DNA from: Candidatus Microthrix parvicella Bio17-1
GTDB taxonomy: Bacteria; Actinomycetota; Acidimicrobiia; Acidimicrobiales; Microtrichaceae
Length of the DNA stretch: 64,000 bases
Assembly (NCBI RefSeq): GCF_000299415.1
Contig: NZ_AMPG01000001.1
Span: 1,302,001-1,366,000, forward strand
Direction of reading: 5' to 3'
Each line of letters starts with the position of its first letter. Within the stretch, counting starts at the first letter, position 1. Both the position numbers and the translations under genes were made by a program. Below the pieces are notes generated by a model. The model saw only the letters and a list, made by a program, of their open reading frames with translations, ran no database searches and was not told the DNA's origin. This document shows positions 1-64,000 of the stretch, piece after piece.

Positions 1-2220
<2,220 letters not shown>

Positions 2221-2224
<4 letters not shown>

Positions 2225-4149
2225 CCCGTTGCACCAATGCTGCTCGCCGCGCCGGCGACATCGTCCCGCTCGTACGCGGTCACCAGCGCTTCATAGCCGG
2301 GGTGTTCAAGGAGCTGCCCATGAGTCCCAACAGCCGTCACCCTTCCGCTTTCCAGAAACGCGATCCGGTCGGCCATTGCAATAGTGGACAAACGGTGGGC
2401 CACCACAAGCACGGTCATGCCAGAGGACTCGTGCCGACCGGAGCCGTCGCGCAGGCCGCCCAGGATCTCGGCCTCCACCACCGGATCGACCGCCGACGTT
2501 GCGTCATCGAGCACCAGCACCCGAGGGCGACGCACGAGTGCCCGAGCCAGGGCGACGCGCTGGCGCTGACCGCCACTCAGGGTTACGCCCCGTTCGCCCA
2601 TCACGGTGTCGAGGCCGCCGGGCAGCTGTTCGACGAAGCGGCGCGCCCGTGCGCGTTCAAGCACCTCCCACAACTCGTGGTCGTCGAGGTGACGCCCCAG
2701 CGCCACGTTGTCGCGCAGCGAGGTGGCAAACAAAAAGCTCTCCTGAAACACCAGGGCAACCGTTGAGCGCAACTCGGAGGGGGTCAGCTCCCCCAGGGCG
2801 ACACCACCCAACTCGATGTGCCCCGCCGTGGGTTCGTCGAGCCGCACCAGCAGCTCGCACAGCGTGGACTTGCCCGCCCCGGTGGCGCCCACCACCGCCA
2901 TCACCTCGCCGGGTTCGATGCGAAGGTTGACGTCGGTGAGCACGTCGACGCCCGGCTCAAATCCGAACCTCACCGAATCGAAGCTCACCGATGGCGCCTC
3001 CGGAGGAAGCCGGTCATGTCGACGCTCATCCACAGCTTCGGCAGGCGACGCGTCAACGCCATCGTCGACGTCCAGGAGCGACTCGATGCGCCCCATCGAC
3101 ACCAGCGAACGGGGCAAAGATTCGAACAGGAACCCCGCCACCCGAACCGGGAAGTTGAGCCATCCAAACAAGGTGACAGCGGCCAGCACCTCACCCGAGG
3201 TCACCGCACCGGCGCGGACCCGATACGCACCTACGGCGATCAGCGCCACCATGCCCAGCAGCGGCAACGCGTCCACCAGGGGGTGATAGGACGATGAGAG
3301 GCGGGCCAGACGAAGGCGCTGGGTTCGCAGGGCGCCCGCCGCACCGTTGAAACGATCGGACTCCTCCGCCTCGCGCCCCAGCGTCTTGACGACCAGGGCA
3401 CCCTCGAAGCTCTCATGGGCAATGGCCGACACCCGCGCCACCTGCTCCTGAGAGCGGGTCGCCGGTTCAACCATGCGGGACGAGAACCACCGACTGACCC
3501 CGACGAGCAGCGGAAACAGCACGGCGGCGATCAGCGCGAAGGTCCAGTCGGCGATCAAAAGGCTGATGATCGAGAACACCAGCAGCGCCACCAGCCCGAA
3601 GGTGAGCGGTACCGGCATGAGCGCCCAGGTGGAGAAGGTGACGTCGCTGTCGGCCACCGCCAGCAGTTGGCCGGTGGGCCGCTTGCGATGCTCCGAAAGT
3701 GGCATCGCAAGCACCCGGTCGGCCACCTGACGACGCAGTTCGGCCTGCACCCGTGCCTCGGTGACCGACCCGTACCAGCGGCGCAACACCACCGAACCGC
3801 CCCGCAGCACGCCAACCACCAACAGCGCCAGGGCGGCCCAGAGCGCTGCGCTCCGAGGGGTCTCCCCCGCAAGCACCGGGACGATGACCCTGTCGTTGAC
3901 CATGCCGATCACCACGGTGGAGCCCACCACGGTGGCCGCCCACGCGGTACCGCCGAACAGAGCCAGCGAAAAGGGCCACGGCTCCATGCGCGCAAATCGA
4001 CTCACCAGCGTGAGGCCCGACCGCGCCAGGCCGGCGCCATCAAGACCCCGCTCAGGCACCAACGCCGCGTCTGTCTGCGGTTCAGCTACCGGCGGCGGAT
4101 CTGTCTGCAATTCGGCCGCCGGCGGTTCGGCCGACGACCGCTCGCTCAT
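2221..4149 (-). CDS. ABC exporter half-transporter, degenerate-NBD subunit
   Basis: 642-residue partner of the downstream half-transporter. A 50-residue polar N-terminus precedes about six membrane segments (residues 60-350) and an ATPase domain. Walker A GATGAGKST is near residue 418 and the signature LSGGQRQRVALARAL is canonical. Walker B reads VLVLDDATS, with Asp where the catalytic Glu normally sits. In heterodimeric exporters such as TM287/288 the same change marks the non-hydrolysing site. Here that site would combine this Walker B with the altered LSVGERQ signature of the partner, which supports heterodimer assembly. Confidence 0.9.
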
Positions 4150-4176
4150 CGTGGACTCACCAGGATCCAGCCAGGA

Positions 4177-5607
4177 TCACAGCTGAATCGACTTGGTCTC
4201 GAGGTAGCCGTCGATGCCCCACTCCCCACGCTCACGACCATTGCCGGACTGTCCGTAACCTCCGAAGGGCGCCGTGGCGTTGAACGCCCCACCGTTGATA
4301 TCCACCTGGCCGGTGCGCATGCGTCGGGCAACCGCCTTGGCCCGCTCCGGATCGGCGCTCTGCACACCGCCGGCCAGACCGTAAATGGTGCTGTTGGCGA
4401 TGCGGATTGCGTCGTCCTCGTCCTCGTAGGGGATCACCGCGAGCACCGGCCCGAAAATTTCCTCCTGGGCGATGGTGCTGTTGGGGTCGACGTTGGCAAA
4501 CACCGTGGGCTTCACGTAGAAGCCGCGGGGGTGCTCCTCGGGCTGCTCGGGGCCGCCGATCACCAGGTCGGCGCCCTCGTCGATGCCCTTTTGGATGTAC
4601 TCACGCACGCGGTCGCGCTGAGCGGCGGAGACGAGCGGGCCGAACGCATGGAACAGGTCGGGCTCATCGGCTGCCGGATCGACCAGCTTGGCCTGGGCCA
4701 CCTCGGCCACCACGGCGTCGACGATCTCGTCATGCATTGCTGCGGGCACCAGCAGGCGGGTGAGCGCCGAGCAGGTCTGGCCCGAGTTGAGCATGCATGC
4801 GAACACCGAACCGAAGGCGATGGTGGACGGGTCGGCGTCGTCGAGCACGATGTTGGCCGACTTGCCGCCCAGTTCCAACTCAACCCGCTTGACCGTGTCG
4901 GCGGCCGACTTGGAAACCTCTTTGCCCGCCCGACCCGAGCCGGTGAAGCTGACCATGTCGACGTCGGGGTGCGCTGTCATGGCACCGCCCACGTCGGGGC
5001 CGTTGCCGATGACCATGTTGAAGACACCGGCGGGCAGGCCCACCTCATCGAGAACCTCGGCCAGCAGATAGGCGTTGAGCGGCGTCACCTCGGAGGGCTT
5101 CAGCACCACCGTGCACCCGGCGGCCAGCGCCGGGGCCACCTTGCAGACGATCAGGTACAGCGGGTAGTTCCACGGGGTGATGGCCGCAACGAGGCCGATC
5201 GGCTCGCGGACCACCAGTGAGTTGCCCAACTCTTTTTCCCACTCGAACGCCTCGATCTGGTCGGCGTAGCTGTTCCAGTCACCGACGGCCAGGCCGGCCT
5301 GCACCATCTGGGCGAAGGCCTTGGGTGACCCCACCTCCGCCGTGATGGTGTCGACCACCTCGTCGTAACGCGCGGTGAGCGCCGCGCCGATGTCACGCAG
5401 ATATTTTGCCCGCACGTCCAGTGAGGTGGTGGACCAGGAGGGAAACGCGCGGCGGGCGGCGGCCACGGCACGGTCGACGTCCTCGGCCGAGCCCATCGGC
5501 ACCCGACCGATGACCTCTTCGGTCGCCGAGTTGATGACGTCTTCGGTGGCGGTACCGGCTGGAACCACCCACTCGCCCCCGATGTAAAACTTCTCGTGAA
5601 TCTTCAT
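4177..5607 (-). CDS. NAD(P)-dependent aldehyde dehydrogenase
   Basis: 476 residues, full length for the ALDH superfamily. Visible landmarks are TPWNYPLYL (cofactor-binding region), the general-base region [13 protein letters not shown], the nucleophile segment [15 protein letters not shown] and the C-terminal [13 protein letters not shown]. It oxidises an aldehyde to the acid in the cytoplasm; the substrate cannot be read from sequence. It resembles the broad family annotated near betaine, vanillin or medium-chain aldehyde dehydrogenases. The ATG at 5607 has AAGGGGAG just upstream. It stands 27 bases before the ABC exporter genes on the same strand. Confidence 0.9.
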
Positions 5608-5762
5608 CTTCTCCCCTTGGGTGTCGGGGCGCGAAGCCCCATGGTCGCCGGGGCGAAGGACCCGGCCGATCGACTGGACTGCTCACGTTACCGGCCGAGC
5701 CCCCCGATTGCCCCAGCAGAGTGGCAGTTCTGCCGTGACCGGCGGCCCCAGGCGTCGGTTGC

Positions 5763-6698
5763 CTAGACGCGGGTCGCACGGGCGCGGCGGGTGGCCTGCT
5801 CCAGCACCGGATTGTCTCCTGCGGCCGCCTTCAGCGTTGCCAGCAGCGCCTGCGTCGAAGCTGCCACAACCGCCCGCTCGGTCGGGCCCGGCCCCCGTCG
5901 TCCGTAGATTCGATGCGCCCAGGTGGGCAGTATTCCCCAGGCGGCGGCCGAGAACATGCCGGAAACGCTGCGGGTCACCGGGTCGCCCTCCGGAGGGTTG
6001 GCAAGAAATCGCAACGTGTCCTGTGCCTGATCACCGCCCGCAAGCTCCGGCTGCACGTCGGTGAAATAGTCGGCCATCTCGATGCTGCTGCGGGGCAGGT
6101 CGGTGGCGCCCAACGCCTCGGCGACCACGGCCATCTCGTCGTAATAGGCGTCGAGCTCGGCCGGGGTCATGACCCGGCGTCCGTATCGGGCATTGGCCGC
6201 CGCAAACATCGACACCTCGGCCACATGCACCCATCGCAACAGTGCCGGGTCGTTGGCGTCGTAGGGACGCCCATCGGGTGCAATCCCGGTGATCCGCCGG
6301 TGGGTTCGACGCACGATCCTGCACAACCGTTCGGCGGTCTCGGAGTCGCCGTAGGTGGTGGCGGCCACGAAGCTGGCGGTGCGCGACAGGCGTTCGGCCG
6401 GTCGCTCCTTGAAATCCGAGTGCTCGGCCACACCGGCCATGGCCAAGGGATGCAGCGCCTGCACCATCAACGAGCCAAACCCACCGACGATCATCGACAG
6501 ATCGGAGTGAACCCACCAGGTGACGCTGTCGGGGCCGAACCAGCCCGGGTCGCCGGCCGGTTCGTCGTAACGCTCCTGGGGAAACCGGTTGGAGTCGAAC
6601 GCCTCCCGCAACTGGGCACCCACGGCGTTTCGCAGCGGCGTCGCCGCCCAACCCAGCGCCCGGGCGGGTGTCACCCCGGCCGCCATCACGGCACTCAC
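5763..6698 (-). CDS. MpaB-like oxygenase family protein (DUF2236)
   Basis: 311 residues. The motif run WVHSDLSMIVGGFGSLMVQ, LHPLAMAGVAEHSDF and LLRWVHVAEVSMF is that of DUF2236, the family including fungal MpaB and bacterial latex-clearing proteins. These are haem-associated oxygenases; this member's substrate is unknown. The chosen start is the GTG at 6698, because it overlaps the stop of the upstream DUF4262 gene as GTGA; a TTG one codon earlier is less likely. The C-terminal region (about residues 245-311) is Arg/Ala rich. Confidence 0.82.
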   Translation of the reverse strand: MSAVMAAGVTPARALGWAATPLRNAVGAQLREAFDSNRFPQERYDEPAGDPGWFGPDSVTWWVHSDLSMIVGGFGSLMVQALHPLAMAGVAEHSDFKERPAERLSRTASFVAATTYGDSETAERLCRIVRRTHRRITGIAPDGRPYDANDPALLRWVHVAEVSMFAAANARYGRRVMTPAELDAYYDEMAVVAEALGATDLPRSSIEMADYFTDVQPELAGGDQAQDTLRFLANPPEGDPVTRSVSGMFSAAAWGILPTWAHRIYGRRGPGPTERAVVAASTQALLATLKAAAGDNPVLEQATRRARATRV

Positions 6699-7183
6699 CA
6701 ATGCCCGATCATCGGCTGTGCCACACGGAGCCGATGGTCATAGCCGTCCTCCCATGGCAACAACCCGGCACGGTCGGGCCACATGAACTGCTGCATTCGA
6801 AACGGCGTTTGGGCGTAGAACACGGCCGCTCCCGGAAACCGTTCGTCGGCCACGTCGACGTCGACCGTGAGCAACGCCGAGCGAAGTTCGTTCTCCAAAA
6901 GGCCCGAGAAGACCACCCCCACCGGCAACTCGATTCCCGCAGCAATTTGCGCTGCGATCAGGTCGATGAGACCCCGAGCCGCCGACGGTGCCAGCCCCCA
7001 CAGCCCCACCTCGGCATGTCCCCACGTGGCCTCGAAGCCAACCGAAAACGTGTAGCCCGGACGCGGATCGAGCGGGTCATCCACCTGCGTGACCGGTTCG
7101 ACCGCGTAGCCCCGGGTCTCAACCATCCACGCCAGCTTGTCACGCAGATCCAGATGGCGATCAGGCATCGGGTCACCGCTCAC
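6695..7183 (-). CDS. DUF4262-like protein
   Basis: 162 residues. The sequence GYTFSVGFEATWGHAEVGLWGL followed by an acidic mid-region and PFRMQQFMWPD near the end matches the general plan of DUF4262 proteins, small cytoplasmic proteins of unknown function. The start is a GTG at 7183 that overlaps the metF stop by 4 bases (GTGA) and has GGAGG about 9 bases upstream; an ATG at 7168 is an alternative. It lies in the middle of a coupled chain metF - DUF4262 - MpaB-like, but a shared function is not evident. Confidence 0.75.
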   Translation of the reverse strand: MSGDPMPDRHLDLRDKLAWMVETRGYAVEPVTQVDDPLDPRPGYTFSVGFEATWGHAEVGLWGLAPSAARGLIDLIAAQIAAGIELPVGVVFSGLLENELRSALLTVDVDVADERFPGAAVFYAQTPFRMQQFMWPDRAGLLPWEDGYDHRLRVAQPMIGHW

Positions 7184-8130
7184 CCGTCCGTCGCCTCCAC
7201 GGCCGGCCGGATGCGCCAACCCAGACGGGCGCCGACCCCCAACGGGGCCTCCGCACGATTGAGTGCATACAGGTGAACGCCCGGTGCGCCTCCGGCCAAC
7301 AGTTCCTCGGCCAGATTGGCGGCAGCCTCGACCGCAACCTCCATGAGGGCGGCCTCGTCATCGGCAACCGATTCGTAGCGGGCCCAGAGCTCGTGGGGAC
7401 GATGCGCCTTCGCCAGGTCGGCGAACCGGGCGACCGAGACCGGGTTGGTCACCGGGATGACCCCGGGAACGATCGGGGTCGTGACGCCAAGCGCGGTCAA
7501 CTCGTCGACCATCTCGAAGTAGTCCGACGCGCTGAAGAAGAACTGGGTGATGGCAAAGTCGGCCACCTCGAGCTTGTCGGCAAGGTGTCGACGGTCGCTC
7601 GCCCGATCAGGGGAGCGCGGATGGGTCTCAGGGTGGGCGGCGACCCCAACCGAAAAGTCTCCGACCTCCCGGATCAGCTCCACCAACTCGGTTGCGTAGG
7701 TGAAGTCGCCGCCTGCCGGGCTGCCGTCGGCCGGCGGGTCCCCCGCCAGCGCCAGAATGTTTCGTACACCGCTGGCGGCGTAGTCCTCCAGCAACTCGGC
7801 GAGCTCGCTTCGGGTATGCCCCACGCAGGTGAGATGGGCCATCACGGGGTAGTTCCTGTCGGCGTTGGCGCTGACCACCAGATCGCGGGTGCGGTCCCGC
7901 GTCGAGCCGCCCGCACCGTAGGTGACCGAAACAAAATCGGGGTTCAGGTCCTCCAACTCGTCCACGGTGTCCAGCAGGTTTGCCACCCCACGGTCGGTCT
8001 TGGGGGGAAAGAACTCCAGCGACAACGTGGGACCCTCGGCCAAGAGGTCATCGATTCGAGCGTCCTGATGAGCCGAGGTCGAACGATCGGGCCGGGAGGG
8101 AACCGAAGAATGTGGGGTACCAGGGGCCAT
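7180..8130 (-). CDS. metF: Methylenetetrahydrofolate reductase
   Basis: Reduces 5,10-methylene-THF to 5-methyl-THF for methionine synthesis. 316 residues from the ATG at 8130; a longer frame exists but would overlap folD. Family landmarks are LSLEFFPPKT (with the active-site Glu), VSVTYGAGGS, HLTCVGHTRSEL, ILALAGDPP and the FAD-site region FAITQFFFSA. It starts 11 bases after folD, which makes its substrate, and its 3' end overlaps the DUF4262 gene. No strong Shine-Dalgarno is visible at this start. Confidence 0.93.
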   Translation of the reverse strand: MAPGTPHSSVPSRPDRSTSAHQDARIDDLLAEGPTLSLEFFPPKTDRGVANLLDTVDELEDLNPDFVSVTYGAGGSTRDRTRDLVVSANADRNYPVMAHLTCVGHTRSELAELLEDYAASGVRNILALAGDPPADGSPAGGDFTYATELVELIREVGDFSVGVAAHPETHPRSPDRASDRRHLADKLEVADFAITQFFFSASDYFEMVDELTALGVTTPIVPGVIPVTNPVSVARFADLAKAHRPHELWARYESVADDEAALMEVAVEAAANLAEELLAGGAPGVHLYALNRAEAPLGVGARLGWRIRPAVEATDG

Positions 8131-8141
8131 GGGAACCGAGG

Positions 8142-9041
8142 CTACCCGTCGCTCGTAGGGCCGGCGATGCCGACGGAGCGGGCCGCAGCCTCGACCGTAT
8201 TGACCAACAACATGGCCCTGGTCATGGGGCCCACACCACCGATGCGGGGCGACAGCCAACCGGCCACCTCCGCCACCTCATCGGCGACGTCGGAGACCAC
8301 TTTGCGGCCGGCCATCGTGACGCCGGCGGCCACCACCGCCGAACCGGGCCGCACCATGTCGGCGGTGATCACGCCCGGTGCACCGGCGGCCGCCACGATG
8401 ACGTCGGCGGTTCGAGTGAACGATCCGAGATCCTCCACGCCGGTGTGCACCACGGTGACCGCAGCGTTGGCGCCCTCACGCTTCAGCGCGGCCAGGAGCG
8501 CCAGCGGCCGACCGATGGTCAGCCCTCGCCCAACGATCACCAGATGGCGGCCTGCGAGCTCGACCCCATGTTCGGCGAGCAGCGCGAGGATGCCGTTGGG
8601 GGTGCACGGGAGGGGCGCCTCCTCCCCCATGACCAGTTTGCCCAGATTGACCGGGTGCAACCCATCGGCGTCCTTGGCCGGGCTCATGGCCAGCATCGCT
8701 GCTTCAAAGTCGAGCCCCGCTGGAACCGGGTATTGCAGGATGAACGCATCGACCCGATCGTCGGCGTTCATCTCGGCGATGACAGCCTCGAGTTCGTCCT
8801 GAGTCGTGCCCATCGGCATGCCTCGGTGCACCGAGGCCATGCCCACGTCGGCACAATCCTGGTGCTTACCGGCCACGTACCGGGCGCTGGGGCCGTCGTC
8901 GCCCACAAGGACGGTGCCCAACCCCGGAGGACGACCCTGCTCCGACAAAACGCCGGGGCGCGCAAGTTGCTCCACCCGGACCGCCAACTCGGCCTTGATC
9001 CGGTCGGCCAACGCCTGCCCGTCCAATGTCTTCGCAGTCAT
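8142..9041 (-). CDS. folD: Bifunctional methylene-THF dehydrogenase / methenyl-THF cyclohydrolase
   Basis: Interconverts methylene-, methenyl- and 10-formyl-THF, the formyl donor for PurN and PurH. 299 residues. The catalytic pair is seen in SARYVAGK (Tyr55, Lys59) and the C-terminal motif is [12 protein letters not shown]. Several positions drift from the family consensus: QYPVP replaces the usual QLPLP, and the cofactor loop is GRGLTIGRP instead of GRSxxVGxP. The rest of the fold is intact, so I still call it active. It sits between purH and metF on the same strand. Confidence 0.92.
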
Positions 9042-9087
9042 GGGACCACGCTAACCGGCCGCCCATACACCTCACCGGTGAGGCCGG

Positions 9088-10650
9088 TCAGTGCCGGAAG
9101 TGTCGTACCCCGGTGAACACCATGGCCATGCCCGCCTCATTGGCCGCTGCGATCACCTCGTCGTCCCGCACCGAGCCGCCCGGCTGGATCACGCAGGTGG
9201 CACCGGCGTCAGCGGCGGCATCGAGCCCATCACGAAACGGGAAGAACGCGTCGGAGGCACATGCACCACCGACCGCACGGCCGGCCGCCTTCTCGGCCGC
9301 GATCCGGCCGGCATCCCGGCGGTTCTGCTGCCCGGCACCAATTCCAACCGCCGTCTTGTTCTTCACCAGAACGATGCAGTTGGAGCTGACCTTTGCCGCC
9401 AGTCTCCAGGCCAACTCCAGGTCGAGCCATTCGGCCTCATCGGGAGCCCGTTCGGTCACGGTCACACAAGCGGCCCGGTCAAACCCTCCCTGATCGGTGG
9501 TTTGCACCAACAGCCCGCCGGAGATGGACCGCACCTGGAGCTCCGGTTCGGTCGGCGCTGTGGTCTCCAACAGCCGAAGGTTCTTCTTCTTCGCCAGAAT
9601 CTCCCGGGCCTCGGGGGTGTAGCCGGGCGCCACCACCACCTCGGTGAACACGGGTGACAGCGCCTCGGCCACCTCGCCCGTCAGGTCTCGATTGACCGCC
9701 ACGATGCCGCCGAACGCAGACACCGGATCGCCCTCGTGGGCGCGCCGATAGGCGGTCAGCAGATCGTCGGCCACCGCTGCGCCACACGGGTTGGCGTGCT
9801 TGATCACCACCGCTGCCGGACCGTCGCCGAGGCTCCAGACCAAGCGCCAGGCGGCGTCGGCGTCGTAGACGTTCAGGTAGGACAGGTCCTTACCCTGATG
9901 CTGCACCGCATCGTCCCAGCACCCACCGTTGCCCGTTCGGTACCGGGCGCCGACCTGGTGGGGATTCTCTCCGTAGCGCAACACGGCGGACCGGGTGGCG
10001 GCGAGGGTCAAGCGCTCGGGAAGAGCACTGATGTCCGTAACGTCCTCGCCCTCCTGGTTTGCCGGTGACGCAGAAGCCTCAGGTTGCAGAGCCCCGGTCC
10101 GCATCCAGCCTGCGATCTGAACGTCGTAGTCGGCGATCACCTCGAAGGCCCGCACCGCCAGCGCCCGACGGGTGTCGACCGAGAGTTCGCCAGTTTGCTC
10201 GACCTCATCCACCACCCCCGCGTAGTCGGAGGGATCGACCAACACCCCGACATGCGCGTGGTTCTTGGCCGCGGCCCGCACCATGGTGGGCCCGCCGATG
10301 TCGATCAGCTCAATGCCCGGGTCCGATGCGAACGGATACAGGTTGACCACCACCAGATCGATGGGCTCAATGCCATGCTCCGCAAGGTCGGCCAGGTGGG
10401 TGGGATCATCACGATCCGCCAGCAGCGCACCGTGAACCGCAGGATGAAGCGTCACCACCCGATGCGACAGCATCTCGCCGAAACCAGTGAGCTCGGCAAG
10501 AGGTTGCACCGTGATACCGGCTTCGGCAAGCACGGCGGCGGTGCCCCCGGACGAGAGCAACTCCCAACCCGCTCGCACCAGCACCTTCGCCAGATCAACA
10601 ACGCCGGTCTTGTCATAGGTCGACAGCAGGGCTCGGCGGCGTTCCGCCAT
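9088..10650 (-). CDS. purH: Bifunctional AICAR transformylase / IMP cyclohydrolase
   Basis: Last two steps of IMP synthesis. 520 residues from the ATG at 10650, which has GGAG 7 bases upstream; the frame stays open further upstream but lacks conservation. The N-terminal MGS-like cyclohydrolase domain begins [18 protein letters not shown] and includes [22 protein letters not shown]. The transformylase part contains [18 protein letters not shown] (the Lys-His pair) and the end motif [13 protein letters not shown]. The purN gene that often neighbours purH lies 3.5 kb away beyond a rightward block. Confidence 0.96.
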
Positions 10651-10959
10651 GATCACTCTCCGGGGTTCGTTGGCCGACGTCACACTCGGGCGCCGGCGCC
10701 GGTCGACCCTACCGGGCCACCCCAAGAGGCCACCAACGGCCCCGGGTCGGCGAGCACCCACGGCACCTTTCGGTCCCCTTTCAAGAAATTCACTTGACCT
10801 TGAACCCCATCTCAGAAAGACTGAACACCAGTCGAGCCAACGCAGTCTCGGCGCCCACGCAGAACACATTTCGGCTGGGCGCTGCCACCGGCGCTGGGGC
10901 TCGTTCCTGGTTCACCATCCTCCGGCACAGCGCTCGTCGAGCGAGAGAAGGGGACCAGT
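10651..10959. other. 309-base divergent intergenic region
   Basis: Region between purH (leftward) and the rightward 34-codon ORF. It should hold the purH promoter and leader. A possible weak rightward promoter is TTGACC at 10795 with AAGACT 17 bases later. The 12-base GC palindrome GGCGCCGGCGCC lies near 10690. I found no tRNA, no clear riboswitch and no conserved ORF. Confidence 0.4.
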
Positions 10960-11064
10960 GTGAGTCGTTTCTTCGAAAGCATCGAGACCTTGATCAGAAT
11001 CGTGGCGCTGATTGGAGGAGCGATTCTCGGCCTGTTGCTGATGGTGATGACGTTTGCGGTCTGA
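10960..11064 (+). CDS. Possible 34-residue single-pass membrane peptide
   Basis: A GTG-started frame preceded by AGAAGGGG with a 6-base spacer. It encodes an amphipathic N-terminus (SRFFESIETLIRIV) followed by one hydrophobic segment (ALIGGAILGLLLMVMTFAV) and stops at TGA. The Shine-Dalgarno, charge pattern and hydrophobic helix suggest a real small membrane protein, but there is no homology evidence. It lies 101 bases upstream of the broken acyltransferase gene on the same strand. Confidence 0.4.
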   Translation: MSRFFESIETLIRIVALIGGAILGLLLMVMTFAV

Positions 11065-12473
11065 CCCCTGATCGGCCCGGCCTGGCGTGACGACCCCGGC
11101 CTGGCCGATTTGGAAGCTAGCGTGCCCCCGGTGTGCGTCACCCTTGAAGCGCGCCTGCAACGGTTATGACCTCACCGAGCGCACCTCCAGCCAACCCTCC
11201 GGGAAACCACCCGCCAACGGACAGCGGTGGCCGGTCCGCGTCGGCGAACGGGTCCGACGTTGCCGACGAAAATCCCAGGTCGCTCTCCCAACGGGTTGAG
11301 GGAGCCGGTGACAGCACCGTCCTCGACCTGACGATCGGCGTCGAGGGTGCCGGTCCGGTGACGACCGCGCCCGTTCCGCCCGATGATTCCCCCACGACGA
11401 GCGCCGGCGACCCGCCCATGCTGCGTCACCGGAACTGCCTGGACGGCATCCGGGGCCTCGCCGTACTCACCGTGGTGTTCTTTCACCTCGAACTTGGGTG
11501 GATGCGCGGCGGGTACCTGGGCGTCGATGTGTTTTTTGTGCTGTCCGGGTTCCTGATCAGCACCCTCCTGATCCGCGAATGGACCAAGCACGGGCGGATT
11601 GACCTGAAGGGGTTCTGGGTCCGCCGGGCACGGCGACTGTTGCCCGCCATGCTCGTCGTGCTGGCAGCCGTCGCCGCGTTTGCGGTGTTTCTCGCCCAGC
11701 CCGAGCAGCTCAGCGATATTCGGAGCCAGGGGCTCGCATCACTGTTCTACGTCACCAACTGGGCTCGAGCCGCAGAGAAGACGAGCTACTTCGACACCTT
11801 CGCCGCAAAGAGTCCGCTGGAGCACTACTGGTCACTCGCCATCGAGGAGCAGTTCTACGTCGTCTGGCCTCTGGTGGTCATGGCGCTCTTCACCTGGCGC
11901 AGCCGAGCGAAGGGCACCTTGGATCGTGCTCGTCGCTACGACGTGCCGCTCGGGCTCGTTGGGCTGATCGGCGCGGCTGCTTCGGCCACGTTGATGGCCG
12001 TGCTGTACTCGCCCGACAACTCCAGCCTGTACTTCCGCACCGACACTCGCGTGCAGGGACTGCTCATTGGAGTGGCGTTGGCAGCGCTCTTCGACGCCGT
12101 CGGTCGACGGCTCATGGCCGCCCCACCGGCATGGTTGGTGCCCGCCGGGTGGGCCGCAGGGCTGGCGTTCCTCGTGGCGATCGTCACCGACGTAACCCCC
12201 GCGTGGCTCTATCAGGGCGGGTTTCTGCTGATCGCCGTGCTGACCGCCGTCGTCATCCTGGCGGCGATGGCCCACCCACGTTCATCACTGGACCGCGCCT
12301 TGTCGGTCCGACCTCTCCGATTCTTCGGCCGCATCTCATATGGCCTGTACCTGTGGCACTGGCCGGTGATCCTGGCGCTCACCCCCGAACGCACAGGCCT
12401 TCCCATGCCGGCGCTCAACGTGTTGCGATTCGCCATCTCGGTGGCGTTGGCCGTGGTGAGCCTGCTGGTGCTC

Positions 12474-12607
12474 GAGGTGCCCATTCGAGAACGGCGGCTG
12501 CCGGGCCGGGTCGAGTTCGCGAGCCTCGGGGGGGTGCCGGGAGGTCCCCATCGGAGAGCGGCGGCTGCCGGTCCGGGTCGAGTTCGCGAGCCTCGGGGTG
12601 GTGCCGG
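12474..12607 (+). repeat. Imperfect 67-bp tandem duplication inside the acyltransferase gene
   Basis: Copy 1 covers 12474-12540 and copy 2 covers 12541-12607. They match at 61 of 67 positions by eye. Both contain CGGCGGCTGCCGG and GGTCGAGTTCGCGAGCCTCG. Since 67 is not a multiple of three, the duplication changes the reading frame by one. Copy 1 encodes the family-typical LEVPIRERRLP; copy 2 leads in frame into VVPVALAVALLVTTTGG of the downstream part. Confidence 0.95.
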
Positions 12608-14142
12608 TTGCCTTGGCGGTAGCCCTGCTGGTCACCACCACAGGCGGCGAGCTGACCCTCGAAGAGGCGTACGCCGCCGACCAACGCACAACGGCGCCTG
12701 TCCAGACCGTCGCGCCGGTGGCCACGCCAAACCACACCGACACCCTGGTGTTGGGCGACGAATTGGCGCTCGCCCTTCCCGCCAACTGGGGCGACCCGGA
12801 CGGCGACGGTCCTGCCACCGGGTCGGTCACGCTGGCTGGAACCGCTTGCGACGACGCCACCAGGCTGTGCGACGACTGGCGTCAGCGGTGGAAGGCGCGC
12901 GTCGATCAGGCGTCACCCGACGTTGTGATGGTGGCAATCCGAAACTGGCAGCCCTTCGACGATACCAACGCCAAGATGGACGTCTTCGATGCGGCTTTGA
13001 CCGAATCGGCGTTCGTCGACGGTATGGATCGGCTGGCGACGGAGCTTGGTGCCGGGCCCACCGCTGACGGCGGCCGCACCGTGGTGTTTCTGACCGCTCC
13101 GAAGCGCAGCGAAGACGGCTCGCTGGACCCTTTCGTTGTGGAACGCACCCGCGAGGCGGCCCGGCAGGTCACCGTCCGGCGCAACGGCGCCGTCCAGGAG
13201 GTCTCCATGGAGCGATTGTGGTGCGGCCCGGTGCGATGCATCGACCAAGCGCGTCTTTACCCTGCGAAGGGCCGGTTCGAGGTGGTCAGCCCCAACGCAG
13301 AGGCATTTGGTACGGCGCTCGCCGGCGTGGCCCGCCGGGCGGTCACCGACCACCTGGCCCGCGAGGCATCAGGCGACCAGCTCCGTGTGCTTTTGGTGGG
13401 CGACTCGGTGGCATGGTCGATCGGCTCCAATTTTCATGGCACCACCAAAGCAGCGGATCAGAAGATTCTGTTGTGGAATCAGGCCGAGTTCGCCTGCTAC
13501 CCGGACCCGGCACCGGGCCCGCGCCTCGGGCTGCCGGGCACCGTCAGCACCGAATGCCCCGATTGGGCCGAGCGCTGGCCCACCTATCTCGACGAGTTCC
13601 AACCTCAGGTCGTCCTCCTCCCGGTCAGTCAGTGGATGATCCTCGACCGCGACGTCGATGGACGACGTATTGCGTTTGACTCCGACGAGATGCGCCGGCG
13701 GATCAAGAAGTACTACGGGCAAACCATCGACGTGATGTCCAAGACCGGCGCGCTCGTGGTGTTGACCACCGTCATCCCCAACGTGGCATCGACCAAGTCC
13801 ATCACGAAGGACGCCGACGTCGCCGAAAGCCAGCGTCGGGAGGTGGCGCTCAACAAGATCATCACCGAGTTGGTGGCCTCCCGTCCCGACGACGCGGCGT
13901 TGATCGACCTGGCCGGTTGGATCTGCGAGGGAACCAAGTGCGCTGAGGAACTCGACGGCGTGCGGCTTCGACCCGACGGCGGCCACTTCTCCTCCGAGAG
14001 CTCACCGCTCGCCGGGGCGTTCCTCACCGAGGAGCTGGAGCGCGTGGCCAAGGAGCGGGGTTTGAGTCCCGACGCCGACGCAACCACAGCCACGACGTCG
14101 TCGTCGTCGAAAACCGCGCCTCCGCCCCCACCAAACGGCTGA
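12598..14142 (+). CDS. SGNH-type C-terminal part of the broken acyltransferase (possible separate product)
   Basis: Open frame of 514 codons from a GTG at 12598. It is most likely the 3' part of the gene above, but could be made on its own. After one hydrophobic segment it has two SGNH-like halves. The first begins TLVLGDELALALPANW and has lost the Ser. The second begins VLLVGDSVAWSIG with the nucleophile Ser and ends with the catalytic-looking DGGHFSSES. The tail is a Thr/Ser/Pro-rich stretch. No Shine-Dalgarno supports independent initiation. Confidence 0.5.
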   Translation: MVPVALAVALLVTTTGGELTLEEAYAADQRTTAPVQTVAPVATPNHTDTLVLGDELALALPANWGDPDGDGPATGSVTLAGTACDDATRLCDDWRQRWKARVDQASPDVVMVAIRNWQPFDDTNAKMDVFDAALTESAFVDGMDRLATELGAGPTADGGRTVVFLTAPKRSEDGSLDPFVVERTREAARQVTVRRNGAVQEVSMERLWCGPVRCIDQARLYPAKGRFEVVSPNAEAFGTALAGVARRAVTDHLAREASGDQLRVLLVGDSVAWSIGSNFHGTTKAADQKILLWNQAEFACYPDPAPGPRLGLPGTVSTECPDWAERWPTYLDEFQPQVVLLPVSQWMILDRDVDGRRIAFDSDEMRRRIKKYYGQTIDVMSKTGALVVLTTVIPNVASTKSITKDADVAESQRREVALNKIITELVASRPDDAALIDLAGWICEGTKCAEELDGVRLRPDGGHFSSESSPLAGAFLTEELERVAKERGLSPDADATTATTSSSSKTAPPPPPNG

Positions 14143-14148
14143 GCGACC

Positions 14149-14730
14149 TCAGCGGCCCGGGGACTTCGTCAGCACCCAGCCGCGTTCAAGCACCTCGGCC
14201 AGCACCTGCGGGTAGATGCGGCGTTCAACGGCCTTGATCCGCTCATGCAGGCTGGCCTCATCGTCACCGGGCAGCACCGGCACCGCCTCCTGAGCGAGAA
14301 TGGGACCCGCGTCCACCTCCAGGGTGGCAACGTGCACGGTGCAACCCGTGACCTTCACCCCTGCGTCAAGAGCGGCTCGCACTGCGTGCCAACCTTTGAA
14401 CGAAGGCAACAGGGCCGGATGGGTGTTGATGATGTTCCCGGGCCGAGCATCAAACGCCGTCTGCGTGAGGATCGTTCCCCATCCAGCCATTGCCACCAGG
14501 TCGATGTCGGCGTCATTCCACGCTGAAACGACCTTGCACGTATAGCCCTCCCGGTCGAAGTCGTCCGAAAAGTCGGTTCGTTCGATCACCTGAAGCGAAA
14601 GGCCATGACGCTGAGCCACCTGCTCGGCTGCACAACGGCGGTCGACCAGCACTGCCGCCACCTCAAGGCCGGATGCCACCATGGCGTCAAGCAGCGTGCC
14701 CGAACCCGAGACCATCACACCAAGCCTCAT
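14149..14730 (-). CDS. purN: Phosphoribosylglycinamide formyltransferase
   Basis: Formylates GAR with 10-formyl-THF, step 3 of purine synthesis. 193 residues. Conserved points are the N-terminal VSGSGTLLDAM phosphate loop, where Thr replaces the usual Asn, INTHPALLPSFKG with the catalytic Asn and His, and VDAGPILAQ with the catalytic Asp. It ends 6 bases from the convergent acyltransferase gene. It is separated from purH, its usual neighbour, by about 3.5 kb of rightward genes. sucD lies 41 bases upstream on the same strand. Confidence 0.94.
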   Translation of the reverse strand: MRLGVMVSGSGTLLDAMVASGLEVAAVLVDRRCAAEQVAQRHGLSLQVIERTDFSDDFDREGYTCKVVSAWNDADIDLVAMAGWGTILTQTAFDARPGNIINTHPALLPSFKGWHAVRAALDAGVKVTGCTVHVATLEVDAGPILAQEAVPVLPGDDEASLHERIKAVERRIYPQVLAEVLERGWVLTKSPGR

Positions 14731-14771
14731 CGGTTGTCACCCGACCTCATACGCTCACCCGGGCGTATCCG

Positions 14772-15668
14772 TTAAAGGTTCTTGACGATCTCAACCATCA
14801 ACTCGCCGCACTCGGTCGGGTTGGCCCCCACCTTCACCCCGGCGGCCTCAAGCGCCTCCATTTTGGCGGCGGCGGTGCCCTTGCCGCCGGAGACGATGGC
14901 ACCGGCGTGCCCCATCTTCTTGCCGGCGGGGGCGGTCTGACCGGCCACGTAGGCCGCCACCGGCTTCGACATGTGCGTAGCGATGTACTCCGCTGCGTCC
15001 TCTTCCGCCGAGCCGCCGATCTCACCGATCATCATGACGGCGGACGTCTGCGGGTCGGCCTCGAAGGCCTCCAGGCAGTCGATGAAGCTGGTGCCCGGCA
15101 CCGGGTCGCCACCAATACCAACGCAGGTGGTGACGCCAATGTTCTGCTGCTGCAACTCGTACAGAGCCTGGTAGGTGAGCGTGCCGGAACGGCTGACGAT
15201 CCCCACCGAAATCTCGCCGTCGACCGGCGCCTTGGCGATGTGACCGGCGGTGATGCCGATGTTGGCCTGGCCGGGGCTGATGAGGCCCGGACAGTTGGGG
15301 CCGAGCAGGCGCACGTCGGGGTGGTCGCGCTTGAGCTTGTTGAAGAACCACGCCTCATCCTGGGCGGGAACACCCTCGGTGATGACGATGATCAGCTTGA
15401 TACCACCCTCGGCGGCCTCCATGACGGCACTCTTCACGCCCGGGGCGGGGATGAAGATACAGGACGTGTCGGCACCGGTCTCGGCGACGGCGTCGGCCAC
15501 CGAGGCGAAGACGGGGATGCCATCGACGTCGGTGCCGGCCTTCTTCGGGTTGGTACCGGCAACCACGTTGGTGCCGTAGTCACGGTTCAGCAGACCGTAG
15601 TAGCGACCGGTCGAGCCGGTGAGGCCCTGGTAGACGACCTTGGTGTTGGAATCGACGAAGATGCTCAT
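14772..15668 (-). CDS. sucD: Succinyl-CoA synthetase alpha subunit
   Basis: 298 residues, normal length. Binds CoA and carries the phosphohistidine. Seen: [29 protein letters not shown] at the N-terminus (CoA-binding fold), [13 protein letters not shown], and [17 protein letters not shown] holding the active His. It completes the TCA enzyme with SucC encoded just upstream and acts on succinyl-CoA and ADP or GDP in the cytoplasm. The ATG at 15668 is 33 bases after the sucC stop. Confidence 0.96.
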
Positions 15669-15701
15669 GAGTTCTCAGGTCCCTTGGCTAGTAACTGATG
15701 C

Positions 15702-16850
15702 TCAGGCGCGGGCTGCGGCGAGCTCGACGGCCTTGGCGGCGGCGGACAGCATGGTGGATTCCATCTGCAATGTGTCGCCAAGGTGGGGCTTGAGGATCTC
15801 GCGCCCCTCGTCGGCATTGGTGCCGTCCAAACGCACCACCATCGGATGGGCCAGGTCGATACGACCGAGCGCTTCGATGATGCCGTTGGCCACCTCCTCG
15901 CCGCGGGTGATGCCACCAAAGATGTTGATGAGGATGGACTTCACGCGGGGATCGTTGTCGAGGATGGTCAGCGCCGCGACGAACTTGTCGGCATCTGCGC
16001 CGCCCCCGACGTCAAGGAAGTTGGCGGGGCTTCCGCCCGCCTGGTTGACGACGTCCAGGGTGCTCATCGCCAGGCCGGCGCCGTTGGCGATGATGCCCAC
16101 CGACCCCTCGAGGCCGACGTACTCCAGACCGGCTTCGTGGGCGGCCTCCTCGCGCTCGTCGCGCTCCTGAGTGGCCTCGTAGGCAGCCCATTCATGACGG
16201 AACCCGGCGTTGTTGTCCAGCGTGACCTTGGCGTCAAGGGCATGGACCTCACCGGTGGGCTTGAGGATCAGCGGGTTGATTTCCACCAGGTCGGCGTCGC
16301 CGTCGACGTACGCGGTGTAGAGCTTGCCCAGGATGTCGACCGCACCCTCGGTGGCATCCGGGTTGAGGTTGGCGGCGGCCACCCACGAGCGGATCGTGGC
16401 CTCGTCCAGGCCATCGACGGGATCGATCCAGATTTTGGCGATGGCGTCAGGGTTGTCGTCGGCCACGGTCTCGATCTCGACACCACCCTCAGCGGACAGC
16501 ATGCCGAGGTGGGCCTTCTTGGCCCGATCCAAAGTGAAGCTGGCGTAGTACTCCTCGGCAATGTCGGAGGCAACCTCGATCCACACCACGTTCACGGTGT
16601 GGCCCTTGATGTCCATGCCGATGATGTCGGTGGCGAAGGTGCGCACCTCGTCGGCGTCGTTGGCCAGCTTGATACCGCCCGCTTTACCGCGCCCTCCCAC
16701 CTGCACCTGGGCCTTGACGACCACCGGATAGGTGTTCAGGCGCTCGGCGGCGGCGACGGCGTCCTCGACGGTGGTCACCGCCTCACCGGCCGACACCGGA
16801 ATGTCGAATGAGCCGAAGAACTGCTTGCCCTGATATTCGAAGAGGTCCAC
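15702..16850 (-). CDS. sucC: Succinyl-CoA synthetase beta subunit
   Basis: 382 residues from the GTG at 16850, which has GGAAGG 8 bases upstream. The ATP-grasp domain begins VDLFEYQGKQFFGSFDIPVS and contains VVVKAQVQVGGRGKAGGIKLA; the C-terminal ligase part includes GLAMSTLDVVNQAGG, ANFLDVGGGA and INIFGGITRGEEVANG. It forms the (alpha-beta) enzyme with SucD. An upstream in-frame extension overlaps the hairpin region and is rejected as a start. Confidence 0.95.
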   Translation of the reverse strand: MDLFEYQGKQFFGSFDIPVSAGEAVTTVEDAVAAAERLNTYPVVVKAQVQVGGRGKAGGIKLANDADEVRTFATDIIGMDIKGHTVNVVWIEVASDIAEEYYASFTLDRAKKAHLGMLSAEGGVEIETVADDNPDAIAKIWIDPVDGLDEATIRSWVAAANLNPDATEGAVDILGKLYTAYVDGDADLVEINPLILKPTGEVHALDAKVTLDNNAGFRHEWAAYEATQERDEREEAAHEAGLEYVGLEGSVGIIANGAGLAMSTLDVVNQAGGSPANFLDVGGGADADKFVAALTILDNDPRVKSILINIFGGITRGEEVANGIIEALGRIDLAHPMVVRLDGTNADEGREILKPHLGDTLQMESTMLSAAAKAVELAAARA

Positions 16851-16916
16851 GCGGGAAGCCTTCCAGGAAGCCCGCCCGCCAGGCAATACGACCCCATCAT
16901 CTCGGAGTCCCGGAGG

Positions 16917-16961
16917 GGTGTGGAGGTGTGCCGGTGAATCTCACCGGCACACCTCCACACC
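16917..16961. repeat. Perfect 21-bp inverted repeat with 3-base loop
   Basis: Arms 16917-16937 and 16941-16961 are exact reverse complements around the loop ATC (arm core GTGTGGAGGTGTGCCGGTGA). It sits between sucC and the divergent AbiEi-like gene. The right side continues into direct repeats of CTCTGCTCCACAC. There is no T-run, and it lies upstream of both flanking genes, so a terminator role for them is unlikely. It could be a mobile palindromic repeat or a regulatory structure. Confidence 0.85.
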
Positions 16962-17095
16962 TCTGCTCCACACCTCTGCTCCCTCTCCACACCCCCGCGA
17001 TCCAGGCTGCTCGCCGCCCACGCGCCCCTACCGTGCCGACGTCAACGGGTACCGCGACCCGTGGACGGACGGCTCGCCACCCCCGACCATGCCGG

Positions 17096-18043
17096 ATGGC
17101 TCCTTCACTGCCATCGGCATCTTCCAACAACAGTCGCACTCATGATCAGCGGTGGATGGCCCTCTCACGTGCCCATCGCGTGTTCGGCGCTGCGGAAGCC
17201 GAACCGTTCGGCATCAGCAGTGACGCGCTCCGCCAGAGGGCTGCGACCGGAGGTCTGCAACGAGTGGGTCGAGGTTGGTACGCCCCGGCCGACCGGCCGC
17301 TGACCTGGACCCACCGTGTGGAGTGGGCGACTCGGACTACTGGCGGTGTGGCCAGCCACCGGGCGGCTGCGGTGCTGTGGAAGCTGGAGGGCTTCCGTGC
17401 CTCGAAGCCTGAGGTACTCGTTCCCTTCGAACGACGGGTTCGACCGACGGGCGTCAAGGTGCACCGAACCCGCCGTTGGAGTCCGGCCGGGCACTCCGAA
17501 CGAAACGGCATTGCGGTCGTGGGCCCTGCGGTGCTGATCGGCCAGCTGGCTTCCTACCTGCCCAAGGTGCGGCTTCGTGCGTGCATCGATCAACTGATCC
17601 GCGAGAAGCACCTCACCATGGCGACACTTGCTCGATTTCATGTGGAGACCCCGCTCGGCACGCCCGGCCGGGCCGCTTTGGGCGAGGTCTTGGCGCAGTT
17701 TGTGGAGGACGAGCGGGTGCCGATGAGCGACTTCAGCCGCATGGTTGCCGACCTGCTCGTCGCCGGCGGGCTGACCGAACCCGTGCTCGAGCACAACTTC
17801 TACGACGACGAGGGGCTGATCCAGATGGTCGACCTGGCCTACCCCAACCAGTCCGAAGCGCTGGCCATCGGGCTGGACTCGCTGAGCCATCACCGGGATC
17901 GGGCCACGTTCATCGGCGACCGACGCGCCCGCAACCGGCTGGAGCTACTTGGCATCAAGGTGCTGCTGTTCACCTGGTGGGACTACACCGACGAACCCGA
18001 ACTGCTGGTTGCCCAGGTCCGGAAGGCGTTGTCAGGTCACTGA
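17096..18043 (+). CDS. AbiEi-like antitoxin-domain protein with DUF559-type C-terminus, orphan
   Basis: 315 residues. The N-terminal winged-helix part reads ALSRAHRVFGAAEAEPFGIS then GLQRVGRGWYAP, the plan of AbiEi-type antitoxin domains common in Actinobacteria. The middle carries VASHRAAAVLWKLEG. The C-terminus, from VLEHNFYDDEGLIQMVDLAYP to LLGIKVLLFTWWDYT, resembles the DUF559/Vsr-type nuclease-like fold often fused to it. No AbiEii-type toxin is adjacent. The start is uncertain: ATG 17096 or 17156, neither with a strong Shine-Dalgarno. Function is unproven. Confidence 0.7.
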   Translation: MAPSLPSASSNNSRTHDQRWMALSRAHRVFGAAEAEPFGISSDALRQRAATGGLQRVGRGWYAPADRPLTWTHRVEWATRTTGGVASHRAAAVLWKLEGFRASKPEVLVPFERRVRPTGVKVHRTRRWSPAGHSERNGIAVVGPAVLIGQLASYLPKVRLRACIDQLIREKHLTMATLARFHVETPLGTPGRAALGEVLAQFVEDERVPMSDFSRMVADLLVAGGLTEPVLEHNFYDDEGLIQMVDLAYPNQSEALAIGLDSLSHHRDRATFIGDRRARNRLELLGIKVLLFTWWDYTDEPELLVAQVRKALSGH

Positions 18044-18071
18044 ACGGCAGGGCCGCTGAACGGCAGGGCCG
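18040..18071 (+). repeat. Two tandem copies of a 16-bp unit spanning a stop codon
   Basis: CTGAACGGCAGGGCCG occurs at 18040-18055 and again at 18056-18071. The first copy contains the TGA of the AbiEi-like gene, so this looks like recent slippage at the 3' end. Confidence 0.9.
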
Positions 18072-18145
18072 CCTGAGGGAGCGACGTGACAGGCCGGTAG
18101 AGTCGATCGCGGCAACGTTCGACCGCCACAGCTTCACGGGAAGCA

Positions 18146-18175
18146 GGCGCGCCGGTCCTCCTGGACCGGCGCGCC
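18146..18175. terminator. GC-rich hairpin, candidate terminator of the AbiEi-like gene
   Basis: A 13-bp perfect stem (GGCGCGCCGGTCC pairing with GGACCGGCGCGCC) around the loop TCCT. It lies about 100 bases after the AbiEi-like stop and 72 bases before the SDR gene. No T-tract follows, so intrinsic termination is only possible. Confidence 0.5.
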
Positions 18176-18177
18176 AG

Positions 18178-18231
18178 CCCGTCTCAGCCAACCCCGCCCG
18201 TCTCAGCCAACCCCGCCCGTCTCAGCCACAA
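18178..18231 (+). repeat. 19-bp tandem repeat, 2.8 copies
   Basis: The unit CCCGTCTCAGCCAACCCCG is at 18178-18196 and 18197-18215; a partial third copy (CCCGTCTCAGCCA...) ends near 18231. It directly precedes the SDR gene and its AAGGA ribosome-binding site. Confidence 0.92.
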
Positions 18232-18247
18232 GGAACAGGACCCCCTC

Positions 18248-19018
18248 ATGGAACTCACCGGCAGCCGCATCCTGCTCACCGGCGCCAGCGGCGGCCTGGG
18301 CCAGGCGATCGCCCGGCGGCTCGCCCGCTACGGCGCGCACTTGACCCTGACTGCCCGAAACCGGCCGGCGCTCGACAGCCTGGCCGATGAAACCCGAGGC
18401 ACCGTGGTGGAGGCCGACCTGGCCAAGCGAAGCGATGTACAGAAGTTGGTCAAGATCATCGGCGGGTTCGACGTGATCATCGCCAACGCGGGCGTAGGTG
18501 GCGAAGCCGGCGGTGCCGAACTGGGCGTGAAGGTCATCGATGGTGCGCTCGACGTGAACCTGCGGGCACCGATGGTGCTCAGCGGGGCATTCGCTCAGGC
18601 CTGCATCGCCGCCGGACGCCCCGGACAGATCGTGCTGATCGGATCGCTGTCCGGTCTGGCCCCCACGCCGGACACCTGCCTGTACAACGCCACCAAGTTT
18701 GGTCTTCGAGGGTTTGGCCTCTCGCTGCGCCAAGACCTGGAGGAACACGATGTCGGGGTGACCATGGTGGAGCCCGGCTTCATTCGCGATGCCGGCATGT
18801 TCGCCAACGGCGGCATCAACCTGCCCAAGGGCATCCGCACCAAGTCGCCAAGCGACGTCGCCCAGGCCGTCGAGAAGGCGATCCGCACCAATCCTGCGGA
18901 GCTGTTCGTCGCCCCCTCCGAACTTCGTGCCGTCGTCACGCTGGCAACGGTTGCCCCGGGCATCTCCGAGGCGATCCAGCGTCGAGTCGGCACCAAGCAG
19001 ATGAGGAGTGGCGGGTAG
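18248..19018 (+). CDS. Short-chain dehydrogenase/reductase
   Basis: 256 residues, classical SDR. The cofactor motif TGASGGLG is at 11-18, NAG at 80-82, catalytic Ser133 in IGSLSG, and Tyr146/Lys150 in YNATK. The C-terminal half (MVEPGFIRDAGMFANGG, then SPSDVAQAVEKAI) is like SDRs that act on lipids or ketones, but the substrate cannot be assigned. ATG at 18248 with AAGGA upstream. It converges with the AlaX-type gene, leaving 6 bases between stops. Confidence 0.9.
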   Translation: MELTGSRILLTGASGGLGQAIARRLARYGAHLTLTARNRPALDSLADETRGTVVEADLAKRSDVQKLVKIIGGFDVIIANAGVGGEAGGAELGVKVIDGALDVNLRAPMVLSGAFAQACIAAGRPGQIVLIGSLSGLAPTPDTCLYNATKFGLRGFGLSLRQDLEEHDVGVTMVEPGFIRDAGMFANGGINLPKGIRTKSPSDVAQAVEKAIRTNPAELFVAPSELRAVVTLATVAPGISEAIQRRVGTKQMRSGG

Positions 19019-19024
19019 CTCCCG

Positions 19025-19795
19025 TCAGCTCACCTTGAGGCGCAGGCGCTTGTTGCCCTTGCCCTTTGATTCGGTCTTGGTGATCTCGAAGCGTCCCACC
19101 TCGGCGGTGGAGGCCACGTGCGTGCCTCCGTCTGCCTGACGATCGAGCCCGACGATGTCAACCACCCGAACCTGGGTGACCGATGCCGGAATGAGGTTGA
19201 CCTTGGTGCGGAGGAGGGCCGGGTCAACGTCGGCGGCCCCCCGGTCGAGGAAGCTGACCGTTATGGGCCGGTCGGCCTCCAGTTCGGCGTTGACCGCCGC
19301 GGTCACCTCGTCACGAAACCTTTCCGGCAGCGGACCAAACCCAAAGTCCATTCGAGCGCTGAGCGGTTCCATGTTGCCGCCGGTGGCGGGCACGCCCCAG
19401 CGGTTCCAGATCACCCCGCCCATGACGTGCAACATGGTGTGGGTACGCATGAGGCCATGTCGGCGTGCCCAGTCGATGGTACCGGTCACCGTGGCACCAA
19501 TCGGAGGAACCGCAGCGGCTACCGGGCCCGCACCCCCGGGTTGGAGCGCAAGCGTGTGCCAGAGCAGCTTGCCGTCGCTGCGGACATCGGTGACCAACCA
19601 CCTCACATCGTCCCATTCGATCATGCCGGTGTCGTGGGGCTGACCCCCACCCGTGGCATAAAACACGGTGCGGTCAAGTGCCACACGGTCAGCATCGGTG
19701 GCAATCACCTCCGCAGCCATCGTGCGCTGGTAGGCATCGCGCAGGTACAGCTGGTCGGTCGAAGGCAGCGAGCGCGCGGTTGCCGGTTCCAACAT
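19025..19795 (-). CDS. AlaX-type alanyl-tRNA editing protein with altered zinc site
   Basis: 256 residues, the size of AlaX-M. These trans-acting enzymes hydrolyse mischarged Ser-tRNA(Ala) or Gly-tRNA(Ala). Seen: TVFYATGGGQPHDTG near 43-57 (second-domain signature), the first metal pair MRTHTMLH (His119, His123) and the second metal motif DRQADGGTHVAST. In the usual motif CGGTH the Cys is a zinc ligand; here Asp222 takes its place before His226. I infer an active or modified editing enzyme. The start ATG has no strong Shine-Dalgarno. Confidence 0.85.
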   Translation of the reverse strand: MLEPATARSLPSTDQLYLRDAYQRTMAAEVIATDADRVALDRTVFYATGGGQPHDTGMIEWDDVRWLVTDVRSDGKLLWHTLALQPGGAGPVAAAVPPIGATVTGTIDWARRHGLMRTHTMLHVMGGVIWNRWGVPATGGNMEPLSARMDFGFGPLPERFRDEVTAAVNAELEADRPITVSFLDRGAADVDPALLRTKVNLIPASVTQVRVVDIVGLDRQADGGTHVASTAEVGRFEITKTESKGKGNKRLRLKVS

Positions 19796-19882
19796 GGCCG
19801 TGATGATAACGGCCGAGTTCCGCTATCCGGCCACAGCGGGCAGACTGTGGCGCCCGAGTCATCCCCCAACCGAGGGAGTTCC

Positions 19883-20422
19883 ATGCCGGTCGAGCAACGC
19901 AGCACGTCCAACCAGTTCCGCACCGCCGGTATCGCCATGCTGATGGTGGGCGCCGGCCTGGCGCTGGTGCTGGTGCTGTTTGGTCAAGGCGGTGGCGGCG
20001 AACCATCCACCGTCAGCCTGGGCTCCGACGAGTTTGCCCTTGGACCCGCCGCCCAGCGGGCAGAGTCCATCGCCAAGCAGGGCCCGTTCCTCCTCAGTGA
20101 TGTCTCAGGGCGCGGTCAGACACGCCCGATCGCCGTGAGCCACGAGGGCCCCGAGCCCGAATTCGGCTGGGCGATCTTCGAGGCCAAGGCACCGAACACC
20201 CCGGACAATTGCTTCCTGCGCTGGGACCGCACCATCAAAAGGTTCGTCTCGGAGGAGATCGGCGATTCCGCGGTCTCCGCCGATGCCAGCGGCAAGCGCT
20301 GCGACGACGCCACCTTTCCCCAAAACGGGGAGGGCTTGCGCCAGCTTCCTTGGGAGGTTTCCGACGACGGCATCCTGTTCGTCACGCTCGGCGATACGAA
20401 GCCCACCACCACAACCCCCTGA
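19883..20422 (+). CDS. Membrane-anchored protein of unknown function
   Basis: 179 residues from the ATG at 19883, which has GAGGGAG upstream. A short cytoplasmic N-terminus is followed by one hydrophobic helix (GIAMLMVGAGLALVLVLFG, about residues 17-35). The outer part has two Cys (in DNCFLRW and GKRCDDATF) that could form a disulfide. Its content (GPFLLSDVSGRGQTRPIAVSHEG, then WAIFEAKAP) has no family I recognise. It diverges from the AlaX gene across 87 bases and ends 45 bases from the convergent LLM gene. Confidence 0.75.
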   Translation: MPVEQRSTSNQFRTAGIAMLMVGAGLALVLVLFGQGGGGEPSTVSLGSDEFALGPAAQRAESIAKQGPFLLSDVSGRGQTRPIAVSHEGPEPEFGWAIFEAKAPNTPDNCFLRWDRTIKRFVSEEIGDSAVSADASGKRCDDATFPQNGEGLRQLPWEVSDDGILFVTLGDTKPTTTTP

Positions 20423-20467
20423 CCAGCCTCGTTTGCGTGGGGCTGGACCTTTCGACCGGTCGGTCCG

Positions 20468-21388
20468 CTACTGCCAGAGGGTACCGGCGATCAGGTCGAG
20501 ATGATCGAGGTCGGACAGATCGAGCACCTGCAGATACACCCGCTCGATCCCCGCCTCGTCAAAGCGACCCAACCTCTCGGCGGCCTCGGCGGGCAGCCCC
20601 GCCACCCCGTTCTCGCGCAGCTCGGCGGGCTCCCGCCCGATCACCCGGGCGCGCCGCTCGACCTCGGGTTCGTCGGCACCGACGCACACGACCAGCGCAG
20701 CCGAGCGCACCAGGGTCGTCGGGTCACGCCCGAGGTCCTCGCACGCACGGTCGACCCGCTCGTTGGCGGCGATGACGTCGTCGAGGCCGAGAAACGGGGT
20801 GTTGTACTCGGCAGCGAAGCGAGCGGCCAGGTTGGGGGTGCGCATCGGGCCGGACCCTCCGACGATCACCGGCGGCGGGCTCTGGATCGGTTTGGGAAGC
20901 GCAGGCGATCCGCTCAGTGAGTAGTGATCGCCCTGGAAGTCGAAGGTGTCCCCGTCGGCGGTGGCCCACAGGCCCGAGATGATCTCGAGCTGCTCGGTCA
21001 ACCGGTCGAAGCGCTCGCCGAGGGGCGGGAACGGAATGCCGTAGGCCTCGTGTTCCGTCTCGAACCAGCCGCTGCCCAAGCCCAGCTCCACGCGACCGCC
21101 CGACATGGCGTCCACCCCGGCGACCGAGATCGCCAGCGGACCGGGCAGGCGGAACGTGGCCGAGGTGACCAACGTGCCCAGCCGGATCGTCGAGGTGTCG
21201 CGGGCGAGGCCGGCAAGCGTGATCCAGGCGTCGCTGGGGCCCGGCAGACCCGAGCCGTCCCCCATCGCCACGTAGTGATCGCTCCGAAAGAACGCCCCAA
21301 AGCCCAAGCGTTCGGCACGGAGCGCCACCGCGAGAAGGTCGTCGTAGCTGGCGCCCTGCTGAGGCTCGGTGAAGATGCGCAGTTCCAT
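20468..21388 (-). CDS. LLM-class (probably F420-dependent) oxidoreductase
   Basis: 306 residues from the ATG at 21388. TIM-barrel luciferase-like protein with the N-terminal ELRIFTEPQQ strand, AERLGFGAFFRSDHY, LGTLVTSATFRLPGPLAI, GRVELGLGSGWFETEH and PPVIVGGSGPMRTPNLAARFA. In Actinobacteria this subfamily normally uses F420, but cofactor preference is inferred. The substrate is unknown. It is followed by no clear partner gene. Confidence 0.88.
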   Translation of the reverse strand: MELRIFTEPQQGASYDDLLAVALRAERLGFGAFFRSDHYVAMGDGSGLPGPSDAWITLAGLARDTSTIRLGTLVTSATFRLPGPLAISVAGVDAMSGGRVELGLGSGWFETEHEAYGIPFPPLGERFDRLTEQLEIISGLWATADGDTFDFQGDHYSLSGSPALPKPIQSPPPVIVGGSGPMRTPNLAARFAAEYNTPFLGLDDVIAANERVDRACEDLGRDPTTLVRSAALVVCVGADEPEVERRARVIGREPAELRENGVAGLPAEAAERLGRFDEAGIERVYLQVLDLSDLDHLDLIAGTLWQ

Positions 21389-21489
21389 GGCTGCCAACGT
21401 ATCGTGGCTACGAACTGGCGGGTCACGCCCGGCGACGAGACCTGAGCTGCGCGCTGGACGTCCTCACCCACCGATGATGGCAGCCAGGT

Positions 21490-21843
21490 TTAGTAGCAGT
21501 AGTCCGGGCCGGTGAACTCGATCGTTCCGGCAGTACCGAAGTCCACGCTGATCCGATCCCAGGCGATCGGTGTGGCCTGCCCCTTGAGCAGTCCGTCGGC
21601 GACGCCGGGAGGAACCGGCTCGGTGGCCGACCAGAAGTTCCCGCCCGCATCGGCCGACGTCCAACCGCCGTCACTGATCTCCACGGCCACCGATTGGGTC
21701 CGCCCAGCCTCGAACTGAGGACTGGTGGGGGCGAAGTCGTCGCAGCCTGAGGAGTTTCCGCACCCAAGGGCTCCTGCGCTGAGGATGATCCAGGCAGCCG
21801 TGCGGACGACACCGCGTTGCAGCTGTCGGGGGGGCAATCCCAT
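21490..21843 (-). CDS. Small secreted protein, possible lipoprotein
   Basis: 117 residues. An N-terminal basic stretch and the hydrophobic core TAAWIILSAGALGCG resemble a signal peptide ending in a lipobox-like ALGC. The mature part contains four further Cys-bearing or aromatic motifs (SGCDDF, DGGWTSADAGGNFWSA, GPDYCY at the C-terminus). It begins 9 bases after the acyl-CoA ligase stop, with AGCAGG upstream, so it is probably the last gene of that unit. No family recognised. Confidence 0.62.
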   Translation of the reverse strand: MGLPPRQLQRGVVRTAAWIILSAGALGCGNSSGCDDFAPTSPQFEAGRTQSVAVEISDGGWTSADAGGNFWSATEPVPPGVADGLLKGQATPIAWDRISVDFGTAGTIEFTGPDYCY

Positions 21844-21852
21844 CAGGCCTGC

Positions 21853-23424
21853 TCAGTCGCGGTCGCGGAGGCGCTCGACCAATTCGGAGCGCTGCAACTT
21901 GTTGGTTCCCGTACGGGGCAGATCGTCCACGATGAACACGCGACGCGGTGTCTTGTAGTCCGACAGGCGCGTGCCCATCCAGGCCAGAAGCTGAGCAGAC
22001 GTCACCGTGGCGCTGTCGACCAGCCGCACCGCCACGGCGGGCACCTCGCCGAACTTGTCGTCGGGGAGGCCCACGACACCCGCCTCGACGACCTCGGGGT
22101 GCTGCTCGATGACCCGTTCCACCTCGGGTGGATACACGGAAAACCCCCCAGATTTGATCACCGCCTTCTCCCGCCCCTGAAAGGAGAACGTGCCCATCGG
22201 GCCCCGACGGACCAGGTCCCCTGTCGACAGCCAACCCTCGTCGTCGAGCACAGCATTGGTGGCATCGGCGTCGCCCCAATACCCCTCGAGTACACCCGGG
22301 CCGCGCAGGAGCAGCTGTCCGACGGCACCGAGACGCACCTCGTCGCCGTGCTCGTCCACCACTCGGAAGGAATAGCCGGGCAGCGGAATACCCAATTGGT
22401 CGCCCAGGCCCAGGGGCACGAAGGGCGGCGACACCTTGGCCGCAGCTCCCCCGCCGGTCTCCACCATGCCGTACCCCTCGGCGAACGTCGCTTCGCCCAC
22501 CGCCCCCAGACCGGGCAGGCTCAGTGCGGCGCCGCGCCGTTTGAAGCGACGGGCCAACTCCGGTGGCATCACGTCCGCACCGGAGATCCAGAGGCGAACG
22601 GACCGCAGGTCACGGTCATCGGCCCCCGCCTCCTCCAACATGCGGTACATCGTGGGTACCCCGGCGAAGGCAGAGCTGCGGCGTGACTCGATGTCGTCCA
22701 GTACCTCGGTCGGCCGAAAACGCGGGCGGAAACGCACCGGAATCCCTCCCACCGAGGCTGCCACCAAAGCTGCAAACCCATAGATATGGGCCACCGGAAG
22801 CGCCAGGGCCAACTCGGAGATCAGCAGCCCGGCCGGGAGGGCCGCCAGCCGGCCAAGCTCGCCGACCAACGCCCGATGGGTCAACGCAGCACCCTTGGGG
22901 CTTCCGGTGGTTCCGGACGTATAGAACAACGCGGCCACCCGCTCGGTCGCCCCCCGGTCTTCACCCAGGCCGGAGTTCACCCCCAGGCGCAAGGCCAGCG
23001 CATCCAACTCGTCAACACCACGGATCACCACCGAAGCGTCAGCGTCCCGAACCACGTGGGCAATCTCGTCGTCACGCATGGCATCGTTGACCGGGGCCGG
23101 GATACCGCCCGCACGGGACACTGCCAGGGTGGCCAGCAACATCTCGACCGAGTTTGGCGTGGCGACCACCACCCGATCGCCGGCACCGAGCTTTCCATCT
23201 GCAACCAGCGCACCCGCCCAAACGTCGACCAGCTCGGCCGCTGCGGCGACGGTGAGAATTCGGGCCGGTACGCCGGTGCGAGGCTCCGCCGCCTGATCGA
23301 CCATCACCGATGATCCGTGCACGGCGGCAGCACGCTCCAGCAGCGAGCCCAACGTCAGCCCCGCTCGCAACATGCCCAGACGGGCCGCCTCACGCCGCAC
23401 GATACGAACCAGCGGACGGGTCAT
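21853..23424 (-). CDS. AMP-dependent acyl-CoA synthetase / ligase family protein
   Basis: 523 residues. Adenylate-forming enzyme: ATP motif YTSGTTGSPKGAAL, GYGMVETGGGAAAK in the acyl-adenylate region, STGDLVRRG with the Asp, hinge GREKAVIKSGGFSVYPPEVE and the C-terminal catalytic Lys in RTGTNKLQR. It would activate a carboxylic acid to an acyl-CoA or acyl-AMP; chain length cannot be read. Its ATG overlaps the pcrA stop (ATGA), so it is translationally coupled to the helicase, an unexpected pairing. Confidence 0.9.
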   Translation of the reverse strand: MTRPLVRIVRREAARLGMLRAGLTLGSLLERAAAVHGSSVMVDQAAEPRTGVPARILTVAAAAELVDVWAGALVADGKLGAGDRVVVATPNSVEMLLATLAVSRAGGIPAPVNDAMRDDEIAHVVRDADASVVIRGVDELDALALRLGVNSGLGEDRGATERVAALFYTSGTTGSPKGAALTHRALVGELGRLAALPAGLLISELALALPVAHIYGFAALVAASVGGIPVRFRPRFRPTEVLDDIESRRSSAFAGVPTMYRMLEEAGADDRDLRSVRLWISGADVMPPELARRFKRRGAALSLPGLGAVGEATFAEGYGMVETGGGAAAKVSPPFVPLGLGDQLGIPLPGYSFRVVDEHGDEVRLGAVGQLLLRGPGVLEGYWGDADATNAVLDDEGWLSTGDLVRRGPMGTFSFQGREKAVIKSGGFSVYPPEVERVIEQHPEVVEAGVVGLPDDKFGEVPAVAVRLVDSATVTSAQLLAWMGTRLSDYKTPRRVFIVDDLPRTGTNKLQRSELVERLRDRD

Positions 23425-25718
23425 GGGCTCACTCGTTCCAGTGGTGCCCAGGACAGCAGCAGCCGCTTCTCACCCACGTCCGGGAAGCGGATGGTGGCCT
23501 CGGCCTTGTCGCCTTGGCCTTCGATATCAAGGATGATGCCCTCTCCAAAAGTGGCGTGTGCAACATCGTCGCCCACCTTCAGGTTGTAGACGCCCGCAGT
23601 CGCAGGCGGGCCGCTGGGCGACGACCCCGAACCCGTGCCCGGGCCGACTCCCCGTGTGACCCCGAAACCGGATCCAACGGTGCCGCTGGATGTCGCCCGC
23701 TCCCGACGCGCCTCCCGCCCGGCGAAGCTCGGGGAAGCGCCCCGTGACCAACTGCCGGAGGTTCCGGGACGGCGGGACCCCCGGGTGGATGAGCCCTCTG
23801 CCTCCTCGAGCAACTCCTCGGGGATCTCCCCCAGGAATCGGCTGGGTGGGTTGTACTGGGTGGCGCCATACAACGTGCGACTCCAGGCATTGGTGAGGTA
23901 CAGGCGCTCGCGGGCCCGGGTGATCCCCACATAGGCGAGGCGGCGCTCCTCCTCCAACTGGGCCGGTTCGCCGATCGAGCGCATGTGGGGGAAAACCCCC
24001 TCCTCCATGCCCACCAGGAACACCACCGGATACTCCAGTCCTTTGGCCGAGTGCAGCGTCATCATCACGGTCTCGCCGGACCCCGGATCGTCCTCGCCGG
24101 GCAGGCTGTCGGTGTCGGCCACCAGGCTGACCTGCTCGAGAAACTCAGGCATGGTTTCGTATTCGGCGGCAACGCCCACCAACTCGGCCAGGTTCTCCAG
24201 GCGCCCCTCAGACTCGATGGTGTGCTCGGCCTCGAGCTCCGCGATGTAGCCGGTGCGCTCCAGCAGCTCTTCCAACAGCGGGGCCGGAGCCGGGTCGTTG
24301 CCGTCGGTCGACCCCAGTGCGTCGATGATCTCCAGAAACCGCTCGATGCCCCGTTGGGCTCGTGACGACACCCCGGCGGCGTCCGCCTTTCGGAGCGCGT
24401 CGACAAACGTCAGCGCGTGCGCCCGCGCATAGGCGTCCACCCGGCCGATGGTGGTGTCGCCGATCCCTCGCTTTGGCACATTGACGATTCTTTTGGCCGA
24501 TACCTCATCGGCCGGGTTGACGATGGTCTGCACGTACGCCAGCGCGTCCTTGATCTCACGCCGGTCGTAAAACCGGGTGCCCCCAAGAACGCGGTACGGC
24601 ACCCCCTGGCGGAACAGCGCCTCCTCCAGCACCCGGCTCTGAGCATTGGCCCGATAGAAGATGGCCACGTCGGGATAACTCACCTCACCCGAGTCGACGA
24701 GACGGGCGATCTCCTGAGCCACGTACCGAGCTTCATCCCCCTCGTCATCGCCAACGAAACGAACGATTGGAGCGCCGCCCGTCTCGTCGGTCCAGAGGTC
24801 CTTTGGGCGCCGGGACATGTTGTTGGCGATCACCGAGTTGGCTGCGTCCAGGATGCGTTGCGTGGACCGGTAGTTCTGGTCCAACACGATCTGGGTGACG
24901 TCCGGGAACGCCGATTCGAACTCCAAGATGTTGCGCAGGTCGGCGCCGCGGAAAGCGTAGATCGACTGGTCGGAGTCGCCCACCACGCACACGTTGTGAT
25001 GCGCACCGGCCAAGAGAATCACCAGTTCGTTCTGCACTCGGTTCGTGTCCTGATACTCATCAACCATGAGATAACGGAACCGTCGCTGGTAGGACTCCAA
25101 CACATCGCTGTGGGTGCGGAACAACTCGACCGTGACGCCTAACAGATCATCGAAGTCCATGGCACCCGCAGCCCGCAGGCGCGCCTGGTATTCGGCGTAC
25201 ACATCGGCCACCTTGCGCTCGATGATGTGGGTCGCCTCATCGGCCAACTGCTCGGGACTGCGCAGTTCGTTCTTGGCCAACGAGATCTGGCCCTGCACCG
25301 AGCGGGCCGGAAGTCGCTTGGTGTCGATGTTGAGGTCGCGCAACACGTACCCCACAAGCCGGGTGGCGTCGGCCTGGTCGTAGATGGTGAACGAGCTGGG
25401 GTATCCCAACCTCGCCCCGTCGCGACGCAGGATACGGACGCAGGCCGAGTGGAAGGTGGAGACCCACATCTTCTGGGCCACCGGCCCCACGAGCGAGCCC
25501 ACGCGGTGACGCATCTCGTCGGCCGCCTTGTTGGTGAAGGTGATGGCCAGAATTTCGAATGGGGAGACGTTGTCGTCTTCGATCAGCCGGGCGATGCGAT
25601 GGGTGAGCACCCTGGTCTTGCCCGAGCCTGCACCGGCCACCACCAACAGCGGGCCCTCGCCGTGCATCACCGCCTCGCGCTGAGCTGGGTTGAGGCCATC
25701 GAGGAGCGGGGCTGACAT
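23421..25718 (-). CDS. pcrA: ATP-dependent DNA helicase PcrA/UvrD
   Basis: SF1A 3'-5' helicase for repair and replication restart, 765 residues. Motif I VVAGAGSGKTRVLTHRIA, motif II VDEYQDTN, motif III GDSDQSIYAFRGAD, motif IV LDQNYRST and the late motifs MTLHSAKGLEYPVVF and RRLAYVGITRARERL are present. The C-terminal region has the Ser/Gly-rich linker and the Tudor-like VGDDVAHATFGEGIILDIEG module that binds RNA polymerase in PcrA. Start ATG 25718. Confidence 0.95.
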   Translation of the reverse strand: MSAPLLDGLNPAQREAVMHGEGPLLVVAGAGSGKTRVLTHRIARLIEDDNVSPFEILAITFTNKAADEMRHRVGSLVGPVAQKMWVSTFHSACVRILRRDGARLGYPSSFTIYDQADATRLVGYVLRDLNIDTKRLPARSVQGQISLAKNELRSPEQLADEATHIIERKVADVYAEYQARLRAAGAMDFDDLLGVTVELFRTHSDVLESYQRRFRYLMVDEYQDTNRVQNELVILLAGAHHNVCVVGDSDQSIYAFRGADLRNILEFESAFPDVTQIVLDQNYRSTQRILDAANSVIANNMSRRPKDLWTDETGGAPIVRFVGDDEGDEARYVAQEIARLVDSGEVSYPDVAIFYRANAQSRVLEEALFRQGVPYRVLGGTRFYDRREIKDALAYVQTIVNPADEVSAKRIVNVPKRGIGDTTIGRVDAYARAHALTFVDALRKADAAGVSSRAQRGIERFLEIIDALGSTDGNDPAPAPLLEELLERTGYIAELEAEHTIESEGRLENLAELVGVAAEYETMPEFLEQVSLVADTDSLPGEDDPGSGETVMMTLHSAKGLEYPVVFLVGMEEGVFPHMRSIGEPAQLEEERRLAYVGITRARERLYLTNAWSRTLYGATQYNPPSRFLGEIPEELLEEAEGSSTRGSRRPGTSGSWSRGASPSFAGREARRERATSSGTVGSGFGVTRGVGPGTGSGSSPSGPPATAGVYNLKVGDDVAHATFGEGIILDIEGQGDKAEATIRFPDVGEKRLLLSWAPLERVSP

Positions 25719-25782
25719 GAGGACCCATCCTACGGGACCCCAGCGACAGCCTCCCCGGCGACGAGACCGCCCGGGGTGGCCT

Positions 25783-27261
25783 TTAGATGCGAACCGCGAT
25801 GGGCGTGCCGTTGAAGCGGTAGATCGACGCCACCTTCACCACGTCGCCGGTGCGCGGGGCGTGAACGTATTGACCGCCACCGATGTAGATACCGATGTGA
25901 TGCACCGGAGAGCCATACGCCACCAGGTCACCGGGCATCAGCTCGCCCACGCTGATACGGCGACCCATCGACGCCTGCATGCTGGAGGAATGTGGGAGAC
26001 CGCCGCGACCCGCCTGGGCGTAGGCCCACAGCACCAGACCCGAGCAGTCGAACCCGCCGGGGCTCTCCCCGCCCCAACGGTAGGGGGTACCTCGCATGGA
26101 CAGCGCCGCCTGCACGGCCCGCTGCCCGGTTGAGGATGGAGGCGGCGGGGGCGGTGGAGGCGGGGGCGGTGCCACCGGTCTGGGCGGGGCGGTGGGCGCA
26201 GGGACCGTCGGTCGGGGCCGGTTGGTCGTCGGAACTGGTGTTGCCGGCGTCTTCGGTTGCTCCGCTGCAATCTTCGTTGCCGGTGCTGAGGCCTCGCTCG
26301 ACGACGTCCCGCCCGACGCCCGCTTCGAGCCCGCAGGCGGCCTGGTCGTCGTCGACCGGCTTGGGGTCTCGCTCGGATTCGAGCCGGCCGAATCGGCGCT
26401 CGGCGAGCCGGACTCAGTGAGGCCGACCGCCTCGGCCTCAGCGACGGTCTGGGCCGCCACCTCCGCCTCAGCGGCGGCCTTCGCCTGTGCCTGAGCAGCG
26501 GCCTCGGCTTCGGCCTGACGGCGTTTGGCCTCGGCGCGTTCGGCTGCGATGCGTTGCGTCTCCTCTCGCTGCAGCGCTGTGGCCAGGTCGCCCTTCACCT
26601 GCGCCTCGGTGGCAGCAAGCTCCTGTTCGGCCTGTTTCGTCTCGGTCCGGGCTGATTTGATGCGTCGCTGCGCATCGGACTTGGCCTTGGCGGTCTCGTC
26701 CAGCAGTTGCTGTTTGGACGTCAGGTCGGAACGGGCGGCCCGCACCTGCTCCACGGCCTGCTCTCGATTGCCTTGGGCGGTTGCAAGCAGGGTGCGTGAG
26801 CGGATGGCTTCCGTCGGATTGTCGTGGGCAGAGGCAGATCCCGAACCCACGCCACCGGTGAAGGCGCGCACCGCGTAGCGACGCACCTGCCCACGCGCCT
26901 CCTGCATCTCCTGCTCGGCCGAGGACACGTCCGACTCGTTGACTTTGGCTCGATTGTTGACGTCCGCCAGTTGTTCAGCCGCCAGGTTGGCCTGCTCGTC
27001 GAGCACCGATATGCGATCGCCCAGCGAGGCTCGACGGGCGACGATGTGATCAACGCGGGCAGCCAACTCCTTCGACCCGTCCGGCGCCTGGGCCGATGCG
27101 GGCGGGGCCACGCCCAGGAGGGAGACCACCAGGAGTCCGGCTGCGGGCACCGCCGCCGCTCGTGATGTCAGTGATCGCCGGGCTTGACGCCTGCTCGTCG
27201 CCGAAAACGACCGGGAAGCCAGAACCGACAGCGATCGTCGAAGGAGGGGAATCCGCCGCAT
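25783..27261 (-). CDS. Secreted NlpC/P60 peptidoglycan hydrolase, RipA-like (copy 1)
   Basis: 492 residues. Signal peptide at about 28-57 (AAAVPAAGLLVVSLLGVAPPASA), a long Gln/Ala/Glu-rich coiled coil (about 60-250), a Ser/Thr/Pro-rich linker with a run of nine prolines, and a C-terminal NlpC/P60 domain. The catalytic set is Cys in GGFDCSGLV, His in VHHIGIYIG and His in YVHAPRTGD. It should cleave peptide stems during cell division, with the coiled coil as regulatory domain. It is paralogous to the gene immediately upstream; the last 110 residues are nearly identical in motif order. Confidence 0.9.
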   Translation of the reverse strand: MRRIPLLRRSLSVLASRSFSATSRRQARRSLTSRAAAVPAAGLLVVSLLGVAPPASAQAPDGSKELAARVDHIVARRASLGDRISVLDEQANLAAEQLADVNNRAKVNESDVSSAEQEMQEARGQVRRYAVRAFTGGVGSGSASAHDNPTEAIRSRTLLATAQGNREQAVEQVRAARSDLTSKQQLLDETAKAKSDAQRRIKSARTETKQAEQELAATEAQVKGDLATALQREETQRIAAERAEAKRRQAEAEAAAQAQAKAAAEAEVAAQTVAEAEAVGLTESGSPSADSAGSNPSETPSRSTTTRPPAGSKRASGGTSSSEASAPATKIAAEQPKTPATPVPTTNRPRPTVPAPTAPPRPVAPPPPPPPPPPPSSTGQRAVQAALSMRGTPYRWGGESPGGFDCSGLVLWAYAQAGRGGLPHSSSMQASMGRRISVGELMPGDLVAYGSPVHHIGIYIGGGQYVHAPRTGDVVKVASIYRFNGTPIAVRI

Positions 27262-27286
27262 CCGTAGATCCTGCCAGACGATGACG

Positions 27287-27296
27287 ATTGTTACAA
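27287..27296 (-). promoter_or_regulatory. Shared motif TTGTAACAAT upstream of NlpC/P60 copy 1
   Basis: The decamer ends 25 bases before the ATG at 27261. The same decamer occurs at 28727-28736, 28 bases before the second NlpC/P60 gene. It may be a -10-like element or a regulator half-site; GTAACA half-sites have been reported for MtrA-type regulators. Confidence 0.4.
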
Positions 27297-27378
27297 GTAG
27301 GTGTCGAACAGTGGTGTGTTCGTCACAGCAACGTCATGCTACGAACTCAGTCGACCACACTGGAGAGTGCCGCTGAAT

Positions 27379-28698
27379 TCAGATCCGCAGGGCGATCGGT
27401 GAGCCCGAGCCGCGATAGATCGATGACACCTTCACCACGTCGCCGGTATGCGGCGCGTGCACGTACTGACCGCCACCGATGTAGATACCGATGTGGTGGA
27501 CGGGGGAGCCATAGGCCACGAGGTCACCGGGGACCAACTGTCCGACCGAGATGCGGCGGCCCATGCCCACCAACGCCCGAGACGAATGCGGAAGACCACC
27601 GCGCCCAGCCTGGCGGAACGACCAGACCACCAAGCCGGAACAATCGAACCCACCGGGGCTCTCACCACCCCACCGATACGGCGTGCCTCGGACAGACATT
27701 GCCGCCGACACGGCACTTCCTCCTCCAGAAGCGGGAGGAGGAGCGGGGGACGGCGCTGCGGGCGCCACCGCGGCCGGCGGTGCGGCGGTGCGGCCCGAGG
27801 CGACGTTGCGGGTTGATGACCCGGCGCGGGCGGTACCGGCGGAGCGCGATGCCGCCACCGCGCCAGATGAACCCTGGGATGCAATGGCCACCGGGGCCGC
27901 CGACGACGCTGCGGATGCGGCCTGGAGTTGGGCGGCGGCCTCCGCTGCGGCGGCCGCCTCCGCCTCCGCCTGGCGGCGTTCCGCTTCGGCCTTTGCGGCC
28001 GCCTGACGGGCGGCCTCCTCACGCTCCAGCGCAACCTTCAGCGCCCCCTTCACCTGCGACTCCTCTTTGGCGAGCGTCGCTTCGGTGGCCCGAGTCTCCT
28101 TGCGAGCCTGATCGGCCTTGGCCTTGGCGGCGGCGATTTCGGTGGACGTGTCCTCGAGGTAGCCCTGCTTGGTTGCCAGGTCGCTCTTGGCAGCCCGCAC
28201 CTGGTCGATCGCCTCTTCGCGGTTGCCGCGGGCGGTCTGCAGCAGCGTTCGACGCACCAGCGCGGCGTTGGGGTCGGTCTCGTTGCCCATCATCTCGGTG
28301 CCCGGGCTGGCGGTGAAGGACTTGAGCGCATAGGCACGCACGTCCTTACTGGCACCGCTCATCTGCTTCTTGGCGGTCTCGACGTCGGCCTGGTTGGTGT
28401 TGGCCCGCTTCTCCAGGTCGGCCAGCTTCAGCTTGGCCTCGTTGGCCTCCTCGTCGAGCAGCGAGATCTTGTCGCCGAGCTCTGAACGACGGGCCTGAAT
28501 GCGCTCAACCTTGGCTGCAAGGTCGGACGAGTCCTGCGCGCCGGCGGTGCCGGCCATCGCCAGCGGAACCACGGGGATGGCGATGGCAGCCAGTGCGCTG
28601 ATTGCCAGCGACTTCACCGATGCATGGCGAATGGAACGGCGAGGGGAACCAGCGCAGCTTGCAGCGACATGGTCAGATGGGGGGGAGATCCAGCGCAT
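27379..28698 (-). CDS. Secreted NlpC/P60 peptidoglycan hydrolase, RipA-like (copy 2)
   Basis: 439 residues from the ATG at 28698. Signal segment SLAISALAAIAIPVVPLAMAGTAGA, a coiled coil of about 170 residues, a Ser/Ala/Pro linker and a C-terminal NlpC/P60 domain with Cys in GGFDCSGLVVWS, His in VHHIGIYIG and His in YVHAPHTGD. Same plan as copy 1, so it arose by tandem duplication. It is expected to act on peptidoglycan outside the membrane at the septum. Confidence 0.9.
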   Translation of the reverse strand: MRWISPPSDHVAASCAGSPRRSIRHASVKSLAISALAAIAIPVVPLAMAGTAGAQDSSDLAAKVERIQARRSELGDKISLLDEEANEAKLKLADLEKRANTNQADVETAKKQMSGASKDVRAYALKSFTASPGTEMMGNETDPNAALVRRTLLQTARGNREEAIDQVRAAKSDLATKQGYLEDTSTEIAAAKAKADQARKETRATEATLAKEESQVKGALKVALEREEAARQAAAKAEAERRQAEAEAAAAAEAAAQLQAASAASSAAPVAIASQGSSGAVAASRSAGTARAGSSTRNVASGRTAAPPAAVAPAAPSPAPPPASGGGSAVSAAMSVRGTPYRWGGESPGGFDCSGLVVWSFRQAGRGGLPHSSRALVGMGRRISVGQLVPGDLVAYGSPVHHIGIYIGGGQYVHAPHTGDVVKVSSIYRGSGSPIALRI

Positions 28699-28726
28699 GA
28701 GTTGCAAAGGTTACCAAATGTTGCGC

Positions 28727-28736
28727 ATTGTTACAA
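28727..28736 (-). promoter_or_regulatory. Shared motif TTGTAACAAT upstream of NlpC/P60 copy 2
   Basis: Second occurrence of the decamer, 28 bases before the ATG at 28698. A related GGTAACC lies closer to the start, so the region reads as spaced GTAAC repeats. Confidence 0.4.
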
Positions 28737-28745
28737 CGAGGTTGC

Positions 28746-28786
28746 GATCAACGGGTTGATCACTGCGAAATGTCACAGGTGTGACA
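28746..28786. promoter_or_regulatory. Two inverted repeats between guaA and NlpC/P60 copy 2
   Basis: GATCAAC-GG-GTTGATC occupies 28746-28761 and TGTCACA-GG-TGTGACA occupies 28771-28786. Both have perfect 7-bp arms around 2 bases. They lie in the short gap upstream of NlpC/P60 copy 2 and are the size of dimer operators. The GTCACA half-sites again recall MtrA-type sites, but the binding factor is unknown. Confidence 0.5.
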
Positions 28787-28802
28787 CAACGGTCATGGCG
28801 AA

Positions 28803-30365
28803 CTACTCCCACTCGATCGTGGCCGGCGGCTTGGACGTGATGTCGTAGGCCACCCGGTTGATCCCAGCCACCTCGGCGATGATGCGCCCGGAAATGCGGT
28901 CGAGCACCTCGGGCGGGATGCGGGCCCAATCGGCGGTCATCGCATCCTCCGAGGTCACGGCGCGCACGATGATGGGGCTGCCGTAGGTCCGCTCGTCCCC
29001 CATCACACCCACGCTGCGCACATCGGCCAGCAGCACGGCGAACGCCTGCCAGATCTCGCGTTCGAGGCCTGCCATGCGCAGTTCCTCCCGCACGATGGCA
29101 TCCGCGGCGCGCACCAGCTCAACCCGTTCGGGCGTCACCTCGCCCACGATGCGAACACCGAGGCCCGGCCCGGGAAAGGGCTGCCGCCACACGATCTCTT
29201 CGGGGAGGCCCAACTCTCGGCCCAGCTCCCGCACCTCATCCTTGAAGAGGCTCCGCAACGGTTCGACCAGCTCGAAATCGAGGTCATCGGGAAGACCGCC
29301 GACGTTGTGGTGGCTCTTGATGATGGCGGCGGTTGCCGAGCCCGATTCGATCACGTCGGGGTAGAGGGTGCCCTGCACCAGGTAATCGGCATCGACCAGT
29401 CCGCCCTTGGCCTCCTCGAACACCCGGATGAACAGCTCGCCGATTGCCTTGCGCTTGGCCTCCGGGTCGATCACGCCGGCCAGCCGCTCAAGAAACCGAT
29501 CGCCGGCGCGGGCGTGGATCAACTCCATACCCTGATGCCGCTGGAAGGTCTCCACCACCTGTTCACCCTCACCCGCCCGCATCAAGCCGTTGTCGACGAA
29601 CACACAGGTCAGTTGGGCGCCGATCGCCCGATGCACCAGGGCGGCGGCCACAGCGGAGTCCACCCCACCCGACAGTCCACAGATGGCTCGGCCGGCACCG
29701 ATCTGGGCGGCGATGGCCGAGGTGGCCTCGTCGATGAAGTTGGCCATCGTCCAGGTGTTGGCACAGCCGGCGAGCGAGTGCACGAAACGCTCGATGATGC
29801 GTTGGCCGTGGGGCGTGTGGGCCACCTCCGGGTGGTACTGCACGGCCCACATGCGTCGGTCGGGGTTCTCGATCGCGGCCACCGGAGCCCCCGGCGAGGA
29901 TGCCGTGGCGACGAAACCGTCGGGGGGCGACACGATGGCGTCGAAGTGGCTCATCCACACCGTCTGGGTGGTGGGAAGACCTCCAAAGAGCTCCGAACCG
30001 GTTCCTTCGTCAACGGTCAGCTCGGTTCGGCCGTACTCTCCCCGCCCGGACGAGTTGACCTCGCCGCCCAGGTCACGAGCCATCAACTGAGCGCCGTAAC
30101 AAATACCCAGCATTGGGATGCCCAGGTCGAAGATCTCGGGATCGATCCCCGGGGCACCTTCCACGTGCACCGACTTGGGCCCACCGGAGAGGATCACCGC
30201 CTTCGGCGCGCGTGCGGCCAATTCGGCCGCGGTGATGTCGTGGGCCACGATCTCGGAGTACACGCGGGCCTCACGCACCCGGCGGGCGATCAACTGCGCG
30301 TACTGGGCGCCGAAGTCGAGGACCAGCACCTCTTCCTCACCGGTGATCGCCTGGGGCGGCTTCAT
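28803..30365 (-). CDS. guaA: GMP synthase (glutamine-hydrolysing)
   Basis: Converts XMP to GMP. 520 residues from the ATG at 30365. The class I amidotransferase part shows [19 protein letters not shown], the nucleophile in [12 protein letters not shown] and the His in QYHPEVAHT. The ATP-pyrophosphatase part has [18 protein letters not shown], and the C-terminus has the dimerisation ending [14 protein letters not shown]. The start overlaps the guaB3-like stop as ATGA. A longer upstream frame lacks conservation. Confidence 0.96.
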
Positions 30366-31495
30366 CGGAAGTCCCCTTCGGCCACGAGCAACTCGGCTTT
30401 TTGGAAGTCCTTGCAGCTGACGTGCCCGGCGAAGGCCATCGACCGGGCCAGGGCGCCCACCAGGTTGGTGGTGCCGTCGGCGCCGACTGCCGGGCCATGC
30501 AGGATCTGCTGCAATGGACCGTTGGTGGTGACGTGCTCGACCCTGCTCCGGGGCAGGGTGGGATGATCGCTGCGGTGCGCCCACGTCCACCCGCCGGCGG
30601 GTGCCTCGGTCGCGGCTGCGAGCAGATCGCCCAACACCACCGCATCGGCCCCACAGCAGATCGCTGCGGCCAGGTCACCCGAATTGCGAACGCCCCCATG
30701 GGCGATGACGTGGCAGTACACGCCGGTTTCGTCGAGGTGTCGGATGCGGGCCGCACGGGCGTCAGCGATGGCGGTTGCCGACGCGGCCCCGATGCCCAAC
30801 ACGTTGCGGGTCGGGCCAACGCGGCCGGGGCCCACCCCGACCAGTACCCCGGCGGCGCCGGTGCGCATCAGGTGAAGGGCGGCCGAATACGAGGTGCACC
30901 CCCCGACGATGGTGGGGACCTCCAAGCGTCGCAACACCCTCTTCAGGTTCAGTGGCTCACCATCTGAGACATGCTCCGCCGACACCACGGTGCCCTCGAT
31001 CACCAGCAGGTCGGGTTCGGCTGCCAGGATGGCCTCGAGCGAAGCTTCGACCAGTCCGGGGCTGACCGCCAATGCCACGGTGGCCCCACCGGAGCGCATC
31101 TCCGCCACGCGGGCTTTGACCAATTCTGGGCGGACCTCGGGCCGCCCAAGGGAATGCACCCGGTCGAGCACCTCGACAGCAGCGCCCTCAGCGGCCGGAT
31201 CGATCCCAGCGATTTCGGCCAAGGCGGGCGCCGGATCCTCGTGGCGGCACCACACGCCCTCGGAGTGAAGCACCCCGAGTGCGCCGGCATTCGACATGGC
31301 CACAGCTGTTGCAGGGCTGACCACCCCGTCGGACGGCGCGGCCACGATGGGCGAATCAAAGCGCAGCGCATCGATCTGCCAGGAGGTGTCCACCTCCGCG
31401 GGATTTCGTGTTCGACGGCTGGGAACGATGTCGAGTTCAGCCAGGCGGTAGCCGCGTCTGGCGGACTTACCCAGTCCGATCTGCGTTTCGGCCAC
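30362..31495 (-). CDS. guaB3: GuaB3-type IMP dehydrogenase-related protein lacking the catalytic Cys
   Basis: 377 residues from the GTG at 31495, which has GGGAG 5 bases upstream. Matches actinobacterial GuaB3: [82 protein letters not shown]. The catalytic loop reads GPGRVGPTR (about residues 222-230), where IMP dehydrogenases have Cys in GPGxx[14 protein letters not shown] also replaces AAPMDSVVSP. It is coupled to guaA, so a role in guanine nucleotide supply or its regulation is likely, but IMPDH activity is doubtful. Confidence 0.85.
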
Positions 31496-31606
31496 GGCTA
31501 CTCCCGTCGGGTGGCTGGATCCGGCGGCGTCGACCACGTCGACGCACCGGTTGGGGAAAGCGGTCAATGCTAGCGCCGGCGCCAAGGTGGCCCCCGGGGC
31601 CGGGCA

Positions 31607-31996
31607 TCAGGGACGCAGCGAGCGCAGCAGTTGCTTGGCGATCGTGGCGTTCATCTCCCAGGCCGCCCGGCGCCCGGCCTCGGTGACCTGGCGAACCACG
31701 CTGCCACCCGTGGCCTCTTCGATGCCGTCGAGGCTGCTCATCAGCGCGTCGGCCGACGCGTCGGTGGCCTTGTAACCCATCGTCGTCAATGCCTTCATCA
31801 AGTCTGACTGGGCGACCGGGCCCGGCGCCGACGAAGCAATGACGCGCAGCGCTTCCTTGGTCACCTCCGCGCCCTGTGTGATCGCCTCTGCCGGGGTCAG
31901 CTGACCGCTGGGTTCACCCTCCAGAGAGGCCAGCCAGCGGCGCACCTTGACCACGATCTCACCGTGTGTTTCACCCTCGAAGCTCAGCGTCGGCAT
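31607..31996 (-). CDS. Conserved-looking small protein of unknown function
   Basis: 129 residues, soluble. N-terminal MPTLSFEGETHGEIVVKVRRWLAS is followed by a helical part (SDLMKALTTMGYKATDASADALMSSL) that could fold as a small DNA- or protein-binding helical domain, and it ends basic. No family recognised. It stands 111 bases upstream of guaB3 on the same strand and may be its first co-transcribed gene. Confidence 0.7.
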   Translation of the reverse strand: MPTLSFEGETHGEIVVKVRRWLASLEGEPSGQLTPAEAITQGAEVTKEALRVIASSAPGPVAQSDLMKALTTMGYKATDASADALMSSLDGIEEATGGSVVRQVTEAGRRAAWEMNATIAKQLLRSLRP

Positions 31997-32077
31997 AACC
32001 GCACCCTACCGCTGTCACCCTCGCCTGCGTCGCCCCTGTCCGGTTGGCCCAGCACCGAGGCACGGCGCCTCATCTCA

Positions 32078-32872
32078 CTACGTTCGGACCCAGGTGGCAG
32101 GGTCCTGTCGGGGAGGAACCGCCACGTCGAGCAATCGCGCCAACAGGTCGCGCAACATGGCGGCTGTGGCGCCCCAAATCACATCGGGGCCCAGGTCGAA
32201 AAACGAGATGGGCCAAGACATATCGCCCATCCCCCATCGTTCCTCCCAGAACACCCCCGGCTTCAACAGGTGCACGAGCGGCACGTGAAGCACCTCGGCC
32301 ACCTCGTTGGGTGAGGCGATCCAAACGTTGGGCCGATGTTCGGCCACGGCAACGAACGGCACGATCCAACGCCCGGATGAGGCGGTACGAAGCGGGTGGA
32401 GGTAGCCCGCCACGTCGACGTCGCCACGTCGAAGCCCAACCTCCTCGGTCGCCTCCCGCAATGCGGTGTCGACCAGGGCCTCGCCGGGGTCTTGGGCGCC
32501 CCCCGGGAGGCTGAGCTCACCGGCGTGGGCGCGCAGGTGCCGGCTGCGGCGGGTGACGATCACCTCCAGTTCGTCGTCGGCGGCGGGCGCCAACACGGCC
32601 AGGACCGACGCCGCCGGCCCTACGTCGGCGACGTCGATTGGTGACGTCTCGAGTGCGCCGGCGGAGATGGACCTGCCGATCGATGCAACGGTCAGCCGAC
32701 GCGCCCCGGACGGAAGCCCTGCCCAGGGCGCCTCAGCGCCGGGTGTCCACAGCTGCGGCCGAGGCAGATGTTGACGTGCGGAACGACCCGGGCTCACACC
32801 AACCACCCTAACGCGGTCGACCGACCACCCATCCCACACTCCGTGACCTTCGCCGGAATTACGGTCACTCAT
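32078..32872 (-). CDS. NUDIX hydrolase, probable CoA pyrophosphatase
   Basis: 264 residues from the ATG at 32872. The Nudix box is GGAQDPGEALVDTALREATEEVGL read in pieces: GGAQDPGEAL, then REATEEVGL. It is preceded by VTRRSRHLRAHAGELSLPGG, the extra motif of the NudL/CoA diphosphatase group. The product would cleave CoA or related dinucleotides. The N-terminal 60 residues are basic and probably disordered. The frame is open upstream but has no better start. Confidence 0.85.
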   Translation of the reverse strand: MSDRNSGEGHGVWDGWSVDRVRVVGVSPGRSARQHLPRPQLWTPGAEAPWAGLPSGARRLTVASIGRSISAGALETSPIDVADVGPAASVLAVLAPAADDELEVIVTRRSRHLRAHAGELSLPGGAQDPGEALVDTALREATEEVGLRRGDVDVAGYLHPLRTASSGRWIVPFVAVAEHRPNVWIASPNEVAEVLHVPLVHLLKPGVFWEERWGMGDMSWPISFFDLGPDVIWGATAAMLRDLLARLLDVAVPPRQDPATWVRT

Positions 32873-32934
32873 GGTAGTTGGCACGGGGGCAGGAGCACCA
32901 GGCGGAGGTGACGGATGCCCGGCACCCGAAAACG

Positions 32935-32975
32935 GACGATGGGGAGTGCCCCACAAGGAGGCACTCCCCATCGTC
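32935..32975 (-). terminator. Intrinsic terminator of groS-groL
   Basis: A 16-bp perfect stem (GACGATGGGGAGTGCC with its complement) around a 9-base loop, followed in the leftward direction by CGTTTTC. It begins 50 bases after the groL stop. Confidence 0.85.
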
Positions 32976-33025
32976 ATCGACCTCATCTACCTCGGCGGTC
33001 ACCGAGGATGTCTGAGGTCAGGGCG

Positions 33026-34678
<1,653 letters not shown>

Positions 34679-34697
34679 TCAGATCGTTTTCGTGGGC

Positions 34698-34988
34698 TCA
34701 GGCGTCGATGACGGCGAGCACGTCACGGGCGGACAGGATCAGCAGGTCGTCACCGTCAACGGTGATCTCGGTGCCGCCGTACTTTGAGTAGACGACCGTG
34801 TCACCGGTGGAAATGTCCATGGGGACGCGGTCGTTGTCGTCGCCGATACGACCGGGGCCGACGGCCATGACCGTGCCCTGCTGGGGCTTCTCCTTGGCGG
34901 TATCGGGAATGACCAGGCCGCTGGCCGTGGTCTCCTCGGCGTCGTCGGCTTTGACGACGATCCGGTCTTCGAGGGGCTTGAGCTTCAT
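34698..34988 (-). CDS. groS: Co-chaperonin GroES
   Basis: 96 residues from the ATG at 34988 with GGAGG 6 bases upstream. [19 protein letters not shown], the mobile loop [18 protein letters not shown] and the end [25 protein letters not shown] are standard. It caps the GroEL chamber. The upstream frame extension crosses the CIRCE operators and is not coding. Confidence 0.97.
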
Positions 34989-35027
34989 GCAATGCCTCCA
35001 TTGTTCGCAGCCCGGCATCTCCGGGAG

Positions 35028-35054
35028 CTGGCACTCGTGATTGACGAGTGCCAG
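35028..35054 (-). promoter_or_regulatory. CIRCE operator, proximal
   Basis: CTGGCACTC-N9-GAGTGCCAG, a perfect inverted repeat matching the HrcA-binding CIRCE consensus TTAGCACTC-N9-GAGTGCTAA in the core. It lies 40 bases before the groS start. Confidence 0.9.
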
Positions 35055-35056
35055 TT

Positions 35057-35083
35057 CTAGCACTCGATCAGGGCGAGTGCTAG
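35057..35083 (-). promoter_or_regulatory. CIRCE operator, distal
   Basis: CTAGCACTC-N9-GAGTGCTAG, perfect inverted repeat, closest of the two to the CIRCE consensus. Its centre is 29 bases from that of the proximal site, and it ends one base before the tsaD stop codon at 35085. Confidence 0.95.
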
Positions 35084-35084
35084 T

Positions 35085-36122
35085 TCACCCCAGCCGGAGG
35101 CCCGGTACCGCCGGCAACTCCAACCCACTCGGCCCATCCGAGGCCAGGCGATACCAACCGGCGGCCGCCACCATGGCCGCATTGTCGGTGCAGTACTCCC
35201 TGCCGGGCACCAGGCACTGAAGGCCCGCACGCGCGGCATCGGAGGCGACCCGCTCCCGTAGCGGGGAGTTGGCTGCGACGCCTCCGGCCAGAGCCACCCC
35301 GGCCACAGCGTGCTCCGCCGCCGCACGGGCCAACTTAAGCGCGAGCACATCGACGACGGCGGCCTGAAATGACGCCGCCACATCGTCGGTCGCCACCTCA
35401 CGATGACGACGGACATGATTGATCACCGCCGTTTTGAGCCCGGAGAACGAGAAGTCGAAACCGGAGTTGGCCATGGCCCGGGGGAAATCAATGGCGGTCG
35501 GGTCGCCCGAAGTGGCCGCCGCTTCGATCGCCGGCCCGCCCGGGTACCCAAGGCCGAGAAATCGAGCAACCTTGTCAAACGCCTCGCCGGCTGCATCGTC
35601 GAGCGTTCCACCGATCAGCAGGTACTCGCCGGGAGCATCAACCAGCACCAACTGGGTATGCCCGCCCGACACCAGCAACACCATCTGAGGCAGCAACACT
35701 TCACCATGTTCCAGTTGAGCCGCGTAGAGATGGGCCTCCAGGTGGTTCACCCCCACGAGGGGCAAGCCCCAACCCAGCGCCAGGCCTTTGGCGCCGGACA
35801 GACCCACCAACAGCGCGCCGATCAGCCCCGGCCCGTGGGTGACGGCGACCGCGTCGAGGTCGTTGGAGGCGACCCCCGCCTCGACCATGGCCTGGGCCAC
35901 CACCGGCACCAGCAACTCCAAGTGCGCGCGGCTGGCGATCTCGGGCACGACGCCACCAAACCGAGCGTGCAGATCCACCTGGGAGGACACCACCGAGCTG
36001 AGGACATCGGAGCCCCGCGCCACGACGGCGGCCGCGGTCTCGTCACACGAAGTCTCAATCCCAAGGATCAGGCCACGGGTGGGGGTCGTCGGCGACCGAT
36101 CGGTCTGGTCGTGATCGTTCAC
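35085..36122 (-). CDS. tsaD: tRNA threonylcarbamoyladenosine (t6A) synthase subunit TsaD
   Basis: 345 residues. Transfers threonylcarbamoyl to A37 of ANN-decoding tRNAs with TsaB and TsaE. Contains ILGIETSCDETAAAVV, the metal motif VNHLEAHLYAA, LLVSGGHTQLVLV, and the late GGVAANSPLRERV. A GTG start overlaps the rimI stop as GTGA. The gene runs up to the CIRCE sites of groS, so the groESL promoter lies near its 3' end. Confidence 0.96.
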   Translation of the reverse strand: MNDHDQTDRSPTTPTRGLILGIETSCDETAAAVVARGSDVLSSVVSSQVDLHARFGGVVPEIASRAHLELLVPVVAQAMVEAGVASNDLDAVAVTHGPGLIGALLVGLSGAKGLALGWGLPLVGVNHLEAHLYAAQLEHGEVLLPQMVLLVSGGHTQLVLVDAPGEYLLIGGTLDDAAGEAFDKVARFLGLGYPGGPAIEAAATSGDPTAIDFPRAMANSGFDFSFSGLKTAVINHVRRHREVATDDVAASFQAAVVDVLALKLARAAAEHAVAGVALAGGVAANSPLRERVASDAARAGLQCLVPGREYCTDNAAMVAAAGWYRLASDGPSGLELPAVPGLRLG

Positions 36123-36631
36123 GGATCCAGTTTCGCGCGGATGGACTCCAACCTTCGTTTGTACCCTGGCTGCTCCACACCGCGTGCCCAGAGGATCAAG
36201 GCGTCCTCGGTTGGCGACGAGTAGTACCGGGGTCGCACTCCCTCAGGGGCAAAACCAAATCGGCGGTAGAGCGCCTGGGCCGGTTGATTCGATACCCGAA
36301 CCTCCAGGGTGGCGTCCACCACCCCGGCCGCCGAACCGAGGTGCAACAACTCCAGCAGCAGGCGCGTTCCGACAGCGCGACGACGGAACGTAGGATCGAC
36401 CGCCATGGTGGTCACGTGGCCTTCGTCAGCCACCTGCATCAAGCCACCAAACCCGATCACCTGCGGACCGACCATCGCCACCAGGTAGTGGTGCGAGGTC
36501 GGCTGGAGCAGTTCGTTGGCAAACAGTTGGCGACTCCACGGGTGCCCGTTGGTCACCTCCTCGATACGCACCACAGCCGCCAGGTGTCGCCGACGCATCG
36601 GCCGGATACGCAGGTGCTCGGCGATGTTCAC
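36119..36631 (-). CDS. rimI: Ribosomal-protein-S18-alanine N-acetyltransferase-like GNAT
   Basis: 170 residues from the GTG at 36631 (SD AGG 5-6 bases upstream; GTG 36637 is possible). GNAT fold: IRPMRRRHLAAVVRIEE, NGHPWSRQLFANEL, VTTMAVDPTFRRRAVGTRLL (acetyl-CoA loop) and LEVRVSNQPAQALYRRFGF. The position between tsaB and tsaD is the standard rimI slot. The frame continues upstream through a region that is not conserved. Confidence 0.88.
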   Translation of the reverse strand: MNIAEHLRIRPMRRRHLAAVVRIEEVTNGHPWSRQLFANELLQPTSHHYLVAMVGPQVIGFGGLMQVADEGHVTTMAVDPTFRRRAVGTRLLLELLHLGSAAGVVDATLEVRVSNQPAQALYRRFGFAPEGVRPRYYSSPTEDALILWARGVEQPGYKRRLESIRAKLDP

Positions 36632-36683
36632 GCTCACCTGCTCAGGATCGCACGTCCACCGGTCCGCGCCGCGATGTGATTCG

Positions 36684-36827
36684 TCAAAACAAACCGTGCC
36701 GGTTACGACGGCGACCCGCCGTCCACCACTCGATCGTGTTCCCGGCAATCCGCGCTGCCGGCGGCTCGGCATTCCCCGTAAAGAAGGTCTCGCTCATTCC
36801 ATCTCGCAGTTCGTCGGTGCGACCCAT
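36684..36827 (-). CDS. Possible 47-residue protein
   Basis: ATG frame just upstream of rimI. Sequence pieces DELRDGMSETFFTGN and RIAGNTIEWWTAGRRRNRH have protein-like composition, unlike shadow frames here. It overlaps the 3' end of the PPOX remnant in another frame. No good Shine-Dalgarno and no known family. Confidence 0.3.
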   Translation of the reverse strand: MGRTDELRDGMSETFFTGNAEPPAARIAGNTIEWWTAGRRRNRHGLF

Positions 36828-36997
36828 CCCCCATGACGATCAACCAAGAACCACGGGTCGCCTCGTTGGTCAATGTCTTGCAGCGCAACCGGACAAGAGG
36901 AGATCGTTCCGTGTTCATCCTGCGTTGCCAACATCGCAACCTGCACACCACTCAACCTGCGTTGCAATTCTTCCACGGTTTCAATTCGATTTGTCAT
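36794..36997 (-). pseudogene. Truncated PPOX-type (general stress protein 26-like) protein
   Basis: 67 residues. MTNRIETVEELQRRLSGVQVAML then ATQDEHGTISSCPVAL and DPWFLVDR match the first strands of pyridoxamine-phosphate-oxidase-like stress proteins, which are normally about 150 residues. It stops soon after the first half of the flavin fold. None of the other frames supplies the missing half. GAGGAG sits 6 bases before the ATG, so it is still set up for translation. It belongs to the stress island. Confidence 0.6.
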
Positions 36998-37172
36998 GTG
37001 ACACTCCTCTTGCCTCGTTATGAGCGAGAGTAGATGTTGACGTTTTTCCATCGATGAGGCTTCGTGACGAATACGTACCATCGGGCAGCGGGCGCGGCAG
37101 CGGCCCCTTTCCTTCGTCACGCACGTCACGAGGTCAGGGGCCGCTGCGGCATCGGTGCGGTGGGCATGCCGC

Positions 37173-37328
37173 CTAGAACCAGTGATTTCTCCCACCGATC
37201 GCGTTGCCGGTGGCGCCGAGGATCCAGAAGATCAAACCAACCACCGCCAAAATACCGCCGATGGTGTACAGAATTCCAATGTCAGCCAGTGCGCCGATGA
37301 TGATGAGAATGACACCAAGAATGATCAT
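37173..37328 (-). CDS. DUF6131-like small membrane protein
   Basis: 51 residues. Two hydrophobic helices (ILGVILIIIGALADIGI and IGGILAVVGLIFWILGA) then a Gly/His-rich tail GGRNHWF. This is the plan of the actinobacterial DUF6131 family of unknown function. AGGGAGGG lies upstream of the ATG, and a stress-sigma-type promoter lies about 63 bases upstream. Confidence 0.82.
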   Translation of the reverse strand: MIILGVILIIIGALADIGILYTIGGILAVVGLIFWILGATGNAIGGRNHWF

Positions 37329-37390
37329 GATGTGGGCCCTCCCTCAAGGCCTGAGGCGTCGAGACAACCTGTCTCGCTCGCCCCTTCTCA

Positions 37391-37415
37391 ATACCCGGAA
37401 CTCGATCGGAGAAAC
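37391..37415 (-). promoter_or_regulatory. Stress-sigma (SigB/SigF-type) promoter of the DUF6131 gene
   Basis: Leftward GTTT (37412-37415), 15-base spacer, GGGTAT (37391-37396). This fits the GTTT-N15-GGGTA form of actinobacterial SigF/SigB promoters. Predicted leader about 55 bases. Confidence 0.65.
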
Positions 37416-37502
37416 ACCCAGGTCAAACTTTTTCCACGCCTTATCCATGCTGCCGTGCGTGGTATCGGACCGATACCGTGGCCTGGGGATGACCCCACGC
37501 GA

Positions 37503-37535
37503 ACGAGCCGCCGCTCTTGAAAAGCGGCGGCTCGT
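37503..37535. terminator. Strong hairpin downstream of csbD
   Basis: 13-bp perfect stem ACGAGCCGCCGCT / AGCGGCGGCTCGT around a 7-base loop, 45 bases after the csbD stop. No clear T-tract follows in either direction. It separates the csbD and DUF6131 units. Confidence 0.65.
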
Positions 37536-37579
37536 GAATTGGTCACATCGACCCTCCCGTAGACGAGGGTACGTGCATG

Positions 37580-37822
37580 TCAGTCCTGGTTGGACTTTTG
37601 CCGTGCTTCGGCTGCTTCGGCCTGTGCGTCGGCCTTTCGGGCCTCGGTCTGCTTCTCGGCAGCGTCACGCTGAGCGTCGGCCTTGTCTTGCTGAGCCTCG
37701 CCCTCACGCTTCAGTTCATCGTTGCCGACGACCGAACCGACCGCCTCCTTCGCCTTGCCCTTCACTCCTTCGAAGGCGCCCTTCGCGCCCTTTTCAACTG
37801 CGGAATCATCGTGGTCAGCCAT
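37580..37822 (-). CDS. CsbD-like general stress protein
   Basis: 80 residues. VEKGAKGAFEGVKGKAKEAVGSVVGNDELKREG is the CsbD motif, followed by a charged Ala/Glu/Gln helix (DAQRDAAEKQTEARKADAQ). CsbD proteins are small soluble proteins induced by the general stress sigma in Bacillus. The ATG at 37822 has AAGGAG 6 bases upstream and a SigB/SigF-type promoter 31 bases upstream. A hydrophobic antisense frame here is a shadow. Confidence 0.9.
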   Translation of the reverse strand: MADHDDSAVEKGAKGAFEGVKGKAKEAVGSVVGNDELKREGEAQQDKADAQRDAAEKQTEARKADAQAEAAEARQKSNQD

Positions 37823-37853
37823 GGGAGGCTCCTTTGTCTCGGGGAATTGGGGA

Positions 37854-37878
37854 GTACCCGTCAGGGCCACCGCTAAAC
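37854..37878 (-). promoter_or_regulatory. Stress-sigma (SigB/SigF-type) promoter of csbD
   Basis: Leftward GTTT (37875-37878), 15-base spacer, GGGTAC (37854-37859), giving a leader of about 25 bases before the csbD start. Same form as the DUF6131 promoter. Confidence 0.75.
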
Positions 37879-38021
37879 CCGCACTACCAGAATTCGCATC
37901 CGGGGAGAACGCTGCTCAAGAACGTTGCCCCGGTTTGGCGGGCGTCGACGAACAAGACGTGACAGCCATCGCCTGGCGGAACCGGCTGAACTGGCCCGTC
38001 CATGCGGGATAGGTTCAGGGC

Positions 38022-38330
38022 ATGGCCATGGAAACCCTCTCCGAAGCAATCACCCGGCTGGAACATGCGGGTTACACCGAAAGCGTGGCGGCCCATGACG
38101 ATGGAAAGTTGCATTGCTCAGGCTGTCGATCCACCTGCGAGCCGGATCACGTGACGATCGACGACGTCGTCCGTTTTGAAGGAGACAGCAACCCCGACGA
38201 CGAGGCAGTGCTCTTTGCGCTGGACTGCGGCCAACACAAAAGCCTGTACTCAATTGCGTTCGGGCCCGAAACACCACCGAACGACGTCGCTGCGGTTCGA
38301 GCACTCAGCAGACGGGCGCGTGACCGCTGA
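38022..38330 (+). CDS. Small protein with CxxC motif, function unknown
   Basis: 102 residues. ETLSEAITRLEHAGYTESVAAHDDGKLHCSGCRSTC, then VTIDDVVRFEGDSNPDDEAVLFAL and DCGQHKS. The family layout, with a Cys pair and an acidic DPDDE segment, occurs widely in bacteria under no firm function (sometimes wrongly named phosphoribosylpyrophosphate synthetase). AGGG precedes the ATG; the second ATG at 38028 is an equally good start. It diverges from csbD and converges with tsaB. Confidence 0.75.
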   Translation: MAMETLSEAITRLEHAGYTESVAAHDDGKLHCSGCRSTCEPDHVTIDDVVRFEGDSNPDDEAVLFALDCGQHKSLYSIAFGPETPPNDVAAVRALSRRARDR

Positions 38331-38368
38331 GGACGTCGACACCGGTCGCGTCATCGTCGCAGTGCCAA

Positions 38369-39070
38369 CTACCCCTGGTCGTTGCGCGTGACCCAGTTGA
38401 TCTCGGCGTCCGGCCTGCGAAGGTAGAGGGGCTCGATTTCGTATTGATCCACAAACTCCTCTCGCATCGCCTGGGGGTGCGCCAACTGCACCAACGATGA
38501 GGCCGAAGGCCGAGACAGGGCAGGATCGGCCAATTCCACGTGATCGATGCCACCGAAAACGTTGTCGTAGCGGTGCGCGCCGTCGCCCACCAGCAGTGTG
38601 TCGGCTGGATCGGCGGTGAGCTCGGACACGAGTTGCTCCGGGGCACCAATCCGATGCTCTCCTTCACGCTGCACGCCGCCCGGCACCGGCCAGTAGGTCG
38701 CCCAGTAGACCTCGCCGCGACGGGCGTCGATGACCGACACGACGCGCTTGTCTCCGTAGCGAAGCGGGAACGCCACCAGGTCGAGGCTGGGAACCCCCAG
38801 CATCGGTATGGCCAACGCATGGGCCATGGCCTTTCCGTGCGCAAGCCCCACCCGAAGTCCGGTGAACAGCCCCGGACCCACATCGACAGCAATCGCCGCA
38901 AGGTCCTGGGGTCGCCGATCGGCCTGCGCCATAAGAAATTCGATGGTCGGACCAAGCGCTTCAGCATGGCGGCGCCCTCCCAACAGGTGGGTTTCCGCCA
39001 GGACTCCGACGTGGTCCACCAGAGCAGCACCCACTCGATCGGTCGCAGTCTCGATGCCCAGGATCAGCAT
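38369..39070 (-). CDS. tsaB: t6A synthase subunit TsaB
   Basis: 233 residues. Inactive ASKHA paralogue that partners TsaD. ILGIETATDRVGAALVD, LLGGRRHAEALGPTIEFLM, IAVDVGPGLFTGLRVGLAHGKAMA and VSVIDARRGEVYWATYW are family motifs. Its ATG overlaps the tsaE 3' end by 7 bases. Downstream the conserved order is broken: rimI lies 1.7 kb away beyond the stress island. Confidence 0.93.
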   Translation of the reverse strand: MLILGIETATDRVGAALVDHVGVLAETHLLGGRRHAEALGPTIEFLMAQADRRPQDLAAIAVDVGPGLFTGLRVGLAHGKAMAHALAIPMLGVPSLDLVAFPLRYGDKRVVSVIDARRGEVYWATYWPVPGGVQREGEHRIGAPEQLVSELTADPADTLLVGDGAHRYDNVFGGIDHVELADPALSRPSASSLVQLAHPQAMREEFVDQYEIEPLYLRRPDAEINWVTRNDQG

Positions 39071-39708
39071 CGGTCGTCACGATCCCGCTCGACGTCAATG
39101 TGGCCGACCGCCTCGATCAGTGCGTCAGCCAGGCGCTCTCGGCGCGCCGCACCATGTCCCTCGGTTGCCACCTCGACGACCCTTCGGTTGGCGGAAACCT
39201 CATCAGGCACGTGCTGCACGTCGGCAGACGGCGCGACCGGGGGCTCATCGAACGGCACCAACTCCAGCTTTACGATCAGCCGCGTGCACGGCAGCAACGG
39301 TTCGATCATCTCGCCCCATTCGATCAAGGTGAGCGCATCGCCATCGAGCATCTCGTCCAGACCAAGCGCCTCGGCCTCATCCAACGATCCCAGGCGGTAG
39401 ACATCCAGGTGATTTACCACCAGAGCCTGAGTTTGGTCTGATCCCAACCGCACCCCGTGATAATGAGATGCGATGGTGAACGTGGGACTGGTCACCGGCT
39501 CCGACACCCCCAGCGCCCGAACCAAACCTTGAGTAAACGTGGTTTTGCCGGCACCGAGGTCGCCGGTGAGCACCACCACGTCGCCCGCCTCAACCCAGCC
39601 GGCCAGCGCCGCCGCCACCGCCTGCGTTCCTCCGGCCGACCTGGTGGACAGACGGTGGCGAGATCGGGTCAACCGTTCGTCCTCCGCTGCGGAGTGTCGT
39701 GCTGCCAC
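39064..39708 (-). CDS. tsaE: t6A synthase ATPase subunit TsaE
   Basis: 214 residues from a GTG at 39708, 4 bases after the alr stop. P-loop GDLGAGKTTFTQGL, SPTFTIASHY, HLDVYRL and LTLIEWGEMI are characteristic. The C-terminus is about 60 residues longer than usual (from DEPPVAPSADV), with no known domain. It drives the TsaBD complex with ATP. Confidence 0.93.
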   Translation of the reverse strand: MAARHSAAEDERLTRSRHRLSTRSAGGTQAVAAALAGWVEAGDVVVLTGDLGAGKTTFTQGLVRALGVSEPVTSPTFTIASHYHGVRLGSDQTQALVVNHLDVYRLGSLDEAEALGLDEMLDGDALTLIEWGEMIEPLLPCTRLIVKLELVPFDEPPVAPSADVQHVPDEVSANRRVVEVATEGHGAARRERLADALIEAVGHIDVERDRDDRC

Positions 39709-39712
39709 GAGC

Positions 39713-40900
39713 TCAGGCTAGTGCTGCGTCTTCGAAGGTTCCGAGGTGATGGCGGGGAAGCCGGGCTCCCAGCCGGGTGACGATCTCATAGTTGATCGTG
39801 TCGAGAATGCGTGCCCACTCCCCTGGCCCAACCGCTGCGTCACCGCCATGGCTCTCGGCCCGGCCGACCTCGCCCCTGCGCGGCTGGGAGCCAAGGAACA
39901 CCACCTCGTCACCGACCTCGACCGCTGGGCCGTCGGTGCAGTCCAGCACCAACTGATCCATGGTGACCACACCCACGATGGGGCGACGAAAGCCACCGAC
40001 CAGCGCCTCACCACCGGCGAGCCCCAGATTGCGTGGCACACCGTCGCCGTAGCCGACCGGCACTGTGGCCAGGGTGCTGGGACGTCCGGTCACGAACCGG
40101 TGTCCGTAGTTCACCCCCTGATCGGCCGGGACCCGTTTCACAAAGCTGACGGCGCTGACCATCCGCAAGGCTGGGCGCAGCCGTCGGACCGCATCGTGGT
40201 GCTCCAATTGCGGGGATGGTTCCAACCCATACAGCGAGATCCCGCAGCGGACCAGATCGAAGCGGGCATCGGGGCGCGTGATGGCGCCCGCCGAGTTGGC
40301 CGCGTGAATCAGGTGCGGCCCGGCCGAGACGGCGTCCAAGGCAGCCAACGCAGCGCGGAATCGGACCAACTGGCGATCCGTGGTCGGATCATCAGGCGCG
40401 TCGGCGCAGGCAAAGTGGGTGGCGACGGCAACGGGGTCCACCCCGTCGAGCGTCAACGCCCGCGCGTGGAGATCCACCAGGTCTTCAGGCTCGACCCCAA
40501 CACGGCGCATGCCGGTGTCCACCATCAAGTGCACTCTGGTGGCCGATGCTGCACCGCAGTGAGCGGCGGCTACAGCCTCCATCTCGCTCGGTGACGTGAC
40601 CATCAGCTCCAACCGGTACGCAACGGCATCCCGGATCGAATCTGCGGGCTGCGGACCAAGCACCAGGATGGGAGCCGAGATGCCGGCGGTACGCAGTTCG
40701 ATGCCCTCCTCGACGGTGGCGACGCCCAGCATGACCGCACCCCCGGCCACGGCAGCCCGCGCGACCGGCACCGCTCCATGGCCGTACCCATTTGCCTTCA
40801 CGACGGCGCACAACCCTGCTCGACCCGCCAACCCGGCCAACACGGTCGCATTTTGAGCGATCGCTGCCAGGTCAACCTCGAGGCGGCTCTGACGCGTCAT
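39713..40900 (-). CDS. alr: Alanine racemase
   Basis: 395 residues. Makes D-alanine for peptidoglycan using PLP. VVKANGYGHGA has the Schiff-base Lys (residue 35), and VPVGYGDGVPRNLG carries the catalytic Tyr of the second domain. The ATG overlaps the nnr stop (ATGA). Confidence 0.96.
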   Translation of the reverse strand: MTRQSRLEVDLAAIAQNATVLAGLAGRAGLCAVVKANGYGHGAVPVARAAVAGGAVMLGVATVEEGIELRTAGISAPILVLGPQPADSIRDAVAYRLELMVTSPSEMEAVAAAHCGAASATRVHLMVDTGMRRVGVEPEDLVDLHARALTLDGVDPVAVATHFACADAPDDPTTDRQLVRFRAALAALDAVSAGPHLIHAANSAGAITRPDARFDLVRCGISLYGLEPSPQLEHHDAVRRLRPALRMVSAVSFVKRVPADQGVNYGHRFVTGRPSTLATVPVGYGDGVPRNLGLAGGEALVGGFRRPIVGVVTMDQLVLDCTDGPAVEVGDEVVFLGSQPRRGEVGRAESHGGDAAVGPGEWARILDTINYEIVTRLGARLPRHHLGTFEDAALA

Positions 40901-42360
40901 CGGACCAGGTCGTCCAGGGCCGCACCCACGAGCTTGGGCAGGTCGCCCGCTCGAAACCCGGTCGCCGGACCGCCCATCGCCGCCGTGCCATGGACGTGCG
41001 CGGCCACGGCCACCGTGGTCAACGCGTCGCCCTCCCCCAGCGCCAACGCCGCTCCGATGACCCCGGCCAGTACGTCACCGGTGCCGGCGGTGGCCAGGCG
41101 CTGGTCGCCGGCACTACTCAGGCGCACCCGACCATCCGGTGCGGCGACCACGGTGGTGGGACCCTTCAGCAACGCGATCGCCCCGGACCGTTCGGCCAGC
41201 CTGGCCGCCGCTGCCAACCTGTCGTCCCCGGGCGCCTCGCCCATCAGTGCCTCATATTCACCGTCGTGTGGGGTGAGCACGGTGGTGGCACGTCGATGTG
41301 CGCATGCATCGAGCAGCCGGGCTCCACCCGCGCCCAATGCATCAGCGTCCAACACCACCGCAGCGTCGCTCAGCGCCAGCAACCGAACAACTCCGTCGAG
41401 TACGTGCGTCCCGCAGCCCAGACCGTTGCCGATCACCAACGCCCCCACCCGCTGCTCGTCGGCGACCGTGTGCGGCCAGCCATCAACACCACCGGTGGCC
41501 GCCAACGAACGCACCACCGTCTCCACAGGAAGCGGTGCGCCGGGCAGGTGACCGCCCGCCACATCCCGACCATCGTCGGTGCTGGAACGCGACCCCACAG
41601 TCGGTGGGGCGCTGACCAACACGTACCCCGCCCCCGCCCGACCCGCCGCTTCCGCCGTCAGCGCAGCAGCCCCCGTCATTCCCGGAGCGCCGCCGATGAT
41701 CCACACCGCGCTCATCCACTTGTGGGCGTCAGCCGCCCGGCGGGGCCAGCATCGGCCCACGTCCCCGTTGGTGATCAACGCCCGTGTCAGGTGATCACCC
41801 GTGCCAACCTCAGCCTCGACGCTCAGGCCGATGTCCGCCACCTCGACCCGGCCGCAGAACTCCGGCCCGTGGCCCAACAACAGGCCGCTCTTCAGCGCAG
41901 CGAAGGTGATGGTCGCCGTTGCGCGCCACGGTGCGCCGCAAAAACCGCCGGTTCGGCCATCGAGGCCGGACGGGATGTCCACTGCCAGCACCGGAACATC
42001 GCCCGGCAGGTCCGGGGGCGCGTAGGGCCGACTGAGGCCGGTGCCGAATGCTGCATCGATCACCAGATCAAGTGCCGCATCGGCTGGGATCGAATCGGCG
42101 TGGTCACCGATGCTGACCCTTACCCCGCGGCGACGCAGCAGCTCGGCGGCCACCCGCCCGTCAGCGCCGTTGTTGCCCGGCCCTGCGACCACGTGCGCCC
42201 GCCGCCCGTACCCACCGCCAAGCAATCCCAGCGCCGAGCGGGCCACAGCGCCCCCGGCCCGCTGCACCAGATCGCCCATCCGCTCAGACGCCGCCGCGTC
42301 GACGGCGGCCATCTCGTCGGGGGTGAGTACCGGTTCCACTCCCAGAGTTTGCCACTCCAC
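40897..42360 (-). CDS. nnr: Bifunctional NAD(P)HX epimerase / dehydratase
   Basis: 487 residues. Repairs hydrated NAD(P)H. The epimerase part (YjeF-N) has VVAGPGNNGADGRVAAELL and VDIPSGLDGRTG. The ADP-dependent dehydratase part shows VLTPHDGEYEALMG, LLKGPTTVVAAPDG and TAGTGDVLAGVIGAALA. A GTG start at 42360; a second GTG at 42339 is possible. The glmS-acpS-nnr-alr order is conserved in Actinobacteria. Confidence 0.93.
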   Translation of the reverse strand: MEWQTLGVEPVLTPDEMAAVDAAASERMGDLVQRAGGAVARSALGLLGGGYGRRAHVVAGPGNNGADGRVAAELLRRRGVRVSIGDHADSIPADAALDLVIDAAFGTGLSRPYAPPDLPGDVPVLAVDIPSGLDGRTGGFCGAPWRATATITFAALKSGLLLGHGPEFCGRVEVADIGLSVEAEVGTGDHLTRALITNGDVGRCWPRRAADAHKWMSAVWIIGGAPGMTGAAALTAEAAGRAGAGYVLVSAPPTVGSRSSTDDGRDVAGGHLPGAPLPVETVVRSLAATGGVDGWPHTVADEQRVGALVIGNGLGCGTHVLDGVVRLLALSDAAVVLDADALGAGGARLLDACAHRRATTVLTPHDGEYEALMGEAPGDDRLAAAARLAERSGAIALLKGPTTVVAAPDGRVRLSSAGDQRLATAGTGDVLAGVIGAALALGEGDALTTVAVAAHVHGTAAMGGPATGFRAGDLPKLVGAALDDLVR

Positions 42361-42395
42361 CCCGGACCGTCAGGGGAAGTGGCGCAATCGATGGC

Positions 42396-42944
42396 TCAGC
42401 CGGCGGCGCTCACGGCGATCACGATGGTTTGGGCCACCGTGGCAGTGTGGGTGGCCGAGACCAACCATCCGCCGATGCCCGCTGCATCGGCCAGTGGAGC
42501 CGCAGCTCCGCCGACCCGGAGCTCCGGAGCTCCCGTTGGGCCCCGCACCAGCTCTACATCATGGAATCCCACCGGGCCGATGCCACATCCCAACGCTTTG
42601 GCCACCGCCTCCTTTGCCGCAAAGCAAATGCCCAGGTGCCCGATCTCATCCCCGCCGGTTGCAGCATCGACCAACTCGGTCGAGGTGAAACACCGCTCTC
42701 GCATCGCGGGGGTCCGCTTGAGCACGGCGTCCAACCGGGGCACATCCACCGAGTCGATCCCCACCGCCACCGCGTTGGACGGCCTGGCTGCCGATGGCCC
42801 TTCCCCGTCCGGCAGCCCTCCGCTGAACCGCACATCGGCGGCCAGGTGAAGCCCCGCTTGAGCCTCGGTTGGGTCTGCGACGTCCGCGAAGTTGGGGCGC
42901 TCCGGCATCGGACCGTTGGAGGCCAACCAGTGGATCGGGCTCAT
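42396..42944 (-). CDS. acpS: Holo-acyl-carrier-protein synthase, N-terminally extended
   Basis: Attaches phosphopantetheine to ACP. The AcpS core begins VAVGIDSVDVPRLDAVLKR and contains FAAKEAVAKALG, the conserved E-x3-K signature. The core alone would be about 124 residues from a GTG at 42770. From the ATG at 42944 there are 58 extra residues without recognised features. The ATG is 14 bases after the giant glmS stop. Which start is used is uncertain. Confidence 0.88.
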   Translation of the reverse strand: MSPIHWLASNGPMPERPNFADVADPTEAQAGLHLAADVRFSGGLPDGEGPSAARPSNAVAVGIDSVDVPRLDAVLKRTPAMRERCFTSTELVDAATGGDEIGHLGICFAAKEAVAKALGCGIGPVGFHDVELVRGPTGAPELRVGGAAAPLADAAGIGGWLVSATHTATVAQTIVIAVSAAG

Positions 42945-42958
42945 GGAACCGCGCCCGG

Positions 42959-45900
42959 CTAGCCCGACGCCGGGGCGCTGCGCCAACGCTCGGCCAGCTC
43001 CAGCACCGGCAAGGCCAGGAGGTCGATCACGCGTTGCTCGCCCAGGAGGTCGTCTCGGAAGTGCTCCTCGGTCTCGGTGACCGCGTCGCTCAGCCCCTGA
43101 TAGCGACGGCGATAGCCCTGCAACACGCTGCGAGCGGTGGAGAATGCCAGCCGATCGGCCAGCTCGACGTGCAACAGCACCAGGCCGGTGGTGATGCCGT
43201 CCTTCAGTTGGGGAATGATGATGACGGTTCGCCCATCGGTGCGACCGCGAGTCACCAGCAACTCCTGTTCGCGGGCCACCAGGTGCTTGGTGCCCCGCAA
43301 GCGGGGGTCACGTTCCAGGCGGGAGGTCAGTGCAGCGGCGACCCCGCCCTTGTCCAGCACGGTGGCGGTGGGGGCATCGCTGTCGCCGTCGGTCACGTCG
43401 TATCGCACAAAACCACGTACATCGAGCACCGCAGGCGACAGGTCGGCCAGCGTTCGCAGGGTGCGGTAGCTGATGCGGTCCCGGTTGGCCCCGGCAGCGA
43501 AGAGTTCCTTCACCAGCGGGATCTCCAGCACGGACTCGTCGCTGCGGCTGATGCCGACGGTGACGGTCTTGGCCTGATGCTTGATGGCGTCGATCGGGCG
43601 GGTCAGCTCGTCGATGGCGTCGTTCAACGCTGCCGTCAGGTCGTCGACCACCACCGCCGGGGTGCCGATCCTGCCTTGCTCCACCTGGTAGGCGTCCAGC
43701 GGCGACGTGCCCAGCGCAAAACGAAATGCCGTTGCAACGCGATGAGCGGTTGAGGCCTCGAGGTGACCGTTCAGCTCACCGGCCCGGAGCGCCGAGAACC
43801 AGGTGGCGGCGCTTTGGGCCAGTTCGTCGTTCAGCCGGGTTAACAGCTCACCGGCGTCTGCGCCCTCGGCCAACGCCCCCTCGACCACTACCCGTGCCTC
43901 CCGCAAAATGCCCGCCTGTGCATCGATCGCCAGCGCCGCCTCATACCCAAACAGGTGACCGGCCATCGCCGACAGGATGAACGCGAGGCGAGGGTGCGTC
44001 TCTGGCACCGAGATCAGGTGCATCGCAGCGGGAAACTCGCTGGCGCCCTCGGTTGCGATGACGATGGGGGCGGCCTCGTGGGCCCGGAAGATGGCTACTT
44101 CCTTGCCCACATCGGCAGCGGTGGAGCCCACCAATCCGGCAGCGCAGATCAGGATCAGCGGCTCCGACGATAGGTCGATGTGCTTCTTGTCCTCGGTGGC
44201 ATCACATGCCATCGACTTGTAACACAGCTCCGACAACTTGATGCGCAGTTCGCGGGCCGAGATGATGTTGGGCCCGTTGCCCACCAACGCCCAATAGCGC
44301 CGAGACACGGCGAAGCGCTGGGCGGCCTCGGCGCATTGGGGACGGACCCCGAGGGTGGCCTCCAAGACGACGGGCATCTGCGCCAGCGCAGCCAACACCT
44401 GCTGTTCGGCGGGGTCATCGGCGGTGCGGGCGCCTGAAATCTCTGAGGCGATGCCGTACGCAAGCAGCAGTCCGGCTGCGATCTGGGAGTAGAACGCCTT
44501 CGTCGAGGCCACCGACATCTCGACGTCGCGGCCGTCTGCGGTGTACAGCACACCATCGGACTTGTCGACCAGATCGCTGTTGCGCCGGTTGACGATGGCC
44601 ACCACCCTGGCGCCCCGGCCGCGGGCCAGGTCGACGGTGCGGTTGGTATCGGTGGTGGTGCCCGACTGGCTGATCGCCACGATCAGCGTGTCGGACATGT
44701 CCGAACGCAGTTGGAACCCGGAAAGCTCGGTGGCGGGCAGCGCTTCCACATCGACGTCGGTGTCGCCAAGCAGGTTGGCGAGCTGAAAGGCCAGGCTCTG
44801 ACCCGCCACTGCGGCGGTGCCCTGACCGATCACCAACACGCGGTCGATCGTGCCGTCACGGAGCGAGCTGCGGACGTCTTGGGGCAGGGTGGCGGTGGGA
44901 AGCCGCACCTCGTGACCGCCGTCCGCGCGCTCCAACAGTTTGCCGCGAAGGGTCTTGGCGAACGATGACGGGGCGTCGCCCAGTTCCTTCAGCAGGAAGT
45001 GGGGATGATCACCCCGGTCGATGTCACGAGTGGTGACCTCGGCGGTCACCACGTCGGTCTCACTCAGCGGCAACTCGGTACCGTCGTAACTCCAACGGTT
45101 GATCCCCTCAACCTGGCCGGCGGCGGCGGCGTCCAACCGGACGATCTGGCCCCTGGTGGCATTCGCATTGGCGGGATCACTCGGGGTCTCACCGTCCATG
45201 CGCACGTAACGGGAGGTCTCTTCCACCACGCCGTAGGGCTCCGAGGCGATGACGAACGCGTCGTCGGCCAGGCCGATGTACAGGGCCTGACCGGATCCAC
45301 GCAGCGCCAGCATCAGTTCGTCGGGATGCGCCGCGCTGTGGCCGGCGATCGCCACGGAACCCTCCATGGGCGCCACCGCATTGCGGAATGCAACCTCACC
45401 GGCGAGCCCCTCGGCCAGACGCCGGCTCCAGAGCACGGGAATGACCTTGGCATCGGTGGTGACTTCGACAGGAAGCTCGAGGGCTTCCGCAGCCGCCAGG
45501 TCCGCGTGATTGTCCACATCGCCGTTGAGCACCGCCGTGGTGAACGGGGTGGTCCCGACCGGCGTCGCCCCGGCGCGAAGCTCGGCCACAACAGCAGCCT
45601 CCTCGCTGGACTGCGGGTGGGCGTTGGCCTCCGAAATGATGCCGACGGAGGCCCAACGGGTGTGACCGAGCACCATCGTCCAAGCGTCAGGCGACTCCAG
45701 CGCAAGACTCAGCAGCTCATCGTTTTGTATTTCCGCGCGAATCGACGCGGTGTTGTCGCCCAGTTCCCCAATCTCAGCAGCAGCCTTGTACACGAAGCTC
45801 AACGCACCTTCCGGGGTGCGCACCGCGCCGGAGCCGAAGAGCGGCATCCGCCGGGCCTCCAGAAGCGCCGAAATCTGGGGCGAGTCGAGGTCGAGGCCGT

Positions 45901-46438
45901 GGCCCGTGACCAACAACTGAATACCTGCCGAATCGCGACCGCGAACCTCCAGCCGGTCGAGCGCCGAGAGTGCCTGGTGCACCGACAGGCCGGCCGCCAT
46001 CGCACCGGGCGACGGATCCGCGCCCATCAGGTCGACGATGCCGACGGCTGCCCGAAGACGATCCCGGGCGATGGCCCACGACGGGTCCCGCAGGGCGATC
46101 AGCCCGGCGTTGATCGCCTCAACCTGATCGGCGGGCACGTCCCCGGCCGCCTCGGCCGCCTCGATGCGATCGGCCAGGGCATTCAGGCGTTCGCAGGTCA
46201 GGCGCAACTCGGTGACACGCCGGGGGTCGGCCAACAGCGACGCAGCCCCGTTGAGACCCCGGAGCGATCGGTCAACCTCGGTGGCGGCCGCAGCAGCGGC
46301 GCCCAGCGCCTCCCAGCTTGGGGTGGGGCCGTCGCCTGCGAGACGATCGGCGGCGTGGTCCAACTGTGCGACCAGCGGAGCAAGATCGAGGCGATGCACC
46401 GCCGCGGGTCGACGCAACAGGGCGATGATTCCACACAT
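42959..46438 (-). CDS. glmS: Oversized glucosamine-6-phosphate synthase-like protein (GATase + SIS + extensions)
   Basis: 1159 residues; ordinary GlmS is about 610. Starts MCGIIALL, so Cys2 is the likely glutaminase nucleophile. A helical insertion of about 130 residues (20-150) precedes LEVRGRDSAGI (164-173). GHTRWA is at 258-263, NAHPQ at 272-276 and LNGDVDNH at 304-311. HFLLKELGDAPSSFAKTLRG (480-499) matches the GlmS linker. SIS motifs are ISQSGTTTDTN (589-599) and VASTKAF (643-649). The usual ELKHGP region reads EDKKHIDLS, and HQAKTVTVGI (954-963) replaces the usual C-terminus, followed by about 195 extra residues. It sits in the normal glmS position next to glmM. AAGGAG precedes the ATG. 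Confidence 0.88.
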   Translation of the reverse strand: MCGIIALLRRPAAVHRLDLAPLVAQLDHAADRLAGDGPTPSWEALGAAAAAATEVDRSLRGLNGAASLLADPRRVTELRLTCERLNALADRIEAAEAAGDVPADQVEAINAGLIALRDPSWAIARDRLRAAVGIVDLMGADPSPGAMAAGLSVHQALSALDRLEVRGRDSAGIQLLVTGHGLDLDSPQISALLEARRMPLFGSGAVRTPEGALSFVYKAAAEIGELGDNTASIRAEIQNDELLSLALESPDAWTMVLGHTRWASVGIISEANAHPQSSEEAAVVAELRAGATPVGTTPFTTAVLNGDVDNHADLAAAEALELPVEVTTDAKVIPVLWSRRLAEGLAGEVAFRNAVAPMEGSVAIAGHSAAHPDELMLALRGSGQALYIGLADDAFVIASEPYGVVEETSRYVRMDGETPSDPANANATRGQIVRLDAAAAGQVEGINRWSYDGTELPLSETDVVTAEVTTRDIDRGDHPHFLLKELGDAPSSFAKTLRGKLLERADGGHEVRLPTATLPQDVRSSLRDGTIDRVLVIGQGTAAVAGQSLAFQLANLLGDTDVDVEALPATELSGFQLRSDMSDTLIVAISQSGTTTDTNRTVDLARGRGARVVAIVNRRNSDLVDKSDGVLYTADGRDVEMSVASTKAFYSQIAAGLLLAYGIASEISGARTADDPAEQQVLAALAQMPVVLEATLGVRPQCAEAAQRFAVSRRYWALVGNGPNIISARELRIKLSELCYKSMACDATEDKKHIDLSSEPLILICAAGLVGSTAADVGKEVAIFRAHEAAPIVIATEGASEFPAAMHLISVPETHPRLAFILSAMAGHLFGYEAALAIDAQAGILREARVVVEGALAEGADAGELLTRLNDELAQSAATWFSALRAGELNGHLEASTAHRVATAFRFALGTSPLDAYQVEQGRIGTPAVVVDDLTAALNDAIDELTRPIDAIKHQAKTVTVGISRSDESVLEIPLVKELFAAGANRDRISYRTLRTLADLSPAVLDVRGFVRYDVTDGDSDAPTATVLDKGGVAAALTSRLERDPRLRGTKHLVAREQELLVTRGRTDGRTVIIIPQLKDGITTGLVLLHVELADRLAFSTARSVLQGYRRRYQGLSDAVTETEEHFRDDLLGEQRVIDLLALPVLELAERWRSAPASG

Positions 46439-46654
46439 CGTGGCAACTCCTTGGGCCGAGAGGGGATCGGCGTGTTTGGTGAGCTTGGTTGACGAAGCCG
46501 CCCACGCGGTGGCGGGCCCACCAGACGATCGGTTGCAGGAGTCTCAGTGTAGGACTTGCCGATCAGTCCCGCCTCCCACACCACCGGCCGGGCCTCAACC
46601 TCTGCGATCCGGTCTGGTACTCGGCCCTGCCCGCCGGTGGACCGACGCCGCAGG

Positions 46655-48034
46655 TCAGGCGGCGGCCGCCCGAGCGACCTCGGCTGCGAGTTCGTCGGCA
46701 ACTTCGGCGGCCAATTCGGCGGTTGGCGCCTCCACCATGACCCGCACCACCGGCTCGGTGCCGGACGGGCGGATCAGCACCCGGCCCTCGTTGCCCAGCC
46801 GGGCTTCGGCGCGGTCGACCGCATCACCGATGCGGTCGAGCAGGTCGGGCGGACGCACATCGAGCGACACGTTGCGAAGTTGCTGGGGCAGGCGCACCAT
46901 GGCGTCGGCGGCCAACTGGTGCAGCGTCTGCCTGCGGTTCGCCATCACCCGCAACAAACGAATTGCGGTGAGCAGGCCGTCGCCGGTGGTGGCAACATCG
47001 GCAAAGATCACGTGGCCGGACTGCTCGCCGCCCAGCACCAGCCCCTCTCGGGCCATCGCGTCAACCACGAAGCGGTCACCGACCGGAGTAACCACCACGC
47101 CGACGCCGGCGGCCTCCATCGCCTGACGAAAACCCAGGTTTGACATCACCGTGACGGCCACGGCGGAATTGTCCAGCTTCCCGGTGCGTGCCAACTCCAA
47201 GGCGCAGACGGCGATGATCTGATCGCCGTCGATGTTGTTGCCGTGTTCGTCGACGGCCAGGCAACGGTCGGCGTCGCCGTCCAGCGCGAAGCCAACGGCG
47301 CCGTCGGTGTTCAGCACAGCTTCACGCAACGAACCGAGAGCGGTCGAACCGACACCGTCGTTGATGTTGATGCCGTTGGGCAGGTCGCCGATGACGGTCA
47401 GCTCGACACCAAGGCGGCGCAAGGCCCTCGGACCAACAGCCGATCCGGCGCCGTGGGCAGCGTCCAGCACGGCCACCATGCCGTCGAGCGCACCGTCACC
47501 ACCGCCGGCGCGCACCAACTCGGCCACGTAGTCCTCGGAGACCTGTGGCTCCCACTGAATTCGCCCCACGTCGGCACCGGTCGGCGGCGGGAGTTCCTCG
47601 GCGGTCTCGCCGGTGTCGAAGACCCGCACCCCACGCCCGGTGGTGAGGATCGTCATGATCGTGGTCTCGATACGGGTCTGTTCGGCATCGGAGAGTTTCT
47701 GCCCGCCGGGGCCAAACACCTTCAGACCGTTGTCAAAGAACGGGTTGTGTGATGCCGACACCATGACGCCGGGACAGCCACGCACCCGCGCCTCACGGGC
47801 TACCGCAGGCGTGGGAATCACCTCGAGTTCCATCGCATCGGCCCCCGCCGACGCCACCCCGGCCGACACGGCTGCCGCCAGCATGGCACCCGACTGTCGG
47901 GTGTCGACCCCGATGACCACCTCGTCGGCGTCGAACGCGTCGACGACCGCCGAACCCAGAGCGAGGGCGTACGTGGGGGTCAACTCGGTGTTGGCCACCC
48001 CCCGCACACCATCAGTGCCGAAGCGCAAACTCAT
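46655..48034 (-). CDS. glmM: Phosphoglucosamine mutase
   Basis: 459 residues. Converts glucosamine-6-P to glucosamine-1-P for UDP-GlcNAc. SLRFGTDGVRGVAN at the N-terminus, phosphoserine motif MVSASHNPFFDNG (Ser95), the metal loop GDADRCLAVDEHG and the C-terminal sugar-phosphate motif RPSGTEPVVRVMVEA. It follows rpsI by 39 bases and precedes the glmS-like gene by 216 bases, the classical order. Confidence 0.96.
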   Translation of the reverse strand: MSLRFGTDGVRGVANTELTPTYALALGSAVVDAFDADEVVIGVDTRQSGAMLAAAVSAGVASAGADAMELEVIPTPAVAREARVRGCPGVMVSASHNPFFDNGLKVFGPGGQKLSDAEQTRIETTIMTILTTGRGVRVFDTGETAEELPPPTGADVGRIQWEPQVSEDYVAELVRAGGGDGALDGMVAVLDAAHGAGSAVGPRALRRLGVELTVIGDLPNGININDGVGSTALGSLREAVLNTDGAVGFALDGDADRCLAVDEHGNNIDGDQIIAVCALELARTGKLDNSAVAVTVMSNLGFRQAMEAAGVGVVVTPVGDRFVVDAMAREGLVLGGEQSGHVIFADVATTGDGLLTAIRLLRVMANRRQTLHQLAADAMVRLPQQLRNVSLDVRPPDLLDRIGDAVDRAEARLGNEGRVLIRPSGTEPVVRVMVEAPTAELAAEVADELAAEVARAAAA

Positions 48035-48073
48035 GTCAGCGTCGCCCCACCGGTAACGGGGAGCACGCCCACA

Positions 48074-48466
48074 TCAGCGCTTGGAGTACTGCGGCGCCTT
48101 GCGGGCCTTCTTCAGGCCGTACTTCTTGGATTCCTTCTTGCGATCATCGCGGGTCAGGAATCCGGCCTGCTTCAGCGAGTCGCGCAGCTCGGCGTCGAGT
48201 GCCACGAGGCCACGAGCGATGCCCAGGCGCATCGCCCCGGCCTGACCGGTGGGGCCGCCACCGTGGATCGTGGCGTCGATGTCGTAATTTTCGCCCATCT
48301 CGGTGAGACGAAGCGGCTCTGCGAGCACCATGCGGTGGGTCTCGTTCGGGAAGTACGCCTCCACCGGACGGTTGTTGACCGTGATCTGGCCGGATCCGTG
48401 ACGGACCCGGACACGGGCGACCGCACGCTTACGTCGGCCGGTTGCTTGAACGAGGGGGTGTCCCAT
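48074..48466 (-). CDS. rpsI: 30S ribosomal protein S9
   Basis: 130 residues. [33 protein letters not shown] and the invariant basic end [12 protein letters not shown] that reaches the tRNA in the P site. It is co-transcribed with rplM (20-base gap). Confidence 0.98.
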
Positions 48467-48486
48467 GATGTGCTCCTGTGGAGGGC

Positions 48487-48951
48487 TCAGCGCGCCCGGG
48501 CGTGATCGATGGCCAACGGTTGCGGCTTCTGGGCAGCGTGGGGGTGACCACCCTGGTCCTGGTATTCGGTGGAGGTGTACACCTGCAGCTTGCTGAGCAT
48601 GCGGCGACCAAGGCTGTTCTTCGGGATCATGCCCCGGACACTGCCGCGCACGGCGTCAGCGGGCTTCTTCTCCAGCATCTCGGCGTAGGTGGTGGAGCTG
48701 ATGCCACCGGGATAGCCGGAGTGGCGGTACATCTGCTTGCGCTCGGCCTTGTTGGCCGTGAGCACAACCTTGTCGGCGTTGATGATGATCACGTGATCAC
48801 CGACGTCGGCGTTGGGAGCGAACGTGGGCTTGTGCTTGCCACGCAGGATCGTGGCGACCTCGGTGGCCATGCGACCGAGGACCAGGCCGTCGGCGTCGAC
48901 GACGTGCCAGGCACGCTCGATGTCGGCTTCGTTGGGGGCGTAAGTGCGCAC
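48487..48951 (-). CDS. rplM: 50S ribosomal protein L13
   Basis: 154 residues from the GTG at 48951, with AAAGGAA 6 bases upstream. Shows [44 protein letters not shown] and [19 protein letters not shown]. First gene of the L13-S9 unit; 124 bases separate it from purM. Confidence 0.97.
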
Positions 48952-49075
48952 CGGTGATTCCTTTACGGATGGAGAACGGTGTTGAAGAGCGGGGGCGACG
49001 CAGGAGAAGCGTCGGACGCCGCGAGGGCGACTCGCCATGGTAGACGCATATCGACGGTTTCCACCAACCCCGAGC

Positions 49076-50155
49076 TCAGATGTCGGAGGTGAAGTGCACC
49101 TGCGGAGTTCCCACGGCCCGTGCGACCTCCCCGATGACCGCGCCCGCGGTGTCGACGCTTCGAGCCGCAGCGATGACCAGGTCGGGGTTGGGTGTAGCCA
49201 CCACCATGCCGATACCCAGGTTGAACACGCGACGCAGTTCGTCCTCGGCCACGTTGCCTCGACGGGCGATCTCGGAGACGATCGGCGGGCGTTCCCAGGT
49301 TGTGGGGTCCAGGCGGGCCTCGGTGCCCTCAGGCATGGCCCGCGGCAGGTTTCCCACCAACCCGCCCCCGGTGATGTGTGCGATCGAGTGCACCGGCGCC
49401 TCGGCCAACATGGCCATGATCGCCGGGGCGTAGATCACCGACGGGCACAGCAACTCGTCGGCCACGCTGGGCCCAACGGGTGCATCGGCGTAGGCGGCTG
49501 CGGCCAGCGAACCCGCAGGATCGTCGGGGTCGATCAGCACGGCCCTGGCCAGGGAGAAGCCGTTGCTGCGCAGCCCGGGCGACGCCAGGCCCACCAACGC
49601 GTCGCCGGGGGCCACGGCATCGCCCGTGATCAACCGGTCACGCTCCACGACACCGACCGCGAACCCGGCCACGTCGAGCGCGTCGGGGTCCATGGTGCCC
49701 GGGTGTTCGGCCATCTCGCCGCCAACCAGCGCACACCCGGCGGTCTCGCAACCTTCCACCAGGCCGGACATCAGTATCTCCACCCGGTCGGGATCCAGGC
49801 GACCGACGGCCAGGTAATCGAGAAAAAACAACGGCTTGGCGCCGGAACACACCAGATCGTCCACCACCATGGCCACCAGATCGAGCCCGACGGTGTTCCA
49901 CCGGTCGGCCAAGCGGGCAACCTCCAACTTGGTGCCCACCCCATCGGTGGAGCTGACCAGCACCGGCCGTGCGTACCCGGCCGGTAGTTCGAACAGACCA
50001 CCAAACCCACCGATGTCGGCGATCACACCCGGCGTGTGCGTGCGGCGCAGCATGGGAAGAATGCGCCGAACCGCCTCGTCGCCGGCATCGAGGGAGACCC
50101 CTGCGTCGACGTACGTCGCCCCAGTTCCGACCGCTTCGCGCGCGGGGTTGGTCAC
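49076..50155 (-). CDS. purM: Phosphoribosylaminoimidazole (AIR) synthetase
   Basis: 359 residues from a GTG at 50155 that overlaps the purF stop as GTGA. Closes the imidazole ring of AIR from FGAM with ATP. Typical elements: TYVDAGVSLDAGDEAV, VLVSSTDGVGTKLEVA, CSGAKPLFFLDYLAVGRL, ALVGGEMAEHPG and HITGGGLVGNLPR. Last gene of the purL/purF/purM side of the cluster. Confidence 0.95.
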   Translation of the reverse strand: MTNPAREAVGTGATYVDAGVSLDAGDEAVRRILPMLRRTHTPGVIADIGGFGGLFELPAGYARPVLVSSTDGVGTKLEVARLADRWNTVGLDLVAMVVDDLVCSGAKPLFFLDYLAVGRLDPDRVEILMSGLVEGCETAGCALVGGEMAEHPGTMDPDALDVAGFAVGVVERDRLITGDAVAPGDALVGLASPGLRSNGFSLARAVLIDPDDPAGSLAAAAYADAPVGPSVADELLCPSVIYAPAIMAMLAEAPVHSIAHITGGGLVGNLPRAMPEGTEARLDPTTWERPPIVSEIARRGNVAEDELRRVFNLGIGMVVATPNPDLVIAAARSVDTAGAVIGEVARAVGTPQVHFTSDI

Positions 50156-51750
50156 GACCCGACGCCGACCGGGCTTACCACGACGTCGTCGTAGAGGGTC
50201 GGCTGAGAGGTCACCGGGGTCGGTGCCTGCTCCAGCACATGCTTCCCCAGGTTGACGGGTATCTCCACCGGATAGTGGCCGGTGAGGCATGCGGCGCAGA
50301 ACTGGTCGGCCGGATCAAGATCGGTACCGGGCGTGGGGCCGACCGCGGCGAGCAGTTTGTCCAACTCCAGGTACACCAGGCTGTCAACCCCCAGGTACTC
50401 CTCGATCTCGGGCACGGTCATGTTGGCGGCCAACAGGGTCTCACGGGCGCCGGTGTCCATGCCGTAGTAGCACGGCCAGCGATACGGCGGGGACGAGACC
50501 CTCATATGCACCTCCGCGGCACCGGCGTCAAAGAGCATTGCCACCATCGCCTTGGTGGTCGTACCCCGCACAATCGAGTCGTCGACCACCACCAGACGTT
50601 GACCCTCGATGGTGTCGCGCAACGGGTTGAGCTTCATGCGCACTCCGAGGGCGCGCACCTCCTGCGTCGGGGCGATGAAGGTACGGCCGATGTAGCGGTT
50701 CTTCACGAGCCCCTGACCAAACGGAATACCGCTGGCCCGGGCATAACCCTCGGCCGCCGGGATGCCGGACTCCGGCACGCCCATGACCATGTCGGCCTCC
50801 ACCGGCTGCTGGGTGGACAGCACCTCCCCCATGCGGACCCGGGCCTGGTGCACCCCTCGGCCACCAAGGAACGTGTCGGGACGGGCGAAGTACACAAACT
50901 CAAACAGGCACAGCGTGGGGTTGATGCGGTCCTCAGCAAAGGGAAAGTGGCTCTGCGGCCCGTCATCATCGATAACGACCACCTCGCCAGGCGCAATCTC
51001 CCGCACCAGCGTGGCGCCCACCACGTCCAGCGCCGCGGTCTCCGAGGCCAAGACCCAGTCGTCGCCCAGCGAACCCAGCACGAGCGGGCGGAAGCCGTTG
51101 GGATCGCGCACGCCGATCACCCGGTCGTTGTCCATCAGCACCAGCGAGAACGCCCCCTCCATACGGGGGGCCACCGCGCACACAGCCTCCACCAGCAATT
51201 CGTCGTCGGAAACACCCCGATTGCGTTGGACCTCGATATCGCCTGCCAACAGTTCGGCCATGAGGTCGGTGTCCGACGAAATGGTGCCCGGCAACGTGGC
51301 GGTTTCGGCGGCCAGGGCGGCCGTATTGGTCAGGTTGCCGTTATGCCCCAACGCAAAGTTGAGGTCGCCGGTGGAGCGGTACACCGGCTGGGCGTTCCAC
51401 CACTCGCTGGACCCTGTCGTGGAATAGCGGGTGTGGCCGATGGCCAACTCGCCATCGAGCGCCGCCAGCGTTCGATCATCAAAGACATGCGAGACCAGCC
51501 CCATGTCCTTCGTGACCGTGAGGTGCTCACGGTCGCTGACCGCCATGCCGGCGGACTCCTGACCCCGATGCTGCAACGCATAGAGACCCAGGTAGGTCAG
51601 GTGCGCAACGGCACGACCGGGCGCCCGCACCGCAAAGACGCCACAGGCCTCCTTGGGCCGATCCGCGTCAGGGTCGATCACCTCGGTCGGCGCGTCGCAG
51701 ACGCCCGTCCCGGGTCCATGGATAAGGGCCAAATCGTCCGGGGGAGACAT
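50152..51750 (-). CDS. purF: Amidophosphoribosyltransferase
   Basis: First committed step of purine synthesis. 532 residues with a propeptide; the nucleophile is Cys36 in KEACGVFAV, exposed after cleavage. GHTRYSTTG, HNGNLTN and the PRPP motif VVVDDSIVRGTTTKAM are present. Cys residues in TLCLFE, WPCYYGMD and the CAAC pair near the C-terminus fit the Fe4S4 cluster ligands of the Bacillus-type enzyme, including oxygen sensitivity. It lies 86 bases downstream of the small membrane protein gene. Confidence 0.96.
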   Translation of the reverse strand: MSPPDDLALIHGPGTGVCDAPTEVIDPDADRPKEACGVFAVRAPGRAVAHLTYLGLYALQHRGQESAGMAVSDREHLTVTKDMGLVSHVFDDRTLAALDGELAIGHTRYSTTGSSEWWNAQPVYRSTGDLNFALGHNGNLTNTAALAAETATLPGTISSDTDLMAELLAGDIEVQRNRGVSDDELLVEAVCAVAPRMEGAFSLVLMDNDRVIGVRDPNGFRPLVLGSLGDDWVLASETAALDVVGATLVREIAPGEVVVIDDDGPQSHFPFAEDRINPTLCLFEFVYFARPDTFLGGRGVHQARVRMGEVLSTQQPVEADMVMGVPESGIPAAEGYARASGIPFGQGLVKNRYIGRTFIAPTQEVRALGVRMKLNPLRDTIEGQRLVVVDDSIVRGTTTKAMVAMLFDAGAAEVHMRVSSPPYRWPCYYGMDTGARETLLAANMTVPEIEEYLGVDSLVYLELDKLLAAVGPTPGTDLDPADQFCAACLTGHYPVEIPVNLGKHVLEQAPTPVTSQPTLYDDVVVSPVGVGS

Positions 51751-51836
51751 TTCAATCAGTGTGTCATGGAAGCGCGGTCAACACCATGTTCTGTCCGACA
51801 TCGGGGCCAACCGCAGATCTTCTGACGAGCCGCTGT

Positions 51837-52094
51837 TCACGAGCCGGGTGTGGCGGTGATCACGCGTGGTGCGTCAGGACTCGGAGGAGCGACGCCCGGA
51901 TCGGCGATGGCGAGACACAGAATGATGAGGGATGGAATCAGGATCATCGCCAAAAAGATGAGCGGAGTGAGATCCCGCATCGACCTTCGGGGGTTGAAGG
52001 ATCGCTTCGAGCCACCGCCACCATGGCTGTCCAGGTCCGACGAGCGTTCTTCGCCGCCCGGCCCGTGGGGGGCATTCAGGTTGGGCGTGGTCAT
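51837..52094 (-). CDS. Small single-pass membrane protein within the purine cluster
   Basis: 85 residues from the ATG at 52094, with AAGGA 6 bases upstream. A polar Gly/Ser/His-rich half (residues 1-47, with GGEERSSDLDSHGGGG) is followed by one helix (LIFLAMILIPSLIILCLAI) and a Pro-rich tail ending VITATPGS. It is placed between purL and purF on the same strand. No family recognised; it may be a bystander. Confidence 0.65.
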   Translation of the reverse strand: MTTPNLNAPHGPGGEERSSDLDSHGGGGSKRSFNPRRSMRDLTPLIFLAMILIPSLIILCLAIADPGVAPPSPDAPRVITATPGS

Positions 52095-52137
52095 GGCTGA
52101 TCCTTCGACGCAGCACCGGAGCCAAAACAGTTTTGGT

Positions 52138-54429
52138 TCACTCCGCCAGATTGCCGGAGGCAAGCGCCCCAGGCAACCGGCTGCGCCAGTTGCCCTGCAG
52201 CACGTCGACTTCAACGGTCACCGTGGCACCAAGTCGCAGGTTGAACCCTCCGGCTTCGCCGGCAACAACCGTTGAAATTCCAACGGATTCGGCTCGACCA
52301 AGTACCTGACCAAGATGCTCGGTGTCGACCGTCACCACCATGCGGCCGGCCGCCTCCCCAAACCATCCACTGACGGTGTCAGCCAAGGAGGAATCCGAGT
52401 CGGCATCGACTTCCAGGCCGATCCCCCCGGCCAAAGCCATCTCGGCCAGTGCCAACGCAAGCCCCCCCTCGGACACGTCGTGTGTTGCCGTCACCAACCC
52501 CTCGGCCACGAGCGAACGAACCAGGTCGGCCAAGACACGGACCATCGCCAGGTTGGGTTCGGGCACCCGACCGCCCTTGAGGCCCTGATCCCACGCCCAG
52601 CGAGAACCGGCCAGACCGTCCACGAACGAACCCAGCACCACGACGGTGTCGCCGTCGCTCAGCGCCATTCCCGGCGGCACCGCCGAGAGATCGTCGATCA
52701 TGCCCAGCGTGGTCACCACCGGAGTGGGGTCGATGTCACGGCCGCCGGAGCTGTTGTACAGGCTCACGTTGCCACCCACCACCGGCAGGTCCATCACCCG
52801 ACATGCCTCCGACATGCCGTCGATCGCGCCCGACAGCTGCCACATCACCTCGGGATGCTCAGGGTTGCCGAAGTTCAGGCAGTTCACCAGCGCCAGCGGT
52901 CGGGCCCCGACCGCAGCAAGGTTCAGCACCGACTCGCACACCACCATGGCGGCGCCCCGCTCCGGGTCACTGGCACACCAGCGGTGGTTGCCATCGGCAC
53001 TGAGGCCCAGGCCACGACCGGTGTCGGCCCCGCTGCGCGGGTCTCGCAGGCGCAGCACCGTGGCGTCACCACCCGGGCCCACCACGGTGTTGAGGTAGAG
53101 CTGGTGGTCGTACTGGCTGTACACCCACGACGTGTCCATCATCATCGCCAGCAGCGCATCGCTCTGGTCACCGGTGGCGTCCGAGCCTCCCGAAGGTGTA
53201 CCGCCGGGCTCCCGTGTCCAGCGAGCTTCCAGATCGTCCGGCGGCGCCAGCGGACGACGATACAGCGGCGCATCCTCGTGCAGCGTTGCTGCAGGCACCT
53301 CGGCCAGCAACTCGCCGCCCTCCTCGTCGAACACCCGAAGCAACCCGCCGGTGGTCACCGTGCCGATGGCCGAGGCCCGCACCTCCCAAGCATCGGTGAT
53401 CGTCAAAACCTCGTCCAAGTGAACTGGTTCGACGATCGCCAGCATCCGCTCCTGGCTCTCCGAGGTGAGCACCTCCACAGCACTCATGTTGGGCTCTCGT
53501 TGGGGAATGGCGGAGACGTCGACGTCCATCCCCATGCCCGCGTTGGACGCCGTCTCCGAGGTGGCACACGTCAGGCCGGCACCACCCAGATCTTGAATCC
53601 CCACCACCAGACCGGCGTCCAGCAACGCCAGCGTGGCCTCGATCAGGCGCTTCTCCTCGAATGGATCCCCCACCTGCACGCTGGGGCGCTTCTCCTCATC
53701 ACCCTCGGCAAACTCCGCTGACGCCAGCACGCTCACACCGCCGATGCCGTCTCGCCCGGTGGAGTTGCCCAGCAGCACCGCCAGGTTGCCCTCGCCCGAC
53801 GCCTTGGCCAGCACGAGCCGCTCGGTTGGCAGGATGCCAAGACAGAACACGTTGACCAACGGGTTCTCGGCGTAGGTTTCGTCGAACACCACTTCGCCGC
53901 CGACGGTGGGGATGCCCACCGAGTTGCCGTATCCCGACACACCCGAGACGACCCCCTCGGCGATCCAGCGACTGCGGGCATCGTCGAGCGGACCAAACCG
54001 CAGCGGGTCCATCAGGGCGATCGGTCGGGCGCCCATGGTGAAAATGTCCCGCACGATGCCGCCGATGCCGGTGGCCGCACCCTGGTAGGGCTCGATGGCC
54101 GACGGGTGGTTGTGGCTCTCGATGCGCAGGGCAACAGCGATGCCGTCACCCACGTCGATGACCCCGGCGTTCTCTCCCGGGCCCACCAGCACCCACGGGG
54201 CCTCGGTGGGAAACCGGCGGAGATGTATCCGAGAGCTCTTGTAGGAGCAGTGTTCGGACCACATCACCGAGTACATCGCCAGCTCGAGGTCGTTGGGCCC
54301 GCGGCCCAGCAGTTCGCCGATCTGGGCGAACTCCTCGTCGGTCAGGCCAAGCGCCTGATGGAGGGGGGGACCGGATGCAACGCCATCTGATTCGACGTCG
54401 GATGCGGCCTGAGGGGAGGGGTCGCTCAC
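52138..54429 (-). CDS. purL: FGAM synthase large subunit (small-type PurL)
   Basis: 763 residues, the short bacterial form that works with PurS and PurQ. Seen: [69 protein letters not shown] and the second-half signature [19 protein letters not shown] start at 54429. First gene of the purL - membrane protein - purF - purM unit; it diverges from the surE-like gene over 220 bases that should hold both promoters. Confidence 0.96.
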
Positions 54430-54649
54430 CTGGCCAGCCTACCGGGGATCACGCAGGACCAACCGGGGTGGAACGACTCGTCCGCCCGGTCGCCCCCGCC
54501 ACCCACCTCGCCAAAACGGCAGAGGTGGCCGGAACCCCGTCGATTGGAGCGCCGCGTGGACCGCCATGCCGCTAACATTCCCCCAGTCCACCGCAGAGGC
54601 CGGCGACATGAGCCCGCCATCGATGCCGGGCCGAAGAAGGGGAGCACAC

Positions 54650-55645
54650 ATGAATCCGACCACCCAGACAGGCGGCGCTCGACCGTCGATCCAACGGGCG
54701 GCCGCCGCGGTGGGGGCGGCGCTGCTCACGCTGCTCGCAGTCGCCGCACTCGGCACCCCCAAAGCGGGCGCCGAGACCGGCACCGATCCGTTGGTGATCC
54801 TGGTGAGCAATGACGACGGTATCGGCGCCGACGGCATCGATGCACTGGTGGAGGCGCTGCGCACACGACCCGATCTCACCCTGATCGTGTCGGCACCCAA
54901 GGAGAACCAGAGCGGCAAGGGCGACTCGACCACGCCCGACGCCCCGGCTGCGCCAGGCACGACCAAGAGCGGGTTTGCCGGCACGGCGGTCGACGGAACA
55001 CCGGCCGATTCCGTCCAGCACGCCTTGGACAACCCCGGCACCGAGGGTGCACCCGACCTGGTGATGACCGGCACCAACGAGGGTCAGAACATCGGCTTCC
55101 TCGCCCCGCTCTCCGGCACGGTCGGCGCCGCCCAGACCGGCGCCCGGGCGGGTATCCCGGCTCTCGCCGTGTCCCAAGGCTTTAGCGACAACCCCGACTA
55201 TCCCGTGTCGGTAGGAGCTGCCATGGACTGGCTTGACGTGCATGAGGCAGCGCTGCGCGACGGCTCCGAGCCGGTGCAGGTGTCCAGCATCAACGCCCCA
55301 ACCTGCACCGAGGGAACCAACCGGGGGGTCGTCAACGTGGCCTGGGACGGCGCCGCTGGCACCGACGTCACCACCCAGGACTGCACCTCCACGCTGGCGA
55401 ACCCCGCGAGCGACGTCGAGGCATTCAACAACGGCTACATCTCGCTGAGCATCCTGCCCAACGACTTCCCCGAAGCCGAAGAGCCAGCCGCCACAGCCGC
55501 ACCCTCCTCAGCAAACGATGCGCCGTCCTCAGCAAACGATGCACCGTCCTCGACAGACAACGCACCGGCCTCGACAAGCAACGGCCCGGCCTCGACAAGC
55601 AACGGCCCGGCGGCCGCACCCCTCAAGCCGGCCTTCACCGGCTGA
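54650..55645 (+). CDS. Exported SurE-like 5'/3'-nucleotidase with repeat tail
   Basis: 331 residues from the ATG at 54650 (AAGGGGAG upstream). A signal peptide is at about 12-41 (AAAAVGAALLTLLAVAALGTPKAGA). The SurE core has ILVSNDDGIGADGIDALVEAL (metal Asp pair), TGTNEGQNIG and LSGTVGAAQTGARAGIPALAVS. The C-terminal 50 residues are Ser/Ala/Pro/Asn-rich repeats. Ordinary SurE is cytosolic; this one should act outside the membrane on nucleotides. It is on the strand opposite the purine genes and its 3' end overlaps the DUF429 gene by 11 bases. Confidence 0.88.
   Translation: MNPTTQTGGARPSIQRAAAAVGAALLTLLAVAALGTPKAGAETGTDPLVILVSNDDGIGADGIDALVEALRTRPDLTLIVSAPKENQSGKGDSTTPDAPAAPGTTKSGFAGTAVDGTPADSVQHALDNPGTEGAPDLVMTGTNEGQNIGFLAPLSGTVGAAQTGARAGIPALAVSQGFSDNPDYPVSVGAAMDWLDVHEAALRDGSEPVQVSSINAPTCTEGTNRGVVNVAWDGAAGTDVTTQDCTSTLANPASDVEAFNNGYISLSILPNDFPEAEEPAATAAPSSANDAPSSANDAPSSTDNAPASTSNGPASTSNGPAAAPLKPAFTG
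55499..55603 (+). repeat. Five 21-base coding repeats in the SurE tail
   Basis: Units encode APSSAND, APSSAND, APSSTDN, APASTSN and GPASTSN, each 7 residues, so the frame is kept. Likely a flexible, low-complexity linker or surface tether. Confidence 0.9.
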
Positions 55646-56450
55646 GCCGACCCCGAGAATCCGTGTGCTCCAACATGGATGGGGCAACCGCACACGTGTG
55701 AATCCAACCCTCACGTCGGGCGACGGGGAGATCGGCCGACGGTGGCGGGGTACCGCGGCCGGTGATGACCGCCCGGGCGATCAGGGCGCACACAAGCGCG
55801 TCGAGCCGGTCATCTGAGCCCGTCAGTGCCTGCCGAACATCGTCGGTAAGCCGCAGCGAGCGCAGTGCATCGGCCAACCGGTTCACCAGATCCGCCCGGA
55901 TACTGGCGCCGTCGGCACCCTTGTAGCCGCGTGATGGCCAACCCCACGCCGCCAACGCACCGGCCGGATAGGCCTCGGCAACCACGCCGCCGACGCCCGA
56001 CCGGTCGACCCTGAGCCCCTCCTGGAGCAGGCGTTGTTGCAGCGCTGCGGAGCGGAGCGCCGGCACACCGATCAAGTCGGTCGACACCGACAGCGGCCAG
56101 CGCCCACCGGCCGACGACTCCACAAAACGACGGTCGGTCAGCCGGTAGCGCATCAACCGTCTTGCATCCGGGCCTGCTTCGATCACCCCGGTCGCGGCGC
56201 CACCTTCAACGCTCGCCGCGTCGTTGGCCGGCATCGGGTCGACGTGGTGACGACCGATGGCCCCAACGAAGGCGTCGGGCCAACCAAGTGGAACGTCCCA
56301 GCCGCTCAGCTTCGCCCGGTGAGCGAGTTCGACGATGGCGTCGTCGTCAACGGCACCGTTGGACAACGTCACCTCACCGTTCGACCAGTCGATCGAGCAC
56401 AGCGCTGTGCGTTTGGGATCGGCGGCAAAGTCGACGCCCCCGGTGATCAC
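55635..56450 (-). CDS. DUF429 family protein (RNase H-like fold)
   Basis: 271 residues. GGVDFAADPKRTALCSI, LSGWDVPLGWPDAFV, VIEAGPDARRLMRYRLTDR, PAGALAAWGWPSRGYKG and DRLDALVCALIARAV are the DUF429 landmarks; acidic residues suggest a nuclease-like fold, but no activity is known. Starts at a GTG at 56450, 22 bases after purQ, so it is probably the last gene of that operon. Confidence 0.85.
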   Translation of the reverse strand: MITGGVDFAADPKRTALCSIDWSNGEVTLSNGAVDDDAIVELAHRAKLSGWDVPLGWPDAFVGAIGRHHVDPMPANDAASVEGGAATGVIEAGPDARRLMRYRLTDRRFVESSAGGRWPLSVSTDLIGVPALRSAALQQRLLQEGLRVDRSGVGGVVAEAYPAGALAAWGWPSRGYKGADGASIRADLVNRLADALRSLRLTDDVRQALTGSDDRLDALVCALIARAVITGRGTPPPSADLPVARREGWIHTCAVAPSMLEHTDSRGRLSR

Positions 56451-56472
56451 CTGTGCGACCCGAGACGACCGC

Positions 56473-57153
56473 TCAGGCCAACACCGGCTCGGACGCCGAT
56501 TCGACCAGCGCCTCCATCATCGCCCGACCATCGGTCGAGCCCAGAAGTTCGTGGGCGGCCCGCTCGGGGTGGGGCATCAGGCCGACCACGTTGCGGGCCT
56601 CGTTACAGACGCCTGCGATGTCGTCCATGGAGCCGTTGGGGTTGTTGACGTAGCGAAACACGATGCGGTCCTGGGCCCTCAGCGTGGCGAGCGTGACTGC
56701 GTCGACCGTGTAGTTGCCCTCAAAGTGGTTGACCGGGATCGACAGGTGGCGACCCACCTCCAGGCCCCTCGTGAGCGGCGTGTCTCCTGCTGCGACCGAG
56801 AGCACGCTGGGGCCACACACAAACTTCAGCTGAGCGTTCTTCTGGAGCGCGCCGGGCAGCAGACCCGCCTCACACAGCACCTGAAAACCATTGCAGATGC
56901 CCACCACCGGACGTCCGGCCCGGGCCATGGCGGTGACGGCCGACATGATCGGTGAGAACCGGGCGATGGCGCCGGGCCGCAGGTAGTCACCATGGGCGAA
57001 CCCTCCGGGCAGCACCACCGCGTCAACTCCTTCAAGTGACTCCTCCGCGTGGAATACCAGCCGGGGCTCGGCACCCACGTCGGCGAGCACCTCGGCGGCG
57101 TCGAACTCGCAGTTGGTGCCTGGGAAGCGGATGACCGCCACGACCGGGGCCAT
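56473..57153 (-). CDS. purQ: FGAM synthase glutaminase subunit
   Basis: 226 residues. Supplies ammonia to PurL. VIRFPGTNCEFDAAEVL, LPGGFAHGDYLRPGAIA, the nucleophile Cys87 in VVGICNGFQVL, and MPHPERAAHE with His/Glu. The ATG at 57153 overlaps the purS stop by one base (TGATG). Confidence 0.96.
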   Translation of the reverse strand: MAPVVAVIRFPGTNCEFDAAEVLADVGAEPRLVFHAEESLEGVDAVVLPGGFAHGDYLRPGAIARFSPIMSAVTAMARAGRPVVGICNGFQVLCEAGLLPGALQKNAQLKFVCGPSVLSVAAGDTPLTRGLEVGRHLSIPVNHFEGNYTVDAVTLATLRAQDRIVFRYVNNPNGSMDDIAGVCNEARNVVGLMPHPERAAHELLGSTDGRAMMEALVESASEPVLA

Positions 57154-57434
57154 CAGGCCACGCCTGCCGCAGCGACCGTGCCCTGCGACCGGGTGAGGCG
57201 AACCTCGGCCTCCTCGATCACCGGGTTGGTGAGGAACTTGTTGCACAGATCCTCAACCTCGGCGCGTGCGGCGGCCTCGTCGGCGGCCTCAAGCGTGAAG
57301 CGAACGGTCTTACCGACCCCCACGCCGCTGATGCCGTCGAAACCGAGGGCCCCGCACGATCGCTCGATGGTGGCGCCCTCAGGATCGGAGATTCCGGTAC
57401 GGAGGCTGATATCAACGACGACGTCGAAGGTCAT
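57153..57434 (-). CDS. purS: FGAM synthase subunit PurS
   Basis: 93 residues; MTFDVVVDISLRTGISDPEGATIE, GVGVGKTVRFTLEA and the helix VEDLCNKFLTNPVIEE. It bridges PurL and PurQ. Slightly longer than the usual 80, with an Ala-rich end. Confidence 0.94.
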   Translation of the reverse strand: MTFDVVVDISLRTGISDPEGATIERSCGALGFDGISGVGVGKTVRFTLEAADEAAARAEVEDLCNKFLTNPVIEEAEVRLTRSQGTVAAAGVA

Positions 57435-57488
57435 GGCGCCATGATCGCACAAACCTCGGCACTCACCGGCCTGGAGGCCACAACGTCG

Positions 57489-58406
57489 TCACCTCACGGT
57501 GGCGCCGGGGCCGATCCGTTCGGCTGCGGCGCCGGGCCAGTCGGTGAGCGCCCTTCCCGTGAGGCGGGCATAGGCCTCTCGATAACGATCGGCGGTCTCG
57601 GCCACCACCTCGGGCGGCAGGGCGGGCGGAGGCGGGGACTTGTCCCAGGGCTGCTTGGAGAGCCACGCCCGCAGCGGTTCCTTGTCGAACGCCGGCTGCG
57701 GACCACCGGGGGCGTACCCGTCGGCAGGCCACACCCGGGACGAGTCGGGGGTGAGCACCTCGTCGCACAGCACCAGGTGGCCATCGATCAACCCAAACTC
57801 AAACTTGGTGTCGGCCAGGATGAGGCCCCGCTCGGCCGCCGCGGCCGAGCCCGCGGCGAAGAGCGCCAACGCTGCGGCCTTCACCCGCTGGGCCATCTCG
57901 CCACCCAAAATCTCGGCCGCCGCATCGGCCGAGATGTTCTCGTCGTGGGCGCCCACCTCGGCCTTGGTCGACGGCGTGTACATCGGCTGCGGAAGTCGAG
58001 ACGACTCGACCAGCCCCTCGGGGGCGGTCATGCCGTGGATCGTGCCGGAGGCCGAGTACTCGCGCCAGGCCGAACCCGTGATGTAGCCCCGCACAATCGC
58101 CTCGACCGGCAACATCTCGGCCCGTCGGGTGAGCATCACGCGGCCGGCCCACTCGGGATGCTCCCCGCCGCCGGGGACATCGGCCAGATCGCAGCTGATC
58201 AGGTGCGATCCGATCGACCCGTCGCCGACCGAGGCCAGATGGTCGAACCAGTACGCCGAAGTGGCGGTGAGCACCCTGCCCTTGTCGGGGATCGGCTCGG
58301 CCATCACCACGTCGAAGGCCGACATGCGGTCGGAGGTGACCATCACCAGACGGTCCTCGCCGGCGTCGTAGATGTCTCGAACCTTGCCCGAGTAGATCAG
58401 TTCCAT
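57489..58406 (-). CDS. purC: SAICAR synthase
   Basis: 305 residues. Joins aspartate to CAIR with ATP. IYSGKVRDIYDAGEDRLVMVTSDRMSAFD, IVRGYITGSAWREY and ILADTKFEFGLIDGHLVLCDEVLTPDSSR are standard. Lies 54 bases before purS and 13 bases after purB on the same strand. Confidence 0.96.
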   Translation of the reverse strand: MELIYSGKVRDIYDAGEDRLVMVTSDRMSAFDVVMAEPIPDKGRVLTATSAYWFDHLASVGDGSIGSHLISCDLADVPGGGEHPEWAGRVMLTRRAEMLPVEAIVRGYITGSAWREYSASGTIHGMTAPEGLVESSRLPQPMYTPSTKAEVGAHDENISADAAAEILGGEMAQRVKAAALALFAAGSAAAAERGLILADTKFEFGLIDGHLVLCDEVLTPDSSRVWPADGYAPGGPQPAFDKEPLRAWLSKQPWDKSPPPPALPPEVVAETADRYREAYARLTGRALTDWPGAAAERIGPGATVR

Positions 58407-58419
58407 GTCACGCTCCTCG

Positions 58420-59865
58420 TCACAGCACCAGTTCCGGCGTGTACCCGGCGGCGTCGGGGTACATCCTCAGGGTCGCTTCGATCCGCTGGACCACGGTGGC
58501 CACCTGCTGCTGGGCGGTGCCGACGAAGTCGAGCGGTTCACCGAGCGCTGCGTCGATCTGTGCCCGACCAAGGCCCAATGCCGGTTCGGTGGCCAGTCGG
58601 TCGAGAAGATCGTTGCCCTCGGCGCCTGCCTCACGCATTTCCTTGGCCACCGCAACCGCATGGCGTTTGATCGCCTCGTGGGCGGTCTCGCGTCCCACGC
58701 CATGACGCACCGCCGCCATCAGCACCTTGGTGGTGGAGAGGAACGGCAGGTATCGATCGAGCTCTCGTTGGATCACCGCCGGGTACGCACCAAAGCCGTC
58801 GAGCACATCGATGAAGGTGTTGAACAACCCGTCGGTGGCGAACGCAGCGTCGGGCAGTGCCACCCGCCGCACGACCGAGTCGAACACGTCGCCCTCGTTC
58901 CACTGGTGCCCGGCCAACCCGCCGATCATGGCAACGTGGCCGTCGAGGATCACCCGAAGGCCGCACACACGCTCGGCCGACCGGGCGTTCATCTTGTGGG
59001 GCATCGCCGAGGATCCCACCTGCCCCTCGCGAAACCCCTCGGTCGCCAACTCGTTACCCGCCATCAACCGGATGGTGGTGGCCAGTGACGACGGCCCGGA
59101 ACACAGCTGTGCCAGCGCTGTGACCACCTCGTAGTCGAGCGAGCGGGGGTACACCTGACCCACGCTGGTCATCACGTTGGAGAAGCCGAGGTGTGTGGCC
59201 ACCCGGCGTTCCAGGTTGGCCACCTGCTCGTGGGATCCGAGCAGGTCGACCAGATCGGCCTGAGTGCCCACCGGCCCTTTCAGGCCTCGCAGCGGGTAGC
59301 GGTCGATCAGCGTTCGCAGCCGGTCATGGGCCTCGAGCAGTTCCTCGGCCGCCGATGCGAACCGCTTCCCCAGCGTCGTCGCCTGAGCAGCCACGTTGTG
59401 CGAACGTCCGGCCATGACGGTGGTGGCGTGCTCCGCGGCAAGCGTGGCGAGACGGGCCAACGAGGCGAGGGCACGGTCGGCGAGCAGCTCCATCGAACGC
59501 CGCAACTGCAACTGCTCGACGTTCTCGGTCAGGTCGCGGCTGGTCATCCCGGCGTGGATGTACTCATGCCCGGCCAGTGCGCTGAACTCCTCGATGCGGG
59601 CCTTCACATCGTGGCGGGTGATCCGTTCACGAGCATCGATCGAGGCCAGATCCACCGCCTCGACCACGCTCTCGTAGTCGGCGATCACTCCGTCGGGCAC
59701 GGCCATGCCCAGCTGTGCCTGGGCGGTGAGCACGGCGATCCACAACCGGCGTTCCAGCATCACCTTGCCCTCCGGCGACCACAGCTCGCGCATCTCGGGC
59801 GAGGCGTAGCGCCCAGCCAAAACGTTGGCGATGGCCGGAGCGGCACCGGTTGAATTGACGGTCAC
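58420..59865 (-). CDS. purB: Adenylosuccinate lyase
   Basis: 481 residues. Cleaves SAICAR and adenylosuccinate. [16 protein letters not shown] at the N-terminus, [14 protein letters not shown] and [18 protein letters not shown], and the signature [15 protein letters not shown] with the catalytic Ser. GTG start overlapping the purE stop (GTGA). Because it serves both IMP and AMP branches it works with the purine cluster as a whole. Confidence 0.95.
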
Positions 59866-60407
59866 GTGGCGGGCCCTTCGGTCTGGTTGAGGGAGGCGTC
59901 CTGGGCGATGGCCTTGGCCTCCAGCGCGTGTGCGTATTCATCGAGGGCGTCGGCCAGCATCGGGTCGGCGAGCGCCAGGATCCGGACCGCCATCAGTGCA
60001 GCGTTCTGGGCGCCGCCGATGGCCATCGTGGCCACAGGAACGCCGCCGGGCATCGACACGATCGACAGCAGTGAGTCCTCGCCCGACAGGTGTTTGGAGG
60101 GCACCGGCACGCCGATCACGGGCAGCCGGGTCATCGACGCCACCATGCCGGGCAGGTGGGCGGCGCCGCCGGCCCCGGCGATGATCACCGACAGGCCCCG
60201 AGCGGTCGCGCCCGATGCATAGTCGACCATGCGGTGAGGCGAGCGGTGGGCGGAGATCACCCGGACCTCATGGGGCACACCGAAGTCGGTCAACACCTCC
60301 GATGCAGGTGCCATGGTGTCGGCGTCCGATGACGAACCCATGATGATGCCCACCGTGGGGGTCGTCGTCTCGCCTTGACGGGCTGATGCCATGTCGGGGG
60401 TACTCAT
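59862..60407 (-). CDS. purE: N5-carboxyaminoimidazole ribonucleotide mutase
   Basis: 181 residues from the ATG at 60407, coupled to purK by [42 protein letters not shown] and the end motif [16 protein letters not shown]. The N-terminus is about 17 residues longer than the core. Confidence 0.96.
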
Positions 60408-61690
60408 TTCGGGTCGGGGCTTCGGCCGTCCAGCATCCGTGCGACCGCCGTTGCCCTGGCGAGCGCACGGTCGACGTCGCCATCGCACACGGTGACGTGT
60501 CCGATCTTGCGGTCGGGCCTGGGGGTCTTGGCGTACAGATGGATCTTGGCCGCCGGGTCGACCGCCATGCCTGCTGCGAGTCGGCCGCGTGGTTCCGTGA
60601 CCTCGGGGTCGGATTCACCGGCCCCAACCACGTTCACCATGGCGGCGGCCGGGGTACGGAGCGAGATGTCGCCGAGCGGCAGGTCGAGCACGGCTCGCAG
60701 GTGCTGCTCAAACTGGCCGGTGACGCATGCGTCCGCGCTGAGGTGGCCGGAGTTGTGCACCCGAGGCGCCAACTCGTTCACGAGCACCGTTCCGTCGGTG
60801 GTGATGAACAACTCGACCGCCAGCACGCCAACCGCCGCTGCGGCCAGCGCCACCTCGGCCCCCACCCGGCCGGCCTCCTCCACCACCGAATCGTCAAGGC
60901 GCGCCGGCACCACCACCTCGTTGCACATGCCATTTCGTTGAATGGTCTCGAAAACCGGGTAGGTGGTGTGCTCACCGCCGGGCCGACGTGCGGTCACCAC
61001 GGCCACCTCGGCCGCCAGGTCGAGCGCTGGCTCCAGCACCAGCCGCACCCCGGCGCTGGAAATACCGGCCGGGGCAGAGGCGCCGCCATCGGCCCTCGTG
61101 GCCTCACACCAGTTGGCCACAAAGCCGGCGACCTCATCGACGCCATCGAGCGCGAAGACGCCCCGGCCGTCATAGCCGCCGCGGCTGATCTTGGCGATCA
61201 CCTTCGGGCCATGGGCCTCGACAAAGCGATGCACCGCCCGCCCAACCGGCACGCCGTCGATCGTGGGGACCGCCGGGTCGACGATCTCGAACGGCGGAAG
61301 CGGCAACCCGGCACGGGCCAGGTGCTCGCGCTGCAACGCCTTGTCGGCCGAACGCATCGTTTCGGGGCCGGGGTGCACGATGACCCCGCGGGCCACCAAC
61401 GCGTCGAGGGCCTCCCAGCTGACGTTCTCGTGGTCAAAGGTGACCACGTCGACCGTGTCGGCGAACGCGTCAATCGCTGCCACATCTTCGGGATCGCCGG
61501 TGGTAACCGATGCAAACACCCCGGGCACGCCCTCGTCAGAGGAGCCCGCCAGCACGTGAACCTCCACACCCAGCGACACCGCCGCCTGGGCCATCATGCG
61601 GGCCAACTGCCCCCCACCGATGATGCCCACCCTGGGGGGACGATCCGGCGGCAGGTCGAGCCCGGTTTCTGGCCGCAGAGCGCTGCTCAT
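60404..61690 (-). CDS. purK: N5-carboxyaminoimidazole ribonucleotide synthase
   Basis: 428 residues from the ATG at 61690, coupled to purD by ATGA. ATP-grasp: [59 protein letters not shown], and the C-terminal [12 protein letters not shown]. Confidence 0.96.
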
Positions 61691-62922
61691 GAGGCCACGG
61701 CCGCGGCGATGTCGGTGCGCACCGTCATGCCCGGCCAGCTCAGCTCGGCCACCCCGGCGTAAGCACGCTGCCGCGCCTCGGCCACGTCGGCGCCTCTGCC
61801 GCACACCGACAGCACCCGGCCTCCGGAGCTCACCAGATCACCATCCTCCCCGATGGCCACCCCGGCGCCGTACACGGTGACGCCGGGCAGCAGGCGTGCC
61901 GCCTCCAGCCCCGAGATGTGGTTGCCGATTCGTGGGGCCACCGGGTACCCCTCGGAGGCACACACCACGTTGACCATCGCATCATCGGAGCAGGTCGGCT
62001 GCGCCTCGATCGACCCGGCGGCGGCTTGGCCGAGCAGCTCCAGAAGACTCGAGGTCATGCGAGGCAGCACCACCTGGGTCTCCGGATCACCGAAGCGAAC
62101 GTTGTACTCCAGCAGTTTCGGCCCGTCCGCAGTCAGCATCAACCCGGCGTAGAGCACGCCCCGAAAGTCGATCCCGCGACGCCGCAGCGTTGCCAGCGTG
62201 GGGGCAATGAAGTCGTCGGCGACGGTGCGTGTCAACTCGTCGCTGCTCAGGTCGCCATCGGATCCATACGGGCTGTAGGCACCCATGCCGCCCGTGTTGG
62301 GGCCGGTGTCGCCATCGCCGATTCGCTTGAAGTCCTGGGCCGGGCTCAGCAACACACCTCGGGTGCCGTCGCACACGGCGAACACCGACACCTCGGGACC
62401 CACCAGGCCCTCCTCGATCACCAGCCGCCGCCCCGCGTCCCCAAACGCATCGCCGGACAGGTAGTCGTCCACCGAGTTGCGTGCCTCGGCCAGATCGTCG
62501 GTGACCACTACGCCCTTACCCGCTGCCAGGCCGTCTGTTTTGATGACGAACGGAGGCGCCATCGTGTCGAGGAAGGCCCTTGCGGGTTGGGCCTCGGTGA
62601 AGGATCCGTAGGCGGCGGTGGGCACGCCGGCCTCGGCCAGCAGGTCTTTCATGTACGCCTTGGAGCCCTCCAGTTGCGCGCCGTCGGCACCGGGGCCAAA
62701 CACGAGACGTCCATCGGCGCGCAGCCGGTCGGCCAGGCCGTCCACCAGTGGCGCCTCAGGGCCGATCACATACAGATCGGCGTCGATATCCTCGGGCGGG
62801 ATGTCGACCGACCCTTCAATCAGCGGGTTGCCCGGGGTGACGAGCACCTCGGTGGCATCCCGAGCCAACACGTCGGCCAACGCAGCTTCGCGTCCGCCCG
62901 ATCCGACCACACAGACTCTCAC
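61687..62922 (-). CDS. purD: Phosphoribosylamine-glycine ligase
   Basis: 411 residues from the GTG at 62922. VCVVGSGGREAALADVLA, FVIKTDGLAAGKGVVV, GPNTGGMGAYSP, LLEYNVRFGDPETQVVLPR. Normally about 420 residues. First gene of the leftward purD-K-E-B-C-S-Q unit. The Shine-Dalgarno is weak (GGGA very close to the start). It diverges from the M20 gene over 110 bases. Confidence 0.95.
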   Translation of the reverse strand: MRVCVVGSGGREAALADVLARDATEVLVTPGNPLIEGSVDIPPEDIDADLYVIGPEAPLVDGLADRLRADGRLVFGPGADGAQLEGSKAYMKDLLAEAGVPTAAYGSFTEAQPARAFLDTMAPPFVIKTDGLAAGKGVVVTDDLAEARNSVDDYLSGDAFGDAGRRLVIEEGLVGPEVSVFAVCDGTRGVLLSPAQDFKRIGDGDTGPNTGGMGAYSPYGSDGDLSSDELTRTVADDFIAPTLATLRRRGIDFRGVLYAGLMLTADGPKLLEYNVRFGDPETQVVLPRMTSSLLELLGQAAAGSIEAQPTCSDDAMVNVVCASEGYPVAPRIGNHISGLEAARLLPGVTVYGAGVAIGEDGDLVSSGGRVLSVCGRGADVAEARQRAYAGVAELSWPGMTVRTDIAAAVAS

Positions 62923-63032
62923 CGTCCCATCATGCCCCACGCGCTGAAACCCGCCCGTACCGGAGTGGCACCTCGGCCCGTGCCTCACTGCCTCACCACC
63001 AGGCTTGAGCAGCCGGGCTAGCGTCCGGCTCC

Positions 63033-64000
63033 ATGGGGGACCCCACGCAAACCGGCGCCACATCCGACATCAACAACGGCCCACTGGCCGAGTTGGCGGC
63101 CGAAGCCAACGGATTCGTCGACGATCTGGTGGCCTGGCGGCGCGACATTCACGCCAACCCGGAGTTGGGCCTCGACAACCCTCGCACGCGGGACCTCATC
63201 ATCGAGGCGCTGGCGCCACTCAGCCTGCCAATTCGCACCGGCGAGCAGGCCAGTTGGGTGGCGGCCGACATTGTGGGCGACCCCGATGGTCCGACGATCC
63301 TGCTGCGGGCCGACACTGACGCGTTACCGATGACAGAGAACAGCGACGAGTCGTTCAGCTCCGTGGTGAAGGGGAGGGCCCACACCTGCGGGCACGACGG
63401 CCACGTGGCCATGCTGCTCGGCGCGGCACGGCTGCTGAGTACCCGGCGCAACGACCTGCCCGGCACCGTGCGCCTGGTGTTTCAGCCTGGCGAGGAGGGC
63501 CACGCCGGGGCACAGGTGATGCTGACCGAAGGCGTACTCACCGACGGGCTGACCAACCCTGTGACGGGGTCGTTCGCCATGCACGTCACCCCCAACATCC
63601 CCACCGGTTTCATGGGCACGAAAGCGGGCGCCCTCATGGCATCGGCCGACGAGTTCAGCGTGACCATCCGTGGCAGGGGCACACACGCCTCGACGCCGCA
63701 CTTCGGTGTGGACCCGATGCCCGCCGCCGCCGAACTTGTCGGCGCGCTCAACTCGATGATCACCCGCCGCATCGAGGCGTTCGATCCAGCCATCCTCACC
63801 GTGGCCCACCTCACCGGCGGCACCACCCACAACGTCATCCCCGAACGGGTGTTGATGGAAGGCACGGTGCGATGCGTGTCCGACCACACACGCAGCCGGG
63901 TGGAACAGCTGTTTGCCGAAGTGGTCAACGGGGTGACCGCCGCCCACGGCTGTACTGCGGAAATCGAGTACCACCGGGGCTACCCGGTGACCGTCAACGA
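63033..64000 (+). CDS. M20-family amidohydrolase/peptidase, N-terminal part (cut by window edge)
   Basis: 322 codons present, no stop in window. WRRDIHANPELGLDNPRT, LLRADTDALPMTE, THTCGHDGHVAMLLGAARLL (metal ligands), FQPGEEGHAGAQVM and a dimerisation domain with THNVIPERVLMEGTVR. Resembles hippurate/IAA-amino-acid amidohydrolases that hydrolyse N-acyl amino acids. Start ATG 63033. Confidence 0.9.
   Translation, partial: MGDPTQTGATSDINNGPLAELAAEANGFVDDLVAWRRDIHANPELGLDNPRTRDLIIEALAPLSLPIRTGEQASWVAADIVGDPDGPTILLRADTDALPMTENSDESFSSVVKGRAHTCGHDGHVAMLLGAARLLSTRRNDLPGTVRLVFQPGEEGHAGAQVMLTEGVLTDGLTNPVTGSFAMHVTPNIPTGFMGTKAGALMASADEFSVTIRGRGTHASTPHFGVDPMPAAAELVGALNSMITRRIEAFDPAILTVAHLTGGTTHNVIPERVLMEGTVRCVSDHTRSRVEQLFAEVVNGVTAAHGCTAEIEYHRGYPVTVN

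Follow-up and report, generated by a model that had tools for sequence, protein, structure and literature searches.

Here we describe a double-size GlmS that, in many members of one actinobacterial class, appears to produce the first amino sugar needed for the cell wall. GlmS catalyses the first committed reaction on the way to the amino sugars of the wall, and is normally essential. The gene lies at 42959..46438 on the minus strand of the window, i.e. the 64,000-nucleotide stretch of Candidatus Microthrix parvicella Bio17-1 DNA analysed here, and its product is 1159 aa long. On the sequence evidence, we consider it probable (about 0.7) that this long form is the housekeeping GlcN-6-P synthase of its host and represents a distinct, old subfamily carrying add-on, possibly allosteric, modules. 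In about two thirds of the order's sampled genomes, a member of this subfamily is present instead of canonical GlmS. No such protein is described in the titles or abstracts of the papers found in the open-licence literature.

The ORF begins with ATG, and the coordinates include the stop codon. Its third-position GC is 82% and AAGGAG lies just 5' of the start codon. The ORF was recovered exactly as in the original prediction, together with the N-terminal Cys, RGRDSAG (residues 166-172), GHTRWA (258-263) and the SIS motifs that had been attributed to it, as well as EDKKHIDLS (749-757) and HQAKTVTVGI (954-963). The proposed insertion of about 130 residues after the first glutaminase strand was also found, from residue 9 to about 138, and the "about 195 additional residues" correspond to 194 residues beyond the catalytic tail (966-1159). 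Two further inserts had not been listed earlier: one of about 105 residues (843-947), lying between the second SIS domain and the catalytic C-tail, and a smaller one near 179-232, where the long form exceeds the canonical length by about 35 residues. The AlphaFold2 model of the whole protein had a pLDDT of 88.8.

The first glutaminase strand with the catalytic Cys (residues 1-8; 46415..46438, minus strand, as are all parts below) is followed by insert 1 (residues 9-138; 46025..46414), delimited by alignment to E. coli GlmS and by the model, where helices span residues 19-35, 42-59, 61-70, 72-97 and 103-138. Insert 2 region (residues 179-232; 45743..45904) was located by alignment. The two SIS (isomerase) domains, with approximate ends, occupy residues 476-665 (45013 down to 44444, i.e. 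44444..45013; Pfam SIS at 532-660 and structural match) and residues 666-842 (43913..44443; alignment and structural match). Insert 4, joining the second SIS domain to the tail (residues 843-947; 43598..43912), is helical in the model and is 102-118 residues long in the long forms versus 0 in canonical ones. The catalytic C-tail, now internal (residues 948-966; 43541..43597), was placed by identity and structural match; its mean pairwise identity among long forms is 0.93, and model pLDDT falls below 50 at residues 950-966. A C-terminal PAS/GAF-like domain, supported by its own model and by modest fold matches, completes the chain (residues 967-1159; 42962..43540). This architecture is common to 76 distinct aligned long forms, that of the window included, and conserved residues are present in every large part.

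Both active sites were compared with those of E. coli GlmS, whose numbering is used here unless a long-form residue is given. C1, R73, W74, N98, G99 and D123, which we take to be the glutaminase catalytic residues, are kept in 76/76 long forms. So are E481, K485 and E488 (long-form E730, K734 and E737; 44228..44251), H504 (H753, within EDKKHIDLS; 44180..44182), K603 (K957, in the tail) and S347/Q348/S349/T352. H753 is likewise invariant in 15 alignment rows picked without use of the EDKKHIDLS motif. Passages of PMC7948480 name K485, E488 and W74. Those of PMC7000685 name the human equivalents of K485, E488, H504 and K603, and state that this Lys, Glu, His and Lys set of the isomerase site is relevant to catalysis and has been conserved between E. 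coli and human. Residues nearby do differ: S303 is Ala in 76/76 long forms (and in 2 of 10 canonical relatives), G505, beside the catalytic His, is Ile in 76/76, and H77 is Val, Ile or Met. Thus, the "altered sugar site" proposed earlier stood as regards these neighbours but not as regards catalysis, and is mostly a matter of altered neighbours, since all compared catalytic residues are kept.

A single chain carries a glutaminase domain with an N-terminal Cys and, after it, two SIS domains, as expected of the broad GlmS/GFAT group, although it scored only 203.2 bits against the equivalog TIGR01135 (curated cut-off 418.05) and 227.5 bits against NF001484 (cut-off 381). As these scores are far below the cut-offs, annotation relying on NCBIfam models would leave these bacteria apparently without GlmS. 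Pfam marked GATase_6 and a single SIS domain. The protein also scored far below the curated cut-offs for NagB-II (54.5 versus 430 bits) and GlmD (15.7 versus 580). Residues 2-964 matched GFAT/GlmS structures with Z 41.1 over 602 residues and Z 40.5 over 593, and in the match to E. coli GlmS the last aligned position of the model is 964, equivalent to E. coli 608. Long forms share on average 26% identity with E. coli GlmS on core columns and form one deep branch.

The gene occupies the slot next to glmM, which encodes phosphoglucosamine mutase, the next step of the pathway, and lies upstream (46655..48034, minus strand; TIGR01455, 450.8 bits, over cut-off). An acpS-like gene with a provisional start codon lies downstream (42396..42986, minus strand; TIGR00556 over cut-off). 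Canonical glmS occupies the same slot, after glmM, in 7 of the 8 canonical loci fetched. The search for a second standard glmS, suggested with the original prediction, revealed none in the host genome, nor were NagB, GlmD or any further GlcN-6-P source found there; a second glmS could still be missing, as the genome is 95% complete. Across the whole window no Rfam family, glmS ribozyme included, reached its gathering threshold.

Several candidates from the host genome were set aside. PurF (50152-51750, in the window) matched TIGR01135, as did a 652-aa frame that is asparagine synthase-like by start and length only; both were rejected as a second GlmS. The sole other SIS match, a PGI/PMI-like protein under the cut-offs of the PGI/PMI models, was likewise among the TIGR01135 matches and was rejected too. 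The sole PF01182 (NagB-type) match is pgl-like, lies beside zwf and scored 123.7 bits against the pgl model, just below its cut-off of 124.45; it was rejected as NagB.

Among 148 genomes of the host's order, each at least 90% complete, 98 carried the long form, while canonical GlmS scored over cut-off in 49; no genome had both at that cut-off, and one had neither. Together with the conserved slot and the lack of another GlmS found in the host, this bears out the earlier view of a GlmS variant in the housekeeping slot. Outside the order exclusivity is not absolute, because in G207, a genome from another class, the long form occurs together with canonical GlmS over cut-off. In one relative (L185; one contig of one genome) both acpS and the C-terminal domain are absent, the protein ends in AKTVTVGISRR and the catalytic tail is again the C-terminus. 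The C-terminal domain is therefore probably a separable module. Residues, architecture, exclusivity, slot and this domain loss are all read directly from the sequences compared.

When residues 968-1159 were modelled alone, pLDDT was 96.5, with five predicted strands and flanking helices. The fold matches were modest: Foldseek gave a best E of 2.8e-3 and none at E ≤0.001, and the best PDB match, 7jsr, had a VIA Z of 9.3 over 162 residues at an rmsd of 4.6 A (Foldseek gave it a query-based TM of 0.52 and E 0.015). A GAF domain matched with VIA Z 7.3. No Pfam PAS or GAF family matched any of 55 C-terminal domains at E ≤0.1, and DUF7124 matched 2 of the 55 (best E 0.0018). Neither this domain nor insert 1 had convincing sequence relatives among Pfam and PDB sequences; insert 1 matched PF12699 at E 0.0078, under the family cut-off. 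A viral structure library contained no match at E ≤0.001. The models suggest, with modest support, that the domain most resembles PAS/GAF sensor folds.

For GlcN-6-P synthesis, ammonia transfer and regulation we infer the following scheme. The N-terminal Cys domain would hydrolyse glutamine and the ammonia would travel onward to the paired SIS domains, where K957 of the tail would form a Schiff base with fructose-6-P, yielding GlcN-6-P to feed GlmM, encoded next door. The helical inserts would be add-on modules, as would the PAS/GAF-like domain, which follows directly on the catalytic tail and whose likeliest role would be ligand-dependent (allosteric) control via that tail. Regulation of the long form is plausible, and the modelled domain beyond the tail, which the original prediction had treated simply as additional length, is a better candidate regulatory module than insert 1; the analysis lent no support to the earlier suggestion that insert 1 governs entry to the glutaminase site. 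In E. coli and Bacillus, GlmS is under RNA-based control. A bolder, tentative reading, which we hold with less than even confidence, is that, across much of one bacterial class, carbon and nitrogen enter the cell wall under the control of a sensor-gated GlmS: the PAS/GAF-like domain on the Schiff-base tail would bind a metabolite and open or close the synthase site, an enzyme-level allostery unlike the RNA-based control, in an old lineage that has repeatedly exchanged places with canonical GlmS at a single slot.

It is also conceivable, though rather unlikely, that the extra parts are structural only, supporting a larger oligomer or protein stability without ligand sensing. Insert 1 has the lowest conservation among the large parts (mean pairwise identity 0.33), and conservation in the helical inserts falls short of that in the core (0.33 and 0.49 versus 0.65-0.66 for the SIS domains), as expected of scaffolds; passages of PMC8175468 assign the inter-subunit contacts of large GDH to its N- and C-terminal segments. 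The C-terminal domain, however, has invariant charged or aromatic residues (K1051, D1068, R1070, Y1109, R1112, E1122 and others), and the structures it matches best are domains of the sensor type.

The changed neighbours (S303A, G505I and H77 to Val, Ile or Met) and the low core identity to E. coli GlmS would suit a substrate-shifted paralogue producing a different amino sugar phosphate, as the original prediction had entertained. We regard this as very improbable, and the suggestion was not supported: apart from these changes the compared catalytic and phosphate-site residues are kept, the long form replaces canonical GlmS in the order at the same slot beside glmM, and the host has no other GlcN-6-P source that we found. 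A fusion, frameshift or assembly error confined to the host genome has a negligible chance. Some relatives do show gene breaks (G043, G024), but dozens of other genomes have the same architecture in a frame of about 1120-1300 aa, the ORF exceeds 1100 aa at 78 of 80 named loci, and all large parts contain conserved residues; these relatives already contradict an artefact.

If the C-terminal domain of the housekeeping synthase does sense a ligand, it would clearly exemplify how a central enzyme can gain a sensor domain, and the relative with natural domain loss would provide a ready control. GAF/fRMsr/PAS-like sensor domains share with it the five predicted strands, flanking helices and Z up to 7.3, but only about 74-100 of its 192 residues were aligned and its C-terminal helices lie outside most matches. 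The closest fold is the N-terminal segment (PAS region) of L-GDH180 of M. smegmatis (7jsr), a nitrogen-metabolism enzyme with added PAS and ACT-like domains proposed as sensors in passages of PMC8175468. There, however, the domain is N-terminal, and the likeness is without sequence support; hhalign against 20 large GDHs gave a probability of 0.09%, a single weak score with which distant homology is still compatible, and the host itself has no large GDH. Eukaryotic GFAT, which has an internal loop and is subject to UDP-GlcNAc feedback, likewise adds lineage-specific sequence to a GlmS core, although its loop is short and differently positioned; passages of PMC7948480 propose the extra 46-residue loop of human GFAT2 as an evolved regulatory device, and those of PMC7000685 place a UDP-GlcNAc site in GFAT-1. 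With canonical GlmS/GFAT (TIGR01135; E. coli GlmS, human GFAT-1) the long form shares the domain order (glutaminase, then two SIS domains), the two active sites, the catalytic C-tail, the location beside glmM in relatives and a structural Z of about 40. In contrast, it is about twice as long, carries several inserts and holds internally the tail that is usually the C-terminus of GlmS.

The long-form GlmS ORF of the window (42959-46438, minus strand) starts with ATG, is directly preceded by AAGGAG, encodes 1159 residues and has a GC content per codon position of 0.715/0.491/0.818. The original prediction of a double-size GlmS-like ORF was confirmed by the ORF itself, by alignment and by its motifs, every one of those listed being present. 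A 497-aa open frame lies opposite the gene (44999-46492, plus strand) and is most likely a high-GC shadow. When E. coli GlmS (L035, from NC_000913) was aligned with 28 long forms, about 130 extra residues were seen after the first strand, some 20 downstream of HPQSSE, some 20-30 close to where the glutaminase domain ends, about 105 separating the second SIS domain from the catalytic C-tail, and 194 beyond this tail; region length gave about 35 more between RGRDSAG and GHTRWA. Region lengths were stable over 76 long forms: the first region had 138-163 residues as compared to 10-25 in canonical (normal-size) proteins, the region before the tail 102-118 as compared to 0, and the region after it 185-205 as compared to 1.

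A second standard glmS, for which the original prediction proposed to look, was not found by TIGR01135 or protein searches of the host genome, which comprises 4.20 Mb on 13 contigs and is 95% complete. The long-form protein matched only its own gene at E<=0.001. The GlmS model TIGR01135 matched four places, the long-form gene among them; the others were rejected as a second GlmS, being PurF, within the window, a 652-aa frame resembling asparagine synthase by its start and length, and a SIS protein nearest to PGI/PMI models, under their cut-offs. Neither NagB nor GlmD was found in this 95% complete genome, and its single PF01182 match, also rejected, was a 6-phosphogluconolactonase-like protein adjoining zwf. 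Purine genes occupy 49076-54429 (minus strand) of the window, with purF at 50152-51750 and, by eye, purM- and purL-like proteins adjoining.

Pfam detected only SIS and GATase_6 in the window protein. The window protein scored far under the cut-offs of two NCBIfam GlmS models (203 vs 418 and 227 vs 381 bits), and both models were matched at E<=1e-10 by all 15 long forms scanned. Residues were compared after aligning 76 long forms with 10 canonical relatives and E. coli GlmS. Unchanged in 76/76 were C1, R26, D29, R73, W74, N98, G99, D123, S347, Q348, S349, T352, V399, S401, E481, K485, E488, H504, A602 and K603. S303 was A in all 76 (8 S and 2 A in canonical proteins), H77 was V, I or M, and G505 was I. 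Since 67 of the 76 rows came from a search by the patterns EDKKHID and [AF]EIGELGD, invariance within these two motifs is partly selection; EDKKHIDLS was likewise invariant in the 15 rows of another alignment (A1), obtained by whole-protein search. The conserved residues and the A1 rows thus indicate that EDKKHIDLS retains the catalytic His and HQAKTVTVGI the catalytic Lys, and the two motifs, earlier regarded as altered, keep their catalytic residues. By constant offset, we take E. coli H504 and K603 to be the His and the second Lys of the human enzyme. Lys558, Glu561, His577 and Lys676 of human GFAT-1 are described as relevant to catalysis, with conservation from E. coli to human (PMC7000685), and Lys559 and Glu562 of human GFAT2 as equivalent to E. 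coli Lys485 and Glu488, its Trp93 being Trp74 (PMC7948480).

Of 148 genomes of the order that were at least 90% complete, 49 had canonical GlmS over the TIGR01135 cut-off and 98 had the C-terminal part of the long form (query residues 842-1159), by which the long form was scored. The two sets were disjoint (Fisher p 1e-38), but the test ignores shared ancestry and its p value is no measure of independent events. One of the 148 (G067, 1.8 Mb, 98% complete) had neither form, for which a gap in the assembly or, in a dependent lifestyle, loss of the gene could account; its genus-mate G104 has a domain-loss form. Another genome, G159 (loci L151 and L152), carried the long form in the usual slot and, elsewhere, a canonical glmS, perhaps decaying, with two matches (402 and 242 bits), in different frames by coordinates and each singly under the cut-off. 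The long form was found in 97 of 247 genomes of the class (at least 85% complete) and in 33 of 346 of the phylum, 9 of them outside the order and 7 of these outside the class. One of the seven (G207, contamination estimate 5%) also had canonical GlmS over the cut-off; the two stretches (L138, L154) are similar in GC, 0.738 and 0.749. Among 80 of 473 confirmed long-form loci from named genomes, submitter labels were Acidimicrobiia members or simply actinobacteria, bar two Acidobacteria, one Bifidobacterium and one Thermoanaerobacterales; judged by these relatives, the window's host would itself be a member of Acidimicrobiia. In one locus (L187, genome G043) the otherwise complete gene shifts frame near residue 757, by assembly error or a true break.

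The same 80 loci were searched by tblastn with the window's neighbour genes. Upstream, glmM was found in 73; downstream, 72 had one or more of acpS, nnrDE and alr. Order and strand were identical wherever there were matches. Five of the 7 loci lacking glmM had <310 bases before the gene and 6 of the 8 lacking a downstream match had <230 after it; L054 and L115 (upstream) and L063 and L081 (downstream) had no match despite >1100 bases. Eight canonical loci of the order were fetched, and in 7 the canonical glmS occupied the same slot between glmM and acpS, with about 2 kb separating it from acpS in L149; the eighth (L147) had none of the slot neighbours. Outside the order, 4 of 8 fetched long-form loci were in the slot, in one of which (L142) the sequence ends before glmM, and 4 were elsewhere. 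A midpoint-rooted FastTree phylogeny was built from the adjacent glmM; of 102 loci, 24 yielded no full glmM and were left out, and 7 of the 78 tips had canonical glmS. On this tree, parsimony needed 4 label changes, a weak hint that the forms may have been exchanged repeatedly at the slot. Compared over 602 core columns, 25 long forms made a single branch with a long stem; their mean identity was 65% mutually, 29% to canonical proteins and 26% to E. coli GlmS, to which the 10 canonical relatives were 43% identical (8 canonical loci, in which the motif filter found no protein, are outside this set).

The AlphaFold2 model of the whole protein (68 sequences) had a mean pLDDT of 88.8 and a pTM of 0.82, with tail residues 950-966 under 50. 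Residues 2-964 matched GlmS/GFAT by Foldseek and VIA (6r4i_B, Z 41.1, rmsd 4.3, 602 aligned; 1jxa_A, Z 40.5, rmsd 4.8, 593 aligned). Modelled alone (55 sequences, pLDDT 96.5), the domain beyond the tail, residues 968-1159, gave modest matches to PAS/GAF-like folds. Foldseek gave none at E<=0.001, the best being 2.8e-3 (3e0y); 7jsr, the large GDH of M. smegmatis, had E 0.015 and TM 0.52 of the query. The top VIA match was 7jsr (Z 9.3, 162 residues, rmsd 4.6, GDH residues 172-361), followed by a GAF domain (Z 7.3); since searches lacking a clear match typically peak at Z 7 to 8, 7jsr alone stands out, and by little. The N-terminal segment of large GDH is reported to hold three ACT-like domains, a PAS-type domain and helical motifs, its domains being proposed as metabolic sensors (PMC8175468); residues 172-361 would be the PAS region. 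Comparison of the C-terminal domain with 20 large GDHs of the phylum by hhalign gave a probability of 0.09%, no sequence support, and PF05088 detected no large GDH in the host genome.

One genome of the order (G104) carries a long-form GlmS without the C-terminal domain (L185:2404-5517). Inserts, core and tail are retained, the protein ends ...HQAKTVTVGISRR, and nnrDE begins about 20 bases past the gene; the C-terminal domain is absent, and acpS, by tblastn, is missing before nnrDE. The C-terminal match is complete in three further genomes of the genus (G132, G157, G178). As a simple stop mutation would leave remnants of the domain, this looks like a clean deletion, in one contig of one genome where misassembly is possible, and it argues that the C-terminal domain is a module without which the core can persist.

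The main rival explanation holds that the extra parts are purely structural. Conservation was highest in the tail (0.93), with 0.49 in the insert before it (residues 843-947) and 0.53 in the C-terminal domain. Because the tail is joined on both sides to added structure, a change in either part could displace both the Schiff-base lysine and the path of the ammonia. Most likely, the long-form enzyme functions as GlmS and the domain beyond the tail acts on it. Regulation, as originally predicted, is plausible, by a module other than the proposed insertion in the glutaminase domain, namely the C-terminal domain; a shift of substrate is unlikely. The case for the long form as the housekeeping GlmS of the host is strong, and it is a variant within the known GlmS kind.
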